A stretch of DNA of 61,088 nucleotides, from positions 258,940 through 320,027 of the forward strand of contig PFGG01000035.1 in the NCBI GenBank assembly GCA_002783405.1. The letters run 5' to 3'. The position numbers and the translations under genes are program-made. Below the pieces are notes generated by a model, which worked only from the letters and a program-made list of their open reading frames with translations, was not told where the DNA came from and did not search any database. Positions 1 to 61,088 of the stretch are shown piece by piece (position 1 is the first letter of the stretch; every line of letters starts with the position of its first letter). The stretch comes from a bacterium (Candidatus Blackallbacteria) CG13_big_fil_rev_8_21_14_2_50_49_14 (GTDB lineage Bacteria; Cyanobacteriota; Sericytochromatia; UBA7694).

Positions 1-861
1 CTGCAAAATATTGATTCAGTCAAAACAACATTGGACAGTTTGGACAAAGCTGCCACAGATACCAATACCCTGATTACCCAGGCAGAATCTGTAAAGAGCC
101 AATTGGACACAGCTATTCAAGGCATTTCCACAGGCAATCTTGCCGCTGTGGCGACTGAAGCTCAAAAAACACTGACAGCGGTCAATCAAACCAGCCAAAG
201 TTTGCAAACCACCCAATCGAGTATCAATGCTGCTCTGCAAAATGTAAACAATATTCAGCAAACCCTGCTCAGTGAACTGCAGAACACTTCACTCAAAGGC
301 AGTATCGTCACCCCAGGTGGAGCAGGTTTTGGTATGGATTTAGGAGTGAGCGCAACACTTTATCGCAATTTAAAGCTCAATCTGCTGCTGCAAAACCCGG
401 TTGTGGTCTGGCAAGGAACCGAAAGACCTTTTGAAGCCCGGTTTGCGAACGCCCAGGGACAAATGCAGCCCAGCCTCAACTTTCTGGATGATCAGGCAAA
501 ATCTGTCAACTATAACGCCACGGTCCCCATGGCTTTGCTTATGAATGGACAATACAGTTTTGACGAACTTTTGCCTCATTTTTCAGGCCTAATTGGCAAA
601 GGTCAGTTTGAGTTTGTCAACAATGGCCGTACTCCCGCCCTGACTTTGGGTGTGCAAAAACAATTCGGCCCTGCCTACGCAGGCTTGGGAGGACGGATTG
701 GCGGCATTACCTCCATGCTCTACGGCGAAGCAGGTCTTCGTCTGGCCGGAAATTTTGGGCTTGACTTCCAATTGGGTGTCTCTCCTACAGGAACCGGAAT
801 TCCCGCTCCTGGCATGAGCTGGCTGAATAGCGCACTTTTAGGCCTGTACTTGCAGTTCTAG
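1..861 (+). CDS. Outer-membrane-like protein with coiled-coil stalk, 5' end missing
   Basis: The reading frame is open from base 1, so the gene begins upstream of the window. The first ~90 visible residues are rich in Gln, Ser, Thr and Ala with regular hydrophobic spacing, as in a coiled coil. The rest consists of short alternating Gly/aromatic stretches like beta strands of a membrane barrel, and the protein ends in LYLQF; a terminal Phe is the usual outer-membrane-protein signal for BAM. A location in the outer membrane is inferred. It resembles the loosely defined PorV/TraF/DUF5723-type barrels, but I do not recognise a specific family. Its stop codon shares one base with the GTG start of the next gene. 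Confidence 0.6.
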   Translation: MQNIDSVKTTLDSLDKAATDTNTLITQAESVKSQLDTAIQGISTGNLAAVATEAQKTLTAVNQTSQSLQTTQSSINAALQNVNNIQQTLLSELQNTSLKGSIVTPGGAGFGMDLGVSATLYRNLKLNLLLQNPVVVWQGTERPFEARFANAQGQMQPSLNFLDDQAKSVNYNATVPMALLMNGQYSFDELLPHFSGLIGKGQFEFVNNGRTPALTLGVQKQFGPAYAGLGGRIGGITSMLYGEAGLRLAGNFGLDFQLGVSPTGTGIPAPGMSWLNSALLGLYLQF

Positions 862-1574
862 TGCACCCTCTGATTTCATTTCATCAGCTGCGGGATTGGC
901 GATGCTGCTCGCAGCTGTATGCCTATCGTTATCTGTTCAAAATTCCAGATTTTCAAGGCAGCCAGGAAAAAGAGCGGGGAAAAAAACTTCACGAACTGAT
1001 TGAACAGGACTTGAACGGATTCAAGATCAGCATTCCTGATGTCTTTGCCCAAGTCTGGCAAAATTATCAAAACTATATTGCCCCGCTCAAAAAAAATTTT
1101 CAGTTGCATGCTGAATGGGACTATTTTTTTTCAGTTCAATGCTCAGCTCAAACCTGGGGCATCACGGGAAGAATTGATCTCTGGGCAGCTCTTGAAAACA
1201 CCCTGCTGATTGTCGACTGGAAAAGTGGAAAGGGCCCCCTGTCTGAAACGGATCTGTGGCAAATGCAATGGTATGCCTGGAGTTTAGACCAAATGCGCCT
1301 CAGTTTGGGTTTGAACAAAGAACAGCCCATACAAACAGAATGGCTTTATCTTGAAACGGGTCAAAAAGAATCTCGAATCTTTTCAAGAGAAGAACTCAAT
1401 CGTCTTCAGCTTGAATTTTGCAATCACATTGCCCAGACCGACCCAAAAGAGTATGATTTTATACCAAACCCTCATCCCTGGCAACAGGGAAACTGGTGTC
1501 AACGCTGCACTTATCAAAAATTATGTCCAGAAGGAAAGTATCACGATCATGAAAGAGCTGATTTCACTGTGTAA
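861..1574 (+). CDS. PD-(D/E)XK nuclease, Cas4/AddB-like with probable 4Fe-4S cluster
   Basis: A 237-residue protein of the RecB/Cas4 nuclease superfamily (PF12705-like). Visible catalytic elements are GRIDLW (metal-binding Asp), IVDWKSGKG (the D-x-K motif) and a Q-x3-Y type motif (QWYAW) in the following helix. One or two Cys in RCCSQLY near the N-terminus and a C-x2-C-x5-C group near the C-terminus reproduce the Cys arrangement that holds an iron-sulfur cluster in AddB and Cas4. Start is GTG, overlapping the upstream TAG by one base; its 3' end overlaps glyS by 26 bases. There is no helicase or CRISPR gene nearby, so a stand-alone DNA repair or processing role is inferred. Confidence 0.8.
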
Positions 1575-2919
1575 ACGCCGGGGCTTTATTTTTCAAGGCT
1601 CAGAAATCTACGGTGGACTGGCAAATACCTGGGATTACGGTCCTGTAGGTGTTGAACTGAAAAACCGCATCAAACAGCACTGGTGGAAAAGCTTCGTGCA
1701 AGATCGGGAGGATATCTTTGGCTTGGATTCTGCCATTCTCCTCAACCCCAGGGTATGGGAAGCCTCGGGGCATATTGGTAATTTCAATGACTATCTGATG
1801 GATTGCAGAAGCTGTAAATCACGCTTTCGGGCAGATAAATTGATCGAAGAGTTTTTATTCGCTCAAGGGGATCACGAAACCCTGGTCGGGGGCTGGGATA
1901 AAGAGACCATGGAAAACTATATCGCCGAGCATAAAATTCCTTGCCCAGAATGCGGTGGCCATGATTTCACTGAAATGCGCCAGTTCAATCTGATGTTTGA
2001 AACCCATCAAGGTGTGGTGGCAGACTCCTCGGCCCGCATTTTCATGCGCCCAGAAACAGCCCAGGGCATTTTTATTAATTTTCGCAATATCATGAACACG
2101 ATGCGCCCCAAACTGCCCTTTGGTGTCGGTCAAATCGGAAAATCTTTCCGGAATGAAATTACGCCCGGAAACTTTATTTTTCGTACCCGCGAATTCGAAC
2201 AAATGGAAATGGAATATTTTTGCCGTCCAGAAAATGCACTTACACAGTATGAATACTGGTGCCAATTTTGCATGGACTGGTTGCAGGCTTTGGGCATTCG
2301 CTCAGAGAATCTGCGCTTGCGTGCCCATGATCCTGAAGAGCTCTCTCATTATTCACAAGCCACTTCAGATATTGAGTATAAATTTCCCTTTGGCTGGGGT
2401 GAGCTTTGGGGAGTGGCCCATCGCGGTGATTTTGACTTAAGCAGACATGAAGAATTTTCAGGTCAGGATCTGCATTATCAGGATCTGAGTAGCAACGAAA
2501 AATTTATTCCCCATGTCATTGAGCCCGCCTTGGGTGTGGATCGTCTCTTATTGGCCATTTTAGCCGATGCCTATCAGGAGGAAGAAGTGAATGGGGAAAC
2601 GCGGGCCGTCTTGCGTTTGCACCCCAGCATCGCACCGATTCAGGTAGCAATCCTGCCTCTGTCAAAAAAGCTGAATGACGATGCCTATAAACTGTACAAG
2701 CAATTACAAACCCAATTTGTATGCGATTTCGATACCACCCAGAGCATCGGCAAACGTTACCGCCGCCAGGATGAAATTGGAACGCCCTATTGTGTAACTT
2801 TGGATTTTGACAGTCTTGAAGATCAAGCGGTCACCATACGTGAACGGGATACCATGTCCCAAGAGCGCATTCCGATTGCTGAACTGAGCCTGCGACTCGC
2901 AGAAAAACTCAAACGCTAA
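1549..2919 (+). CDS. glyS: Glycyl-tRNA synthetase (alpha2 type)
   Basis: Class II synthetase that charges tRNA-Gly. Starting at the ATG at 1549 (preceded by AAGGAAAG) gives 456 residues beginning [13 protein letters not shown], the usual length and N-terminus for the single-chain dimeric enzyme; the frame is open further upstream but that part lies inside the nuclease gene. Recognisable blocks are [13 protein letters not shown], the CxxC...CPEC zinc insertion, RPETAQGIF, motif 2 around [19 protein letters not shown] and [10 protein letters not shown] of motif 3, followed by the anticodon-binding domain ([11 protein letters not shown]). It overlaps the nuclease gene, so the two are probably co-transcribed. 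Confidence 0.97.
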
Positions 2920-2930
2920 GCGTTTACTCT

Positions 2931-2959
2931 ACCAGGCTGAAAAGACTTTTCAGCCTGGT
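2931..2959. terminator. Bidirectional hairpin terminator between glyS and plsC
   Basis: A perfect 14-bp inverted repeat (ACCAGGCTGAAAAG at 2931-2944, its complement at 2946-2959) lies 11 bases after the glyS stop and overlaps the last codons of the convergent plsC. Confidence 0.75.
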
Positions 2960-3720
2960 ATTTCAGCCCTTTGCTCTGAAAGATGCAATTGATTTTCAAT
3001 CTGTTGGCGAACGGCTTCAATCAAAAGCTCGCGCTGCTCTACAGAATAAGAACCGGGATCCACAGAGGGTAAAAAAACCACTTCAATCAAGCCCGGTCTG
3101 ACCACCCGAACACCCGGCGGTAGAGCCTGATAGCTTCCCCTTATCATAAAAGGGGTCAAGGGCAGACCCGATTCCTGCGCAAAGACAAAAGCCCCTTTTT
3201 TAAAGGGCAGCATTTGTCCATCCCGCGTACGTGTTCCCTCAGGAAAAAACACAACTTTCTGTTCATTTTTATTCAGCTTCTGAGTGCCTTTTTGAATACT
3301 GGCAATAGCCTTTTCCCGATCTTTGCGATCAACCGGAATATGTCCGAGTGCCAACATGGCCTGGCCAAACAGTGGAATTTTGAAAAGCTCCTGCTTGGCC
3401 ACAAAAACCGGGGGACGTGATAAATAGCCTAGCAAAACCAGAATATCAAACATGCCCTGGTGATTTCCCACCATCACAGCAGCTGACTCCGACAAATGCT
3501 CAAGCCCCCTAAGTTGAACCCGTATACCAGAAGCCCCTAAAATACAACGGGCCCAGAATCTTGAAAATTTTTCAAGCACCGGCAAGGGCAAGCGTATCAG
3601 CATTCCCAGAAGTGCAAGAGAGCCAAAGAGAAGAGTTGCAAATAAAGTAACAAAGGCTGCGAATAAAAAACGAAAATTAAGTTTCGGAAAATCCGCTGCT
3701 TCAGGGCGGCTTTCTTTCAT
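2950..3720 (-). CDS. plsC: 1-acyl-sn-glycerol-3-phosphate acyltransferase
   Basis: Converts lysophosphatidic acid to phosphatidic acid at the inner membrane. The 256-residue protein has a hydrophobic segment at residues ~18-40, the catalytic H-x4-D motif (NHQGMFD, His87/Asp92) and the phosphate-binding block FFPEGTRTRDG (~158-168), plus the GHIPVDR motif between them. It starts 9 bases after sepF on the same strand, so the two form a likely operon. Confidence 0.92.
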   Translation of the reverse strand: MKESRPEAADFPKLNFRFLFAAFVTLFATLLFGSLALLGMLIRLPLPVLEKFSRFWARCILGASGIRVQLRGLEHLSESAAVMVGNHQGMFDILVLLGYLSRPPVFVAKQELFKIPLFGQAMLALGHIPVDRKDREKAIASIQKGTQKLNKNEQKVVFFPEGTRTRDGQMLPFKKGAFVFAQESGLPLTPFMIRGSYQALPPGVRVVRPGLIEVVFLPSVDPGSYSVEQRELLIEAVRQQIENQLHLSEQRAEIPG

Positions 3721-3729
3721 AGCATGCGC

Positions 3730-4134
3730 TCAGCCGCGCGCGGCAAAGCCGTCAGCCGTTGCTAAAGCCTGTCGTGAACGAATACCAATATGGCTGGGGG
3801 TCAGTACAAAAATACCCTCTCCTACACGTTCCTGAAAACCATCCAAGGCATAGGCTGCCCCAGAGATAAAATCTACAAAACGCTGTGATTCAGCTTCATT
3901 CATGCCCGTTACGTTGATAACAACGGTACAACGCTGTTTTAAATAACTTACAGCCGTTAAGGTCTCACTGAAAGAAGTTGGGCAAATCACAACCACCTCG
4001 TGACTAACTTCCTGATTGGGCCGCAAAGACACAATATTATGACTGCCGTCTTCCCCCCGAATCGGAACGTCAAACGCCTCGACATACTCATCCTCAACAG
4101 GGATGGTAAATAAGGATTTGATTTTGTCCCACAT
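3730..4134 (-). CDS. sepF: Cell division protein SepF
   Basis: SepF polymerises into rings that bundle FtsZ and anchor it to the membrane. The 134 residues show the short amphipathic N-terminus (MWDKIKSLF), a linker, and the compact SepF domain with SFSETLTAVSYLK, the conserved VVINVTGMNEAESQRFVDF and GAAYALDG. It takes over FtsA-type anchoring in Firmicutes, Actinobacteria and Cyanobacteria, which is a lineage clue. Downstream on the same strand is plsC. Confidence 0.93.
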   Translation of the reverse strand: MWDKIKSLFTIPVEDEYVEAFDVPIRGEDGSHNIVSLRPNQEVSHEVVVICPTSFSETLTAVSYLKQRCTVVINVTGMNEAESQRFVDFISGAAYALDGFQERVGEGIFVLTPSHIGIRSRQALATADGFAARG

Positions 4135-4349
4135 AATACAGTGACACCTTCAGTTTGCTTCAATTTTAATCATAACAAAGTCATGGTAACAGGAGAGATC
4201 TCAGAAGGATGTGACAAAACATACCTGACTTCTCGCAGCCGAAGAAAACCCCTCATAAAACAGGCATCCCACGCTCATGCTCTTGTATCCTGGTAAACTG
4301 AAAGTGTTTAATAATTAAAGAATTTGCATCTCTCAAGGAGAAGCCCAGT
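4135..4349. other. Divergent intergenic region sepF / Bax-inhibitor-like gene
   Basis: 215 bases between divergent genes. The only clear signal is the ribosome binding site AAGGAG at 4335-4340 for the gene at 4350. AT-rich sequence around 4280-4320 could hold its promoter, but no convincing -35/-10 pair is seen. Confidence 0.4.
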
Positions 4350-4967
4350 ATGAGAAACAATCGTTACGCGCCCGCTTACCTGGATACGACTTGGCAAGCC
4401 GGTATGAGTCAAAGGGTTTTTGATACCCGTGTCTTGCCTTTGTTTGGTTTTGGTTTGCTAATGACAGCCACTGCTGCCTACTTGGGCTGGAATTTACCGC
4501 GTGGGCTACTCATGGCTGCACTTTTAGGCGAGTTTATTCTGGTGCTTACAGCAGGGATTTGGCAACGAAAAGAACTGGGCAGCCTGAATATCGGTCTGTA
4601 TTTCCTTTTAACCGCCCTGAGTGGTTTAGCGCTCGTACCCCTGCTTCAATGGGCCAGTTGGCGTGGCGGACCGGTCTTGATTGTGCAGGCCTTAGGAGTC
4701 ACAGGCCTGACCTTTGGCGGACTGATGGTTTACTCCCTGACCACGAAAAAAGATTTCAGTGGCATGGGAGGATTTCTGGCCGCCGCAGGTATCGGTTTAC
4801 TGATTGCCATGCTTGTTAATATTTTTGTTGGCGGCTCAACATTTGCGCTGATCATTTCAAGCATTGCCGTACTCTTTTTTGCTGGCTTCGTGCTCTATCT
4901 TGACTTCATTGGAATGTTCACACATATTCTGCGCATCATGGGCCTGATGGGCAGTCGAGACGACTAA
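4350..4967 (+). CDS. Bax inhibitor-1 / YccA family membrane protein
   Basis: 205 residues with about seven hydrophobic segments and almost no soluble portion. The N-terminal TTWQAGMSQRVF and the closing LYLDFIGMFTHILRIMG match the start and end patterns of the BI-1 family (UPF0005), whose members act as pH-sensitive calcium leak channels or protease-associated membrane proteins. The ATG has AAGGAG ten bases upstream. It stands alone, with a terminator directly behind it. Confidence 0.85.
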   Translation: MRNNRYAPAYLDTTWQAGMSQRVFDTRVLPLFGFGLLMTATAAYLGWNLPRGLLMAALLGEFILVLTAGIWQRKELGSLNIGLYFLLTALSGLALVPLLQWASWRGGPVLIVQALGVTGLTFGGLMVYSLTTKKDFSGMGGFLAAAGIGLLIAMLVNIFVGGSTFALIISSIAVLFFAGFVLYLDFIGMFTHILRIMGLMGSRDD

Positions 4968-4983
4968 TCACAAAACCAGACTC

Positions 4984-5009
4984 AAAGAGCCAGCAAAAGC
5001 TGGCTCTTT
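4984..5009 (+). terminator. Rho-independent terminator after BI-1 gene
   Basis: An 11-bp stem (AAAGAGCCAGC / GCTGGCTCTTT) with an AAAA loop, 16 bases after the stop. Confidence 0.85.
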
Positions 5010-5040
5010 ATCCTATATCAAGCATGATAGGCAGCAAACG

Positions 5041-5994
5041 ATGATTGCATCCAATACTTCACCCGCTCAACTTTTAATCGACAGTATTTCTCAATCTGTT
5101 ATTGGCAAACCGGACGCCGTAAAACTCACGGTTGTGGCCTTTATTGCGGGAGGCCATATTTTACTGGAGGATATGCCCGGTATGGGCAAAACCTTATTGG
5201 CCAAATCGCTGGCCCAATCTTTTAAGGGCAATTTTAAACGGGTTCAATTTACCTCTGATATGATGCCTGCAGATATTACAGGCAGCTCTGTTTTCAATAT
5301 GAAAACCCATGAATTTGAGTTTATTCCAGGGCCCATTTTTGCCAATATCGTGCTGGCAGATGAAATCAACCGAGCCACCCCCCGCAGTCAATCCAGTCTT
5401 TTAGAAGTCATGGAAGAACGCCAGGTAACGGTGGATGGCAAAACACATCTGCTCGGAAAACCCTTTTTTGTAATAGCCACGCAAAATCCTTTGGAATCCT
5501 ATGGCACCTTTCCTTTGCCTGAATCTCAATTGGATCGTTTTATGCTTTCATTGTCTATTGGCTACCCCAATTTTGAGCAAGAACGCACGATCCTGCAACT
5601 TCACAGGGAAAACACACAAAAGACCCAGGAAACATCACTTCATAAGCGTTTAGAAGCTGTCTTGGATATAGAAACCGCCATTGAAATGCAAAAACAAGCC
5701 AGTCAGGTTGAGGTCAGTGATGAAATGGAAATCCTGATCTTAAAAATCATTCAAAAAACCCGTGAAACCAGTTTATTCTCAATGGGAGCAAGCACCCGTG
5801 CCGCCGTTGCTTTTTTACGCGCAGCTCAAGCGCTGGCCTATATTGAGGGGCGGACATATGTCATTCCCGATGATCTGAAACTATTGGCAGCCCATGTCCT
5901 GACTCACCGTGTCGTAACCCGCCAAACTCAAAAAAGACACGAAAAAGAACTTTTGCTCAAAGAATTGGTAAATGATTGTTTTAGACAAAAATAG
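5041..5994 (+). CDS. MoxR-family AAA+ ATPase
   Basis: 317-residue MoxR chaperone-type ATPase. Walker A is DMPGMGKTLLAK (Lys50), Walker B VLADEINRA (Asp107/Glu108), sensor 1 is in FVIATQNP, and GASTRAA marks sensor 2. MoxR proteins usually act with a VWA-domain protein to insert metals or remodel complexes. Here no VWA gene is adjacent; the only one in the window is the metallopeptidase/VWA protein at 51572-53224, about 46 kb away. The start lies only 31 bases after a strong terminator, leaving little room for a promoter. Confidence 0.93.
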   Translation: MIASNTSPAQLLIDSISQSVIGKPDAVKLTVVAFIAGGHILLEDMPGMGKTLLAKSLAQSFKGNFKRVQFTSDMMPADITGSSVFNMKTHEFEFIPGPIFANIVLADEINRATPRSQSSLLEVMEERQVTVDGKTHLLGKPFFVIATQNPLESYGTFPLPESQLDRFMLSLSIGYPNFEQERTILQLHRENTQKTQETSLHKRLEAVLDIETAIEMQKQASQVEVSDEMEILILKIIQKTRETSLFSMGASTRAAVAFLRAAQALAYIEGRTYVIPDDLKLLAAHVLTHRVVTRQTQKRHEKELLLKELVNDCFRQK

Positions 5995-6004
5995 CCATTA
6001 AAAA

Positions 6005-6034
6005 AGAGCCCGGCAAAAATGCTGGGCTCTCTTT
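6005..6034. terminator. Terminator between moxR and rpmE2
   Basis: Inverted repeat AGAGCCCGGC / GCTGGGCTCT (one G-U pair) with A-rich 5' and T-rich 3' flanks, so it can serve both convergent genes. Confidence 0.8.
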
Positions 6035-6049
6035 CCAGACAAATGAAAT

Positions 6050-6316
6050 TTATTCTTCGTCTTCGCTCTTTTTGCGTGCTGCGTATTTCTTACGAAAACG
6101 TTCGACACGGCCTTCGGTATCCACAATTTTTTGAGTACCTGTAAAAAAGGGATGCGAAGCACTGGAAATTTCCACCTTCACGAGGGGATATTCATTGCCA
6201 TCTTCCCATACCGTGGTTTCGTTTGTCTTCACCGCAGAACGGGTCAGAATTGCAAAATCCACGGAAATATCCTTAAAGACCACAGGTCTGTAATTAGGAT
6301 GGATTTCTTTTTTCAT
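6050..6316 (-). CDS. rpmE2: 50S ribosomal protein L31, type B
   Basis: 88 residues beginning [16 protein letters not shown] with the typical [16 protein letters not shown] and [18 protein letters not shown] blocks. It has no Cys, so it is the zinc-free (type B, C-minus) form of bL31 that sits on the central protuberance. A short charged tail (KKSEDEE) follows the family core. Monocistronic: a terminator lies downstream and a ~100-base gap upstream. Confidence 0.95.
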
Positions 6317-6416
6317 AGTGCGATTCCCATATCAATAACAAAGATCATAATCTTGATCAGTTTAGCATACTCAATTCAAAGCTTAAGATGATATCGCGTT
6401 TTTTTTTAATTTTATT

Positions 6417-7970
6417 TTAAGATCCGAGAGGGAATCGGCTCCCTCTTACCCAGGCGAGAACAGAAGACGCATCCAGATTGTTTTGAATCCATTGGTTTAA
6501 AATCACTTGAAAGCGCTGAAAACGAAACTCCAACGTCTTTGGATGCAGCGAGAGTTCCCAAGCTGACTCACGGTAAAGGCCTGTCGTATCTGCCAAAATA
6601 TAGTTAAAGCGCCCCTGCTGCAAACAGGCAAAATTGAATTCCAAACCCGGAATCCAATCTTGTCCTCCAGACAGATCCAGTGGATCCTGACAAAGCTTAG
6701 CTGAAAAAAGACAAAAGCCCAAATGGTTATAAGGTGTGGGTTGAGGCTTTATATAATGACGATAAGCCGAATGAATACCATGAAATAGGCAGTGGATCTG
6801 TCCAGAAAGATCCACTTGCATGTCCAGCCCCGAAAAATAGACTGACAGATCAGAATAATGTAATCGAATGCCCAATGTGCCCAAAGGTAAATGATAATCT
6901 TTAAAAAATCCCAAAAGTCGATCAAAAGCAGCAGACTCAGGAATGATTCGACTGTCCCATACCAAAACGGCATCAAAGGCTTCAAGCTGAATTTGGGGAA
7001 GCACTTCAGCCAAAGCCTGATGCAAATCAAAACAGGTATTTTTCAAAGACACTTGCTCTAAGGGCCAGGAGCACTCTTGAGCGCTTAGACTTTGTTTGAA
7101 AAAACTCACCAAAAACAATTGAGCCCCAGAAGCATGAACGTGAGGAAGAACTTCCAGACAAGGTTCTAATGAAAGATCTGGAAAAAGAGAAAACAAAAGA
7201 ATTGCAACTTTCAAAGGAGAGGAAGGGGATTTTTTAGCTGTTTGAAACAGTGAAACCGTTTGATTTAAGGGCAGTTTATCCAGGTATTTGGTTCTAAACT
7301 GTCGTCTATACTTTTCAAACTCAAGGTTGACAGATCCAGTTGACAGATGCAGAAGCCCCAAATTGGTCAAGACCCCATTCCTGAATGAGTTTAGCTGATT
7401 TTTACGCAAAAGCCACTGATCCAAAGTCAACTGAACATCGTAGTAATGATACCCAGACAATTCCTCATCAAAGCCGACACCAAGACGGGCACGGTGAATA
7501 GCCAAAAACAGCCCGTCTAAGGTCAAAGCCTCAAGCACCAGACCTTCAAAGTTTTCAGAAAAATTACTGAGATATCTTTTGCCTGTTTCAGGGTGCAAAT
7601 GCCATAAACGGCCCACACGTTTGTGTTCAGGTTTCCAGGCAATACCATGGGGTTCTAAAACCAAGGAGCCAGCTGCACCTAAAATAGCGAAATCAGGATA
7701 ACGTTGAAAGGCTTTGAGAAGATATTTTCCCCATTGACGGTTTCTTGGAAAAATCAGATCATCGTGAATCAGGCAGACAATTGAAAATTTAGACTTTTGC
7801 AAGAATTGGTTGTAAACAGAGGCCAGAGAGTACAGGCCTGGATTGTATTGAAACAGGATTTCAACCTGAGAAAGTCCCACCGTTCGCAAAAGGTGCTGTT
7901 TATAGCGACGCATAAAATCAGGGGACTTGGCCGTGCTGCAGGCAATCGTAATTCCCCTGGAAGATGGCAT
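6417..7970 (-). CDS. GT-A glycosyltransferase, StrF-like, with an extra C-terminal domain
   Basis: 517 residues. The first ~250 resemble the StrF/Glyco_tranf_2_5 family: an N-terminal ITIACST strand, LYSLASVYNQFLQKSK and a CLIHDDLIF stretch (Asp70/Asp71) that would bind the metal and nucleotide sugar, then a GLFLAIHRARL block and GYHYYDVQLTLD. Residues ~255-517 begin PLKVAILLFSLFPDLSLEP and look like a second alpha/beta domain that I cannot assign. The substrate is unknown. It follows the patatin gene by 13 bases and probably shares its operon. Confidence 0.7.
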   Translation of the reverse strand: MPSSRGITIACSTAKSPDFMRRYKQHLLRTVGLSQVEILFQYNPGLYSLASVYNQFLQKSKFSIVCLIHDDLIFPRNRQWGKYLLKAFQRYPDFAILGAAGSLVLEPHGIAWKPEHKRVGRLWHLHPETGKRYLSNFSENFEGLVLEALTLDGLFLAIHRARLGVGFDEELSGYHYYDVQLTLDQWLLRKNQLNSFRNGVLTNLGLLHLSTGSVNLEFEKYRRQFRTKYLDKLPLNQTVSLFQTAKKSPSSPLKVAILLFSLFPDLSLEPCLEVLPHVHASGAQLFLVSFFKQSLSAQECSWPLEQVSLKNTCFDLHQALAEVLPQIQLEAFDAVLVWDSRIIPESAAFDRLLGFFKDYHLPLGTLGIRLHYSDLSVYFSGLDMQVDLSGQIHCLFHGIHSAYRHYIKPQPTPYNHLGFCLFSAKLCQDPLDLSGGQDWIPGLEFNFACLQQGRFNYILADTTGLYRESAWELSLHPKTLEFRFQRFQVILNQWIQNNLDASSVLAWVRGSRFPLGS

Positions 7971-7983
7971 TAGCAGAACAAAA

Positions 7984-9198
7984 TCATGGCATTGAATCTT
8001 GAGCCATTTTTTTCAGGTAATCTTTTAAGATCTTGGTTCCTGTCTCATGGCCCAAAGCAATATAATCTTTTAAAATGCGAATCCGATCCTGACGGTAAAG
8101 GCCGGCAAAAGGATCCCCCTCCAAATTGACAGGCGGTTCAATGATAATAATCTCAACTTCACGCTTGTCCAGAAAACTTTCAAGACTCTGAAAACCTGCG
8201 ACCTGTACCAAAGTCTGGTTAAACTCATCATTTAAGAGATAATTGCCCGCTTCATCTTTATGCAAAATATCTCTTAATTTTTTAATTTTATTATTTATTT
8301 GCTGAATTTTACGGTAATCATTGGCCAAATCTTTATTCAAAATAATTTTGTAAACTTGATCTGCCACAGTCAATAAATTATCCAAACGCCCTGAAGTCGG
8401 TTGCGTCACGGGCATAGAAGAGACCAGAAAAATCGTTCTGACCTTGGGGTCCAACTTAATCGCTCGGCCAAAGGGCGCATTTTTGGTTAAGCCCCCATCT
8501 GTATAGAAATCCGTTTTCCCATTGACCATGAGCGGAACAGGAGGGAAAACGCCCGGAAAACTGCCTGAAGCTTGTACCACTTTGCGTAAGGATTCAAAAC
8601 TCTGTTGAATCTGCTCAGTGCTTTGCTCGGGGTGAAAGCGAAAAGACAAATACCCCCCATAACTGACCAAAGGTTGCTCAGCAAAGGTTTCAATTGAACC
8701 TGTCAGACTGGTAACGGCTGCAGAAAAATGAATTTCACGTTTGATCTGGGCGGGTGGCTGGAGCGTATGATCTAATTGAGCCTTTAAATGTTTATCACTG
8801 AGCACAGACGTAAATTTAAGTTTGAAAAATTCTCGCATCCAGCCAATATTGGTGGGGGTCAGCCACATCAACATTTTACGCAGCATGAATACACTTAAGC
8901 GCACATCTCCAACCAGGCTGCGTAGCGAGTTGTCCTGAATATCCCCATAGGCCCATAATTTTTGAATGCTGGCTTGATAAAGCCACATATTGATCAGCGT
9001 CTGCTCAACATGGCTGGGAGTAAACTTATCCTCCATAATCAAACGCGCAGCAAAAGCACCATTCAGAGCCCCCGCGGAAGCGCCTACAATCACAGAGGGA
9101 ACAATACCCTGTTCCGCAAAGCTTTTCAAAACCCCCGCATGGAAGGCTCCTTTGGCGACACCACCTGTTAAAGCGACGGCACAGGGTATTTCATTCAT
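7984..9198 (-). CDS. Patatin-like phospholipase
   Basis: Serine lipase with the Ser-Asp dyad: GGVAKGAFHAG forms the oxyanion hole, GASAG holds the nucleophile (Ser41) and YTDGG the catalytic Asp (~231). The ATG at 9198 is chosen because its ATGA overlaps the upstream stop (translational coupling) and AGGA precedes it; a TTG at 9219 is also in frame but less likely. 404 residues, no signal peptide, so probably cytoplasmic or delivered to membranes from inside. A charged helical stretch around the C-terminal third (YRKIQQINNKIKKLRDIL) is an addition to the core fold. Confidence 0.9.
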   Translation of the reverse strand: MNEIPCAVALTGGVAKGAFHAGVLKSFAEQGIVPSVIVGASAGALNGAFAARLIMEDKFTPSHVEQTLINMWLYQASIQKLWAYGDIQDNSLRSLVGDVRLSVFMLRKMLMWLTPTNIGWMREFFKLKFTSVLSDKHLKAQLDHTLQPPAQIKREIHFSAAVTSLTGSIETFAEQPLVSYGGYLSFRFHPEQSTEQIQQSFESLRKVVQASGSFPGVFPPVPLMVNGKTDFYTDGGLTKNAPFGRAIKLDPKVRTIFLVSSMPVTQPTSGRLDNLLTVADQVYKIILNKDLANDYRKIQQINNKIKKLRDILHKDEAGNYLLNDEFNQTLVQVAGFQSLESFLDKREVEIIIIEPPVNLEGDPFAGLYRQDRIRILKDYIALGHETGTKILKDYLKKMAQDSMP

Positions 9199-9662
9199 TT
9201 TCTGATGTCCTGGATCCAATTCAGAACTTTCACAGGCTCCTTTAAGTCAGGACAGCGTTCAGAAGCGTCTTTTAAATTATCAATCACTTCCTGAAGTTCT
9301 TCTTCAGTCCGACATTTATCCAAAGCTTTCAAAAACTCAGGACGCACGCCACTGATCCCATTCACAAGCATGGCCAAAACCAAATTGAAATGTGCTTGAT
9401 AATTACCGGGTTCAAGTTTAATGGCTTTTTGTGCGTATTTTAAAGCCTTATCATGATCTGCCTCTTGATTTTGCAGCAAATGCAACCAAGACAAACAGGT
9501 ATAACCTGTCCCATCTTTCGGAGAAAGTAAAACTCCCTGCTCAAACAAAGGAATCACTTCTTCTAAAGGCGCTTTCTGCTCATAAAGTTCAAGCCCACGC
9601 TCAAAAGGGTGTTTTGGCGTTTCTTCAGCAGAAGTGATTACTGACTCTTGTGTTGAAGTCAT
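9195..9662 (-). CDS. TPR-repeat protein
   Basis: 155 residues with two to three degenerate tetratricopeptide repeats (ERGLELYEQKAPLEEVIPLFEQG; ALKYAQKAIKLEPGNYQAHFNL). No signal peptide, so probably a cytoplasmic protein-protein adaptor. Its stop overlaps the patatin start as ATGA, so the pair is translationally coupled and may act together. Confidence 0.7.
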   Translation of the reverse strand: MTSTQESVITSAEETPKHPFERGLELYEQKAPLEEVIPLFEQGVLLSPKDGTGYTCLSWLHLLQNQEADHDKALKYAQKAIKLEPGNYQAHFNLVLAMLVNGISGVRPEFLKALDKCRTEEELQEVIDNLKDASERCPDLKEPVKVLNWIQDIRK

Positions 9663-9721
9663 CGGACATATACCTCAAATTACTCATGGATTTTATATTA
9701 TCTTCAAGCTCTCTATCAAAA

Positions 9722-9753
9722 ATGTCCGGGGTGCTCTTCAGCACTCCGGACAT
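9722..9753 (-). terminator. rpmF terminator
   Basis: Long stem ATGTCCGGGGTGCT / AGCACTCCGGACAT (one G-U pair) with a CTTC loop. On the minus strand it is followed by TTTTTGA, which fits termination of the yceD-rpmF transcript. Confidence 0.85.
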
Positions 9754-9823
9754 ATTCTTTGAGAGAAAAAAATCTCTGACCATTGCCTTAAAAGCAATGG
9801 GATAGGGTCCCACTGGCAGAAAT

Positions 9824-10012
9824 CTAGTTATCCGAAGCAGCAGGGGGAAATACTTCACGGCCCTTATAATGTCCGCAACTGGGGCAGACAACATGGCTCG
9901 GTTTTTTATCTCCACACTGGTTACAAATCACCAACATAGGCAAAACAGCTTTCCAGTGCTGACTACGACTATTGCGCTTAGAGCGGGAAGTTTTCTTTTT
10001 TGGTTGTGGCAT
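9824..10012 (-). CDS. rpmF: 50S ribosomal protein L32
   Basis: 62 residues from the ATG at 10012 (MPQPKKKTSRSKRNSRSQHW). The Arg/Lys-rich N-terminus and the CNQCG...CPSCG zinc ribbon followed by YKGREV are diagnostic of bL32. An in-frame extension upstream of this ATG lacks family similarity. It lies 63 bases downstream of yceD, the arrangement found in most bacteria. Confidence 0.95.
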   Translation of the reverse strand: MPQPKKKTSRSKRNSRSQHWKAVLPMLVICNQCGDKKPSHVVCPSCGHYKGREVFPPAASDN

Positions 10013-10075
10013 AAACTCAGCCTTGGCGGTTAGGAGAACCACCAACCTCCTTTTTATGGTATTGGATTGTATTAT

Positions 10076-10621
10076 TCATTGTTTGGAAGAGTCAACTTCC
10101 CAGGATTGAACAGCCTGGCGAATGGATTCCCATGCCGGATCTGGCGAAGAGAAATCAAAGCTTTGGTTGACACGTGCCAAATCTTCATTATAGCAGCTTT
10201 CTGAACTCAATTTCTGAGCAGGCAGATTCAAAATGATATATTGTCGAATCAATTCAGCGATATCGAGTTCTTCTTCTGGCAAAATTTGTTCACCCGCCTC
10301 TTCAGGCGTTAACTCCAGATTTTCTTCGAAAGAATATTCAGAAACAACTTCTACCGCCTCTTCAAAATTAAAATTTTGCTCAAAGAGATAGGGATTCAAG
10401 GTGCGATCACAAATCAACTCAAGACAGGCTTGAACCTCAGCCCAAATACGAATAATATTCGTTTGCAGTTCAAGGCGAATCTGCCCCTTGAGAGATTTCA
10501 CTTTCATCTCTGGGTCATCAAAATGACCCGGTGGAAAATCCAGCTCAAAGACAGCCGTTTTCTGGGGCAAACGAGATAACTCAGCAGGTGTGATATAAAA
10601 CTTTTGATAAAATTGTGTCAT
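10076..10621 (-). CDS. yceD: YceD / DUF177 family protein
   Basis: 181 residues, acidic, with FELDFPPGHFDDPEMKVKSLKGQIRLELQ and a LICDRTLNPYLFEQ segment (usually C-x-R-C; here only one Cys remains) and an acidic IAELIRQYIILNLPAQ C-terminal block. DUF177 proteins next to rpmF are implicated in 23S rRNA accumulation. The ATG at 10621 is preferred over a TTG two codons upstream; no clear ribosome binding site is seen. Confidence 0.8.
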   Translation of the reverse strand: MTQFYQKFYITPAELSRLPQKTAVFELDFPPGHFDDPEMKVKSLKGQIRLELQTNIIRIWAEVQACLELICDRTLNPYLFEQNFNFEEAVEVVSEYSFEENLELTPEEAGEQILPEEELDIAELIRQYIILNLPAQKLSSESCYNEDLARVNQSFDFSSPDPAWESIRQAVQSWEVDSSKQ

Positions 10622-10719
10622 ATTCAAAATCTAGGAAAATCGGGATAAACACTAAGTTAATGTAACATTCATCTTCAGGATCTTCAAGGTAATACAATGA
10701 GGATCACGGGATCTCTTGC

Positions 10720-12081
10720 TTAAAGAACCTCATCAAAGAAAGAAAAGACTTTTGCTTTTACACGCTGCCAGGTGGTGAAGGATTGGCTGTCAAAGGGAGC
10801 CAAAGCGTGGCTATTGTGTTCAAAGAGACGGGACTCAACCGTTTTAGCAAAACTTGCATCTGTCACTGAAAGATTCAATTCCTGGTTATTTTCAAGCGCT
10901 CGGGTATCAAAATTTGTAGAACCAATCGTCGTCCAAATGCCATCAATGGTCATCAGTTTGGCATGGGTCATGACATTGTTTTCTTTACCGGGATCCACCT
11001 TGAACACTTTGGCGCCGACTTTCATCAGTTTTTCACCATTTTGTTGATTGATCATATTCAACACCGGGTTATCACTCAAGCCTGGAAGCAAAACACGCAC
11101 TTCAACACCACGACGGGCCGCTTGAATTAGGGCATCAACAATATCTGGATCTGAGAAATAAGGTTGAACCAGATAAATATGGTGCAATGCAGTTTGTATT
11201 GCGCTGATAAATGCATTTTTACTGTCTTTTTCTTTTCCCGCTTCTTGGGGGCTGGTCACCGTTACACGGGTAGCACTGCTGCCAAAACGAACACCAGCAG
11301 GTAAACGGGGAATCACGGCCGGCATTTTCCCGCCCGCATGGGTCCAGTTTACAAAAAACTCACCCTGCATCTCCTGAACAGATTCCCCTTCAGCGTAGGC
11401 CATAATATCGTGCCATTCAAACTGGTATTCATCTCCAACGTTCATCCCACCGGTCATGCCACGGGTACCGTCTGCCAAAACAAGTTTGCGATGGGTGATA
11501 TTTACATTTTCCCAGTCAAACAGCTTTTTATTGTAAAGTTTGGTATCGACACCATTCTGTTGCAGAAATTTGATAATTTCACCCGACTCATTTACTTGGC
11601 CCATGGCATCTAACAGAACTTTGACATCTACGCCCTGTTTCTTTTTGGCGACAAGTTCCTGGGCAATTTCCCAACCTGTTTTGTCATCGTGAAATAAAAA
11701 CATTTCAAGATAAAGACTTTGATGTGCTGAACGAATCACATCTTTCATTTTGGCAAAAGATTCTTTGCCATCAACTAAGAGTTCAACATGGTTATTAAAG
11801 GTGTTTTTGGTGCCTGTAGCCTGATCTATGGCACGGTTAATGCTGCTGGCAGAAGACTGCAATTGCAGCAATTGAATAGGAGCAACACGGTTTTGACTGG
11901 TGGGAATATTCAACTCGAGGCGATCCCGATTGAAAACTTGCCCCGGAGGAAGCAAAGGGGAAGGTTGAGCCGGTTGCGCAGGGGAAAAAGGGCGCTGAAG
12001 CTTCAAATGAGCGGGTGAATTATAGGTATCCCAATAATTCATCAGCTTTGATACATTTTGATTTTGTAATGCGTTTGGCAT
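10720..12081 (-). CDS. Phospholipase D family protein, cardiolipin-synthase-like
   Basis: 453 residues with two HKD motifs: H-R-K-L-V-L-A-D-G followed by GGMN, and H-A-K-L-M-T-I-D-G followed by GSTNFDTRALENNQE. Both active-site halves are intact. It lacks the N-terminal transmembrane pair of ClsA; instead the first ~80 residues are Pro/Gln-rich. Cardiolipin synthesis or another phosphatidyl transfer is likely but not proven. The ATG at 12081 is used; a GTG at 12102 is in frame. The AGGGAG that could serve as its ribosome binding site forms part of the terminator hairpin at 12092-12119. Confidence 0.85.
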   Translation of the reverse strand: MPNALQNQNVSKLMNYWDTYNSPAHLKLQRPFSPAQPAQPSPLLPPGQVFNRDRLELNIPTSQNRVAPIQLLQLQSSASSINRAIDQATGTKNTFNNHVELLVDGKESFAKMKDVIRSAHQSLYLEMFLFHDDKTGWEIAQELVAKKKQGVDVKVLLDAMGQVNESGEIIKFLQQNGVDTKLYNKKLFDWENVNITHRKLVLADGTRGMTGGMNVGDEYQFEWHDIMAYAEGESVQEMQGEFFVNWTHAGGKMPAVIPRLPAGVRFGSSATRVTVTSPQEAGKEKDSKNAFISAIQTALHHIYLVQPYFSDPDIVDALIQAARRGVEVRVLLPGLSDNPVLNMINQQNGEKLMKVGAKVFKVDPGKENNVMTHAKLMTIDGIWTTIGSTNFDTRALENNQELNLSVTDASFAKTVESRLFEHNSHALAPFDSQSFTTWQRVKAKVFSFFDEVL

Positions 12082-12091
12082 AGAAACCAAA

Positions 12092-12119
12092 AACTCCCTC
12101 ACTTCTCTGTAAGGGAGTT
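12092..12119 (-). terminator. Hairpin between DUF4438 gene and phospholipase D gene
   Basis: Inverted repeat AACTCCCT / AGGGAGTT with a 12-base loop, followed on the minus strand by TTTTTGG. It looks like a terminator for the upstream gene, but its second arm also carries the AGGGAG in front of the next start. Confidence 0.65.
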
Positions 12120-12164
12120 ATAGACTAACGTGAAATAAAACTGACGCTAAGAATTGGTTAACTT

Positions 12165-13055
12165 TTACTCAACCCGATAGCGACCTATTTTTAAGTATTG
12201 ACCTATATTGGCATTCGGATAAATCAAAGGCTGGATTTCTCCTTGGGTAGAGGTCAAAAGCGTGGTGACACCGGGTCCATGACCTGCCGTATATGAGTCA
12301 GTATGACAGACAATCCCAATCGTTACCGCCCCTTTTTGGAAGGACCAGCCATAATAAGACTTATAATCCATCAAGGCCACAAAGTCTCCAAGTTTCAGCT
12401 TATCCAACCCCAATTGACGGATATAGGCCTGATCTGAGGTTTGAATATCAATATCCGCCTTATAGCCATCGGTACGCCCCAAACCAGAGCCCAAAAGTTC
12501 GGCAGGAACTGTTGCCACCACAGGCACACGCAGCAGCTTCTCACCAGGATCTTCTTCTATTCCCATTTTATGCAGAAGCGAAGGGGCCAAGCTCCAAATC
12601 AAAACCTCAGGATAATCACTCAATGCTAAACCCTGCCCAAAAGCACGTATTTGGATCCGATCTTCATAGCTCAGGAGATCAAGTACCTCCTCTGAAAAAT
12701 CGATCATCACGTGTTCGCACCCCCCATGCGTTCCCGTCACAATGCCTTTGGCCCCTTTGGCTTCGCCAGAAATAATCCGGGCTTCGTTGCCAATACAGGC
12801 AAAATAATTATAGGAAAGGTTGACTCCTTGCTCTCTTTTCTCAAGCGAAGCTGTGCTGGAAACCGCTGGTTCAGCATGATCGGCGACCCAGCCAAAAGCA
12901 CTGTCTCCAACCTTCAAATTATAGTTAATCCCACCGACACCTGGCAGCATCAAGCCTTTGCCATCATGGGATACCCGCCATCCCGAAGCTCCCGGATAAA
13001 TGGGACTTCCCTGAACAGCATTCATGATCAATGAGGATTCATTTGTTTTTAACAT
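12165..13055 (-). CDS. DUF4438 family protein
   Basis: 296 residues matching the DUF4438 pattern: PGVGGINYNLKVGDSAFGW, CIGNEARIISGEAKGAKGIVTGTHGGCEHVMIDF, and GAVTIGIVCHTDSYTAGHGPGVTTLLTS near the C-terminus. The function is unknown; the Gly-rich His-containing blocks suggest a binding or catalytic site. Its ATG overlaps the gatC stop by one base (TGATG), so translation is coupled to gatC. Confidence 0.75.
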   Translation of the reverse strand: MLKTNESSLIMNAVQGSPIYPGASGWRVSHDGKGLMLPGVGGINYNLKVGDSAFGWVADHAEPAVSSTASLEKREQGVNLSYNYFACIGNEARIISGEAKGAKGIVTGTHGGCEHVMIDFSEEVLDLLSYEDRIQIRAFGQGLALSDYPEVLIWSLAPSLLHKMGIEEDPGEKLLRVPVVATVPAELLGSGLGRTDGYKADIDIQTSDQAYIRQLGLDKLKLGDFVALMDYKSYYGWSFQKGAVTIGIVCHTDSYTAGHGPGVTTLLTSTQGEIQPLIYPNANIGQYLKIGRYRVE

Positions 13056-13345
13056 CAGGCTTGCCCCATAATCTGAGGAACTTTAAAGTAGGCATCTTCT
13101 GTTTCAGGCGCATTTTGAAAGACCTGTTCAGAACTCAAACTGTGACGAACCTTGTCGTTTCGATAGACATTCTTGATCGACAGAGAATGACAGGCTGGCT
13201 CAACACCTTCGGTATCGACTTCAGCTAACTGATCTACATAATCTAAGACAGTCGCAAGGTCGTGTTTTAATCTTTCAATTTCTGGTTCTGAAAAACTTAA
13301 ACGAGAAAGCTTGGCGATATGCCGGATGGTTTCAGATGTAATCAT
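13055..13345 (-). CDS. gatC: Aspartyl/glutamyl-tRNA amidotransferase subunit C
   Basis: 96 residues of the small clamp subunit that holds GatA and GatB together during transamidation of Glu-tRNA-Gln/Asp-tRNA-Asn: HIAKLSRLSFSEPEIERLKHDL, ILDYVDQL-type helix and the C-terminal APETEDAYFKVPQIM. gatA and gatB are not in the window. It is the first gene to the left of the origin-like region and is transcribed away from it. Confidence 0.95.
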   Translation of the reverse strand: MITSETIRHIAKLSRLSFSEPEIERLKHDLATVLDYVDQLAEVDTEGVEPACHSLSIKNVYRNDKVRHSLSSEQVFQNAPETEDAYFKVPQIMGQA

Positions 13346-13435
13346 ATGAAATCCTTTTTATTGAGAGTGAAAGTATTTTACCAATTCTCTGATCTATGCG
13401 CAGAAATGAAGCTTTTTTAGCATCCCCTTAAAATC

Positions 13436-13487
13436 TGTGGATAACCTGTGGATAACTCTATCCAATTTGTGGATAATTTGTGGATAA
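13436..13487 (-). promoter_or_regulatory. Left DnaA-box cluster (four boxes)
   Basis: Four perfect TGTGGATAA boxes in the same orientation, starting at 13436, 13447, 13468 and 13479. Steps are 11, 21 and 11 bp, so all face roughly the same side of the helix. Confidence 0.85.
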
Positions 13488-14120
13488 TCCGTTCAAACAA
13501 GGACCTAAGAATTTAGTCTAAGGCGCATGAATACTCTATTTTATACCTGTGCAAAAATCACAATAAAACGCTCTGAATAATTCTGTATGAATGGATCTCT
13601 GTGGAAAACTTGTGGAAAACCTGCTCTTTTTTTGGGGATATGTTGTGAATAAACCCCATGGTAGCCGACGAAAGGATCTTGGGCTCTGAACGATCTGTCA
13701 TCTCCTTTTACTCCCGACACCGATCAAAAGATCCGGGGAGATCCCGCCAATCAAAACCGACAGATCATGCTACCCTTTCTCCGGACAAAAACCGGTCATT
13801 TATTTCAAAAAATTTGGATCCATATTTTCAAAAAAGGATCGAAATGGCCAGCGGATCGATCTTCTGGACATTTTCAAGCAGTAAAAGTATGAATGCTTAT
13901 TTCATAAGCATTTGTGCGCATTATCACAAAAGAGAAGATCCAGTGGATCCTCGTAAAGATCGGACCGCTCTCCGCAATATTGCTTTCGAATTGAATTTCA
14001 AAAATGGGAACTGTCAAGTCTCCCAAATGTGTTTGATCGGTGAGTGGATCCTGTCTATAGAAGATCCGCTTTGAAGTCGGCTCACAAAAAATAAAGTGTC
14101 GGTGTGATCGGAACTGGATC

Positions 14121-14245
14121 TATATTAGTAGACAATTGTTTGAATTCTTTATATACTAGTAGACAATAAAAGACATCATTAAAAAGACATCTGAATAAAC
14201 AAGAAAATGTTTAGTTTTTTATATTTTTGTTTATTTTTATGAATG
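14121..14245. promoter_or_regulatory. AT-rich candidate DNA unwinding element
   Basis: Very AT-rich, with two copies of TAGTAGACAAT (14126-14136 and 14157-14167, 31 bp apart). TAG repeats beside DnaA boxes recall the DnaA-trio element on which DnaA spreads during strand opening; that reading is inferred. Confidence 0.55.
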
Positions 14246-14248
14246 TGT

Positions 14249-14351
14249 TTGTGGATAAGTTGTGGATAACCCTCCCCCTTGTCTGTGGAAACTTCTGTGG
14301 AAAAAAGAGGGCCTGTTGAGAAGCCCAACTTTTTCCACAACTTATCCACAA
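14249..14351. repeat. 18-bp inverted repeat of a double DnaA box
   Basis: TTGTGGATAAGTTGTGGA at 14249-14266 recurs as its exact complement at 14334-14351. Each arm holds two DnaA boxes (the inner one near-consensus on the right arm). Two further TGTGGAAA-type boxes lie between the arms at 14284 and 14296. Confidence 0.8.
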
Positions 14352-14558
14352 GTTAAAATTTAGCTTAAAGAACGATTACTCTTGAGTTCAAGCTCAGATA
14401 TCCACATTTCCACAGGCCCTACTACTTCTGATCATATAATTTGATCTGATCTTGAAAGATCTGATCTTTAAGCTATAGATCTGTTGGGTTTTCAATTGCC
14501 TGGGGGTATGTTAGTTTGGTACATATCCATATGATCGATTTTAAAGAGACAGACCATC

Positions 14559-15674
14559 ATGAAAATTACCTGTTCAACAGAACAATTGAAAAAAACGCTC
14601 CAAGCAGTGCAACGGGCAGTCGCCAGTAAAGGAATTCTTCCTGTACTCAGCAATGTATTGCTGACCTCTGATGAAGAAAATGAGAGTTATCTCAAGGTTG
14701 TAGGCACTGATTTAGAAATTGGGGTTGAAAGCAAGCTTGAAATTCAGAACCCACAAAAATTAAACATCACCATTCCTGCGAAAAAATTGTTTGAAATTGT
14801 CAACAAGTTTCCTGATGAAACGATTCATTTTGATTTTCATGAATCAGGCTCTGTGGATTTGCTTGGGGAAAAACTAAAATTTAATCTGAATACCTTGCCC
14901 GCTGATGATTTTCCCAGACTTCCCCATGTCGATAGAGAAAGCCAATTTTCGCTGTCCCTCAATGATTTTTGTCAGGCCATCAGACAGACAACTTTTGCTA
15001 CAGCCACAGATTCAGCCAAAAGTATTTTAACCGGTGTGAATGTTCAGTTGGGCAATGGTCAATTGCGCTTGGCTGCGACCGATGGCTACCGTCTTGCCGT
15101 CAGACAGGTAGTTTTACAAGAGGAATCTCAGGCCAGTCTGAATGTGATTATTCCCAAACGAACCTTGGTTGAATTGGAACGCCTGGTAAAACAGGATGAA
15201 CGGGAACTGATCGGAATGTCAGTGACTGACAGTCATGTTTTGTTTGAATCCGAAGGGAAAGTGCTGACCTCCCGACTGATCGAGGGCAAGTATCCTGATT
15301 ATAATAAGATTTTGCCCAAAACCTTCGGACGTAAAATTTGGCTGGAAACACGCCCATTTCTCAATGCTGTTGAACGTGTTTCGATTATGGCTTCAGAGCA
15401 AACCCATGTGATCAGCTTTGATATTCAAGCCTCAGAATTGATCATTACAGCCGGAGCTGAGCAGGGGAAAGCAAGAGAGTCGGTAGAAGTCAAAACCGAG
15501 GGTGAACCTTTAAATATTAGCTTTAATGCCAATTATTTATTGGATGTGCTCAAGATTTTTGCTGAAGACGCAAGCCATATCCTTTTGCAGCTGAACAGTG
15601 AAATTCAACCTGCGGTTGTGCAATCGGTAGACAATGATGATTATGTCTGTATGTTGATGCCGATCAAACCTTAA
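14559..15674 (+). CDS. dnaN: DNA polymerase III beta subunit (sliding clamp)
   Basis: 371 residues, the standard clamp length, beginning MKITCSTEQLKKTLQAVQRAVASK and ending in the conserved VCMLMPIKP-type C-terminus (YVCMLMPIKP), with TDGYRLA in the middle domain. It encircles DNA and tethers the replicative polymerase. It is the first gene to the right of the origin-like region and is followed by recF after one base. Confidence 0.97.
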   Translation: MKITCSTEQLKKTLQAVQRAVASKGILPVLSNVLLTSDEENESYLKVVGTDLEIGVESKLEIQNPQKLNITIPAKKLFEIVNKFPDETIHFDFHESGSVDLLGEKLKFNLNTLPADDFPRLPHVDRESQFSLSLNDFCQAIRQTTFATATDSAKSILTGVNVQLGNGQLRLAATDGYRLAVRQVVLQEESQASLNVIIPKRTLVELERLVKQDERELIGMSVTDSHVLFESEGKVLTSRLIEGKYPDYNKILPKTFGRKIWLETRPFLNAVERVSIMASEQTHVISFDIQASELIITAGAEQGKARESVEVKTEGEPLNISFNANYLLDVLKIFAEDASHILLQLNSEIQPAVVQSVDNDDYVCMLMPIKP

Positions 15675-15675
15675 T

Positions 15676-16818
15676 GTGTGGATTCAAGCTCTTGAACTCA
15701 ATCATTTCAGGAACTACCAAAAACTCCAATTAGATTTGGATCCGTTTCGGCAGATTGCTTTGGTGGGACTGAATGCTCAAGGTAAAAGCAATTTACTTGA
15801 GAGTTTGTTTTTACTTGCCTTTGCATCCTCGTTTAGAACCTCGTCCTTAACAGAGTTAATCTATTGGGGTGAAAACATGGCCCGAATAGAAGGTACTTTT
15901 GGATATCAAAACAATGTGCCCGTTCATCTGAAGTTTTATGTTCAACGCAATGGGAAACGTGTTGCTGCAGTAAACCATGTTGGACAAAAGCGTCTCGCCA
16001 ATTATATTGGCTATATTCGCCTGGTTTGTTTTACCTCTAAAGATTTATTAATGTTGACGGGTCAACCCTCTGATCGCAGACAGTTTATCGATTTGCTCCT
16101 TATTCAGAGCTATCCTCGCTATTATTCGCTTTTACAAAACTATAACCGTCTTTTGAAACAGCGCAACAGTCTTTTGAAAAGCTTGAAAAAATCAGATTCA
16201 CGCCTGCCCAACAGTGATTTGGAACAATCGTTGGAATCTTGGGATTTACAATTGGCGGAAACAGGTGCTCAGATCATTCAAAAACGGGTAGAGGCTTTGA
16301 AAGTTTTTTCTGAATATATGAATGAATCCCATGCGCAAATGTCGTCACAGACTGAAAGCGTTAAGTTAGGATATCGCTCAAGTTTAGGAGAGGTAGCAGA
16401 GGGTTCAAGAGCTGAGATGACAGAACAATTTTGCCGACTTCTCAAGCAGAAAAGGATAGCTGATATTTTACATGGCTACAGTTCTGTAGGACCGCATCGT
16501 GATGATCTCTATTTCTTACTGGGGGGCAGAGAACTTCGACATTTTGGATCTCAAGGTCAAATCCGAACGACCGCTTTGGCTTTGAAAATGGCTGAAGTTA
16601 AATTTTTGACAGAATTGTTTCACGAGCCGCCCATTTTACTCTTGGATGATGTATTCTCAGAATTGGATATCCAACGTCAGCAAGCTTTGCTTGAACATAT
16701 TCAGCAACCTGGCATTCAAACTTTTTTAACGACCACCCATTTGGATGGACCTGTACAACGCATTTTGGGAGAACAGGCCAAAGTTTTTCATGTTTCAAAG
16801 GGAGAAATCTTTGAATGA
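15676..16818 (+). CDS. recF: DNA replication and repair protein RecF
   Basis: SMC-like ATPase that loads RecA at single-strand gaps. 380 residues with Walker A GLNAQGKSN (31-39), the QGQIRTTALALKMAE signature region and Walker B PILLLDDVFSELD. The start is a GTG one base after the dnaN stop; no strong ribosome binding site, so it probably depends on dnaN translation. Its TGA overlaps the ATG of the next gene. Confidence 0.95.
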   Translation: MWIQALELNHFRNYQKLQLDLDPFRQIALVGLNAQGKSNLLESLFLLAFASSFRTSSLTELIYWGENMARIEGTFGYQNNVPVHLKFYVQRNGKRVAAVNHVGQKRLANYIGYIRLVCFTSKDLLMLTGQPSDRRQFIDLLLIQSYPRYYSLLQNYNRLLKQRNSLLKSLKKSDSRLPNSDLEQSLESWDLQLAETGAQIIQKRVEALKVFSEYMNESHAQMSSQTESVKLGYRSSLGEVAEGSRAEMTEQFCRLLKQKRIADILHGYSSVGPHRDDLYFLLGGRELRHFGSQGQIRTTALALKMAEVKFLTELFHEPPILLLDDVFSELDIQRQQALLEHIQQPGIQTFLTTTHLDGPVQRILGEQAKVFHVSKGEIFE

Positions 16819-17417
16819 AGCAGAAAAAAAACACACGTCGCTCAGGGCTTCAGCCCATGAGTTATCTGCTTTCAAGCTATATGCACCAGTTGAAAGATTT
16901 AAAACAGGATCGTCTGGGGTTGATTTTAGAAAGGTGGGTGGATATTGTCGGACCCTTTATTTCTGAGCGAATGGAACCGATTCGAATTGAAGAAGATCGC
17001 TTAATTTGTTATGTGGTTTCCTCGAGTCTATTACACGAGTTTTCGTTTCTGGAAACAGATATTCTTAGAAAATTGGTAAATTATCCTTGTGGAGAAGGAA
17101 TCAAAGGGATTCGTCTCACCACTGTAAAACCTCCCTCGAAACACAAGCCACCCGAAAAAAGACAAAAAACACAGCCGATTCAGCTTCCGCCTGAAAAATT
17201 AAATTTGAGAGAAATTCATGCCTTGGAAGAAAGTGTCCAGATTATTAAGGATCAGGATACACAAGCGCGTGTACTGCGCCTACTGAAAGCCATGGAAACC
17301 AGAAAGAAAACATTGGCATTTCACCATTGGAAGTATTGTGCCCATTGCCAAAATTACTGTGAGCCGCGCTATAAAGTCTGCCCGATTTGTAATCAATCCC
17401 TTCGGAGTGGCTCTTAA
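16815..17417 (+). CDS. dciA: DciA-like helicase loader (DUF721) with C-terminal zinc ribbon
   Basis: DciA is the widespread loader/operator of the DnaB helicase. 200 residues: DUF721 domain at ~15-105 (LGLILERWVDIVGPFISERMEPIRIEEDRLICYVVSS summarised by RW..IVG and the following strands), a basic Lys/Pro linker (~108-130), a helical stretch, and a C-terminal CAHC...CPIC zinc-binding pair (~175-195) that the minimal DciA domain lacks. ATGA coupling to recF and the place beside the origin support a role in replication. The DUF721 call is firm; the loader function is family knowledge. Confidence 0.8.
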   Translation: MKQKKNTRRSGLQPMSYLLSSYMHQLKDLKQDRLGLILERWVDIVGPFISERMEPIRIEEDRLICYVVSSSLLHEFSFLETDILRKLVNYPCGEGIKGIRLTTVKPPSKHKPPEKRQKTQPIQLPPEKLNLREIHALEESVQIIKDQDTQARVLRLLKAMETRKKTLAFHHWKYCAHCQNYCEPRYKVCPICNQSLRSGS

Positions 17418-17515
17418 ATGGACTCTCTTAAAGGGTCTTGTTATACTTTGGAGATGTATGCAGAGCATGGATTTAAAAGTATGAAATTACGACGCTACCA
17501 AAGGACAAGTCAGGC

Positions 17516-18328
17516 ATGAGTTTATCGTTAGATTTTGAGTCGTTGCCGACTTTGCCGATTATTGTGCAACAGGTCATGCTTGAGATCAATAATCCCGATT
17601 CATCTATGAAGGACATCGCTGCTCTTATTGAGCGGGATCAATCGATGTCTGCTAAGATTTTAAAATTGGTAAACTCAGCTTTTTATGGTTTTTCCAAACG
17701 CATTGGCACGATCGGCCATGCGATTAGTATTCTGGGTTTTGAAACTGTCAAAAGTTTGGTATTGGGGGTCTCTGTATTAGATACCTTTAAAATTCGTGAG
17801 TTTAATATGTACGAATTTTGGCAACACTCGATTTCAACGGCTTCAATGGCTGCTTTTCTTGCGGGCAAACTGGGGTATCCTCGTAAGGACGAAGCGTTTA
17901 CTGTGGGTTTGCTGCATGATGTGGGTAAATTGGTTTTTATGTTGAAAGCTCCCCAGATTTATCGCCAGATTCTTAGCGAAGTTGAAAGTTCTTCGGTGCC
18001 TTCTCTTCAGTTAGAACGTCGTTATCTGAAGATGGATCATGCTTTTGCGGGAGCACAGGTGGCCCGTTTGTGGAATTTTCCACCGGCCTATATTCAGGCC
18101 CTCGACGTACATCATTCCCGCTCCTGTTTAAATGATCAACCCGTTTCTTTACGGCAGGTGCTTTATCTCGGCAATTTAATCTGTCACCTGATTGAGGGAG
18201 ATACTGAAGAAGCGATTGATATTAAGGTATTTAGCCGCCTGAATATTGATTTTGAAGAGTGTCAAAATTATCTTCAGTCGATACATGCTGAAATTGCAGA
18301 TTTTCTCCAAACAGTCTCCCCAGAATGA
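17516..18328 (+). CDS. HDOD-domain signalling protein
   Basis: 270 residues, nearly all one HDOD domain: LPTLPIIVQQVMLEINNPD at the N-terminus, IERDQSMSAKILKLVNSAFYG, AISILGFETVKSLVLG and a retained HDVGKL motif (~residue 138). HDOD proteins are regulatory or adaptor relatives of HD phosphohydrolases. An AAAGGA lies upstream of the ATG. The stop overlaps cca as ATGA, so the two are co-translated. Confidence 0.88.
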   Translation: MSLSLDFESLPTLPIIVQQVMLEINNPDSSMKDIAALIERDQSMSAKILKLVNSAFYGFSKRIGTIGHAISILGFETVKSLVLGVSVLDTFKIREFNMYEFWQHSISTASMAAFLAGKLGYPRKDEAFTVGLLHDVGKLVFMLKAPQIYRQILSEVESSSVPSLQLERRYLKMDHAFAGAQVARLWNFPPAYIQALDVHHSRSCLNDQPVSLRQVLYLGNLICHLIEGDTEEAIDIKVFSRLNIDFEECQNYLQSIHAEIADFLQTVSPE

Positions 18329-19626
18329 ATTATTGCTCCATTTTGCCTGAACTCACTGAGATTTGGCCTGAGTCTTATGTCGTGGGCGGATTTCTGCGGG
18401 AGCGTTGGTTTGGTAAAATCTCTTCGGATTTAGATCTTGTCGTTCCCTCTGGTGCTATTCAGGGGGTTGAAAAATTGGCTAAAAAATTGCGTCGCCCTTG
18501 GTTTGTCTTGGATCAAGACCGAGATATTGCCCGTTTGGTTTTGGCTTCAGGTGATACCTTGGATATTGCCCGTTTTGCCGGAAACAATTTGAACAGCGAT
18601 TTGTGGCAAAGAGACTTATCTTTTAACGCAATGGCTTGTCCGCTGATCCCTGAAGTATTCGATCTGCAAATTTCTCTGTCTGAATTGCCTTTGATTGATC
18701 CTGGCTTGGGATTGGCTGATCTTCAAAAGGCCAGGATTAAGGGGCTTTCTGCAGATAATTTTGTGGCGGATCCTTTGCGGCTTCTGCGGGCTTTCAGGTT
18801 TGCTGCGCAATATGGTTTTGAACTCGAATCAGAGACCCAAGCATGGATTCGTCTCCATGGATCTCTCCTGAAATTGTCGGCTTCAGAACGTATTCTTCAG
18901 GAACTGGACAAGTTTTTGATTGGTGGACATTCCGAATTTGCCTTAAACCAAATGATAGAAACAGAATTTATTCGGTATTTATTTATTGAATTAAATAATT
19001 ACTCAGATGAACAGTGGAAAAAAAGAGTTGTCCACTGGAAAACAATCCGAAATGTCCTGTCTGATATTCAGACTCATTTTGAACCCTCTCAACCTTTAAG
19101 AGATTATTTTGAGACGGTTTTAAGTGCTGAGCGAACCCGGCAACAGGTTCTGCTTTTATCCAGTTTATTTTGGGATGAACCTTTAGAACGATGGGAAAAT
19201 TTTTCAAATAGAATTCGTTTGGGTACCAAGGACAGTGAATATGGTAAAAAACTGGTGCTCAATTGGACCGGCTTTTGTACGCAACTTTCCTATTTAGAAA
19301 ACCCACTCAAACGTTTCAGGTTTTACCAAGAGCATGGGGTGCTTCTGCCTGCTCTGGTTTTTAGAGCTTTTGTAGCAAAGCGGCTGTCTCAAGAGCAGGC
19401 TCAGTTTCTTCTCTGCGAATATTTCCAGGAGAATCATCCGATTGCACATCCCGTGCCTTTTATAAATGGCAATGATGTGTGCAAAGAGCTGGCACTGAAA
19501 CCAGGACCTCAAATTGGCCGCCTGTTAAGTTTGGCATTGGAAGCCCAGGTCGAAAAAAAAATCCAGAGCAAACAGGATGCTCTGGATTTTATAGCGTCTC
19601 AATTATTGGCGAATGATAGCCAATAG
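18325..19626 (+). CDS. cca: CCA tRNA nucleotidyltransferase / poly(A) polymerase family
   Basis: Class II nucleotidyltransferase that adds or repairs the tRNA 3' CCA end. 433 residues with VVGGFLRERW (the GG-x2-R turn), SSDLDLVV (metal-binding Asp pair), RDLSFNAMA, DPLRLLRAFRFAAQYGFELE (head/neck) and a divergent C-terminal half with no HD domain. Poly(A) polymerase activity cannot be excluded from sequence. The last 24 bases overlap the convergent phosphohexomutase gene. Confidence 0.88.
   Translation: MNYCSILPELTEIWPESYVVGGFLRERWFGKISSDLDLVVPSGAIQGVEKLAKKLRRPWFVLDQDRDIARLVLASGDTLDIARFAGNNLNSDLWQRDLSFNAMACPLIPEVFDLQISLSELPLIDPGLGLADLQKARIKGLSADNFVADPLRLLRAFRFAAQYGFELESETQAWIRLHGSLLKLSASERILQELDKFLIGGHSEFALNQMIETEFIRYLFIELNNYSDEQWKKRVVHWKTIRNVLSDIQTHFEPSQPLRDYFETVLSAERTRQQVLLLSSLFWDEPLERWENFSNRIRLGTKDSEYGKKLVLNWTGFCTQLSYLENPLKRFRFYQEHGVLLPALVFRAFVAKRLSQEQAQFLLCEYFQENHPIAHPVPFINGNDVCKELALKPGPQIGRLLSLALEAQVEKKIQSKQDALDFIASQLLANDSQ
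19553..19592. terminator. Hairpin terminator inside the 3' end of cca
   Basis: ATCCAGAGCA (19561-19570) pairs with TGCTCTGGAT (19579-19588). A run of eight A precedes it and TTTT follows, so it can terminate the minus-strand mutase transcript and possibly cca. It lies inside cca codons. Confidence 0.7.
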
Positions 19627-20949
19627 TTCGTCACGAAGTGTTTCCATATTGACCTGACTGTCTGCTTCACAGTTCAGACGCAGAAGCGGTTCTGTGTTGC
19701 TCTTACGCAAATTGAACCACCAGGTGTCTCCAATAATGGACATGCCATCGATTTCAACCACTTCACCTTTTGAACGGTAGAGATTTTTAATATTTTCCAC
19801 AACAGCATCGGCATCTGCAACCGTTGAATTGATTTCGCCACTGATGAAGTAGTTATTGCGTTCTGACAAAATCTCTGACAAAGGTTGGTTGGCTGTTGAA
19901 ATAATTTCTGCAGTTAAAAAGACGGGCAAAGAAGAGTTATCGGCATACATTTCATCGCTGAACTTGAAGTAAAAATGTCCACTGACTTCTCCCCCCATAA
20001 TCGAGCCGGGCACTTCTTTCATTTTGGATTTCATGAAAGCATGGCCTACTTTCCACATATAGGCTTTTCCACCTGCAGATTCGATTGCTTTTTTGACATA
20101 ACGGCTGCAACGTACATCATAAAAAACAGTAGCACCTGGATTTGTCTTTAAGAGGTGTTGCCCTAAAAGACCGGTCATAAAATCGTTATCAATAAACTTG
20201 CCGTGATTGTCAACAAAGAAAGCACGGTCAGAGTCACCGTCAAAGCCAACGCCAAAATCTGCTCCTGTTTCTTTGACTTTGGCGATCAGGTCCTGTCTGT
20301 TTTCTTCTAAAAGTGGGTTGGCTTCGTGGTTGGGAAAATTACCATCGGGCTCAAAAAACATGGGAATGACTTCAATGGGGGTATTGGCGAACATTTTGGG
20401 GGCGACAATACCTGCCATGCCATTGCCTGCATCCATGACTACGCGCAGCGGTTTGATTTTGTCTAGATGAACTTTTCCATGAATGAACTGGACATATTCA
20501 TCGAGAATGCCTTCTTTTTTGAGAACGACACCTGCTTTTTCAGCTGCTTGAAAGTTGCCAGCATGATAAAGGGCTTCAATGTCCTTGATACCACTTTCTC
20601 CACCGATGGGAACAGCATGCTTACGCACCATTTTCAAACCATTGTATTTGCCAGGATTGTGCGAGGCCGTGATCATGATACCGGCTGATGCTTCAAGATG
20701 TTCCACCGCGAAATAAAACATATCAGTAGTGGACATTCCGATATCGTAGACACTTGCTCCCTGCTCGGTCAAGCCACGGGTTAAAGCCTCGAAAATACTG
20801 GGACTGGAGGTGCGCATGTCCTGACCTACGACCACATTGTCTACTTTTAAGTAGTCGACAAAAGCCCGACCAACTTGGTAGGCGATCTCTTCATTAATTT
20901 CAGAGGGATAAACGCCGCGGATATCATATGCTTTAAAAATACTACCCAT
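19603..20949 (-). CDS. Phosphomannomutase / phosphoglucomutase
   Basis: 448-residue alpha-D-phosphohexomutase. Starts MGSIFKAYDIRGVYPSEINE; the phosphoserine loop is TASHNPGKYNGLK, the Mg-binding loop DGDSDRA, the sugar loop GGEVSGHFYF and the C-terminal phosphate loop RKSNTEPLLRLNCEA. All four active-site loops are intact. Interconverts hexose 1- and 6-phosphates for envelope sugars; mannose or glucose preference is not decided. AAGGAG precedes the ATG. Confidence 0.93.
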   Translation of the reverse strand: MGSIFKAYDIRGVYPSEINEEIAYQVGRAFVDYLKVDNVVVGQDMRTSSPSIFEALTRGLTEQGASVYDIGMSTTDMFYFAVEHLEASAGIMITASHNPGKYNGLKMVRKHAVPIGGESGIKDIEALYHAGNFQAAEKAGVVLKKEGILDEYVQFIHGKVHLDKIKPLRVVMDAGNGMAGIVAPKMFANTPIEVIPMFFEPDGNFPNHEANPLLEENRQDLIAKVKETGADFGVGFDGDSDRAFFVDNHGKFIDNDFMTGLLGQHLLKTNPGATVFYDVRCSRYVKKAIESAGGKAYMWKVGHAFMKSKMKEVPGSIMGGEVSGHFYFKFSDEMYADNSSLPVFLTAEIISTANQPLSEILSERNNYFISGEINSTVADADAVVENIKNLYRSKGEVVEIDGMSIIGDTWWFNLRKSNTEPLLRLNCEADSQVNMETLRDELLAIIRQ

Positions 20950-21007
20950 GTTTTTCTCCTTTGGATATGTGTCAACTCATTATAGCCTGCTGTTGAAAGC
21001 TCTTCTC

Positions 21008-23788
21008 TTAAACTGAGGGCCAGTTTTCCACAATTTTTACACAGCGGTTGCATAAACTGGGATGTTCGGTCGTCTGGCCAATATCCTGACTTTCAAAAAC
21101 ACCCCAACAGCGTTCACATTTGCTTCCTTCAATCACTGCGATCTCAGGTATACGCTCTGTAGCTGAGGTTTGAAAGTTTAAATAGGAGACCATCATGACC
21201 TGCCGTAACAATTCATGATGTGTTTGGAGATAATCGAGCAGCTCTGTTTCTTCAGCAGGCAGATACAGAGTGGCCTTGGCTTCCATGGAACGGCCGATTT
21301 TTTTTGCCTTTCGTGCTTCTTCCAAAACCAAATTCAATTGATCGCGTGCACTGAGAATTTTTTCCCATTTCTCAGCCAGTTCAGGCGCTGACCAATGGGT
21401 ATTGGCTTGAGGATAATCTGCCAAAAGCACACTTTCAGGCCAAGCCTGTTTCAGTGCCTCAGGCAAATTTTCACGTGCATCTTCAGCCAAATGGGTAAGC
21501 ACAGGAGTAACCATTCCCATCAAGGCTTTTAAGACTTCCCAAAGGACTGTCTGAACGGACAGTCTGAGTTTGGAGTCGGGATGTTCGATATAGAGAATAT
21601 CTTTGACGATTGCAAAGTAAATATTGCTTAAATCGATCACACAGAAATTCTGCATGATTTGGTAGAACCGATAAAACGCATAATTTTCAAAACTGCTGCG
21701 CACTTGGGTGATTACATTTTGAAGTTTATGCAGCAAATGACGATCCAGTTCACTGAGTTCTGCATAGGGCAGGGCTTTTTCAGGGCTGAAATCATACAGA
21801 TTACTGAGCATAAAACGCATGGTATTGCGAATCTTTTTATAGATCTCTGCCAATTGACCGAGGATATCATAGGAGACCCGTACATCACTGGAATAATCTA
21901 CAGAAGCGACCCAGAGTCTGAGAACATCAGCACCGTATTGCTCAATTACTTTTTGAGGCTCCACGGTATTGCCCAAAGATTTGCTCATTTTGCGCCCTTG
22001 TCCATCCAAGACGAAGCCATGGGTTAAAACGGTACGGTAAGGAGGGGTTCCATGGGCTGCGATGGCTGTTAAGAGTGAAGACTGAAACCAACCACGGTGC
22101 TGGTCGGAACCTTCTAAATACAAATCGGCGGGATATTGCAGTTCAGGTTCTACTTTTAAAACGCTGGTATGGCTTGAGCCGGAATCAAACCAGACATCCA
22201 TAATATCTGTTTCTTTGCGGAATTCCTGTTGCGCAAAGTCCTTATAGCGATAACCTGAAGGAAGGAGTTCATGGGCCTCTTTTTTCCACCAGATATCGCT
22301 GCCTTCTGTTTCTACCAGATCGGCCACATGCAGGATCAGTTCTTTTTCAAGAATGGCTTCTCCACTTTCAAGATGGTAAAAGGCAGGGATCGGAACTCCC
22401 CAGGAGCGTTGGCGGCTGATGCACCAATCTGAACGTTCAGCAATCATATTGCTGATACGTTCCTGACCACTGGCAGGAACCCATGTGACGCCGCGAACAG
22501 CTTCTAAGGCCTCTTGTCTGAAGCCATCTACGGAAGCAAACCACTGTTCTGTGGCCCGGTAAATCAATGGGGTTTTGGTTCGCCAACAATGTGGAAAACT
22601 ATGAACGAAAGTGGTATGAAAAAGCAATTTTTGCTTTTCTTTCAGCAATTCGATGATGACAGGATTTGCTTTTTCATAATAAAGACCTTCAAAGCCGGGA
22701 GCTTGCTCGGTGAAAATTCCTTTTTCATTGACTGGAGAGAGCACGCCCAATTTGTATTTTTCTCCAGCGATAAAATCCTCCATGCCATGACCTGGAGCGG
22801 TATGAACACAGCCGGTACCGGCTTCTGAGGTGACATGGTTGCCCAAGATGACCAAAGAAGTCCGTTCATAAAAAGGGTGTTGGCAAAGCATGTTTTCAAG
22901 ATTTTTGCCTTCGGTTTGCCAGAGAATTTCTTCGCTTTGTAGATCGAGGGTTTTCAGGACGTCTTCACGCAGTTTCTCTGCCATGACCAGAACCTCTCCT
23001 GAGGAAACGCGCACAAAGGAATATTCAAAATCTGGATTGAGAGCGATGCCGAGATTGGCTGGTAAGGTCCAAGGCGTGGTGGTCCAGATGACAAATGAAA
23101 CAGCACTATTTTGAAGATTGGCCGGCAGTTTGCTTTTTTCAGATTCAAGCAAAGACATTTTGACATAGATACTGTGTGAAGTGTGGTCCATATATTCCAC
23201 TTCAGCCTCTGCCAGGGCGGTGCGTGCTGCAATGCTCCAATATACGGGTTTCAGGCCTTTATAAATAAAGCCTTTATCTACCATTTCGGCAAAGACACGT
23301 AGCTGAGCAGCCTCATAGCGGGGATTCATGGTGAGATAAGGTTTTTCCCAATCTCCCAGCAGGCCCAATCGATAGAAATTATTGCGCTGTCCTTCTAAAT
23401 TTTCAAGCGCAAATGCCTGGCAGGCCTGGCGGGTTGTTAGGGGATCTTCTTCTGCTGACTTTTTGTTTTTTGTGACTTCATGTTCAATCGGTAGACCGTG
23501 ACAATCGTAGCCAAAGACCATTGGAGCAGGGTGATTGTTTAAGGTTTGGTATTTAACGACCAAATCTTTGAGAATACGGTTCAGCGCATGACCAATATGA
23601 ATTTTTCCAGAACTTAAATAGGGAGGGCCATCATGGAGGATATATTTGGAGCCTGTGCGGAAGCTTAAATTTTTTTGATAAACATTCGTGTTTTTCCAGA
23701 ACTCCTGCAGTTGGGGTTCTCTTTGGCCTGAGTTGGCTCGCATGGAAAAAGAAGTTTGAGGTAGATTTAGCGTTTGTTTGTAGTCCAT
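21008..23788 (-). CDS. ileS: Isoleucyl-tRNA synthetase
   Basis: 926-residue class I synthetase. The HIGH element is SGKIHIGHALNR, the KMSKS loop GRKMSKSLGN, DVWFDSGSSH marks the catalytic core, and WTTTPWTLPANLGIALNP the editing domain. The C-terminus carries a CERCW...CNRC zinc finger, as in the bacterial (type 1) enzyme. AAGGAA lies before the ATG. No T-box leader is visible upstream. Confidence 0.97.
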   Translation of the reverse strand: MDYKQTLNLPQTSFSMRANSGQREPQLQEFWKNTNVYQKNLSFRTGSKYILHDGPPYLSSGKIHIGHALNRILKDLVVKYQTLNNHPAPMVFGYDCHGLPIEHEVTKNKKSAEEDPLTTRQACQAFALENLEGQRNNFYRLGLLGDWEKPYLTMNPRYEAAQLRVFAEMVDKGFIYKGLKPVYWSIAARTALAEAEVEYMDHTSHSIYVKMSLLESEKSKLPANLQNSAVSFVIWTTTPWTLPANLGIALNPDFEYSFVRVSSGEVLVMAEKLREDVLKTLDLQSEEILWQTEGKNLENMLCQHPFYERTSLVILGNHVTSEAGTGCVHTAPGHGMEDFIAGEKYKLGVLSPVNEKGIFTEQAPGFEGLYYEKANPVIIELLKEKQKLLFHTTFVHSFPHCWRTKTPLIYRATEQWFASVDGFRQEALEAVRGVTWVPASGQERISNMIAERSDWCISRQRSWGVPIPAFYHLESGEAILEKELILHVADLVETEGSDIWWKKEAHELLPSGYRYKDFAQQEFRKETDIMDVWFDSGSSHTSVLKVEPELQYPADLYLEGSDQHRGWFQSSLLTAIAAHGTPPYRTVLTHGFVLDGQGRKMSKSLGNTVEPQKVIEQYGADVLRLWVASVDYSSDVRVSYDILGQLAEIYKKIRNTMRFMLSNLYDFSPEKALPYAELSELDRHLLHKLQNVITQVRSSFENYAFYRFYQIMQNFCVIDLSNIYFAIVKDILYIEHPDSKLRLSVQTVLWEVLKALMGMVTPVLTHLAEDARENLPEALKQAWPESVLLADYPQANTHWSAPELAEKWEKILSARDQLNLVLEEARKAKKIGRSMEAKATLYLPAEETELLDYLQTHHELLRQVMMVSYLNFQTSATERIPEIAVIEGSKCERCWGVFESQDIGQTTEHPSLCNRCVKIVENWPSV

Positions 23789-24197
23789 GGCTGGGGTTCC
23801 TTATTAAAGTTGGCTCTTTTTAAATTCAATCTTAACACCAAACGCTTTTTCCAAGCAGGTGATTTCAAGGGCAGGATAAAGACTTCAGTGCATAAATTTA
23901 GAACGAAGTGTGAATCTTTTGATTCTGATTTAAGGTTTTTTTGCTTCTTTTTGAACTTTTTTAGTGTGTATGTTCTTCTGCTGGTAATGAATTAATTTTT
24001 TGTTGCTATCATTGTGTTTTATGTGTATGCTTTGTGTATTTTTAATCTTAAAATGTTGCCACAAGCTTGTTTGAAGGGTTCTTTCAGAAAAAAAAAAACT
24101 AAAATTTGTTGTTTTTTTTTGATTTCAAGACTAGGCAATCGCTGAAATATGGCCTAAACTATGAACGTGAACCAATTGTACTGTAAGGAGAGCCCTA
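23789..24197. other. Divergent AT-rich intergenic region ileS / hup
   Basis: 409 bases without a credible gene. It contains an A11 tract and a T9 tract at ~24088-24120, which could bend the DNA, and AAGGAG at 24185-24190, seven bases before the hup ATG. Promoters for both genes must lie here but no clear -35/-10 pair can be picked. Confidence 0.4.
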
Positions 24198-24497
24198 ATG
24201 AACAAAGAAGTACTGGTTAAAGAAATCGCTGAAAAAGCAGGTCAATCTCAGAAAGATGCAAAGACTTTCTTAGATGCTGCTATTGATGTCATTACTGACG
24301 CTCTGAAAAAGGGTGACAAAGTGACTCTGGTTGGTTTTGGTACCTTCCAGGTAAAAGAGCGCGCTGCTCGTGAGGGTCGCAACCCCCGCACTGGCAAGCC
24401 CCTCAAGATTCCTGCCAAGAAAGCTCCCGTATTTGCTGCTGGTAAGGGTCTGAAAGATGCTGTAGCCGCTCCCCCGCCCAAAAAAGGCAAGAAGTAA
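24198..24497 (+). CDS. hup: HU-family DNA-binding protein
   Basis: 99-residue nucleoid protein that bends and compacts DNA. MNKEVLVKEIAEKAGQSQKDA forms the helical body, GFGTFQVKERAAREGRNPRTG the beta-ribbon arm entry, and the intercalating Pro is in RNPRTGKPLKIPAKK. It ends with a short Pro/Lys tail (PPPKKGKK). Strong ribosome binding site and terminator suggest high expression. Confidence 0.97.
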   Translation: MNKEVLVKEIAEKAGQSQKDAKTFLDAAIDVITDALKKGDKVTLVGFGTFQVKERAAREGRNPRTGKPLKIPAKKAPVFAAGKGLKDAVAAPPPKKGKK

Positions 24498-24511
24498 ACA
24501 GCTCTAAACAG

Positions 24512-24543
24512 ATAGGGAGTCAGCAATGACTCCCTATTTTTTA
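24512..24543 (+). terminator. hup terminator
   Basis: ATAGGGAGTCA / TGACTCCCTAT stem with GCAA loop followed by TTTTTT. Confidence 0.9.
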
Positions 24544-24695
24544 TGTCTATTTTTGTAGTTTTCAAGCAATCATTTAGCCCATAAATTAACGACAAGGAGA
24601 CTGCCTGCTTGAGCTGGCGGAGTCGTCACTGGAATTAAAAGTCCATTCTTTGAACTTTTAAAGCCATCCGTTTTGCTCGCCGAAGATTTAGCTCT

Positions 24696-25172
24696 CTAAT
24701 AATTTCCCAGTTGAAAAAGCTTTGAATTCCGCATCAGGAGCTTGCCTTCGTAACTGTGACCATAAATTGTATAGTGGGTTGCTTGGGGAAAATAGCCCGT
24801 TTTTCCAGCATAAAGGGGTGAGCTAAAGGATGGATTGATGTTGATAATTTCTTCAGGTGTGTACTGTTTAACAATTTGCAGATTGGTCATATCCCCAGAA
24901 TGCTTGAGGATGGGGTTAAAAAATGTTTTATTATAATTGTTTTTCTTGGCATCATCATAAAGTTCTTTGATAGATTGAGGGATTTTATGATTTAAGCTGA
25001 TATACTTATCTACCATTTCTTTAAAAAAGACCATGTTTTGTTCCACGGCTTGTTCTGTAGCGGGTACTTTTTGTTGTGTGACCCACGGCAAAAAGAATAT
25101 CAGTACGGATACCCCCAAAAGCATGGGGGGTATAAAAAAGGCTGCGGGTAACTGTTTTTTCGGCTGGTTCAT
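24696..25172 (-). CDS. Membrane-anchored protein of unknown function
   Basis: 158 residues from the ATG at 25172. One hydrophobic segment at ~11-30 (FFIPPMLLGVSVLIFFLPW) then a soluble domain with a helical EQAVEQNMVFFKEMVDKYISLN stretch and a Tyr-rich C-terminus (TGYFPQATHYTIYGHSYEGK). The layout, a membrane helix continuing into a helix and then a small beta-rich domain, recalls type IV pilins and pseudopilins, but there is no prepilin cleavage site. Two bases after the ComFB gene, so a partner of it is plausible. I do not recognise the family. Confidence 0.55.
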   Translation of the reverse strand: MNQPKKQLPAAFFIPPMLLGVSVLIFFLPWVTQQKVPATEQAVEQNMVFFKEMVDKYISLNHKIPQSIKELYDDAKKNNYNKTFFNPILKHSGDMTNLQIVKQYTPEEIININPSFSSPLYAGKTGYFPQATHYTIYGHSYEGKLLMRNSKLFQLGNY

Positions 25173-25174
25173 GA

Positions 25175-26143
25175 TTAATCCCAATCTTCAATCAATTCCA
25201 TGGTTAAATTATCGTCTTTGGCTGGATTTTCGGAGGCCGTTTCAGCGTTTTGTTCTGGCATGACCTGTTCAAACGAGGGGGGGATCGGAGCTGCTTTGTG
25301 TACATAGGGAGAGGATACAGGCAATAATTCTGCTTTGTCCTGGCTGTCTCCCTGTTCGATCAGTTGAATGATTTCTTCAACCTCATTGGAAAAAGAAAGT
25401 TCAACATTATCGGATTGTACTTTTTCGAAGAGTGCCCCTGCTGTTGCTTCGTTTGAAGTGGTATTGAGGGAGACATCTTCAATATCTGGTTTCAACCAGA
25501 TCATCTGTTTTATTTTCTTACAATTGCTACGTGGACGTTTATAGACAATATTAATGGCTTTGCTAACTGCATCAATAATCTGTTGGGTGTATTTGGTCCA
25601 GATTAAACTTTTTGCAGTGAGTGTACCACGTGTTCCTGTTACATAATAGGCGGGCAGTTGGTGGAGGGCAATTGCTACTATATCTGCTCTGCACTGGCTG
25701 CAGCGACAGAGATCGATATACCGGGAGAGCATGATATTGAGTTCTGTTTCAACAAATTCTTCAAAAATATTATAGGGCGGCAGATACGTATCCGCAACGA
25801 TAGGCGGTTCTTCTTCTGTTTCAGGGGTCTGAATCGTTTCCAATGGAATGGGTGTATAGAGATCATCGGCTTCCAAATAGGTAATTTCAGGTTCTGACTG
25901 AGGAAGCGGCTCTTCTGAATCGGTTTGAGGCTGATTGGATTCAGACTCTTCTGTGTTTTCAGGTGAATGTTTGAGGGGCATTGAAATCTCATCAGCAGTT
26001 TCAGAAGATATAGGCTCAAACTGTTCTTCCTGCTGATCTGGCAAAGGAATTTTTTTGACCTTACTCAATACATTTTGTATGGCCTGTTCAATATGTTTGT
26101 GATAATTAATATTTGGTTCAGTCATAAATTCAAACAGAGACAC
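25175..26143 (-). CDS. ComFB-domain protein with acidic N-terminal region
   Basis: 322 residues. The ComFB domain is at ~125-225: NIFEEFVETELNIMLSR, then CRCSQCRADIVAIALHQLP and AYYVTGTRG, with the usual C-x-C-x2-C. ComFB domains in cyanobacteria and Bacillus are reported receptors for cyclic dinucleotides, so a c-di-GMP/c-di-AMP sensing role is inferred. Residues ~35-120 are Glu/Ser/Pro-rich and probably disordered, as is the C-terminal third. GTG start at 26143 (GAGAG upstream) or ATG at 26125. Confidence 0.8.
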   Translation of the reverse strand: MSLFEFMTEPNINYHKHIEQAIQNVLSKVKKIPLPDQQEEQFEPISSETADEISMPLKHSPENTEESESNQPQTDSEEPLPQSEPEITYLEADDLYTPIPLETIQTPETEEEPPIVADTYLPPYNIFEEFVETELNIMLSRYIDLCRCSQCRADIVAIALHQLPAYYVTGTRGTLTAKSLIWTKYTQQIIDAVSKAINIVYKRPRSNCKKIKQMIWLKPDIEDVSLNTTSNEATAGALFEKVQSDNVELSFSNEVEEIIQLIEQGDSQDKAELLPVSSPYVHKAAPIPPSFEQVMPEQNAETASENPAKDDNLTMELIEDWD

Positions 26144-26219
26144 CGCTCTCTCGGGAAGCTAGTCTGTATTGTAACAGGCTCCTGGGAAAGCGGTGAAAAA
26201 AGCTGCTAACTTGCTAAAC

Positions 26220-26672
26220 TTAACTTTCTTCTGTGGCGTGTGTAGGCACAATCATTACAGGGCATTTTGCGTGATTGACGACATAATTGCTGACGCTTCC
26301 CAATAAAAACCGTTGGATGGGCCCCAAGCCACGGCTGCCCATTACGACTAAATCACAGTGATGCTCATCGACTGCATTCACAATGCTATAGCCCGGATCC
26401 CCTTTGATCACGGCAGTATGGGTGGTCACACCTGCTTCAGAGAGACGTTCATGGATCCGGCTGGCAATTTCTTTGCTTTGCCCTTCCAGATAGGTTTCCA
26501 ATTCATCCAGATAGGCATAGGTGGTTTCATAGACGGGAATCACTTCTAAAAATTCATAGGCATGCAGAACCGTCACTTCTGCACCAAATTTTTGTGCAAG
26601 ATCGACAACATGCGTTAATACTTGATCTGAAGCTTGAGAACCATCGGTGGGATAAAGAATATGTTTAAACAC
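26220..26672 (-). CDS. Universal stress protein (UspA family)
   Basis: 150 residues: LYPTDGSQASDQ at the N-terminus and the ATP-binding G-x2-G-x9-G-(S/T) motif in VVMGSRGLGPIQRFLLGSVS. Likely a cytoplasmic nucleotide-binding stress protein. GTG start preceded by AAGGA. A second usp gene lies immediately upstream on the same strand. Confidence 0.93.
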   Translation of the reverse strand: MFKHILYPTDGSQASDQVLTHVVDLAQKFGAEVTVLHAYEFLEVIPVYETTYAYLDELETYLEGQSKEIASRIHERLSEAGVTTHTAVIKGDPGYSIVNAVDEHHCDLVVMGSRGLGPIQRFLLGSVSNYVVNHAKCPVMIVPTHATEES

Positions 26673-26745
26673 GGAAGATTGTCCTTTCCTTGAGCAGGTC
26701 TATTTTTAGTGTAAAAGGCATGGTCGAAAGTTGCATTGATATAAA

Positions 26746-27216
26746 TCAGTTTGCAGTTTGACCTGATTCAGGTACGGGCACAAGATAGACGGGAATATCT
26801 TTGCTGTGGTTGGCCACATAGTGGCTGGTACTGCCCAGAAAAACGCTGCGAAAGCCTCCCAACCCGCGTGTTCCCATTAGAATCAGATCACATCCTTCTT
26901 CATGTGCGGTTTTTAGGATTAAGGGGCCGGCTGAACCCTTCATGACCAGTTCTTTCTCAATTTGAAAGCCAGAATCTCTGAGTTCATTGGCCAAGGCGTG
27001 CAAGGTTTCATGACCGTAGTTTTCAAATCGTTTTTCAACTTCCTGAACATAAGCACTGTCGGTTCCATAGCGATAGAGTACGTGGCCCATTGTAAATTCA
27101 TAACAATGAAGCAAGGTGATTTTTGCTTGAAAGGATTGAGCTATGGCCTGTAAGTCTTTTAAGGCGGCCTGTGAAGCCTCTGAACCATCTGTGGGATAGA
27201 GAATATGTTTAATCAT
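26746..27216 (-). CDS. Universal stress protein (UspA family), second copy
   Basis: 156 residues with LYPTDGSEASQAAL and LMGTRGLGGFRSVFLGSTS as the ATP site. It is a clear paralogue of the downstream copy, sharing the N-terminal block and the nucleotide loop. ATG start with AAAGG upstream. The tandem pair may work as a heterodimer. Confidence 0.93.
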   Translation of the reverse strand: MIKHILYPTDGSEASQAALKDLQAIAQSFQAKITLLHCYEFTMGHVLYRYGTDSAYVQEVEKRFENYGHETLHALANELRDSGFQIEKELVMKGSAGPLILKTAHEEGCDLILMGTRGLGGFRSVFLGSTSHYVANHSKDIPVYLVPVPESGQTAN

Positions 27217-27255
27217 TCACCGTAACCTTTCTTTATAAACCTGGGGTTCGATCGC

Positions 27256-28656
27256 TTATTTCCATAAGCCCATGCCAATCCCAATTTCGTACAAAAGGCT
27301 GCCAGCATTGGATTTGGGTTTGCTTCCGGAAATTTCTTTGTAATATTTGCGGAAGAAGGGATAGGCTTCTGCTACAAATTCAAATTCTGGATTCAGCCCC
27401 ATGATAATGCCTTCGGCTGTCAACATGGCACGAATTAGGAGAATAAAGGCCGTTGAAAAATAAATTCGGTAGCGCGAACACAGCGTGGTGATATGGTTGA
27501 GCGTGCTGCCAAAACTGTATTCAGAAATGGAGGAGCCTTGGACATGCTCACAGAAATCAATATATTCCTTCTTGAATCCTGCCAGATCAGTACAGGCTGA
27601 GGTATCTGCCCCTTTTAAAAGTGCGTCAACAGCCTCTTCAAATTTGCCCAGGGCCAGATTGGTCCAGTATTGGAAATAGGCAAGACGAAAATCCATCTGC
27701 AATTCTCCGACCAAACCGAAATCCAGAAGCATCAGTTTGCCATCTTTGGCAATCAGCATATTGCCGGGGTGTAAGTCGCCGTGAAAAAAACCATCGATTA
27801 GGGTTTGCTTCAAGAGCATATAGTAAACGTCACCGGCAATTTTTTCCAGATTGTGGCCTTCTGCTTTCAGCCGTGTGATTTCATCGACGGTGATACCTTC
27901 CATAAAATCCATGGTCAAAACACGTTTGCTGGTATAGCGCCAATAGACTTTGGGAATGCGGATAAAATGCATGCGTTCAGTATTTTCTGAGAACTGCTCA
28001 ATATGGCGGCCCTCAATGAAAAAATTGAGTTCGCGTAAACTCCATTCCTTGAATTCCTGGATGGTTTCCAGAATTCGAAAGGGCTGGAGGGTGGGAAAAA
28101 GTTTGACAACGGTCTCACCCAGACGCTCCAACCACTTCAAATCAATCGCAACATTTTCGTCAACCAAGGGTCTTTGGATTTTTACGGCCACCACGGTTCC
28201 ATCGTGCAGGCGTGCTTTGTGAACCTGTGCCAAAGAGGCTGCAGCGACCGGCTCTGGGGAAAAATACTCGAAAAGCTCTTCTGGCGGCGCGCCCAATTCG
28301 TCAATGAAGGCATTGCGTATGGCATCAAAATCACAGAAAGGCATACGCGATCGCAAAGAGGAAAGGGCTTCAATGTATTCAGGCGGCAAAAGATCGCGTC
28401 GGGTGCTCAGCACCTGTCCAAATTTAGCGAAAATCCCCCCCAACTTTTCCATTACATTGCGCAATTTATAGGGAGTGGAGAGGGGGCCGGTGCCTTTGGA
28501 CAGCTCGATTGCGTCGTCATAGGTTTTGCGCCATTTGGAGGGGCTGGGAACCCATTTTCGCTTAATGCCCTGTTCAACGACTTCACGAAAGCCGTATTGA
28601 ATCAGAACAGCAGTGATTTCTTGCAAGCGACGGAGTTCTTTGGTTGTTTCAGCCAT
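27256..28656 (-). CDS. AarF/UbiB-family atypical kinase
   Basis: 466 residues of the ABC1/UbiB family. Visible: the KxGQ-type element GGIFAKFGQVLSTRRDLLP, the A-rich loop PVAAASLAQVHKA, VAVKIQRP (nucleotide Lys), DGFFHGDLHPGNML (catalytic loop) and LLDFGLVGEL (DFG). Family members act on isoprenoid quinone or lipid homeostasis. No ubi or men genes are nearby, and no C-terminal membrane helices are obvious. Confidence 0.92.
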   Translation of the reverse strand: MAETTKELRRLQEITAVLIQYGFREVVEQGIKRKWVPSPSKWRKTYDDAIELSKGTGPLSTPYKLRNVMEKLGGIFAKFGQVLSTRRDLLPPEYIEALSSLRSRMPFCDFDAIRNAFIDELGAPPEELFEYFSPEPVAAASLAQVHKARLHDGTVVAVKIQRPLVDENVAIDLKWLERLGETVVKLFPTLQPFRILETIQEFKEWSLRELNFFIEGRHIEQFSENTERMHFIRIPKVYWRYTSKRVLTMDFMEGITVDEITRLKAEGHNLEKIAGDVYYMLLKQTLIDGFFHGDLHPGNMLIAKDGKLMLLDFGLVGELQMDFRLAYFQYWTNLALGKFEEAVDALLKGADTSACTDLAGFKKEYIDFCEHVQGSSISEYSFGSTLNHITTLCSRYRIYFSTAFILLIRAMLTAEGIIMGLNPEFEFVAEAYPFFRKYYKEISGSKPKSNAGSLLYEIGIGMGLWK

Positions 28657-28825
28657 GGATAATGCCGCCAGTCTTAGATTCTATTTCAGGGATCAGAACT
28701 ATATCAAATTTTAGCACAAAGGTTTCATGCCGGATGTGTTGATTTTGCTTGAAAGGCAGCAATGATTATGTGATGATAAGGGTGGGCAAAATCTTCTCCG
28801 TGATTGGTTTTTAATGGAATAACTT

Positions 28826-30754
28826 ATGAAATATACTTCTCGTATTGTGATGGGCGCTTTGGTCTCTTTGCTGAGTTTCAACTGTTTTTCAGGCGCACAA
28901 GCCTTGGCGCAACCACCTGTTTTCCGTGATTTTCATGGTGAGGCAGGTTTGCTTGGCAAGTTGACTTCTGCTCAGCCTTCAGAGCAGGAACTTTCACATT
29001 TAACCCAGACTCTTCTGCATCTGTATCTTTGGACAAAAGACAGTTTTGCTATTCAACAGGAACCGGAGCAGGAAAAGTTCATTAAACAGCTTTCGGGGTA
29101 TATTCAAAGACTTGAACGTGCGCCGAAGTCTTTGCCAGAAGTGAGAATCAAGGCGCTCAAAGCAGCATATTTGCTTTTATTGCATGAGTATGAACAAGCG
29201 ATGAGCCTGGCGAAAGATGCTTCAGACTTTGAGTTGCGTCTGGTGCTTACGCTTGTGGGGGAACCGCGGCCGGATAACGACCAGGTCTGGCGTATTCCGC
29301 TGGCGGGGGCACGTCAATTGGTCAAAGACTCTTCTGCCTCTGTTTTGGCGGGCAATGTTTTGGTGGAAGCTATTCTTGAAGCGGTGGGAGAATCAGAGCA
29401 TAAACAGAAGCTTTTACAGGAAGCCGAGCAAGTGTTGAAAGCCAAACAGCGCTTGGCGCCTGAAAACTTGTATCTTCAGTATCAATTGGCGCAGACCTAT
29501 TATCTACAGGAGCGTCAATCCGAAGCTTTTGCGCTTTTTGGGCATTTGCTAAAACAAGCCCCTCAGAGTTATGTCTTGGCTGAATCTTCAGGAAATTTTT
29601 ATTTTTGGATGAAAGAATACCAACGCTCTGCTGAAGCCTATGGGCTTGCTTTACGCGTCAACCCTCTGCAAACCAGATTGTATCGTAAATTAGAGCAAGT
29701 TTATTTGCGGCTGGAGGCGCCAGACCAGGCGCTGAAGCTTTATCTGAATGGACTTTTGAAAATGCCTTCTGAAGGGGCCTTTTATCAGGCCTCAAAGGAT
29801 CTGTTGATGCAGTCTGAACCTGAAAAGACTTTAATTGCTGTCGAGCAGGGATTGAAACAAGCGCCTGGAAATCTTTATTTGCAGTTATTTAAAGGGGATG
29901 TCTTGTCTCTGCTTGAAAGACCCAAAGAAGCTGAAAGCGCTTATCAGAGAGCCATTCAGTTGAACTCTGTGATTCCGATTGCCTATGAAAATCTGTTTCA
30001 ATTGCTGTGGAAACAGAAAGATTTTGAGGCGATGCATGCTTTGATTGAGAGGGCCCGTCAAAAGCCTGGGGTTTTAAATGCTACCCGTTATTGGGCTGGC
30101 TTGGTGTATTTGCAAGAGCATCAACCAGAATTGGCTGTAGAAGAATTGGAAAAAGCCTCTTTGAAAGATCAGGGGGTACGCTATGCTTTGGTGATGGCCT
30201 ATCGACAGAACAAGCAGTTCGATAAGGCCAAAAATCTTTTACAAGAACTTTTAAAAGAATCGCCACGGGATTTAAACCTGCTTTTAAGCATGGGGGATGT
30301 TTATTTCGAAGAAAAGAACATGACCAAAGCTGAAGATTATTATCTTTGGGCCAATAAGATTGAACCTTATCATCCCAGTGTTTATTTCAGTTTGGGCAAT
30401 CTCTATTCTGATTCCGGGCGACCACACCTTGCGCGCCAGGCTTTTGAGCGCCTGATTCTGATGGCTCCTGAAGACTTGGATGCCAGAAATAATTTAGGCA
30501 ATGTGCTTTTAAAAGAGCGCAATTTTAGAGAAGCAGTTCAGCATTTTGAAACGATTTTGCGAATGAATCCTGAGTATGCGACTGCTTATTATAATATGGC
30601 CTGTGCTTACTCACTGACCCGCCAGAAAGACACGGCCCTGCGCTTTCTCAAACAGGCCCTGGAAAGAGATCAGAATTTGAAAAAATTGGCAATGACAGAT
30701 CCTGATCTCGATAATTTGCGCCAGGAAAAAAGTTTTCAGGAATTGGTTCACTAA
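28826..30754 (+). CDS. Exported TPR-repeat protein
   Basis: 642 residues. An N-terminal signal peptide (MKYTSRIVMGALVSLLSFNC to ALAQ) directs it across the inner membrane. From ~residue 210 to the end there are about eleven tetratricopeptide repeats (for example YFWMKEYQRSAEAYGLALRVNP; DYYLWANKIEPYHPSVYFSLG; EAVQHFETILRMNPEYATAYYN). It probably serves as a periplasmic assembly scaffold. Two bases separate it from the next gene. Confidence 0.85.
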   Translation: MKYTSRIVMGALVSLLSFNCFSGAQALAQPPVFRDFHGEAGLLGKLTSAQPSEQELSHLTQTLLHLYLWTKDSFAIQQEPEQEKFIKQLSGYIQRLERAPKSLPEVRIKALKAAYLLLLHEYEQAMSLAKDASDFELRLVLTLVGEPRPDNDQVWRIPLAGARQLVKDSSASVLAGNVLVEAILEAVGESEHKQKLLQEAEQVLKAKQRLAPENLYLQYQLAQTYYLQERQSEAFALFGHLLKQAPQSYVLAESSGNFYFWMKEYQRSAEAYGLALRVNPLQTRLYRKLEQVYLRLEAPDQALKLYLNGLLKMPSEGAFYQASKDLLMQSEPEKTLIAVEQGLKQAPGNLYLQLFKGDVLSLLERPKEAESAYQRAIQLNSVIPIAYENLFQLLWKQKDFEAMHALIERARQKPGVLNATRYWAGLVYLQEHQPELAVEELEKASLKDQGVRYALVMAYRQNKQFDKAKNLLQELLKESPRDLNLLLSMGDVYFEEKNMTKAEDYYLWANKIEPYHPSVYFSLGNLYSDSGRPHLARQAFERLILMAPEDLDARNNLGNVLLKERNFREAVQHFETILRMNPEYATAYYNMACAYSLTRQKDTALRFLKQALERDQNLKKLAMTDPDLDNLRQEKSFQELVH

Positions 30755-30756
30755 AA

Positions 30757-31215
30757 TTGGTTCAGGTCGGCTTAGATATTGTGGCCTTGCATCAGGATCC
30801 TCTGATGACAAAGCGTATTCAATCTGGAAAATTTCGAATCAATAAAGAATTAAATGAAGAGTGGTTGGATATTCAAAACAACGGCCCTTATGTTTTGAAT
30901 ATCCAGGGGCGCGTTCTGGCCTGTATGGAGCGTCAGGGATTGCGCAGTTCTCCGCGCGGTTTTCGCTGTCTGAGAAAAGCCCTAATTCGCGCCAATACCA
31001 CGATTCCTTTGAATCCTGGGGATAAAATCAGAATTTACACAGGTGAGCAACCCCCAACACCGACGCGGATTGAGCAGGAGCGTTTGGCTCGTGTCCTTTG
31101 GATGGTGCAGTCGACTTATCTTTGGATCCCTGAAGGACATGAGGTGCATGTCTATTTCAGCCAAGAGGATCTGAATAAAGGCAAGCCGCCACTTTCAAGA
31201 TATATTTATCGTTGA
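30757..31215 (+). CDS. Small protein resembling a lamin-tail (LTD) domain
   Basis: 152 residues. The pattern NEEWLDIQNNGPYVLNIQGRVL, then IPLNPGDKIRIYTGEQPP and LWIPEGHEVHVYF, follows the lamin-tail immunoglobulin-like fold (E-W-x-x-I-x-N; L-x-P-G; W-x-x-x-G). The match is from memory and not certain. TTG at 30757 retains the likely first strand (VGLDIVALHQDP); an ATG at 30805 has AGGA seven bases upstream and is the alternative. No signal peptide. Probably one operon with the TPR gene. Confidence 0.55.
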   Translation: MVQVGLDIVALHQDPLMTKRIQSGKFRINKELNEEWLDIQNNGPYVLNIQGRVLACMERQGLRSSPRGFRCLRKALIRANTTIPLNPGDKIRIYTGEQPPTPTRIEQERLARVLWMVQSTYLWIPEGHEVHVYFSQEDLNKGKPPLSRYIYR

Positions 31216-31216
31216 A

Positions 31217-32857
31217 TCAGAGCCCTGCGAACCAAAGCAGCAGTTGTGCCAAAAGAATTTTTGAAATCATGGCTGCCGGCATCATGCCGACATAGGCAAT
31301 ATTGGCGGCTTCTGAAGAAACCCGTTGATTGACAAAAGCCAGAATCGCGGGTTGTGTTTGCCCCCCCGCCAGGGTGCCTGTGGTGGTTACCCAGTCCCAG
31401 CGTAGAATGAGATAGGAGCCCACTAAGAAAATTAGGGTGGCTCCAAGGGTAATCAATGCGCCCGTTAACAACAGGAGGGGGCCCTGGCTTTGTAGGGCTT
31501 TCACGAAAGCGCCTCCTGAACGCAGCCCGACTGAGGCAAAAAATAGCATCATGCCCAGCTGGCGAAAGGTCATATTCACTTCCAGGGGCAGGTTCCAGAT
31601 AATTGGCCCTGTTCTACCCAGCCAACCTAAAATCAGGGCCACGACCAGGGAGCCACCGGCCATGCCCAGTTTAAGCTCAGCACTGCCAATCGGAATGAGG
31701 ATTTCTCCGAGCAGAATGCCCAATAAAATGCCCAATGAAAGTGAGACAAAGTCTGTTTCTCCCAGGGAACGCAGAGAGTCTCCCAGCAGTTGGGTCAATG
31801 CTGACATTTTTTCAGCAGGTGCGACAATTCTTAAGCGATCTCCCCGTTCCAGAATGGTTTCATCTGAAGGAACAAAATCCACGTCCCCTCTACGAAGTCG
31901 GGTGACCACGACTTCCCAGTCACGTTCTAAATGGGTTTCTTGAAGGGTTTTGCCGATGAGTTCTGGGTTGGTGAGGACCACCCTGCGAAAATCAAGGGTT
32001 TGGCGTGAGGTTTCCGGGCCTGCCAATGTGACCTGGGGGCCGATCTGATGGCTCAGGCTTTCAAGCTCGGCTGCTGAAGCCACAATATGGAGAATGTCTC
32101 CTTCGGCTAAAAGGGTGTCCGGTCGCGCCAGAATAATCTCGTTTCCTCTTTGGATGCGACTGACTTTAATGCCTGGTTTTGAGAGCAAGCTACTTTTCAG
32201 TGTGTGACCCGCCAGTTCTTTACGATCCAGGCGAAGATTTGCGGCTGAGGCTTGAGGTTGTGCGCCCGCTTCCTGTTCAGCTTTCTGAGCTTCTTTGGGC
32301 AAATTTAAGTGTTGAATCCAAACCAGGGCTTGGGCCAATAAGATCGGCAGTAAAACAGCCAGAGGGTAGGCAATTGAATAGCCGACTGCAGGCTGGGCGG
32401 CCAGTGGGGTTCCACGCAGACTTTCACTGACCATTGCCAGAGCGGGGGTATTGGTGGTACCCCCACAAAACAGACCGACAGCTATGGCGGGTGCAATGCC
32501 CAGTTGCGTGATCGCCAGCCAGGTAAGGCCTCCGGCCAGTGAGACCGCTGCCAAGGTCAGCAGAATCATTTGCAGCCCACGTTTGCGAAATAGTCGAAAA
32601 AAAGAAGGGCCTGCCTGTAAGCCGATCGGATAAATAAACAGAAGCAATCCCAATTGCCCGACAATCTCGGGCAGCATGAAACGTCCATCTTCCCAGGCTC
32701 CCAGAGCCAGCCCCACAAAAAGTACAGCCGCAACGCCCAGGCTGACCCCGGCAATTTCTAAATGGCTGAGCAAATAGCCGAGTCCAATCGTCAGAAAGAG
32801 CAAAAGCAGGCCGTGATGGGCAAGAAAATTTCGAAGCGCGTCGAAGGTGAGGTTCAT
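31217..32857 (-). CDS. AspT/YidE-family transporter with two TrkA-C domains
   Basis: 546 residues. Two membrane halves of about five helices each (~1-180 and ~370-546) flank a soluble centre with two RCK_C/TrkA-C modules (~210-285 and ~295-365; RGNEIILARPDTLLAEGDILHIV and RLRRGDVDFVPSDETILERGDRL share the G-D-x-L/R pattern). GGGTTNTPALAM-like GGTTNTPALA and GGQTQPAILAF are the paired conserved loops of the aspartate:alanine exchanger family. Substrate unknown. Its ATG overlaps the upstream stop (ATGA). Confidence 0.88.
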   Translation of the reverse strand: MNLTFDALRNFLAHHGLLLLFLTIGLGYLLSHLEIAGVSLGVAAVLFVGLALGAWEDGRFMLPEIVGQLGLLLFIYPIGLQAGPSFFRLFRKRGLQMILLTLAAVSLAGGLTWLAITQLGIAPAIAVGLFCGGTTNTPALAMVSESLRGTPLAAQPAVGYSIAYPLAVLLPILLAQALVWIQHLNLPKEAQKAEQEAGAQPQASAANLRLDRKELAGHTLKSSLLSKPGIKVSRIQRGNEIILARPDTLLAEGDILHIVASAAELESLSHQIGPQVTLAGPETSRQTLDFRRVVLTNPELIGKTLQETHLERDWEVVVTRLRRGDVDFVPSDETILERGDRLRIVAPAEKMSALTQLLGDSLRSLGETDFVSLSLGILLGILLGEILIPIGSAELKLGMAGGSLVVALILGWLGRTGPIIWNLPLEVNMTFRQLGMMLFFASVGLRSGGAFVKALQSQGPLLLLTGALITLGATLIFLVGSYLILRWDWVTTTGTLAGGQTQPAILAFVNQRVSSEAANIAYVGMMPAAMISKILLAQLLLWFAGL

Positions 32858-33525
32858 AAATGACTTTCTTTGGGGGGAAGAGATGGGGGAGAGCGTTTGA
32901 GTTTTTGGGTTAAATCGTTTCCCAGGATTGACTGCATGGCAAAGCGAATATTGGGATTGCGTTGCAGCATGGCATGCAGCGCCTGCTTATCCCAGGCGAG
33001 ATAGCGGGCTGTTTCACTGCAGATTTTGACGGTGGCAGTGGCTGGCGTTCCAGCAAAAAAACTCATTTCACCAATAAAATCCCCGTCATTGAGCTGATTC
33101 ACGGGCTGTGCTCCTACTTCCACATTGGCTTGCCCACTGTAGAGTAGCATTACCCGCTCTAAATCTTTGCCCTCTTCAGTTAAAGTTTCACCCTGAACAG
33201 CCTGTTGCCAATCACCTATACGCATCAATTTGAGAAATTCTATCGGAGAAAAGCTTTGAAAGAGCGTTTCGTAGAGCTCTGTCTGTTCTTCTGAAAATGA
33301 AATACTGCGGCGCTCATAGATACTCAAGCCAATCTGAAAGAGATTGACCCCTATAAAAGCTAAGTTCCAGTTAATCACCAGCCACAAGGGTTCTGCGGGG
33401 GCAAAATAATTAAAGACGATTCCGGCCATGCTGGCAATAATGGAAAGCAGGCGCAGAATAAAGATATCTCTGACAAGGTATGAGACAGCGATTAACGCAA
33501 AGGTCAGGTGTCCGAAAAGCTCCAT
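32854..33525 (-). CDS. Popeye-like membrane protein with cyclic-nucleotide-binding-type domain
   Basis: 223 residues: three hydrophobic segments in the first ~80 (FALIAVSYLV; LRLLSIIASMAGIVFNYF; LAFIGVNLFQIGL) then a cNMP-binding fold (~105-205). The phosphate-binding cassette reads FIGEMSFFAGTPATATV; the Arg that normally binds the cyclic phosphate (as in GTPRAATV) is absent, so ligand binding may be lost or altered. The arrangement matches Popeye/POPDC proteins. Translationally coupled to the downstream transporter, suggesting it regulates it. Confidence 0.75.
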   Translation of the reverse strand: MELFGHLTFALIAVSYLVRDIFILRLLSIIASMAGIVFNYFAPAEPLWLVINWNLAFIGVNLFQIGLSIYERRSISFSEEQTELYETLFQSFSPIEFLKLMRIGDWQQAVQGETLTEEGKDLERVMLLYSGQANVEVGAQPVNQLNDGDFIGEMSFFAGTPATATVKICSETARYLAWDKQALHAMLQRNPNIRFAMQSILGNDLTQKLKRSPPSLPPKESHL

Positions 33526-33586
33526 GTGGATTCTCTGCTGGGGATCAGGATAAGCCTGATTTTAGCACAGATGAGAAGAGAGCAGC

Positions 33587-34933
33587 TTAAGTTTTTAGAG
33601 AGCGAAAATGTGATTGAAAACGCAGAGAAAGTGTCAGACCCGCTGTGAGCAGTCCCAGGGTTAAGCCTGCCCACAATCCTTTCTCCCGCCAGTGGAGCAC
33701 ATGGGCAAAGAAAAGCGCACTGCCCAGCCCGATACCCCCATAGCAGAAAAAACCAATCCACATGGGAATACGGGTATCTTTCATGCCTCTGAGTGCGCCT
33801 TGGGAGGTGACCTGCAAGGCATCAAAAAGTTGGAACAAAGCCGCTATTTTTAAAAGTGAAATGGAAAGCAGCAGCAGCGCTTGGTTGGCTGGCAAGTTGG
33901 TTTTGATATACAAACCGATCAGCAGGTGGGGGGCATTCCAGAGCAAGAGACCGACTCCTCCCATAAAGAACATTCCCAGCATAATGCCGATCCAACCTGC
34001 TTCCTGAGCTTTTGCGGTCTGGCCTCTGCCCATAGCCTGCGCAACTCTGACGGTCGAGGCATTTGCTACCCCCAAGGCGATCATAAAACTGGCAGAGGCG
34101 ATATTTAACGCTATTTGATGTGCTGCCAATGCAATGCTGCCAAAGTGCCCCATTAAAAAGGTCGTGCCCGTGAACAACCAGACCTCTGTTAAGATGCCTC
34201 CCCCCATCGGCAGGCCAATTTTCAATAATTCGCTCAAGATCTTTTTTTCAATTTTAAAAAAGGGAGACAGGCGCAGATAAGGAGAAAGTTTGGGATCACG
34301 TAAAATCCAAATCAGCAAACAGAAAAAAAGCCAGAGATTGACACAGGTTGTGGCCCAGCCTGTACCCGCGATACCCAATGCTGGAAAACCAAAATTACCA
34401 AACATCAAGGTCCAGTTCGCAAAAATATTGATAAAAATACCTGAAATAGAAATGAGAAGTGCAGGACGGGGGCGTCCAAGGCTTTCCATCAGTCCTCTGA
34501 GAACGGTGACGCCCATGGCGGGCAAAATGCCCCATCTTACGGCTTGTAGATATTGACCCGCCTGCAGGGTGAGTGTTTTGGGCTGGCCCAGCCAGGTCAA
34601 AATAACAGGCCCATAACTGAGCAATAGAAACAGGGGCAAGGCTAAACACAAGGCAAAGAGGAGAGCCTGGTGAACTGTTTTTTGAATACTTTCATGATCT
34701 TGAGCGCCATAGCCATGCGCACACAGGGGAGAGACGGCGCTGAGAATGCCTGAGGCGGGCAGCCAGAGCATAGCAAAGAGGGTAGAGCCCAGACCTGCAC
34801 CGGCCAAGGCCAGACTGCCCAATTGACCACACATCAGGGTATCAATCATATGCAGGGAGAACTGCGCCAATTGACTGGCGGCCATTGGAAGCGAGAGTTT
34901 GAGAGTGGCTTTGATTTCTGTTTGAATATTCAT
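33587..34933 (-). CDS. MATE-family multidrug efflux transporter
   Basis: 448 residues with about twelve transmembrane helices in two related halves, starting MNIQTEIKATLKLSLPMAASQLAQ and including DTLMCGQLGSLALAGAGLG and GIPMGGG-like GLPMGGGILTEVWLF. NorM/DinF-type Na+ or H+ coupled drug export at the inner membrane is expected. The ATG at 34933 fits family N-termini; an ATG at 34978 would add 15 dissimilar residues. It is divergent from the CHAD gene. Confidence 0.9.
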   Translation of the reverse strand: MNIQTEIKATLKLSLPMAASQLAQFSLHMIDTLMCGQLGSLALAGAGLGSTLFAMLWLPASGILSAVSPLCAHGYGAQDHESIQKTVHQALLFALCLALPLFLLLSYGPVILTWLGQPKTLTLQAGQYLQAVRWGILPAMGVTVLRGLMESLGRPRPALLISISGIFINIFANWTLMFGNFGFPALGIAGTGWATTCVNLWLFFCLLIWILRDPKLSPYLRLSPFFKIEKKILSELLKIGLPMGGGILTEVWLFTGTTFLMGHFGSIALAAHQIALNIASASFMIALGVANASTVRVAQAMGRGQTAKAQEAGWIGIMLGMFFMGGVGLLLWNAPHLLIGLYIKTNLPANQALLLLSISLLKIAALFQLFDALQVTSQGALRGMKDTRIPMWIGFFCYGGIGLGSALFFAHVLHWREKGLWAGLTLGLLTAGLTLSLRFQSHFRSLKT

Positions 34934-35025
34934 AGGGAGGCAGTCATTGTGGCACAGGATATTTCTGGCTGAAACCATTTTTGGAAAACTTTGATTTTAA
35001 GCGTTATAATTTTTATATATGCAAT

Positions 35026-35865
35026 ATGACAAAATCATCTTTGGTTTCGCATTATTTGAGACAGCTGTTTCTGACACTTGGGAAACAGGTCAGGATTTTA
35101 CGCGTTCATCCCACAGAAGAAGATGCTTTGCATGAGTTTCGACTACAAATCAAGCGTTTACGTGCGCTGCTTTATTTTTTAAATACGGTCATTCCCGACA
35201 AAAAGCCGTTGAAGCTTCCCCGAACCTTGAAAAATATCTTTCGCGCTTCAGGGTTTTTACGTGATCTACAGGTACAAAGAAAAGTGGTTCAGGATTTTTT
35301 TCCTGAGCCCTGGTTTGTGTCGTTTTTAAAGACAACACAGCCGGATTGGGATATCGCACGAAAGAAAATCAAGTCAGTGCTGAAAGCGTATTCTCAACAT
35401 GCGACGCGGGTCTTTTTTCAGCGTTTATTCAGGCGTCTCAGCCATCTAAAAATCTCTTCGCTTCCGAATTTGAGCTTGCCTTTGGTTCAGGCCAAACTGG
35501 AATTGGCCGTTCAGGCCTTAAGCTGTGAAACCCCGGCCTTGCATGAGATTCGGATTCATTTGAAAAAATCACAGTATCTTTTGGAAATTCTCGTAAAGTA
35601 TTTTCATTTAGAAGATATTATTCATGACTCTTTTGACAGGCTGAAAAAAATAACAGCCAGATTGGGAATTTGGCATGACCAGGAAGTTTTTGCTCTGTAT
35701 CTACAAAGGCAGACCTTTGAGGATGAAGAGGGCTGGAACCAAAAATTCATTAGACAGCATCTTCAAGCCTCGGCTCTTTTGGCAACAGAACTTTCTGAAC
35801 AGATTCCCGATTTGATCAATGCATTGTATTGGCAAACAGAAGAAGGAGCGTATTCCCATGTTTGA
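35026..35865 (+). CDS. CHAD-domain protein (polyphosphate-binding)
   Basis: 279 residues. Two halves of the conserved His alpha-helical domain are visible: ALHEFRLQIKRLRALLYFL and ALHEIRIHLKKSQYLLEIL, each with the H-x2-R/K-x2-K pattern, and LGIWHDQEVF at the end. CHAD domains bind inorganic polyphosphate and localise to granules. The gene overlaps the polyphosphate:AMP phosphotransferase by eight bases, strongly supporting a polyphosphate role. The ATG at 35026 has no clear ribosome binding site; a TTG at 34981 is also in frame. Confidence 0.88.
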   Translation: MTKSSLVSHYLRQLFLTLGKQVRILRVHPTEEDALHEFRLQIKRLRALLYFLNTVIPDKKPLKLPRTLKNIFRASGFLRDLQVQRKVVQDFFPEPWFVSFLKTTQPDWDIARKKIKSVLKAYSQHATRVFFQRLFRRLSHLKISSLPNLSLPLVQAKLELAVQALSCETPALHEIRIHLKKSQYLLEILVKYFHLEDIIHDSFDRLKKITARLGIWHDQEVFALYLQRQTFEDEEGWNQKFIRQHLQASALLATELSEQIPDLINALYWQTEEGAYSHV

Positions 35866-37336
35866 ATCTGCAGAAATTGGACATGTGATTTTAAAATCTG
35901 AATATGAACAAACCCTGCCTGAACTGCGCCAGGATCTTTTGAATCTGCAGCAGGAACTGCGGGAGAGAAAGTCTTTTCCTGTGGTGATCTTGATTGGTGG
36001 GGTAGATGGGGCTGGTAAAAGTGAAACGGTAAAGGTTCTGAATGAATGGATGGACCCCCGTTTTATTGAAACCCGTGCCATGGGAGCTCCAACTGAAGAA
36101 GAATTGGCGCATCCGCCGATGTGGCGTTTTTGGAATGTTTTACCCCCCAAAGGAAAGATTTCGATCTTCTTTGGTTCATGGTATACCAGTCCGATTATTG
36201 ATCGGGTTTATGATCTCAGTTCAAAAGCCGAATTGGATCAGGCCATGGAACGTGTGGTTCGGTTTGAACGTATGTTGTTTGATGAAGGGGCTTTGGTCTT
36301 AAAATTCTGGTTTCATCTTTCAAAAGAGCAGCAGAAAGAGCGTCTGAAACGCTTGAAAAATGATCCCGATACCCGTTGGCGGGTTACCCAGGAAGAGGAA
36401 GCCCATTTTAAAAACTATGATAAATTCCGCAAAGTTTCTGAACGTGCCCTGCGTTTGAGTTCACGTGCAGAAGCACCTTGGATTATTGTCGAAGGGATGG
36501 ATCCGCGTTTTCGCTATTTAACTGTGGCAAAAACGATTCTCACCAGTATTCAGCAGCGTCTGGCCCAGGAAGATCTGCCCTCACATCCTGCTTTTCCTGC
36601 CTTGCAACCGCCGATAGATCAAAAGTTTTTATTGCAATCTCTGGATTTTGCAAAGACGATTTCAAAAAAAGAATATGAGAAAAAACTTGAAAAATACCAA
36701 CGCAGCTTAAATTTAATGGTGAGAAGTGCCCGTTTTAAAAAACAGGCAGCGATTTTGGTCTTTGAAGGTTCCGATGCGGCAGGCAAAGGTGGAGCCATCC
36801 GGAGAATTTCTGGGGCTTTGGATCCCCGCAGTTATCAGATTGTTCCGATTGCGGCTCCAACCCAGGAAGAGCGAGAAAAACCCTATCTCTGGCGTTTTTG
36901 GCGCCATATTCAACGGCGTGGGACGTTTACTATTTTTGACCGCTCCTGGTATGGACGTGTGCTGGTGGAACGTGTTGAGGGGTTTTGCAGTGAATATGAC
37001 TGGCAGCGTGCCTATTCTGAGATCAATGATTTTGAAGAACAGCTGACACAGGGGGGGGCCTCTGTGATTAAGTTTTGGCTGAGTATTTCCAAGGAAGAGC
37101 AGTTGAAACGTTTTCAAGAACGCGAAAAAACAGTCTACAAACGCTTTAAAATCACAGATGAGGATTGGCGCAACCGTGAAAAATGGGAAGACTATGAAAT
37201 CGCTGTCTCAGATATGATTGATCGCACCAGCACAGAACTTGCGCCTTGGACGATTGTTGAAGCGAATGATAAGTATTTTGCCCGTATCAAGGTTTTAGAA
37301 ACGATTTGTGAACGCTTGGAACTGGCCTTAAGTTAA
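35858..37336 (+). CDS. pap: Polyphosphate:AMP phosphotransferase (PPK2 class II, two-domain)
   Basis: Makes ADP from AMP and polyphosphate. 492 residues from the ATG at 35858 (AAGGAG upstream), consisting of two tandem PPK2 domains. Domain 1 has Walker A GGVDGAGKSE (47-56) and FFGSWYTSPIIDRV; domain 2 has FEGSDAAGKGGA (~303) and FDRSWYGRVLVERV with the full lid Arg set. Domain 1 has SWYTSP where domain 2 has SWYGRV, so the second domain is the likely catalytic one, as in known two-domain PAPs. Confidence 0.93.
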   Translation: MFESAEIGHVILKSEYEQTLPELRQDLLNLQQELRERKSFPVVILIGGVDGAGKSETVKVLNEWMDPRFIETRAMGAPTEEELAHPPMWRFWNVLPPKGKISIFFGSWYTSPIIDRVYDLSSKAELDQAMERVVRFERMLFDEGALVLKFWFHLSKEQQKERLKRLKNDPDTRWRVTQEEEAHFKNYDKFRKVSERALRLSSRAEAPWIIVEGMDPRFRYLTVAKTILTSIQQRLAQEDLPSHPAFPALQPPIDQKFLLQSLDFAKTISKKEYEKKLEKYQRSLNLMVRSARFKKQAAILVFEGSDAAGKGGAIRRISGALDPRSYQIVPIAAPTQEEREKPYLWRFWRHIQRRGTFTIFDRSWYGRVLVERVEGFCSEYDWQRAYSEINDFEEQLTQGGASVIKFWLSISKEEQLKRFQEREKTVYKRFKITDEDWRNREKWEDYEIAVSDMIDRTSTELAPWTIVEANDKYFARIKVLETICERLELALS

Positions 37337-38707
37337 GCGGTGTCTCAAAATTCTTCCCCAGTACGGATACAGTGGACTGATTTTTAAACGCCCATGCTTT
37401 GCTTCAAAATATTCACCTGGATTGAGTAAGTCCTCCCAGATACCCTTGCCGTGATGCAGTGGAATTTCGAGTTTGCTGTTTTTGCCTGAGGCATTGACTG
37501 CGACCAGAATGTGTTCAGAAGGGCTTTGTCTTAGAAAAGCCAGTTCTTTGGCGTGCACTTGCAGGGTTTGGTATTGCCCGTGTTTAAGCGCATCAGACTG
37601 ATGATAAATTTTTGCAAGTTTTTGCAGACTCAATGCCAGATCTTTGTGTTTGCTCTGCCAGCCCAATTCGGGAGAGGGCAGATACGGGCGAAGCGCTTTA
37701 TCTGACCACTTATGCCGTTTGCCTTCCAGCCCCCATTCACTGCCATAGTAGAGAGTGGGCACGCCTGGCAGGGTCATGAGCAGGATATGCAAAGGATAGA
37801 GATTCCGCTCTTCTTTGAGCAGGCTTGCAATGCGATTGACATCATGGTTATCGACAAAGTTTAAAAGGGGCAAATGTCGGTAGACCCCCTGCTGACCAAA
37901 TTGTCGCTCCAGCGTATGCGCCAGAATATGGTAGTCCTTGGCATTGTGACTGGTGTGCAAGCTGTGATAGAACTCAAAATTGGTAACAGAATCGAGCATC
38001 TGGGGATTGACCCAATCTCTGTAATTCCCCATCACGACCTCTCCCATTAACCAAAAATCAGAGGAGAGTTGATGCGAGAATTTACGCAAGCGTTTCATGA
38101 AGCTAAAATCCAGGCAATCTGCTGCATCTAAACGCAATCCGTCTATTTCATAACGATCTACCCATTGTGCCAAGGCACCGAAGAGGTGTTCGCGAACCGC
38201 AGGGTTGCGCACATTGAGTTTGGCTAGGTCATGGTGGCCTTTCCAGCCCTGGTAGGTAAAAGGGTCTCCCTTTTTACTGCGTTTGCCAAAGCGCACGTGA
38301 CGGTACCAGCGCAGATAAGCTGAATTCTGTCCATTCCTGCGCAGATCCTGAAAGGCCCAAAATTCACGACCTGTATGGTTAAAAACAGCATCTAAAATGA
38401 CACGGATACCGGCACGGTGAAAGGCTTTGACCAAATGAGCCAAGGTTTCGTGGGTGCCGAGTCTGCGATCAAGATGGTAATAATCGCGGGTATCGTAACC
38501 ATGAGACGTGGATTCAAAAACGGGGCCCAGACAGATGGCATTGACACCCAAAGAAACCAAATGCGGAATCCAGGCATGTAATAGCTCAAGACGAGGAACA
38601 GGAGCACTGTGGTCGCTATTGTGATGGGGTGCGCCACACATTCCCAGGGGGTAAATATGGTAGAAAAAAGCATTGTGGGACCAGTGGGGATAAATATGTT
38701 TTGTCAT
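37328..38707 (-). CDS. GH13 alpha-amylase-family glycoside hydrolase
   Basis: 459 residues from the ATG at 38707. The four GH13 regions are present: DAVFNHTG (~106-113), GLRLDAADCLD with the Asp nucleophile (~187-197), LMGEVV with the acid/base Glu (~218) and FVDNHD (~281-286). No signal peptide, so an intracellular enzyme acting on glycogen or maltodextrin is inferred. Ends with a short beta-sandwich domain. It overlaps the convergent pap gene by nine bases. Confidence 0.92.
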   Translation of the reverse strand: MTKHIYPHWSHNAFFYHIYPLGMCGAPHHNSDHSAPVPRLELLHAWIPHLVSLGVNAICLGPVFESTSHGYDTRDYYHLDRRLGTHETLAHLVKAFHRAGIRVILDAVFNHTGREFWAFQDLRRNGQNSAYLRWYRHVRFGKRSKKGDPFTYQGWKGHHDLAKLNVRNPAVREHLFGALAQWVDRYEIDGLRLDAADCLDFSFMKRLRKFSHQLSSDFWLMGEVVMGNYRDWVNPQMLDSVTNFEFYHSLHTSHNAKDYHILAHTLERQFGQQGVYRHLPLLNFVDNHDVNRIASLLKEERNLYPLHILLMTLPGVPTLYYGSEWGLEGKRHKWSDKALRPYLPSPELGWQSKHKDLALSLQKLAKIYHQSDALKHGQYQTLQVHAKELAFLRQSPSEHILVAVNASGKNSKLEIPLHHGKGIWEDLLNPGEYFEAKHGRLKISPLYPYWGRILRHRLT

Positions 38708-38762
38708 GGCTGCTATTATAGTGCCTGCCAGAAAGAAAAGACCATCTGATTTGAATAGCAAT

Positions 38763-38797
38763 AAAAAAAGCGGTTGAAAAATTTTTCAACCGCTTTT
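38763..38797 (-). terminator. Terminator of the receiver gene
   Basis: Perfect stem AAAAGCGGTTGAAAA / TTTTCAACCGCTTTT, followed on the minus strand by a run of T. Confidence 0.9.
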
Positions 38798-38814
38798 GCG
38801 AAAATTGATATTGT

Positions 38815-39216
38815 TTAGGATTTTTTTGCGGGTTTTAAACGGCTTAAGACCTGAACCTGAGAAATAATCTTTGAAGAGAGTGCGTTAAAATCCATATTCT
38901 TGGGTTTTTCCATAAAACCCACAGCCCCTAAATCCATGACTTCTTTGCGTTTTTCATCAAAGGGCTCTGCTGAGGTTATCACCATGATGGGTTTGGGTGT
39001 AGAACTCATAATTTGTTTAATTGCGGCAGGAGCATTTTGTTTGGGCATGCGGTAATCCATTAAAACTATATCTGGATTCAAGGCTTTGGTCTGTTCAACA
39101 GCACTCATGCCATCTGAAACCACGCCGACCACTTCAATACTTTTGTCTTTTTTTAAAACTTCGGAAAGCAGCTTTTGAATAATGGTTGAATCTTCCGCAA
39201 TTAATACTTTGGTCAT
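38815..39216 (-). CDS. Stand-alone response regulator receiver (CheY/CheB-N-like)
   Basis: 133 residues, one receiver domain: acidic pair in IAEDST, phosphoacceptor Asp in VLMDYRMP (~54), Thr/Ser switch in MVITSA, and the Lys in FMEKP. The wording of the middle (DGMSAVEQTKALNPDIVLMDYRMP) is closest to CheB receiver domains. No output domain and no histidine kinase nearby. AAAGGA precedes the ATG; the transcript ends at the hairpin downstream. Confidence 0.93.
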   Translation of the reverse strand: MTKVLIAEDSTIIQKLLSEVLKKDKSIEVVGVVSDGMSAVEQTKALNPDIVLMDYRMPKQNAPAAIKQIMSSTPKPIMVITSAEPFDEKRKEVMDLGAVGFMEKPKNMDFNALSSKIISQVQVLSRLKPAKKS

Positions 39217-39497
39217 GTCTTATTTTCCTTTGTCATAGTATTCACTCACACAGTATCTGATCTGAATATAAATGAAATTAGTTAGCCTTGCAAGCATCTC
39301 TGTCTAAATCGTGTGATAATCAAAAATTTTCTTGATAAAGCTCAATTTTTATAAATAGTAAATACTATCAATTATATTAAGTATGTCTTATTTATTTAAA
39401 AGAATTAACAATTTAAGCTTACTTGAACCAGTTCCTGTGTTTGGAATGGAGGACGTGAAATTTTAGGTGGGAGAAGTTTAGTTTCAAGAAAACGTGC
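39217..39497. other. Divergent AT-rich region upstream of receiver and hsp20 genes
   Basis: About 280 bases without a gene. A 14-bp palindrome ATAGTAAATACTAT lies at 39355-39368 and could be an operator. Nothing else is identifiable. Confidence 0.4.
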
Positions 39498-39529
39498 TTG
39501 ACAAATTCGTTGGGTTTTTTATATATATT
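39498..39529 (+). promoter_or_regulatory. Vegetative-type promoter of the hsp20 operon
   Basis: TTGACA at 39498-39503 and TATATA/TATATT at 39522-39529 with 17-20 bases between, directly in front of the CIRCE element. Confidence 0.7.
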
Positions 39530-39531
39530 TA

Positions 39532-39558
39532 TTAGCACTCTGATAATGGTAGTGCTAA
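39532..39558 (+). promoter_or_regulatory. CIRCE element (HrcA operator)
   Basis: TTAGCACTC, nine bases, TAGTGCTAA. This matches the CIRCE consensus (TTAGCACTC-N9-GAGTGCTAA) at 17 of 18 positions. It sits over the expected transcription start, so HrcA should repress the hsp20 pair until heat stress. hrcA is not in the window. Confidence 0.92.
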
Positions 39559-39587
39559 TAAATATTTCTCACGAGGTAGAAGATCAT

Positions 39588-40016
39588 ATGTTTTGGACGC
39601 TCTCAAATACATTTGAGGAAATGGATACCCTGCGTAGGGAAATGGAAGAGCTGTTTAACCGCAGTCAGCGTGTTTTTACTGCTTCTGGCCGTAATTTCCC
39701 CTTGATCAATATTTACAATCATCCTGAAGAAGTGCGCGTGGTTGCTGAACTGCCTGGTGTGCAAAAAGAAGATTTGGATATCAGCTATACCAAGGGTGTT
39801 TTAAAGCTCAGTGGACAACGCAAAGCTGCTGAGCTGTCTGAGAAGTCGGTTCAGATTCGTTCTGAACGAAAAACTGGCAATTTTGAAAAGACCGTTAAAA
39901 TCCCCTTTGAAATTGATGCCGATAAAATTCATGCTGAGCTTAAAAATGGGGTTTTACAGATAGGCTTACCCAAAGCCGAAACCGTCCGTACCCGTCAAAT
40001 TCAAATTCAGGCTTAA
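39588..40016 (+). CDS. Small heat shock protein Hsp20 (first copy)
   Basis: 142 residues from the ATG at 39588 (GAGG upstream); frame open to 39498 but that part overlaps the promoter and CIRCE. The alpha-crystallin domain spans ~35-130: PLINIYNHPEEVRVVAELPGV, then the LKLSGQRK strand, GNFEKTVKIPFEID and NGVLQIGLPK. ATP-independent holdase that keeps unfolding proteins soluble. Followed by a second, divergent copy after 18 bases. Confidence 0.95.
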   Translation: MFWTLSNTFEEMDTLRREMEELFNRSQRVFTASGRNFPLINIYNHPEEVRVVAELPGVQKEDLDISYTKGVLKLSGQRKAAELSEKSVQIRSERKTGNFEKTVKIPFEIDADKIHAELKNGVLQIGLPKAETVRTRQIQIQA

Positions 40017-40034
40017 GAGAAAAGGAGACCTATG

Positions 40035-40442
40035 ATGAGTGATACACAAAGCTTACAACTTTCAGAAAAAAATCCGGTACTTCAGGCCACCGCTGAAGAG
40101 CTGATCAGCCCGGAAAATGCCTACCGCCCAGACGTGGATATCTATTACTCTCCCGAGGCCTATCTGTTCCATGTGGATTTGCCGGGAATTAAAGAAGGGG
40201 ATATTCAACTTGAAATTGACGAAAAGAACACTTTGGTTTTGAGAGCCAAAAATGCCCAAGAGTTTTCGGGTGAACTCCTGTTTAAACAGGTTGCGCTCGG
40301 GAATTTTTACCGGGCTTTTCATCTCAGCGACGATATCGACCGCAACCAGGTTCAAGCGCGTTTTGAGAATGGCGTGCTTGAAATTCAAGTCGGACGCCGT
40401 GAGGAAATCAAGCCCAAGCGGATTGAAATCAAAATCGGCTAA
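40035..40442 (+). CDS. Small heat shock protein Hsp20 (second copy)
   Basis: 135 residues. Alpha-crystallin domain with YRPDVDIYYSPEAYLFHVDLPG, LGNFYRAFHLSDDIDRNQV and FENGVLEIQVGR. AAAGGAG upstream fits the second of two adjacent ATGs (40035) best. Sequence is clearly different from the first copy, so the two may form hetero-oligomers. Under the same CIRCE-controlled promoter. Confidence 0.93.
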   Translation: MSDTQSLQLSEKNPVLQATAEELISPENAYRPDVDIYYSPEAYLFHVDLPGIKEGDIQLEIDEKNTLVLRAKNAQEFSGELLFKQVALGNFYRAFHLSDDIDRNQVQARFENGVLEIQVGRREEIKPKRIEIKIG

Positions 40443-40448
40443 ACGTAA

Positions 40449-40484
40449 AAAGGGAGGGCCCCCTGCCCTCCCTTTCAGTTTTTT
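40449..40484 (+). terminator. hsp20 operon terminator
   Basis: AAAGGGAGGGC / GCCCTCCCTTT stem with CCCCT loop, followed by CAGTTTTTT. Confidence 0.88.
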
Positions 40485-40493
40485 ACAAGAAGC

Positions 40494-40919
40494 CTACAGC
40501 GGGTTTTGTCCCTTTTCAACCCGCACATTGATGGCAATGCCCCCCCGGGCTTTAAAGTTGCCCTTGACCTGTATCCAACGTGGTTCCATGGCCTTGACCA
40601 GGTCATCTAAAATGCGGTTGGTCACGGCTTCATGAAAACTGCCAATATTGCGGAATGAAAATAGATACAGTTTCAAGGCTTTGGATTCAACGCATTTTTG
40701 GTTGGGAACGTAGTGAATTTCGATTGTGGCGAAATCGGGCTGTCCGGTAATCGGACACAAGGTGGTAAATTCGGGGCAATCCAATGAAATCAGATAATCC
40801 CGATCAGGCGCTGGGTTTGGAAAGGTTTCCAAAACAGCATCTTCTGGGCGTTGAGGGTATTCCGTCGTTTTGCCCAAAATTTTTAAATCTTGCTTTTTTA
40901 ATTTTTTACTCATTTTCAT
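40494..40919 (-). CDS. queF: NADPH-dependent 7-cyano-7-deazaguanine reductase
   Basis: Reduces preQ0 to preQ1 in queuosine synthesis. 141 residues, the short unimodular form. FTTLCPITGQPDFA contains the Cys that forms the thioimide, ESKALKLYLFSFRN is the QueF motif, and SFHE follows. Its start overlaps the end of the upstream esterase; ATG at 40919 follows TTTGGA, with another ATG at 40913. No other queuosine genes nearby. Confidence 0.93.
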   Translation of the reverse strand: MKMSKKLKKQDLKILGKTTEYPQRPEDAVLETFPNPAPDRDYLISLDCPEFTTLCPITGQPDFATIEIHYVPNQKCVESKALKLYLFSFRNIGSFHEAVTNRILDDLVKAMEPRWIQVKGNFKARGGIAINVRVEKGQNPL

Positions 40920-42021
40920 TTTTTCCAAACAGATATTTCAGACCTGCAGCCATGCGATGGCTCCAATGGGTCCAATTATGCCCTTCATTGTACTCCTGGT
41001 ATCTGAAGGTATACCCTTTTGCGGCCATGACATCTGCCATATGGCGGTTGGCATGAATCAAGCCTTCCAGACAGCCTGCGCTGAGATAAAAGCGAACGGG
41101 GCGAATAGGAAGATCGCGCAAGGTATTGACCATGCGCTCACGGTAAAATTGGAAAGAACTGGATTGCCCAAAGACCTGGCCATAAACATGGGGGTATTGA
41201 AAGGCCAGATAAGTAGACACCAAGCCACCCAGTGAGGAGCCCAGCAAAGTCCGGGCCTCTGGTTCAGGTCGAGTTCTGTAGTGCTGGTCTATCATGGGGG
41301 TGATTTCTTCTACCAACATATGACAGTAACTGTTGTTAAAAGTATATTCACTAAAGCGGTGAATTGGGTCAATGCATACGGCAATGACGGGTTCAATGGC
41401 TTCTTCTGCGATTAAACGATCAAGAATCCAGTGAAGTTTTCCATTTTCAATATAGTCTCTGCCATCATGGGTATACAGGACAGGATATCTTTTTTCTGGA
41501 TTTTCTTCGTAATCAGGTGGCAAATAGATATACAAATCGCGGCCTCCAGGCAAAGCGCCGCCCTGAAAACTCTCTTTGAGAACCTGTCCATGGGGAATGT
41601 CGGGTGCCCAGTGAGGGTGGACATCGCCCAGGTAATCGCGCATGACACAGGCTGAATTCTTTCCCCCAATGCCATTTTCAAGTCTTGTCTGGTTCCAGGG
41701 ATCAAGTGTCCACTCCCCGTTTACCAGAAATTTGTATTCTAAACGGGCGTCACGGGGCAGAATGATAGACAAATAAAACAGATCTCCCGGCAATCTTTGC
41801 AAATAAAGCCCCCGGCTGTGCCAGCCTGTAATTTCACCGGCCAGCTCTACTTCACGGGTATGGGAAGTGCCTTGGTAGAGAAAGGTGACTTGTGTGCCTT
41901 CTATCCAGGGAGAAATTTGTTTTTCTGCAAGCTGACGGATTCTTTTTTCAAGTTGAGGTGAAGTGGGAGCGGAAGGATGCGTACCTCTGGACATGACAGA
42001 GATGATGGGTACATTGAACAT
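40906..42021 (-). CDS. Esterase (enterochelin-esterase/EstA family) with N-terminal CBM48-like domain
   Basis: 371 residues. Residues ~50-120 look like a glycogen-binding E-set domain (VELAGEITGWHSRG, LEYKFLVNGEWTLDPWN). The rest is an alpha/beta hydrolase of the Fes/D-esterase family: DLYIYLPPDYEENPEKRYPVLYTHDGRDY, nucleophile Ser in LLGSSLGG (~259) and the closing EGHNWTHW (His ~348). No signal peptide. A role on glycogen-like or phosphorylated substrates is speculative. Overlaps queF by 14 bases. Confidence 0.85.
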   Translation of the reverse strand: MFNVPIISVMSRGTHPSAPTSPQLEKRIRQLAEKQISPWIEGTQVTFLYQGTSHTREVELAGEITGWHSRGLYLQRLPGDLFYLSIILPRDARLEYKFLVNGEWTLDPWNQTRLENGIGGKNSACVMRDYLGDVHPHWAPDIPHGQVLKESFQGGALPGGRDLYIYLPPDYEENPEKRYPVLYTHDGRDYIENGKLHWILDRLIAEEAIEPVIAVCIDPIHRFSEYTFNNSYCHMLVEEITPMIDQHYRTRPEPEARTLLGSSLGGLVSTYLAFQYPHVYGQVFGQSSSFQFYRERMVNTLRDLPIRPVRFYLSAGCLEGLIHANRHMADVMAAKGYTFRYQEYNEGHNWTHWSHRMAAGLKYLFGKNENE

Positions 42022-42074
42022 AGCGCAAACCTTATAGATTGATAGTTGGATTGTTTGCTTATTTTACAATAACT

Positions 42075-43064
42075 TTATTCTAAAGGCAGTGATCGATGTG
42101 ATATGACAGTAGAAATTGTATTTTCGCGCCGATCAAAGAGCGCAATATCTGCTCTGTTTTCTCCCAAACGGTTGGTATAGAGCACCCGCGTATTGTCACT
42201 GGACAAACTGGGATCTGTACCTGGGGTAATCGGGAAGGATTTAGAAAGAGAGAAAAAATACATATAAATATTGCTGAGGTAATTAAAGACCATTAAGGAA
42301 CGATCCTTGGACCATTCAGCATCTGCGAAGGTTAAATCGGTTTGATTCATGGGAACCGTCTGCTGGGTTTGCGAGGCCAAATTAAAGGTATGGTATTCCA
42401 GAATCCGTTGATTCAGCTCTTTGGATTGAGGCGTCATGGTGCTTAACCATTGCAGTTTCAGGCCATCGTTGGACCAGGCTGGCGCATAGACTTCTCTTTC
42501 CAGTGTGATGGGCAGAGATGTGGTTACACTTGTGGCAACATCATAGAGTCGAATTTGGCGGTTGCATTGTACGCCGCCCACCCGATCATTGGCTTCACAG
42601 TTATTATCGTAGGTAAAAACAAAACGTGATTCAGAAGGATGCCAGCTGGGATTATCTCCATCACTGACCTTGTGAAGATTCTCGCCATTTTTATCCAAGA
42701 GATAAATTTCTTCAGTGTCTTCTGTACTGAGGAGAAAATTCTCGCCACTGGCATCCCAACTGACGGTTTTAAAGCGTGCGGGTTTGAGTTCTTTGACTTT
42801 GAGCAGATCACTGCCATCCAAAAGACAGGTATACAAAATATCATGTACTTCCTGGCTATTGTCTTTGCGTGAACGAAACAGAAAGGCGATACGTTGACCA
42901 TCAGGAGCCCAGCTGGGAGAATAGGCCATACGAACCAGACCCGGCACCGGTGTGCTGACAGGCGTTGGATTGGTTCCCTGAGCGCTTACACAGCCACTGA
43001 TTAAGAAGGCTGAGACGAGCAGAGCCTTAGAAATTGAGTTCCATAATGGTTGAGTAATAGCCAT
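42075..43064 (-). CDS. Lipoprotein with TolB-like beta-propeller
   Basis: 329 residues. Signal peptide with lipobox LISGC (Cys25). Downstream are repeated TolB/PD40-type blades: AYSPSWAPDGQRIAFLFRSR, VSWDASGENFLLST, PSWHPSESRFVFTY, APAWSNDGLKLQWLS and DPSLSSDNTRVLYTNR. Probably anchored in the outer membrane facing the periplasm. Last of a four-gene minus-strand run and overlapping the preceding gene by 38 bases. Confidence 0.85.
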   Translation of the reverse strand: MAITQPLWNSISKALLVSAFLISGCVSAQGTNPTPVSTPVPGLVRMAYSPSWAPDGQRIAFLFRSRKDNSQEVHDILYTCLLDGSDLLKVKELKPARFKTVSWDASGENFLLSTEDTEEIYLLDKNGENLHKVSDGDNPSWHPSESRFVFTYDNNCEANDRVGGVQCNRQIRLYDVATSVTTSLPITLEREVYAPAWSNDGLKLQWLSTMTPQSKELNQRILEYHTFNLASQTQQTVPMNQTDLTFADAEWSKDRSLMVFNYLSNIYMYFFSLSKSFPITPGTDPSLSSDNTRVLYTNRLGENRADIALFDRRENTISTVISHRSLPLE

Positions 43065-43608
43065 GTTCCTGCTGCTTTAAAGTAATTTCCCGAATGCGGG
43101 CTTCAATTTGCTGATTAGACAAAGCCGTTTGGTAATAAGCATCGGTTGCTCCCCAGGCCAAATAGGCGGAAGGGGGGGCCACATTTACGATTACCGCTGC
43201 GGTTCTCGCAATATCAGAATCGATACTGCTTAAAAGATAGCTGCCTAAAAAACTGACAATCAAGGTGGCGGCAAAACCGCCCAAGACCCAGACGCCTCTG
43301 TTGGTGTGTCCTGCGTATAAGTGTCCGGCACCTGGCACAACTGAAAACAGAGCGGCGATTTCAGGTTCTGCTTTGAGTGCTTTCAAACGTTGTTTTTCTG
43401 CCTCAAGTGCTTTGAGATCCATGCCTTTGAGTGGATCTGAAGTGGCAGCCTGGGCTACCACGACGGGCGTTGCGGCTTCAAACCTGTAAACAGGTTCTTC
43501 TGCAGCCTGAACTATCCCCGGAAAAGTATGCGACAGAAGAATAGCTGCTGTCACTGCGGAGAGGGCGGATCTGAGAGAATGCTTTTTGTTTTGTTTCAAA
43601 ACTGCCAT
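43027..43608 (-). CDS. Membrane protein with PGxGHLYxG motif
   Basis: 193 residues. A signal-like N-terminus (SALSAVTAAILLSHTFPGIVQA) is followed by a linker and helices; SVVPGAGHLYAGHTNRGVWVLGGFAATLIV is a membrane-inserting motif like that of DUF5683/TM2-type proteins (P-G-x-G-x-x-Y-x-G then hydrophobic helix), then another TM stretch (AAVIVNVAPPSAYLAWGA). Function unknown. The next gene encodes a protein with the same motif. Overlaps the upstream gene by 13 bases. Confidence 0.6.
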   Translation of the reverse strand: MAVLKQNKKHSLRSALSAVTAAILLSHTFPGIVQAAEEPVYRFEAATPVVVAQAATSDPLKGMDLKALEAEKQRLKALKAEPEIAALFSVVPGAGHLYAGHTNRGVWVLGGFAATLIVSFLGSYLLSSIDSDIARTAAVIVNVAPPSAYLAWGATDAYYQTALSNQQIEARIREITLKQQEHGYYSTIMELNF

Positions 43609-44120
43609 AATGTCACCGATACCAGACTCCCTTTCATTATATACGCATTTTCGGCCGGGTCTAGGGTGTTTGTCACCTTTTGATTATAAGCCTCTGCCCG
43701 TCGCCAGGCATCACCAAAATTCCAGATCCACAACCCAGGCAAGGCAATTTGCAGAGCCAGCGTCAAAGCCTCCCAATGGGCTTCCGGCAGACGTTGGGTT
43801 GAACCATCCCGTACCACTCGGTCTTGAATTGAGCTTGCGCGTTGCTGATCTACCCAAAAGTAGGCGGCAACACCCAATGCCAGTCCCACAGTTATTAAAA
43901 CTTCAGGCCAGATCCGCTCTTCCACATACATCTGTCCGCTACCCGGCAGGGCAAGTGAAAAGGCAAACGCCAGCCAAGGACTTTTTTCAAGTGCCTCGGT
44001 TTCGTCGGTTTGTACAGAGAGTGTTTCTTCTGTCTTTGTACTTTCAGCGAATCCCGATGGAACCAAAATGGTCATCATGATGCACCAGACTAACCCAAAG
44101 ATTACCAAATTTTTCTGCAT
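43596..44120 (-). CDS. Membrane protein with PGSGQMY motif
   Basis: 174 residues, signal peptide (GLVWCIMMTILVPSGFAES), acidic linker, then AFSLALPGSGQMYVEERIWPEVLITVGLAL and a second hydrophobic segment (ALTLALQIALPGLWIWNFGDAW). Same layout and motif as the neighbouring 193-residue protein, so a distant paralogue. Ends in TLWQF. Function unknown. Starts directly after the stop of the 330-residue protein. Confidence 0.6.
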   Translation of the reverse strand: MQKNLVIFGLVWCIMMTILVPSGFAESTKTEETLSVQTDETEALEKSPWLAFAFSLALPGSGQMYVEERIWPEVLITVGLALGVAAYFWVDQQRASSIQDRVVRDGSTQRLPEAHWEALTLALQIALPGLWIWNFGDAWRRAEAYNQKVTNTLDPAENAYIMKGSLVSVTLWQF

Positions 44121-45113
44121 TCAGCCAAATATTTTTTTCAACTCAGGATGATAGAAGGTGAAATTGAACAAACCCTTGAGGACATGGACTTGTTCAGGAT
44201 TAAGTTCTGCAATATTACACAGTTCCAGACTGATTGTCAAAGTTCCCAGCCCCATGATCAACAGATTCAGATTTAATTTTTGCAAATTGGGCAAAGGCAG
44301 GTGGCGTGAGCGTGCCGGAATAATTTGCGGTGTGCTGATATCTCCGGTTAAATGGGGGGGAATCAAGGCCGGTGCTACTTGGTTAGCCATTTCAAGCAAT
44401 CTGGATTTGACCAGGCTGCTGCCAGCTTTTACCAGATATTTTTGCCCATTCATGCGGGTGACAATATGGTGTTCATTTAAGATAGACGGAACTGTTCCCA
44501 GGGTCAGGCCCGATTCGTCGATATCGACTTCTACGCTCATGCTGTCAATTGCCCGAAAAATAAACTTGCGGTTTTCAAGTATCCATTCGCCTTTGCGATC
44601 GGCATCTAGAGGGATATGAATTGGTTTGTCCTGTCCCAATCTAACGCGCAGAGCTTCTGGTTGACGCAAACCATCTTTGGATTCAATCACGCCAATTTTT
44701 ATTTTTTCATCATTGTAAAGGGGGCCTAAATTGAGCTCGATGGATTTTACCCATTCATCGGTACAGTGGTATTTTCGCGAACTGCCTTGATAGGGCAGGC
44801 CCAAGAGTCTTTTCATGGATTCATCACGTTGAGAGGATTCTTCAGAGGTCAGGGTTGTGAAATTATGCCCACAGAGACTGTACGCACTGAGATTTAAAGC
44901 GGTTAGGAGTGAGATGTCAAAGATACATTGCCCACCGATGGCAGGTCCCAATAACCCGACACGAATGAGCAGACGGTAGGGAGAGTTATTTAATGAAGGA
45001 CTGTTTCTGGCTGCAATGACAATTTTATCAGTTGCAGCCTGTAAAGCCCTGATACAGTCAGCCTGTATATCAGCCTGTCTGAAAACATCGTACAGACTCA
45101 AGTCATTCCTCAA
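44121..45113 (-). CDS. Uncharacterised 330-residue protein
   Basis: I do not recognise this family. No signal peptide. The N-terminal ~100 residues include IRVGLLGPAIGGQCIFDISLL, and HCTDEWVKSIELNLGPLYNDEKIKIGVIES-like strands suggest beta structure; the C-terminal third is helical with LGTLTISLELCNIAELNPEQV. No catalytic motif seen. Start codon is TTG (45113, or 45101 with GAGG six bases upstream). First gene of the run with the two PGxG proteins and the beta-propeller lipoprotein. Confidence 0.5.
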   Translation of the reverse strand: MRNDLSLYDVFRQADIQADCIRALQAATDKIVIAARNSPSLNNSPYRLLIRVGLLGPAIGGQCIFDISLLTALNLSAYSLCGHNFTTLTSEESSQRDESMKRLLGLPYQGSSRKYHCTDEWVKSIELNLGPLYNDEKIKIGVIESKDGLRQPEALRVRLGQDKPIHIPLDADRKGEWILENRKFIFRAIDSMSVEVDIDESGLTLGTVPSILNEHHIVTRMNGQKYLVKAGSSLVKSRLLEMANQVAPALIPPHLTGDISTPQIIPARSRHLPLPNLQKLNLNLLIMGLGTLTISLELCNIAELNPEQVHVLKGLFNFTFYHPELKKIFG

Positions 45114-45214
45114 TTGGCCCAGGATAATTATTAGTATACCATTCTGTCTGAGCGGCTTGATCTGGGCATGTTATAGTGAAGGTGAGATTTTTCCTGTTTT
45201 TGGGAGGGTGTGAA

Positions 45215-45541
45215 GTGCCTGTAAAAATACAGTTTGGGATATTGAGTTTATTTTTTGCGTTTGTTTTGATGGGAGCAACCTCTCCTGCGCAGAAAGTTCA
45301 GGTTGAGAAAAAAACACTTCAGTCTCCGGAAATTGGAAAACAGGTGTATCAGGGACAATGTCGTTTTTGTCATCAACCCAAACCTGTGAACAGTCTGCCT
45401 GACCTGAATGCCTGGGTGCGTTTGCTCTATACCAGTGGCTGTCCACGGATCAGTCTTTCTTTGAATGAGTTACAGCGCAAACAGATTCGCGCCTTTGTGG
45501 AGTTTGAACTGAAAAAAGTACCCCCTTCTCCTTTGAAATAA
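45215..45541 (+). CDS. Small exported c-type cytochrome
   Basis: 108 residues from a GTG at 45215 (GGGAGG seven bases upstream). Signal peptide IQFGILSLFFAFVLMGATSPA. One heme site, CRFCH, near residue 50, preceded by EIGKQVYQGQ as in class I cytochromes; no distal Met is obvious in the short C-terminal part (SGCPRISLSLNEL; the extra Cys may matter). Periplasmic electron carrier inferred. No oxidase genes are near. Confidence 0.75.
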   Translation: MPVKIQFGILSLFFAFVLMGATSPAQKVQVEKKTLQSPEIGKQVYQGQCRFCHQPKPVNSLPDLNAWVRLLYTSGCPRISLSLNELQRKQIRAFVEFELKKVPPSPLK

Positions 45542-45629
45542 TTCAGCGTTTTTTAAAGAGTATGGGTGAGTGTTTCCCTTTCAGGGAGCGCCTTGGGGCA
45601 ATGTGTGAAAAGAGAGCACTTACTTTAGT

Positions 45630-47360
45630 ATGTTGAAATTTTGGAAATTGTCTGGCGCAAAGATACTTTGGGCCAGTTTTTTAGTGTGTCTGGCCCTTTT
45701 CTTGATGATCGCAGGCTTTGAGTTCTTTTTAAAACATCAAATCCGTGCTGATTATCAGCGCAACTATCAGACTTCAGCGGAAAAAGCGAGTCAATTGCTT
45801 TCTGAGGATTTAGGCCCTTTGCTGCAGATTGCGAAGGTAGATGCCGCTTATTCAACACGTACCCTACAAAAAATTCGTGATTCTGTTTTCAGTGTTGAAG
45901 TGGGAAGTTCGGCCTATCTCATTTTATTGGATAAAGCAGGTGTGTTTTTGCATCACCCGAATCGTGACTGGGGTTTGGCCTCTGTGCATGCTTCCCGTTA
46001 CTTTCCTGCTGAAGCAACACGGGCGATAGAGGAGACCTTAAAGAATTCGCAACGAAAATTTGTGCGTTATACGGATCGCGGACAGGTCTTTTGGCTATTT
46101 TTGGAACCGCTCTCAGAAAAACCATTTTTTATGGGTTTGGTTTGCAGTGAGTCTGAATTGACAGAACTGCCTGATGCGCAAAGGTTTGCTTTGTTACGTT
46201 TTTTAAGTGGCAGTTTTGCCTTGATCTTGGGAATTTCTCTCTTGCTGGAGCTCTGGCGTTTTTCACGGGTTGAGATCAAGCGTTTGTCTTGGCTTTTTTC
46301 CTTGGCTTTGTTGGCGAATTTAGGCTATGCCTGGTATTTGCAGATTCATGTGAACCCTTCTCCTGTTGAATCCCAAAGCTTAGGCTCACCCACAGATTTG
46401 ACCCGTTACCGTGCTTTGCTTCAAATTCATGGAACAGGCAGTTACTTACCGGATCCGATTTTGGTTCCGACGGGTTTGCGAATTCGTTCTTTGAGTTTTG
46501 AAAAGCCAGATATTGTCAGAATTTCAGGTTATTATTGGCAGAAATTTCCCCGTTGGCGCAGGGGGATGATTTCACCTGAATCCAAGGGGATTTTCTTTCC
46601 TGAAGCACGAGAAGTTCGTTTCCGTGACGCTTTTTCGCGACTGGCTTCGGGCTATGAATTGTCGGGGCAGTATTTTGAGCTGGTTTTGCAGCAAGGCATG
46701 AATCATTCTCATTACCCTTTGAACCGTGAAACCGTCAATCTGCATTTTTCTGTGCCAGAGCAAGCTGAAAATATTGCGCTCATTCCCGATCTTGATGCCT
46801 ATCCCAAAGCCACAAAACCAGGCTTAGATACTGCGCTGCGGATTGATGGCTGGGATATTTATGCCAGTGCTTTTCACTATCTTTTAACCGATCGACATCC
46901 CTTGTCTGAACTGCATGAAAAGTCCGAGGGACAGGTCCCTGAACTGAATCTGAAAATCTATGTAAGACGCAGTTTTTGGGGGGTTGTGATTCTCAATCTG
47001 ATCTATGTCGGTATGGTCTTGCTGCTGCTTTTTTGGGTGCTGATCCGAACCACCTCAGCCTATTATGAACTGTACCGCCCTTTGGATATCTTTGGGCCAG
47101 CGATGGGATTGCTTTTCCCTCTGCTTTTTGCACAATCAAATTTGCATTTGGGCGTGATTGGGGTGGAGCGGCTTTTTTATCTTGATTATTTTTATTTTAT
47201 GGTCTATTTGGCCATTGTTTTGGTCTCCGCCCATTTTCTCTTTTGGGCCCCTCAAAAGGCGACTGTTTTGAACCGAGAGGATGGGATTTTAGTCAAATCC
47301 ATGTATTGGCCTTTGATTTTAGGCTGTCTTGAATTGGTGACCCTGACCCTGTTTTGGTAA
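45630..47360 (+). CDS. Membrane protein with extracytoplasmic Cache-like sensor region
   Basis: 576 residues. TM helix at ~15-35, then a periplasmic ~160-residue segment with VGSSAYLILLDKAGVFLHHPNRDWGLAS, characteristic of Cache sensor domains, then a TM helix (~185-210) and another at ~220-235. A second soluble region (~240-430) has no known match, and three TM helices close the protein (VVILNLIYVGMVLLLLFWVL etc.). There is no kinase, cyclase or methyl-accepting output domain. Confidence 0.65.
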   Translation: MLKFWKLSGAKILWASFLVCLALFLMIAGFEFFLKHQIRADYQRNYQTSAEKASQLLSEDLGPLLQIAKVDAAYSTRTLQKIRDSVFSVEVGSSAYLILLDKAGVFLHHPNRDWGLASVHASRYFPAEATRAIEETLKNSQRKFVRYTDRGQVFWLFLEPLSEKPFFMGLVCSESELTELPDAQRFALLRFLSGSFALILGISLLLELWRFSRVEIKRLSWLFSLALLANLGYAWYLQIHVNPSPVESQSLGSPTDLTRYRALLQIHGTGSYLPDPILVPTGLRIRSLSFEKPDIVRISGYYWQKFPRWRRGMISPESKGIFFPEAREVRFRDAFSRLASGYELSGQYFELVLQQGMNHSHYPLNRETVNLHFSVPEQAENIALIPDLDAYPKATKPGLDTALRIDGWDIYASAFHYLLTDRHPLSELHEKSEGQVPELNLKIYVRRSFWGVVILNLIYVGMVLLLLFWVLIRTTSAYYELYRPLDIFGPAMGLLFPLLFAQSNLHLGVIGVERLFYLDYFYFMVYLAIVLVSAHFLFWAPQKATVLNREDGILVKSMYWPLILGCLELVTLTLFW

Positions 47361-47507
47361 ATATAAAATAGGGTAAATATAAGGTTAAATTTTGTTAAAA
47401 ATATAGATTTATGCCTTGAGATCAAACAAGATCAAACCCCGCTATCCCTAAATAAAATATAAGTGTAGGTCATTTTCAAGTTAATTTTTGTAGGGAGTAG
47501 TTGAGCC

Positions 47508-48476
47508 ATGTCAAAACCATACGCCCGCTTCGTGCTGGTTTCTCTCTTTTCGGTTTCTCTTTTCAGTATGATGGGCTGTGGGCGTCGTCTGCCCAATCAA
47601 GACAAGCCCCCCGCTGCTGAAGAACCAGGAACGCCCCCCGCAGATCCTGGCACACCTCCAGCGCCGCCAGCCGATCCTGGCTTGCCTCCCGCACCTCCTG
47701 CCGATCCTGGTTTGCCTCCTGCGCCGCCAGCGGATCCTGGTTTGCCTCCCGCACCTCCTGCCGATCCCGGAACGCCCCCTGCGCCTCCGACCGATCCGGG
47801 AGCACCTCCTGTACCCCCGACTGATCCCGGTGCTCCTCCTGCACCGCCTGCGCCAGGCAACCCCGCTGTAGATGCCTTTATGGCTGAAATGGCCAAAGCA
47901 GGTTTTAGCGATGCCGCTTTGGTAAGTGCTGAACTGCAAAAAACTGTGAATCTGAAGATTACGGGCTGGAGCAAAGGCAAACATGAATCACCTGACCAAA
48001 ACGTAGAAGCCATGTTTGAAGCCACGAAAACTTTGTTTGCGGCTCCTCCTGCCAATCCCCAGGAGTATTTTGAGCGCAGCATGGCCTTTTCACAACAAGC
48101 CGGTAATTTTACCTTTTTCGTTGATTTAAAGGTTTCAGCTGAACGCAAGGATCTTTATGTAATGAAGTTTGATCCCGCCAGCAAGCAAATCTTGGGGATC
48201 AATGAAAAGGATTTGGAATATACGCCTCCTCAACTCAGTGCCATGAGTGCACGCAGTGCCACCTTGCGTCGCCTGAATGCCGCTGTTGAAGGCAAAGTGT
48301 TCTTCTACGGTGAAGAGCAGGGTAAGTTTCTGGACCCCCAGCGGTTTATCCCGATCCCTGCTGAGGTATTGAATCCTCAGTTGCAGGCCGCCCGTGCCCG
48401 TGTTGCTGCCCAGTCAGCTATGAACACCTACCGTGTGGCCCCCAGAACCACGGCTTATCCAGTGATTCGCCGCTAA
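47508..48476 (+). CDS. Pro-rich repeat lipoprotein
   Basis: 322 residues. Signal peptide with lipobox MMGC (Cys24). Residues ~42-118 are a Pro/Ala/Asp/Gly repeat (ADPGLPPAPP, ten residues), likely an extended wall- or periplasm-spanning stalk. The C-terminal ~200 residues form a folded domain (AVDAFMAEMAKAGFSDAALVSAELQKTV...) I cannot name. AGGGAG lies before the ATG and a strong terminator follows. Outer-membrane anchored is likely. Confidence 0.7.
   Translation: MSKPYARFVLVSLFSVSLFSMMGCGRRLPNQDKPPAAEEPGTPPADPGTPPAPPADPGLPPAPPADPGLPPAPPADPGLPPAPPADPGTPPAPPTDPGAPPVPPTDPGAPPAPPAPGNPAVDAFMAEMAKAGFSDAALVSAELQKTVNLKITGWSKGKHESPDQNVEAMFEATKTLFAAPPANPQEYFERSMAFSQQAGNFTFFVDLKVSAERKDLYVMKFDPASKQILGINEKDLEYTPPQLSAMSARSATLRRLNAAVEGKVFFYGEEQGKFLDPQRFIPIPAEVLNPQLQAARARVAAQSAMNTYRVAPRTTAYPVIRR
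47640..47850 (+). repeat. 30-bp in-frame tandem repeats
   Basis: Imperfect tandem copies of a 30-bp unit encoding ADPGLPPAPP and variants, wholly inside the lipoprotein gene. Confidence 0.85.
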
Positions 48477-48510
48477 GTTATAAGTTTTTACTCTCTATTC
48501 CTACACTTTC

Positions 48511-48534
48511 CCCGGGCGCAATGCCCGGGTTTTC
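48511..48534 (+). terminator. Terminator after Pro-rich lipoprotein gene
   Basis: CCCGGGC / GCCCGGG stem with GCAAT loop, followed by TTTTC. Confidence 0.85.
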
Positions 48535-48542
48535 TTTTGCCT

Positions 48543-49016
48543 TTAAAAGAGTTGACGAAAATTCTGGTGCAGATTTTCTGCCTGGATTTTTTGTTGCAGG
48601 TTTTTCAGTTCTGAACTGAGATCGGGATTGAGCTTTAAGGCTTCTGCAATGGCTGCCGTTGCTTTCTCAATTTGCCCGTTTTTGAAATAGGCTTCCGCCA
48701 GAATTTTAAAGTCCAACCCCTTGAGATTGGGACGTTGCCCGTTGGTTTTGAGCATTTCTTCCATGACTTGAATCAGCTCGGGCCAACGTTCTTTTTTGAG
48801 CAGGGGCCGTGCTTTTTTGCGGTAACAGCGACACAGTTGGGCGTAGACGTGGTTATCGCCTGCCGGAGCCTCTTGCAAGGCCTGTTGATAAATCTTAAAA
48901 GCGGTTTCAATCTCTTTGGCTTCAAAAAAGCGATCCGCATCAAAAATCAGGCTTTGATAACGGCTGCGTTTTTGTGGGGCCGGGCTGCCGGGACGGCCGA
49001 GAGGTTTTCTTTGCAT
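48543..49016 (-). CDS. Small TPR-like protein
   Basis: 157 residues. Basic N-terminus (MQRKPLGRPGSPAPQKRSRY) then helical pairs resembling TPR units: FDADRFFEAKEIETAFKIYQQALQEAP and AEAYFKNGQIEKATAAIAEALKLNP. No signal peptide. Function unknown; a cytoplasmic adaptor is inferred. Confidence 0.65.
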   Translation of the reverse strand: MQRKPLGRPGSPAPQKRSRYQSLIFDADRFFEAKEIETAFKIYQQALQEAPAGDNHVYAQLCRCYRKKARPLLKKERWPELIQVMEEMLKTNGQRPNLKGLDFKILAEAYFKNGQIEKATAAIAEALKLNPDLSSELKNLQQKIQAENLHQNFRQLF

Positions 49017-49163
49017 GCTTTGCTCCTGAGCAAGGGGATGGCTGAAATTGTACCTTATTTTTGAAATTCAAAAAATCAATTCAAAATTTTTGGAACAAAT
49101 AAAGAGTGATTTGCGTCCTCTAGAAAATATCATCCCAAATTTATGTAAAGGAGTACAGATACC

Positions 49164-49241
49164 ATGAAAATTCGCATTCATACCCAGTATGCCACTGCAT
49201 CTTTGATGGCAGTGAGTGTATCTGTGCCCCCGTTTTACTGA
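49164..49241 (+). CDS. 25-codon leader-peptide-like small ORF
   Basis: ATG at 49164 preceded by AAAGGAG (spacing ~10) and ending in TGA at 49239-49241. The peptide begins MKIRIHTQYATASLMAV and ends VPPFY. The Pro-Pro pair just before the stop is a poor peptide-bond context that can pause ribosomes. Two strong hairpins follow, then an ABC exporter. A regulatory leader (ribosome-stalling attenuator) is the favoured reading; a short secreted peptide is the alternative. Inference from layout only. Confidence 0.5.
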   Translation: MKIRIHTQYATASLMAVSVSVPPFY

Positions 49242-49251
49242 GTTTTGTCTG

Positions 49252-49302
49252 AACCCTGTGGGTATAGACAACTCCAGAAGTCTATACCAGTCAGGGTTTT
49301 CT
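49252..49302 (+). terminator. Leader hairpin 1 (terminator-like)
   Basis: Two nested stems: AACCCTG (49252-49258) with CAGGGTT (49292-49298), and GGTATAGAC (49261-49269) with GTCTATACC (49280-49288). A T-run follows. It starts ten bases after the small ORF stop. Confidence 0.7.
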
Positions 49303-49320
49303 CCTTCAATAGCAGCTTAA

Positions 49321-49358
49321 CCCCTCGCCGGTATAACTCCGGGAGGGGATTTCGTTTT
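49321..49358 (+). terminator. Leader hairpin 2 (terminator-like)
   Basis: CCCCTC / GAGGGG with inner CCGG / CCGG and a 7-base loop, followed by ATTTCGTTTT. The exporter's AGGAGG at 49370-49375 comes after it. Confidence 0.65.
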
Positions 49359-49383
49359 GGAATTATTTTAGGAGGTAAGCACA

Positions 49384-50196
49384 ATGTTTGCGATTGAATG
49401 TCATGAGGTCTGCAAGACCTTTCAAGATGGCAATTGGTGGTCTAAGCAGCGTAAGCAATTCAAAGCAGTAGATCACGTCAGTTTTCAGGTGCCCAAGGGA
49501 GAGGTCTTTGGCCTCTTGGGTACCAATGGATCAGGCAAATCGACTTTGATTCGCATGCTCTCTACGCTTTTACTGCCAGACAGTGGTTCTGTGCGGATTA
49601 TGGGCTTGGATATTGAAGCTTCGGCCATGGAAGTGAGACGCCTGATTAACCGGGTGGCTGTGGATGCAGCTTTTTTCAAAAAGCTTTCAGCCTGGGAAAA
49701 TCTTTCCTATTCTGCCCGTCTGTATGGGATTCATCCTGGCCAGAACCGTGAGCGGATTGTGGGGATTTTGACCCGTTTGGGTCTGAAAGAAGCCAAGCTG
49801 CACGATTCGATTGAGGATATGTCGCGCGGGATGCAGCAAAAGGTGGCGATTGCGCGGGCTTTGATTGCGGTTCCGCCCGTTTTGCTCTTGGACGAACCCA
49901 CCACGGGTTTGGATCCTGTTTCAAAACGTGAGGTGCGGAATTTTATCCGTGAGGTCCGTCAGGATCACGCCACTTCGATTTTGCTGACCACCCATGATAT
50001 GCAGGAGGCCGAAGAACTCTGTGATCGGATTGCGATTATGAGTGAAGGCCGACTGGTAAAAGTGGGAAGCATGGAGGTTTTGCGTGCTGCTGCGGCAAAA
50101 ACCCATGAAGAAAAACAAACACTCGGATTGGAAGAAATCTTTTTTCGTCTGACCGGGAAATCTATACACGAGGAAGGAATGACTTATGTTTCATAG
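49384..50196 (+). CDS. ABC transporter ATP-binding protein (drug/sodium-exporter type)
   Basis: 270 residues: Walker A LLGTNGSGKST, Q-loop region, signature loop DMSRGMQQKVAIARAL (RGMQQ in place of LSGGQ, as in NatA/DrrA-type proteins), Walker B VLLLDEPTTGLDP and the switch His in LLTTHDMQ. Powers the adjacent ABC-2 permease. AGGAGG eight bases before the ATG. The permease gene overlaps its end by 11 bases. Confidence 0.93.
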   Translation: MFAIECHEVCKTFQDGNWWSKQRKQFKAVDHVSFQVPKGEVFGLLGTNGSGKSTLIRMLSTLLLPDSGSVRIMGLDIEASAMEVRRLINRVAVDAAFFKKLSAWENLSYSARLYGIHPGQNRERIVGILTRLGLKEAKLHDSIEDMSRGMQQKVAIARALIAVPPVLLLDEPTTGLDPVSKREVRNFIREVRQDHATSILLTTHDMQEAEELCDRIAIMSEGRLVKVGSMEVLRAAAAKTHEEKQTLGLEEIFFRLTGKSIHEEGMTYVS

Positions 50197-51025
50197 TCGT
50201 CGTTTAAAAATTGGAGGCATGCGCGAACTCTATGCGGTGGTTGCCTTTGTGGAGCGACAGTTTAATCTCTGTAAGCGCTACTGGACCTGGGAACTGGTCT
50301 TTTTGTTCTATACGGTGATTAATACGCTGACGATTGCGTTTATCGCCGTGGGGATGCAGAAACAAGGCCATGCGATTCAACCGGATTATGTATTTTATCT
50401 GGTGATCGGGGCCCTGATGTGGGGGTTTCTGGGAATTATTTTCCATGAGATCTCGAACTCTATCAGTTGGGAGCGTTGGGAAGGCACGATTGAACAGACC
50501 TTTATGGCCCCTGTGCAACGTCTGACCCATTTGGGCGGTGTCTGTTCCTTTGCGGTACTGTATGGCCTTTTGAGAACAGGACTGGTTTTGGTGGCTATGA
50601 CCTTTTTCTTTGGCATGGGCTTGCCCAAGGCCAATTATGCGGGTGCGCTTCTGGTTTTGGGGGCTGCCAGCCTGTCTTTTATTGGTTTGGGCTTAATGGC
50701 GGCGATTTTGCCCTTGCTCTCACCTGAAAAAGGCTCACAGGCTACGCATATCATGGAAGGGGTTTTGCTGCTGGTTTCAGGGATTTACTATCCTGTTGAG
50801 GCTTTGCCCGAGTGGCTGCAAAGCTTTGCGATTTTCTCACCGGCGACTTATGCGCTGGAGGGGGTACGCAAGGCCCTGCTTCAGGGAGCGGGAGTAGCAG
50901 AACTTTGGCCCTTGGCCGCTAAACTGCTCTTGATGTCGCTGCTCTTTGTTCCGCTGGGCTTGGGGATCTTTCATACAGCAGAAACCTATGCCAAACGCGC
51001 GGGACTATTGAAGCGCAATGGTTAA
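50186..51025 (+). CDS. ABC-2 type permease
   Basis: 279 residues with six hydrophobic segments in the ABC-2 arrangement; the conserved MEGVLLLVSGIYYPVEALPEWLQSF precedes the last helices. Forms the exporter with the upstream ATPase. Exported compound unknown. AGGAAGGA seven bases before the ATG. Ends overlapping the convergent 185-residue gene by four bases. Confidence 0.9.
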   Translation: MFHSRRLKIGGMRELYAVVAFVERQFNLCKRYWTWELVFLFYTVINTLTIAFIAVGMQKQGHAIQPDYVFYLVIGALMWGFLGIIFHEISNSISWERWEGTIEQTFMAPVQRLTHLGGVCSFAVLYGLLRTGLVLVAMTFFFGMGLPKANYAGALLVLGAASLSFIGLGLMAAILPLLSPEKGSQATHIMEGVLLLVSGIYYPVEALPEWLQSFAIFSPATYALEGVRKALLQGAGVAELWPLAAKLLLMSLLFVPLGLGIFHTAETYAKRAGLLKRNG

Positions 51026-51579
51026 TCCGGGCTTTCCAGCTGAGCCAGCCTTTGCTCTGCTCTTCGAATCGCCTCCTGGCGTTGTAGGTATTGGGTTCTG
51101 GCCTGATACAGATGGGCTCTGTGTGGGCTGGAAAGATAGTTGAGAATACGGGCTGATTCTTCAGGGCTTTCGCCCTCAAGAATCAGCCCTTTCTGCGCAC
51201 AGAGCCAGCGCAGGCATTCTTCAGCGCGTTGGGGATTCAGCAGGATCTGACGTACAGGAAAGAAAGAGGCAAGGCTTTCAGCGAGCTGGATGAATTCCTG
51301 GTTTTCGTGGAGCGGGGGCTTGGGGCCGGTCTGAAAACAGGGGGCTTTAAGCAGCCAGAGCAAGGGGCCGATCCAATCAAGCAGGTTCCCTGTACAGGAT
51401 GGAAGCTGTTTTTGGAGCTGTTTGCGCGCTTTGGCCTGGGGGACGATGCCTTGTTTCGTGAGCTGGGCCGCTAAATGGTTTTGCCAGTCTGAATCGCTCA
51501 TGGCTTGGGGTCTGAATAGCGCTGCTGGGCAAGCTTGAAGATGCTTAAGCAAGGCCTTGAGGGCTGCCATTTCAGGCAT
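51022..51579 (-). CDS. Uncharacterised protein of the metallopeptidase/VWA operon
   Basis: 185 residues, helical, Gln/Leu/Ala-rich, no signal peptide and no recognised domain. The end is strongly charged and helical (ARTQYLQRQEAIRRAEQRLAQLES). It overlaps the VWA gene by eight bases (ATG at 51579; ATG at 51570 is the non-overlapping alternative), so its product is probably a partner. Confidence 0.5.
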   Translation of the reverse strand: MPEMAALKALLKHLQACPAALFRPQAMSDSDWQNHLAAQLTKQGIVPQAKARKQLQKQLPSCTGNLLDWIGPLLWLLKAPCFQTGPKPPLHENQEFIQLAESLASFFPVRQILLNPQRAEECLRWLCAQKGLILEGESPEESARILNYLSSPHRAHLYQARTQYLQRQEAIRRAEQRLAQLESPD

Positions 51580-53224
51580 GGCTCAGCCTCATTAGCAAAG
51601 CACGCATCAGTTGCTGGATATCCTGTTCAGAACTTACGGCATGGAAGAACCAGCCCATTTTTTGAAAGGGCAATACTTCTGCTGGGGTTTGCAAATATTC
51701 AGGCAAATTGAGCAGGAGGCTGCCTCCGCCCCTGGCATTTTGAAGACTGGTCTTGAGCAGGGACTTCAGTTCTGAGCTTGCCAAGGCTTCGAGCAGGCCC
51801 TGATCTGAGATCAGAAGCAAGTGACAGGCTTCTGATGCGGGGCGCAGATAGCGTTCGCTGAGTAAGTCACTTGGAAATCGGGTGGCTCCACCTAAATAAT
51901 GGCTCAGCAAGCTGAGCACTTGCTGCTCGTTGCGTGTGAAGGGCGTGGTCTCTAAGCCTTCGTCGGGGCCGCTCCAGAGGGTGATTCTTACTTTCCAGCC
52001 CTGATGCAGAGCCGATAAAGCCAGAACCACGGCAGACAGTACGGGCCAGGAACAAGTGTGGGCAGGATTGGGCAGAGAGCCGGAGGCATCCAGGTAAATG
52101 TCCAAGGCCTGAATCGGTAGGCGTGTGTTTTTTTTCGTATCATTTGACCAATATTGCTTAACAGTTGTAAAGCCCGGAACAATGCGTGGGCTCTGGATCA
52201 GGCTGTCAATCCAGGCGATTTCTTCAATCGGAGTGTCCAAAAGCCAGGGATCTGTGCCTTCGAGTAGGGGCTCCTGGGGCTGGGTCTGCATGGGTATTTT
52301 CCAGGGAGCCAGCAAGGGCTGGGCCTTTTGACGATAAAAAGCAATGCAGGCTTCTTGTTCTGAGAGCGTTTGACCCCAGGCTTGCCAGAAGTGAAGAAAG
52401 TGGCGGGGAGATTCCTGGCCCAAATGTCCGGCATGGGCACTCTTTTCTGCTTTTTCAGGCTTGAAAAGTGGCAAGGTTTTGCCAGGGTGGGAGGTTTCAG
52501 CGGGTGGTTTTGAGCTGGCGTGTGTGAGCGCTCCGTTTAAATCATGTGCCTCTCCCAGATCCGTTCCTTCTGAGAGCAGGAGGGGATGGGGTTCCTGTAG
52601 GAGTGCAGGTCGACAAAGCCTGGCAAAAGTGGAAAGGCCTTTTAAATCCTGGGTTTTGGAGCTATATACCACATCAGCCAATTCAAAAGCATCTGCTTCT
52701 TGATGGAGAGGCAGTCTTTCTTTTAAAACCTGACCTGCTGGCAGGCGAAGGAGGATTTCGTAAGCGCGTAAAACACGTTTCCAAAGTTCAGAGGGTTGAG
52801 CCGGTGCCCATTTTTGCAGGAACCCGATCAGGTTTAAATCGCTTTTGTGTGCCAAGCTGTGGTTGATTAAGAGATCCTGCCAGAGATTGGCCAAAGCGGG
52901 CAAGGAACTGAGATATTCGGGTAAAATCTGGGCGAGTATTTCAAGACTGCGCTGGTGCACCAGGTGTGAGGCCGGGCAGTAAAAAAGATGACCCGCTTCA
53001 TGCGCTAAAATTTCAGTCAGATAGGGCAAAAGCCCTTCCGCTTCAATGCGTGGGCCATTGAGCAGGATCTGGCCAGAACGCAGATGGACACGGGCCAAAT
53101 CCTGAGCCAGCCCCCAGTGAGCGCGTTCTGCTGGGGTTTGAATATAGAGTGGAAGGGGGATAAAACGGGGGGTATGCACCCAGACTGCCTGGGCTTTCTG
53201 CCAAGAAAGGGCAAGCGCTTCCAT
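51572..53224 (-). CDS. HExxH metallopeptidase-like protein with C-terminal VWA-like domain (DUF2201-type)
   Basis: 550 residues. Residues ~65-100 contain ILAHEAGHLFYCP, a zinc-metallopeptidase motif. The C-terminal half (~365-550) has YLDASGSLPNP, a MIDAS-like D-x-S-G-S of von Willebrand A domains, and a later LLLISDQG. The combination is that of DUF2201-type (metallopeptidase plus VWA-like) proteins, which usually pair with a MoxR ATPase. Middle region is low-complexity. Directly abuts the small membrane protein gene. Confidence 0.75.
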   Translation of the reverse strand: MEALALSWQKAQAVWVHTPRFIPLPLYIQTPAERAHWGLAQDLARVHLRSGQILLNGPRIEAEGLLPYLTEILAHEAGHLFYCPASHLVHQRSLEILAQILPEYLSSLPALANLWQDLLINHSLAHKSDLNLIGFLQKWAPAQPSELWKRVLRAYEILLRLPAGQVLKERLPLHQEADAFELADVVYSSKTQDLKGLSTFARLCRPALLQEPHPLLLSEGTDLGEAHDLNGALTHASSKPPAETSHPGKTLPLFKPEKAEKSAHAGHLGQESPRHFLHFWQAWGQTLSEQEACIAFYRQKAQPLLAPWKIPMQTQPQEPLLEGTDPWLLDTPIEEIAWIDSLIQSPRIVPGFTTVKQYWSNDTKKNTRLPIQALDIYLDASGSLPNPAHTCSWPVLSAVVLALSALHQGWKVRITLWSGPDEGLETTPFTRNEQQVLSLLSHYLGGATRFPSDLLSERYLRPASEACHLLLISDQGLLEALASSELKSLLKTSLQNARGGGSLLLNLPEYLQTPAEVLPFQKMGWFFHAVSSEQDIQQLMRALLMRLSHA

Positions 53225-53626
53225 TTAGGGTTTTAAAATGGCAGAACTAAGCCCCAGAGGCAAGAGAACGCCTAAAAACAGAGCCAAACCCATGAGTAGA
53301 GTTGCAATTCCCTGAATCAGGAAGACCAGAATTCCACTGATAACGCTCAGAGCATAGCTTTTTTGCAGCAAATAGAGATAGAGGGCAAAAGGGGCGAGAG
53401 TGCCAACTATCTGAGGAATAATAGGAATGAACATGCCAGCCAACCCCATCAGCAGGCCGATAAAAAGCGAACCCAGAAAAGAAAGCAGATTAACCTTCAA
53501 GGCTGTTCCAAAGCGATTTTCGGCAATATTAAAAAATTTGAGTGTGAAATAAAGCATAAAACTGCTGAAGATCAGCAGCAGAGCCAGCAAAGGGAAAATC
53601 ATGAAAGCGCCAAAGAACATTTCCAT
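53225..53626 (-). CDS. Small polytopic membrane protein
   Basis: 133 residues with four hydrophobic segments (FMIFPLLALLLIFSSFMLYF; LLSFLGSLFIGLLMGLAGMF; LAPFALYLYLLQ; ISGILVFLIQGIATLLMGLAL). No family recognised. Abuts the VWA gene with no gap, GGAG upstream of its ATG. Probably the membrane partner of the same operon. Confidence 0.6.
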   Translation of the reverse strand: MEMFFGAFMIFPLLALLLIFSSFMLYFTLKFFNIAENRFGTALKVNLLSFLGSLFIGLLMGLAGMFIPIIPQIVGTLAPFALYLYLLQKSYALSVISGILVFLIQGIATLLMGLALFLGVLLPLGLSSAILKP

Positions 53627-53762
53627 GGTGGCTTGGCTCCTTTTTCTGTTGAAAGACTGTTTTTACGATAGCATAAGCCTGCGTTGGCAGCCATCCTTCT
53701 TTTTTGAGCCTTGGCTTGGGTTTTTTCAGGCTCGGCTCTTCAGAGACGGGCTTTGCATCGGC

Positions 53763-53768
53763 TATAAT
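53763..53768 (+). promoter_or_regulatory. Probable -10 box of the gene at 53802
   Basis: A perfect TATAAT 34 bases before the ATG. No good -35 box at the standard distance. Confidence 0.4.
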
Positions 53769-53801
53769 GGGGAAGCCAGAGTATCGCAAAGGGGAAAAGC
53801 C

Positions 53802-56090
53802 ATGGACACGAGATCTCAAAGCAGTTCCGGTGGTTGGAATGATCCAAGCATGGGGTATATTCAAAAGGCCGCTGACGCAGCCAGTAGTATTGAACCCATC
53901 GCGACACCAGATCTTCCCAATGAGGCGATTGAGGAAATCGCCCAAATTCTGGCTTCTATGTTTCACTACCGACATCAAGTGGATATTGTCCACCGCTTTG
54001 AAGTGATGAAACGTCTGCGTGAAGAAGCTGTCGTATTGCGTAAAACGATACAGGACAAAGGTCGGGCGGCGGTTCGGCTTGACGATTTGTTTGAACACCA
54101 TTCTCTGCATACTGTAATTTATAAATCCCAGGTAGAAGCTTGGTTGGCTCTGCGTGCTCAGAAACCAACCTATGGCAAAGAACCTCCTGAGCGTTGCCCA
54201 GCTTGCGATATGCCCCTGGTAAACAGTTGGACCTGTCTGGGCTGTGGGCTTGAACTTGAAAGCCCCTATCTGCGCATGCAACTGCGGGCTTCTTCACAAA
54301 GCCAGATCCGCCATTTGCCCTATCACTACGCGCTTTTATCTGATACTGAGCGCCGCCGCCTGCTGTTTATTAACTGCCGTGAAGGCCATCGTGTGGGCTG
54401 GGAAATCGATGCTGAACAATGGGCTGTTGAGGCCCCCATGAGTGCCCTTTATCTGGACAAGCATCGGATTTTACTGACGGATCGCCAGCAGAACCGGGTT
54501 TTTGAAGTGGGCATGTTTGGGGAATTGCTTTGGGAGTTTAATACTGAGGAATCTGAACGCCATGCGCTGTTTGAGCCTTCCCGTGTGACCCTTTTTCACC
54601 GTGCCCAGGATGAATATTTTTTGATTGCAGATACGGGCAACCACCGTGTTTTGATGGTGGATCGCCACCACCGGATTCATTGGCAATATGGCATGATGGG
54701 AGAAGCGGGAGCAGATGATGGCTATCTGGATTCTCCGACAGATTTACAAATGACTTCAGATGGACATGTTCTGATTGTAGACAGTGGCAATAACCGGGTG
54801 ATTGAAGTGAATTCTGACAATGGCCGGATTGTTTGGCAGGCTCCCGAACATCTGGGTCTTTTACAGCCTGTCTTTGCCGAGCGCTTGCAGAATCACCATA
54901 TGATTATCGTGGATGCAGGCAATTACCGGGTTTTGGAACTCAACCCCCAGGGTGAATTGGAAGAAGAGGTCAATTATTATAATCAGAACCTCGATCCCCG
55001 TTTTCGTCTCGACAATCCCACCCAGTATATCCGCCGTGAAAACCAGAATATTCTGCTGGGCAGCGCCCAGCGCATGATGGAAATTGACCTGATTCACAAA
55101 CATGCTCTGTGGGTGGCACCTCTCAATGATTTGAACTATGAATACCAGGATGAGATTCTGCATTCGCTTGACCCCAATGAAGAATTTGTGGCTTTGGTCG
55201 AAAAGCAGGATGCTCCTCCCATGGAGCAACTGAGTCTGAACCGTGTGCTGCAGCGAACCCAGGTTTTTCAAAATGCCCCCGAAGAATTTTTGGAAGTCTT
55301 AACGCCCTATCTGACCATGCATACCTATTACCCCGAAGAAAAGATCGTCAAAGAGGGCGAAACAGGCGATGCCATGTATATTCTGCGCAAGGGCAAGGTA
55401 CATGTGGTGCGGGGAGAGGATACCCTTTTGGCCACCCTGGAAACCGGCGATATCTTTGGCGAAATGGCGCTGGTTTTAAGCGAACCACGCAGTGCCACTG
55501 TCAAAGCCAGTACGACCTGCGAAGTGTATCGCTTGAGCAAATGGGCCTTTGAAACCGCAATTCAGGCCTTTCCGGATGTGTACCATCGCATTCAGGAACT
55601 GGCCCAGAACCGGGCGGCGATCACCCGTTTGAAAACCGGGCGCCATCTCTCTGCTGCAGAAGCCTCTGAGGTTTTGCAAACCCTTTTGGATACGCAACTG
55701 GAGCGCTTGCAAAAAATTAAGTCGGAATACAAGCACCAGGCCCAGTCCGTGATCGTATTCCGGCCTCCTTGGCGTTTGATGTATACCAAAATTGAACAGC
55801 ATGCCATTCATGCCGCGATTCGTGAGGGCTGGCACTGTTTCGAGCTGCATCTGCACAGCCGCAGTGGTGAAAAAATGACCCTGGATCAGGTCTGTCCTGT
55901 CATTTTGCTTTTGCGCGAACAGGGAGAACTGATCAAACTTCATCCTTCAGCCGATGCGATCAGGAGGGATTTACTCAACGATACCCTGGCCTTGACCTTG
56001 ATTACACATCATTCCCGTGAGCAGATTCTTGAAGACTTGGGCAGTATGCAGGGTTGGGCTCCGACTCAAATTTTTGAAATAGATTTTTAA
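53802..56090 (+). CDS. Zinc-ribbon / NHL-type beta-propeller / cNMP-binding fusion protein
   Basis: 762 residues from the ATG at 53802 (AAGGGG upstream). Order: helical N-terminus (~35-125), a CPAC...CLGC zinc ribbon (~131-148), an NHL/PQQ-like propeller with repeated ADTGNHRVL, VDSGNNRVI and VDAGNYRVL blades (~180-470), a cyclic-nucleotide-binding domain (~495-600) with an intact cassette FGEMALVLSEPRSATV including the Arg, and an unassigned C-terminal ~150 residues. No signal peptide; cytoplasmic. Function unknown; cAMP/cGMP-type control is inferred from the cassette. Confidence 0.75.
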   Translation: MDTRSQSSSGGWNDPSMGYIQKAADAASSIEPIATPDLPNEAIEEIAQILASMFHYRHQVDIVHRFEVMKRLREEAVVLRKTIQDKGRAAVRLDDLFEHHSLHTVIYKSQVEAWLALRAQKPTYGKEPPERCPACDMPLVNSWTCLGCGLELESPYLRMQLRASSQSQIRHLPYHYALLSDTERRRLLFINCREGHRVGWEIDAEQWAVEAPMSALYLDKHRILLTDRQQNRVFEVGMFGELLWEFNTEESERHALFEPSRVTLFHRAQDEYFLIADTGNHRVLMVDRHHRIHWQYGMMGEAGADDGYLDSPTDLQMTSDGHVLIVDSGNNRVIEVNSDNGRIVWQAPEHLGLLQPVFAERLQNHHMIIVDAGNYRVLELNPQGELEEEVNYYNQNLDPRFRLDNPTQYIRRENQNILLGSAQRMMEIDLIHKHALWVAPLNDLNYEYQDEILHSLDPNEEFVALVEKQDAPPMEQLSLNRVLQRTQVFQNAPEEFLEVLTPYLTMHTYYPEEKIVKEGETGDAMYILRKGKVHVVRGEDTLLATLETGDIFGEMALVLSEPRSATVKASTTCEVYRLSKWAFETAIQAFPDVYHRIQELAQNRAAITRLKTGRHLSAAEASEVLQTLLDTQLERLQKIKSEYKHQAQSVIVFRPPWRLMYTKIEQHAIHAAIREGWHCFELHLHSRSGEKMTLDQVCPVILLLREQGELIKLHPSADAIRRDLLNDTLALTLITHHSREQILEDLGSMQGWAPTQIFEIDF

Positions 56091-56196
56091 ACCCAACGGA
56101 GAAAATCTATCCCGTGCCGGTTGGGCTTGAATCCGGGTACAATAGAGCACTGGCTTGCGCCTAAGGCGTAGCGTCAATTCCTGTATGATTCGAGGG

Positions 56197-57657
56197 ATGC
56201 CTGTGATTGAAAGAGATTTGGCCCAACTGGCTGTAGATACGGCCCTGCAGCGTGGAGCAACCTATGCCGACGCCCGGATTATCCGCTTGCAAACCGAGCA
56301 ATTGGATATTCGCAATGGCAATGTAAATGGCATTAAACAACACCTGGAAGTCGGTATCGGCATTCGGGTTCTGGTAGATGGGGCTTGGGGCTTTGCAGCC
56401 AACCCCGATTTGAAAAAATCCAAGGTTGAAATTGCGGTGGATCGTGCGATTGCCCTGGCCCGTGATTCAGCCCATCTGTACCATGCCCCCGTGGTTTTGG
56501 CACGGCGTGCGCCGATTGTCACGGTTTGGAAATCCCCCTGTCAGATTGATCCTTTTGGAGTTTCGCTGGAAGACAAGTTGGGCTTTTTATTTGAAGCAGA
56601 AGAAGAAATGCGCCGGGTCAAAGGCATTGCCTTTACTGAAGCCGGCATGGATCTCTGGAAAGAATGGCAGCTTTTTGTGAACAGCGATGGCAGCCAGATT
56701 GAACAGGAAATCGTGCAGACCGGCTCTGGCCTTTCGGCTACAGCGGTTTCAGATACCGATGTGCAAACCCGTTCGTTTCCCTCTTCCTTTGGTGGACAGT
56801 TTAAATCTGCTGGATATGAGCTGATTCCCACGCTGAACCTCAAAGACAATGCCCAGCGCGTGGCTGAAGAGGCCGTGCAGTTGCTGACTGCCAAGGCCTG
56901 CCCGGTGGGTGAAAAGACCCTGATTCTGGGGGGCTCACAACTGGCTTTGCAAGTACACGAATCCTGTGGGCATCCGGTGGAATTTGACCGGGTGCTGGGT
57001 CATGAAGCAGATTTTGCTGGCACCAGCTTTTTAACCCCTGAAAAACGCAATAACTTTCAGTACGGCTCTGAAATTGTGAATATTGTGGCCGATGCCACTG
57101 CTCCTGGCGGGCTGGGGAGCTTTGGCTATGATGACGAGGGCACGCCTGCCCAGAAATCAGACATTATCAAAGATGGCCGTTTTGTAGGCTACCTGATGAG
57201 CCGTGAAACCGCTGAAAGCAATGAAATGGAATCGAATGGGGCCATGCGTGCTCAGGGGTGGAATCATACCCCGATTGTGCGCATGTCGAATATCAACCTG
57301 TTGCCCGGTGACTGGGAACTTCAGGCCATGATCGAGTCGACTGAAGATGGGATTATGGTTTGCGATAACCGCAGCTGGTCAATCGATGACAAGCGTCTGA
57401 ATTTCCAGTTTGGCGGTGAGCTGGGCTGGGAAATCAAGGGTGGCAAAATTGTCGGCATGGTCAAGAACCCGACCTATACCGGCATTACGCCTCAATTCTG
57501 GCGCAGCTGTGACGCGATTGCCAATCAGAATCATTATCAAATCTGGGGCACGCCCAATTGCGGCAAGGGCCAGCCGATGCAAGTGGCCCGTGTGGGTCAC
57601 GGGGTTTCCTATGCCCGCTTCCAGAACGTGAAAGTAGGTGTGGGCTATGCTGAATAA
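56197..57657 (+). CDS. tldD: TldD-type metalloprotease
   Basis: 486 residues. The zinc site is HESCGHPVEFD (H-E-x3-H) with later RDGRFVGY-type KDGRFVGYLMSRETA, and the N-terminal TYADARIIRLQTEQLDIRNG is typical of TldD. TldD/TldE cleave unfolded peptides and mature some RiPPs. Start could be ATG 56197 or GTG 56203, the latter with GAGGG six bases upstream; ATG 56185 also possible. Overlaps the TldE gene by 11 bases. Confidence 0.92.
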   Translation: MPVIERDLAQLAVDTALQRGATYADARIIRLQTEQLDIRNGNVNGIKQHLEVGIGIRVLVDGAWGFAANPDLKKSKVEIAVDRAIALARDSAHLYHAPVVLARRAPIVTVWKSPCQIDPFGVSLEDKLGFLFEAEEEMRRVKGIAFTEAGMDLWKEWQLFVNSDGSQIEQEIVQTGSGLSATAVSDTDVQTRSFPSSFGGQFKSAGYELIPTLNLKDNAQRVAEEAVQLLTAKACPVGEKTLILGGSQLALQVHESCGHPVEFDRVLGHEADFAGTSFLTPEKRNNFQYGSEIVNIVADATAPGGLGSFGYDDEGTPAQKSDIIKDGRFVGYLMSRETAESNEMESNGAMRAQGWNHTPIVRMSNINLLPGDWELQAMIESTEDGIMVCDNRSWSIDDKRLNFQFGGELGWEIKGGKIVGMVKNPTYTGITPQFWRSCDAIANQNHYQIWGTPNCGKGQPMQVARVGHGVSYARFQNVKVGVGYAE

Positions 57658-58990
57658 GAAAAAAGCGCAGGAGATTCTCTCTGAGGCGATTCGCTATTCG
57701 CCGGCAGATGAAACGGAAGTGATTCTGAGTGGGGGCAAAACCTTCTCGACCCGTTTTACCAATAACTATATCTCTCAAAATGGCGCGCAGAAGGAATATG
57801 ACCTGACCGTGCGTGTGGCCTTTGGGCAGCAGGTGGGTGTGGCTTCCTGCAATCTTTTTGATGGAGATAACCTCAAAAAGGTTGTTGACAATGCCTGTAA
57901 TGCAGCCCGCCACAGCAAACCCGACCTTGACTGGACGTCTGTGCTGGAGCCAACAGATCATCAGGAAATGAATGATGCCTATCTGCAGGACACGATTGAC
58001 TATACTCCGCATGAAAAGGCCGAACGCCTGGCACCGATTTTGAAACAGTCCATTGACAAGGGCCTGACTTCAGCCGGGATGTTGGTCAATGGCGATCAGA
58101 TGTTGACCGTGATGAATTCCAAAGGGCTTTTTGCCTATCAGTCCTGGACTACCGCTTCTTTTACCTATACCGCCATGGCACCCAACCAGGGCTCGGCCTG
58201 GGCTGAATATCACAGCCACGATATGGCTGAAGTTGCGGTTGAAGAACTGGCTGCTCAGGCCATGGAAAAGGCGCTTTTGAGCCAGAACCCGATTGCCGCT
58301 GAACCTGGTGCCTATACCGTGGTGCTGAGCCCCAGTGCGGTGCTGGAATTGGTTGAGTTTCTCAACTACCTGGGTTTTGGGGGCATGGCCTATGAAGAAA
58401 ACCGTACCTTTACAGCGGGCAAACTGGGCCAGCAGCTTTTCGATCCCCGGATTAACCTGGTAGATAATCCTTTCCGCAAGGAAGTGCTGGGGCCTGGCTT
58501 TGACTATGAAGGCCATCCCAAACAAGCTCTGCCTTTGATTGAAAACGGCGTGGTGCGCAATCTGGCCTATGACCGCCGAATGGCGAACAAGGCAGGCAAA
58601 CAGTCTACGGGCCATGCCCTGATGCCCCCTGCCACGATGGGGCCTTTTCCGACCCAGATTGTGCTGGAAGCGGGTGAAGACACGCTTGAAAGCATGATTG
58701 CCTCAACCGAGCGCGGGATTTATATTACCCGGCTCTGGTACTCCAATGTGGTTGATCCCAAACAGGCGATTATCACCGGCATGACCCGTGATGGCACCTT
58801 TATGATCGAAGACGGCAAACTGAGCAAGCCCTTGCGCAATATGCGTTATAACGAGTCGCTGCTCAAGGCGTTTGCCCAGGTCGAAGGCATTGGCAACCGG
58901 GTCTACGGCTTTCAGGGCTATTTTGGCAAGTTGGCCGTGCCCGCGCTGAAACTGCGTGATTTTCACTTTACAGGTGTTTCGCAGGAATAA
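57647..58990 (+). CDS. pmbA: TldE/PmbA-type subunit
   Basis: 447 residues from the ATG at 57647. Same fold as TldD (DETEVILSGGKTFSTRFTNNYISQN N-terminus) but no HExxxH, as expected for the non-catalytic TldE partner; the pair forms a heterodimer protease. C-terminal TRDGTFMIEDGKLSKPLRNMRYNESLL is the family ending. Translationally linked to tldD by overlap; a strong terminator follows. Confidence 0.9.
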   Translation: MLNKKKAQEILSEAIRYSPADETEVILSGGKTFSTRFTNNYISQNGAQKEYDLTVRVAFGQQVGVASCNLFDGDNLKKVVDNACNAARHSKPDLDWTSVLEPTDHQEMNDAYLQDTIDYTPHEKAERLAPILKQSIDKGLTSAGMLVNGDQMLTVMNSKGLFAYQSWTTASFTYTAMAPNQGSAWAEYHSHDMAEVAVEELAAQAMEKALLSQNPIAAEPGAYTVVLSPSAVLELVEFLNYLGFGGMAYEENRTFTAGKLGQQLFDPRINLVDNPFRKEVLGPGFDYEGHPKQALPLIENGVVRNLAYDRRMANKAGKQSTGHALMPPATMGPFPTQIVLEAGEDTLESMIASTERGIYITRLWYSNVVDPKQAIITGMTRDGTFMIEDGKLSKPLRNMRYNESLLKAFAQVEGIGNRVYGFQGYFGKLAVPALKLRDFHFTGVSQE

Positions 58991-59006
58991 GTCTGAACAT
59001 GTTTGA

Positions 59007-59048
59007 AAGCCCCCGCTTCGTTTTGATGAGGCGGGGGCTTTTTTATTT
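59007..59048 (+). terminator. tldD-tldE operon terminator
   Basis: AAGCCCCCGC / GCGGGGGCTT stem with a 14-base loop followed by a long T-run. Confidence 0.9.
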
Positions 59049-59179
59049 TATTTTTGAGCTTTATGATAGGGTTGATGGGAAAGCCGATGATCGGTCCTGC
59101 TTTGCTGACTTTTGTTGGCCTTTTTTCCCCTCAAATGGGGATTGAGCGCCATTTGAATCAAGATCTTCCATTGCAAAGG

Positions 59180-60319
59180 GGCGTTGTTGCATGAATGCTG
59201 ACCTAAAAAAAGCCCCCGAGAAGGCCATAATGCTGGTAATTTCAGGGTATGAAAAAAAATGTTAATGACCCCAAACCGAAGTATCGAGTCACGAACTGGT
59301 CTGAGTATAACAAAGCCTTGAAGCAAAGGGGAAGTATCACGTTCTGGTTTTCGGAAGATGTTCAAGAAAAATGGCTGACGAATGAAAAAACGGGAAAACG
59401 AGGAGCCTCCCAAACCTATTCAGATCTAGCCATAGAAACGTTTTTAACTGTTATGGCACTTTACAAATTGCCATTAAGAGCTGCCGAAGGTTTCATCCAC
59501 TCAATCTTTGCTTTAGCGGACATTAAATTAGGGGTTCCTGAGTACAGCACAGTGAGTCGGAGGAGATTTGGGCTGAAGGTTATTTTGCCCCGCAAAGTGA
59601 GTGATAGAAAGATTCACGTTGTTATTGACTCAACGGGAGTCAAAATTTTTGGAGAGGGAACTTCAGTTGTTAGCGACGCTAGGAACCTTACAAATGAAGA
59701 TAGCATTGATGAGTGGAAGGTGCGTCAACACGGTTACAGCAAGCGTAGAACATGGCGAAAGCTTCATTTGGCTGTAAATGAAGCAATATGCGAAATTGTC
59801 GCCAGTGTTGTTTCTGAAAACTCACTTACTGACGGTGACGCTTTGGCTGACCTACTTGAGCAAATTCCTGAGCCAATTGAACAGGTCTCCACTGACGGAG
59901 CCTATGACTGGTTTTCATGTTATGAAACATCGCTCAGCGTCAGGCTAAAGCAGCGATTCCTCCTCGTGAAAATGCCAAAATTAAGCAAAGAAAAAAAGTA
60001 GGAATTGAGCCTTTGCCCAGAGATGAAAACCTCAGAAGAATCAGGCAAATCGGGCGTAAAAACTGGAAAATTGAAAGTGGCTATCATCGGCGCAGTTTGG
60101 CTGAAACCAGCATGTTCAGGTTCAAACAGATTTTCGGTGGAAGTGTTCACTCGCGCTCCTTTGAGAGCCAAGCCGTTGACCTCTTTGTTAGATGTGTATT
60201 GCTCAATCGAATGACCTGGCTGGGAATGCCTGTATCTGAAAAAATAGAGGTTGTTTTATGACTCTTCCAATTTTAAGTAAAAACTCGATTGCTCAACTTT
60301 TGATTCATGCAACAACGCC
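59180..60319 (+). mobile_element. IS5-family (IS903-group-like) insertion sequence
   Basis: 1140 bp bounded by perfect 17-bp inverted repeats, GGCGTTGTTGCATGAAT at 59180-59196 and its complement at 60303-60319. It carries one transposase gene, frameshifted. Immediate flanks show no matching target duplication of 3, 4 or 9 bp, so it may have been left by recombination or be old. Confidence 0.9.
59249..60261 (+). pseudogene. IS5-family DDE transposase, frame-disrupted
   Basis: Frame 1 (59249-60001) begins KYRVTNWSEYNKALKQRGSI, close to IS903-type transposases, and holds the first Asp (VIDSTGVK) and second Asp (STDGAYD). The catalytic Glu block YHRRSLAETSMFRFK is in another frame (to 60261). 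Family-like sequence (AAIPPREN) already resumes in the second frame at ~59945, so the shift is near 59926-59935 and equals one lost base. An A-AAA-AAG slippery heptamer at 59992-59998 just before the frame-1 stop could also yield a -1 product. Confidence 0.85.
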
Positions 60320-60376
60320 ACTGTTACTGTAAGCAATGGCATCTTTTGAGCATTAAATGTCAATTTAGGAATGCTG

Positions 60377-60691
60377 TTACCAAAATCTTTTATCAAAATA
60401 AAGATCAAATATCTGATCGTTGTTGATGATTTTCATATTTTCTGCCATGCATTGTGCAATCAATAAGCGATCAAAAGGATCTCGATGGTGAAAAGGTAAT
60501 TTTTCAAGGGTTAAAAAATGGTGGGTATGCGTAGGCAGTAAATAAAATCCGATCGCTGTGATGTGATGAAAAATGCTTTCTAAAGGCTTGTTCAATCTTA
60601 ATTTCCCAAGGCTCACTTTGATGGTCATCTCCCAGAGGGTGGCCATACTCACATAAATATCATTTTCTGGATGCTCAATAATTTCTCGGAG
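60377..60691 (-). pseudogene. vapC: VapC-type PIN-domain toxin, N-terminus lost
   Basis: PIN ribonuclease toxin of a type II toxin-antitoxin system. Readable from 60691 down: LREIIEHPENDIYVSMATLWEM, then KVSLGKLRLNKPL and LPFHHRDPFDRLLIAQ with the later catalytic Asp residues. Normal proteins start ~25 residues earlier with the LLDTH Asp; here that part is replaced by the end of the TnpB element. The antitoxin gene would lie beyond the window. Likely inactive. Confidence 0.75.
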
Positions 60692-60850
60692 GTCAACGAC
60701 CCTGGCCTAAAGGCCAGAGCTTGTAACTAACCAAAGGAGATGTTCCCTTGAATCGCTACAATAGGCTGGTTGACAGACAGCCCTTTAAATTGCAAGTAAT
60801 TGGCGCGAATATTAATCGCGGCGTTGTGGTCAGCATGGCAAGTAAATTTG
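60692..60850 (-). ncRNA. Probable omega-RNA (reRNA) scaffold of the TnpB element
   Basis: In TnpB systems the guide RNA scaffold overlaps the 3' end of tnpB and the right end, and the bases just outside the element are the guide. Here the element end is 60692, so the guide would be CTCCGAGAAATTATTGAG, which is vapC sequence. The 5' boundary is not determinable. Confidence 0.35.
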
Positions 60851-61088
60851 CACACACGACACTTAAACACAGACTGTTCAGGGCGATTGGAGCGGGAAAC
60901 ATGTTTGCATTGAGAACACTTTTGCGAGGTATAACGGGGGTCAACAAAAACAACACTGACTCCCGCAGCCTGCGCCTTATACTCAACAAACGTCTGTAAT
61001 TGGGCAAAGCTCCATTTGTGCAGCCGCTTACGCTGAGCTTTTTTCAGTTTGGTTTTACCCCGAATATCTGTCAGATTTTCAAACACCA
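60727..61088 (-). CDS. tnpB: TnpB RNA-guided endonuclease, C-terminal part
   Basis: About 120 residues visible, open at the window edge. The zinc ribbon CSQCKHV...CRVC and the last RuvC motif ADHNAAINI (catalytic Asp) are intact, preceded by YKAQAAGVSVVFVDPRYTSQKCS, the usual RuvC-II to zinc-finger passage. Ends IQGNISFG. Ancestor-type relative of Cas12 nucleases that cuts DNA matching its omega-RNA guide. Confidence 0.88.
   Translation of the reverse strand, partial: VFENLTDIRGKTKLKKAQRKRLHKWSFAQLQTFVEYKAQAAGVSVVFVDPRYTSQKCSQCKHVSRSNRPEQSVFKCRVCKFTCHADHNAAINIRANYLQFKGLSVNQPIVAIQGNISFG

Follow-up and report, generated by a model that had tools for sequence, protein, structure and literature searches.

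The intergenic region 13346-14558 of the analysed DNA is, with a probability of roughly 85%, the chromosomal origin of replication (oriC), in which arrays of DnaA-box pairs would seed a DnaA oligomer, the duplex would open at DnaA-trios at 14419-14427 and an upstream box array would have an auxiliary function. The window, i.e., the whole stretch of 61,088 nucleotides, belongs to a 320-kb contig from a member of the Sericytochromatia (Cyanobacteriota), a non-photosynthetic relative of cyanobacteria, with a genome of 5.65 Mb (96% complete). The region lies between gatC (- strand) and dnaN, in the order gatC (-), region, dnaN, recF-like gene and dciA (+). The first gene downstream, dnaN (sliding clamp; 14559-15674, + strand; Pfam PF00712/PF02767/PF02768), encodes a product whose nearest named relatives in a protein search are from Candidatus Sericytochromatia MAG_89 (86% identity) and UBA7694 (70%). 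A DciA-family helicase-loader gene (16815-17417; PF05258, E about 1e-6) directly follows recF. dnaA is unlinked: in the source genome it is found on another contig than dnaN, and in G001, a genome of the same genus, the two genes share one contig at a distance of about 267 kb.

The identity as an origin, already proposed from the letters alone, is well supported by the GC-skew minimum, the adjoining dnaN/recF/dciA genes and the DnaA-box cluster, which is unique in the genome. Computed from contig stretches, the cumulative GC skew declines steadily along 270 kb to a minimum at position 13829 of the window and then rises, so that the change of direction for which a check had been suggested is located inside the region. 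The minimum falls into the GATC-rich spacer between two box clusters (13594-14120), which contains no conserved gene. On a 543-kb contig of G001 the skew minimum falls into the trio element described below, 161 bp upstream of dnaN. AT-rich, easily melted DNA adjoins the boxes.

The sequence-only reading had described five box pairs with a step of 11 bp, the first two pairs being 21 bp apart. All ten boxes were found, the two members of each pair face the same way, each step is exactly 11 bp, and the 21-bp distance is borne out by the coordinates. Exact TTATCCACA boxes start at 13436, 13447, 13468, 13479, 14250, 14261 and 14342, and TTTTCCACA boxes at 13600, 13611 and 14331. On the - strand, the upstream array (13436-13487) comprises the pairs 13436/13447 and 13468/13479, followed by the pair 13600/13611 with a weak box at 13644 (13600-13652) and by the downstream array (14250-14304), in which the pair 14250/14261 and the boxes 14284/14296, with a step of 12 bp, face an AT-rich stretch. 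The last pair, 14331/14342 (14331-14350), lies on the + strand and faces dnaN; it is the core-module pair that is found across the Cyanobacteriota. Besides the 12-bp pair, the earlier description had left out the pair 14398/14406, with a step of 8 bp, and two weaker boxes (13548 and 13644). When 11 boxes of the type TTWTCCACA were placed randomly in 1,213 bp, at least four same-strand 11-bp pairs were obtained in none of 200,000 trials, and 94% of the trials gave no such pair. Genome-wide (5.65 Mb), the exact pattern TTWTCCACA-NN-TTWTCCACA has seven matches, five of them in this region; with up to two mismatches there are 15, and none for the reversed control. An isolated TTTTCCACA-GA-TTTTCCACA pair occurs elsewhere in both the source genome and G001 (L093:3455-3474 and L094:3387-3406).

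The assumption that the boxes lie on one helix face holds within arrays, where offsets of 0/11/32/43 bp are in phase. It had to be rejected for all boxes together: as the box at 13600 is 164 bp (about 15.6 turns) away from the first one, phasing is limited to the arrays.

Alternatively, the upstream cluster 13436-13652 may stand outside the initiation machinery and serve to titrate DnaA, act as a regulatory site, or form a promoter region through which DnaA controls gatC. The cluster adjoins gatC and is about 600 bp away from the core, and a similar conserved box with an 11-bp pair is present 3' of dnaA, where the skew does not switch. However, the cluster shares the skew-switch region with the core, G001 has exactly the same steps (11-21-11-69-52-11-33), G003 has the 11-21-11 set together with two further 11-bp pairs, and H. 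pylori provides a precedent for a bipartite origin with an auxiliary cluster (PMC8235120). A role of this kind is considered rather unlikely. The sites just downstream of dnaA occur in three genomes of two genera (L091:4384-4515 in the source genome, contig C43; L092:4367-4510; L096:4081-4233) and precede a promoter-like TTTGCTATACTG that belongs to the next gene and is likewise conserved; possibly they represent a DnaA-regulated promoter or a titration site.

At the dnaN-proximal end, positions 14398-14430 (+ strand) read ATATCCACATTTCCACA-GGCC-CTACTACTT, an element that had not been mentioned before. It consists of the boxes 14398 (ATATCCACA) and 14406 (ATTTCCACA), GGCC and the DnaA-trios CTA-CTA-CTT at 14419-14427, followed by an imperfect CTG, and forms a putative basal unwinding system (BUS). 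The arrangement by which a BUS is recognised, one or two boxes with trios within 16 bp, is present as ATTTCCACA-GGCC-CTA-CTA-CTT at 14406-14427. Judged by this likeness, 14398-14430 is probably the opening site and of the B. subtilis type, and the AT-rich and GATC-rich DNA beside the trios (14431-14482) is the probable continuation of the unwound region. G001 retains this element, and variants of it occur in a second family of the order as well as in Cyanobacteria.

Between the end of the pair 14331/14342 and the start of the first unwinding box lie 47 bp. When 291 genomes of the phylum were scanned for the exact pair-to-trio pattern with an allowed free gap of 50-80 bp, 16 genomes from 13 genera gave matches and the reversed control none; the remaining 275, many of which are small genomes of one family, lack the exact pattern. 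The gap to the last CCACA is 57-60 bp in all matches but one, an extra match that stems from a third box in an array. A relaxed scan, which was not built on the exact pair, gave gaps of 57-61 bp in seven genera, with no match for the reversed and one for the reverse-complemented control, and revealed no trio in several class members. The distance from the pair to the opening site thus appears to be nearly constant in the phylum where the module is recognised. Ahead of the core pair, the start positions of the convergent boxes (14296-14339 here) are 35-36 bp apart in the family of the window and 18-19 bp apart in several Cyanobacteria and other class members.

The point of opening is uncertain because the origin has its least stable DNA not on the trio side but at 14125-14249 (76-84% AT, z about +3.2). 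The duplex might therefore open there, driven by the - strand pair 14250/14261, which abuts this stretch and faces it; the trio-like element at 14419 would then be secondary or serve the other direction. Against this stand the scan, which gave no trio series beside the 14250 box, the conservation of box-GGCC-CTACTACT in G001, G006 and several Cyanobacteria, and the skew minimum of G001 at the trio element. We consider opening at 14125-14249 improbable, at about one chance in four, and prefer opening at the trios. The same stretch contains a promoter-like TAGACA-17-TATACT at 14129-14157, directed towards dnaN and also present in G001, which is the probable dnaN promoter; the number of promoter-like matches in the region is not above chance. 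It is flanked by two copies of the repeat AGTAGACAAT, about 39 bp apart (14126-14175), which are kept in G001 within diverged sequence and may be an operator.

By analogy with homologous systems, DnaA would bind the box pairs, and the 2-bp gap would set two same-facing DnaA molecules about one helical turn apart, joined head-to-tail through their AAA+ domains. Arrays with boxes added at about whole-turn distances (11, 21, 33, 43 bp) would seed the oligomer. The pair 14331/14342 faces the boxes 14398/14406, from where DnaA could extend onto the trios and open the adjacent AT-rich DNA for helicase loading, and the upstream cluster may loop to the core as an auxiliary DnaA-binding array. The earlier proposal of a DnaA dimer or a helical filament as the assembly unit agrees with published data: domain IV of Cyanothece DnaA footprints two boxes 2 nt apart and not the single box (PMC4674748), and in T. 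maritima cooperative dimer formation on two same-facing boxes peaks at 2 bp (PMC10316083).

A comparison of the source genome with G001 gives 94% identity for the boxes and 92% for the element 14398-14433, against 44% for the spacer and 56% elsewhere. Box spacing is kept more than the intervening sequence. In G001 both members of the pair corresponding to 13600/13611 are TTATCCACA with the same steps, and in its downstream cluster a single step is changed by about 1 bp, besides one added box. The 11-bp pairs are short direct repeats, but that they are functionless by-products of local tandem duplication is extremely unlikely, as the pairs differ from one another in their 2-bp gaps and flanks, the boxes are far better conserved in this genus than their surroundings, and the pair 13600/13611, although TTTTCCACA here and TTATCCACA in G001, consists of boxes in both genomes. 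The spacing is real, looks functional and is of a known type.

The strict 11-bp geometry, which had been proposed for comparison with related genomes, is kept in the window and its close relatives, whereas other families of the class use 12 bp. A uniform 11-bp step for the whole class was rejected, with 12 bp in G007, G015 and one pair in G004. Among the matches listed, 33 tandem boxes of the class have a free gap of 0-8 bp; of these gaps, 22 measure 2 bp and nine 3 bp (reversed control 0). In a survey of 16 genera, each represented by one genome, the distance from one box to the next that faces the same way is mostly 11-12, 21-23, 33-35 or 43-45 bp. These distances are quantised, with a concentration of 0.74 at period 11 that was reached by none of 5000 uniform draws, and the clustering persists without the family of the window. 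Judged by these distances, whole-turn placing of boxes is a broader rule than the 11-bp rule of the sequence-only reading. A literature search for phased box spacing returned no publication.

The region is also rich in GATC. Its 1213 bp contain 27 copies, where the contig predicts 6.2 and dinucleotide shuffles give 6.5, and the maximum of 19 per 600 bp, located in the spacer, is that of the whole contig (best value outside the origin, 10). The copies are concentrated at 13594-14120 and 14430-14482. G003 is similarly GATC-rich (17 in 550 bp, 2.6 expected), and in G012 and G016 of the same class the count exceeds all shuffles. G001 is only mildly so: it reaches 10 per 600 bp, and other parts of its contig have more. 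A strictly conserved feature was therefore rejected, and the cluster is graded as suggestive only. Across 14 class genomes, which are related and for which kinship was not corrected, the GATC excess goes with the strength of the Dam match (rank test, p = 0.004, with a split at 200 bits that was our choice). The source genome encodes a full-length Dam-like protein (PF02086), whose nearest solved relatives are DpnM, the closest, and E. coli Dam. As to the features of a Dam/SeqA-controlled origin as in gammaproteobacteria, the GATC excess and, by sequence, the Dam methylase were found, whereas no PF03925 (SeqA) match was obtained in the 96% complete genome, with the E. coli control being detected. 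The GATC cluster with a Dam-like methylase and without SeqA is the least explained feature of this origin.

The 2-bp gap is already known from other bacteria; the parts worth following are the phylum-wide whole-turn phasing and the near-constant distance from pair to opening site, which bears on the question of a common assembly geometry among diverse bacterial origins. As a tentative and rather doubtful generalisation, the Cyanobacteriota may share a fixed orisome scaffold of same-facing boxes at whole-turn distances with one 2-bp pair about 45-47 bp from the DUE-proximal boxes, equal to the R5M-R1 gap of E. coli, combined in part of the class with a Dam-type GATC marking read by a non-SeqA protein. 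If true, such a scaffold would imply a common bend-dependent DnaA geometry under origins thought to be architecturally unrelated. The analysis provides a sequence-level origin map for an uncultured lineage that branches deeply as sister to the oxygenic cyanobacteria.

Compared to known systems, the supposed contrast to E. coli fails because each low-affinity array of E. coli oriC likewise has sites 2 bp apart (PMC6727663); the distance from R5M to R1 is 46 bp (measured; also PMC6727663) and 47 bp here, a match of a single number that may be coincidence. Both origins are GATC-rich, whereas the boxes here are mostly of the high-affinity consensus; in E. coli an IHF site lies within the R5M-R1 gap. 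The box clusters of H. pylori flank dnaA, while here dnaA is found elsewhere. The bipartite oriC of H. pylori otherwise resembles the region, as it combines two clusters of boxes with an opening element of the trio type (PMC8235120). With the BUS of B. subtilis the region shares tandem boxes, a short GC-rich link (GGCC), DnaA-trios and AT-rich DNA (PMC8287927, PMC8235120), and differs in that the BUS boxes here overlap at an 8-bp step, an 11-bp pair is located 47 bp upstream and dnaA is not adjacent. Like the origins of Cyanothece 51142, Anabaena 7120 and S. elongatus, the region lies before dnaN and carries TTTTCCACA/TTATCCACA boxes, including a pair of same-facing boxes with 2 nt between them, the arrangement footprinted there by DnaA domain IV (PMC4674748). 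In contrast to these cyanobacterial origins, it has more boxes with TTATCCACA dominant, two clusters about 600 bp apart, a strong GC skew and the GATC cluster.
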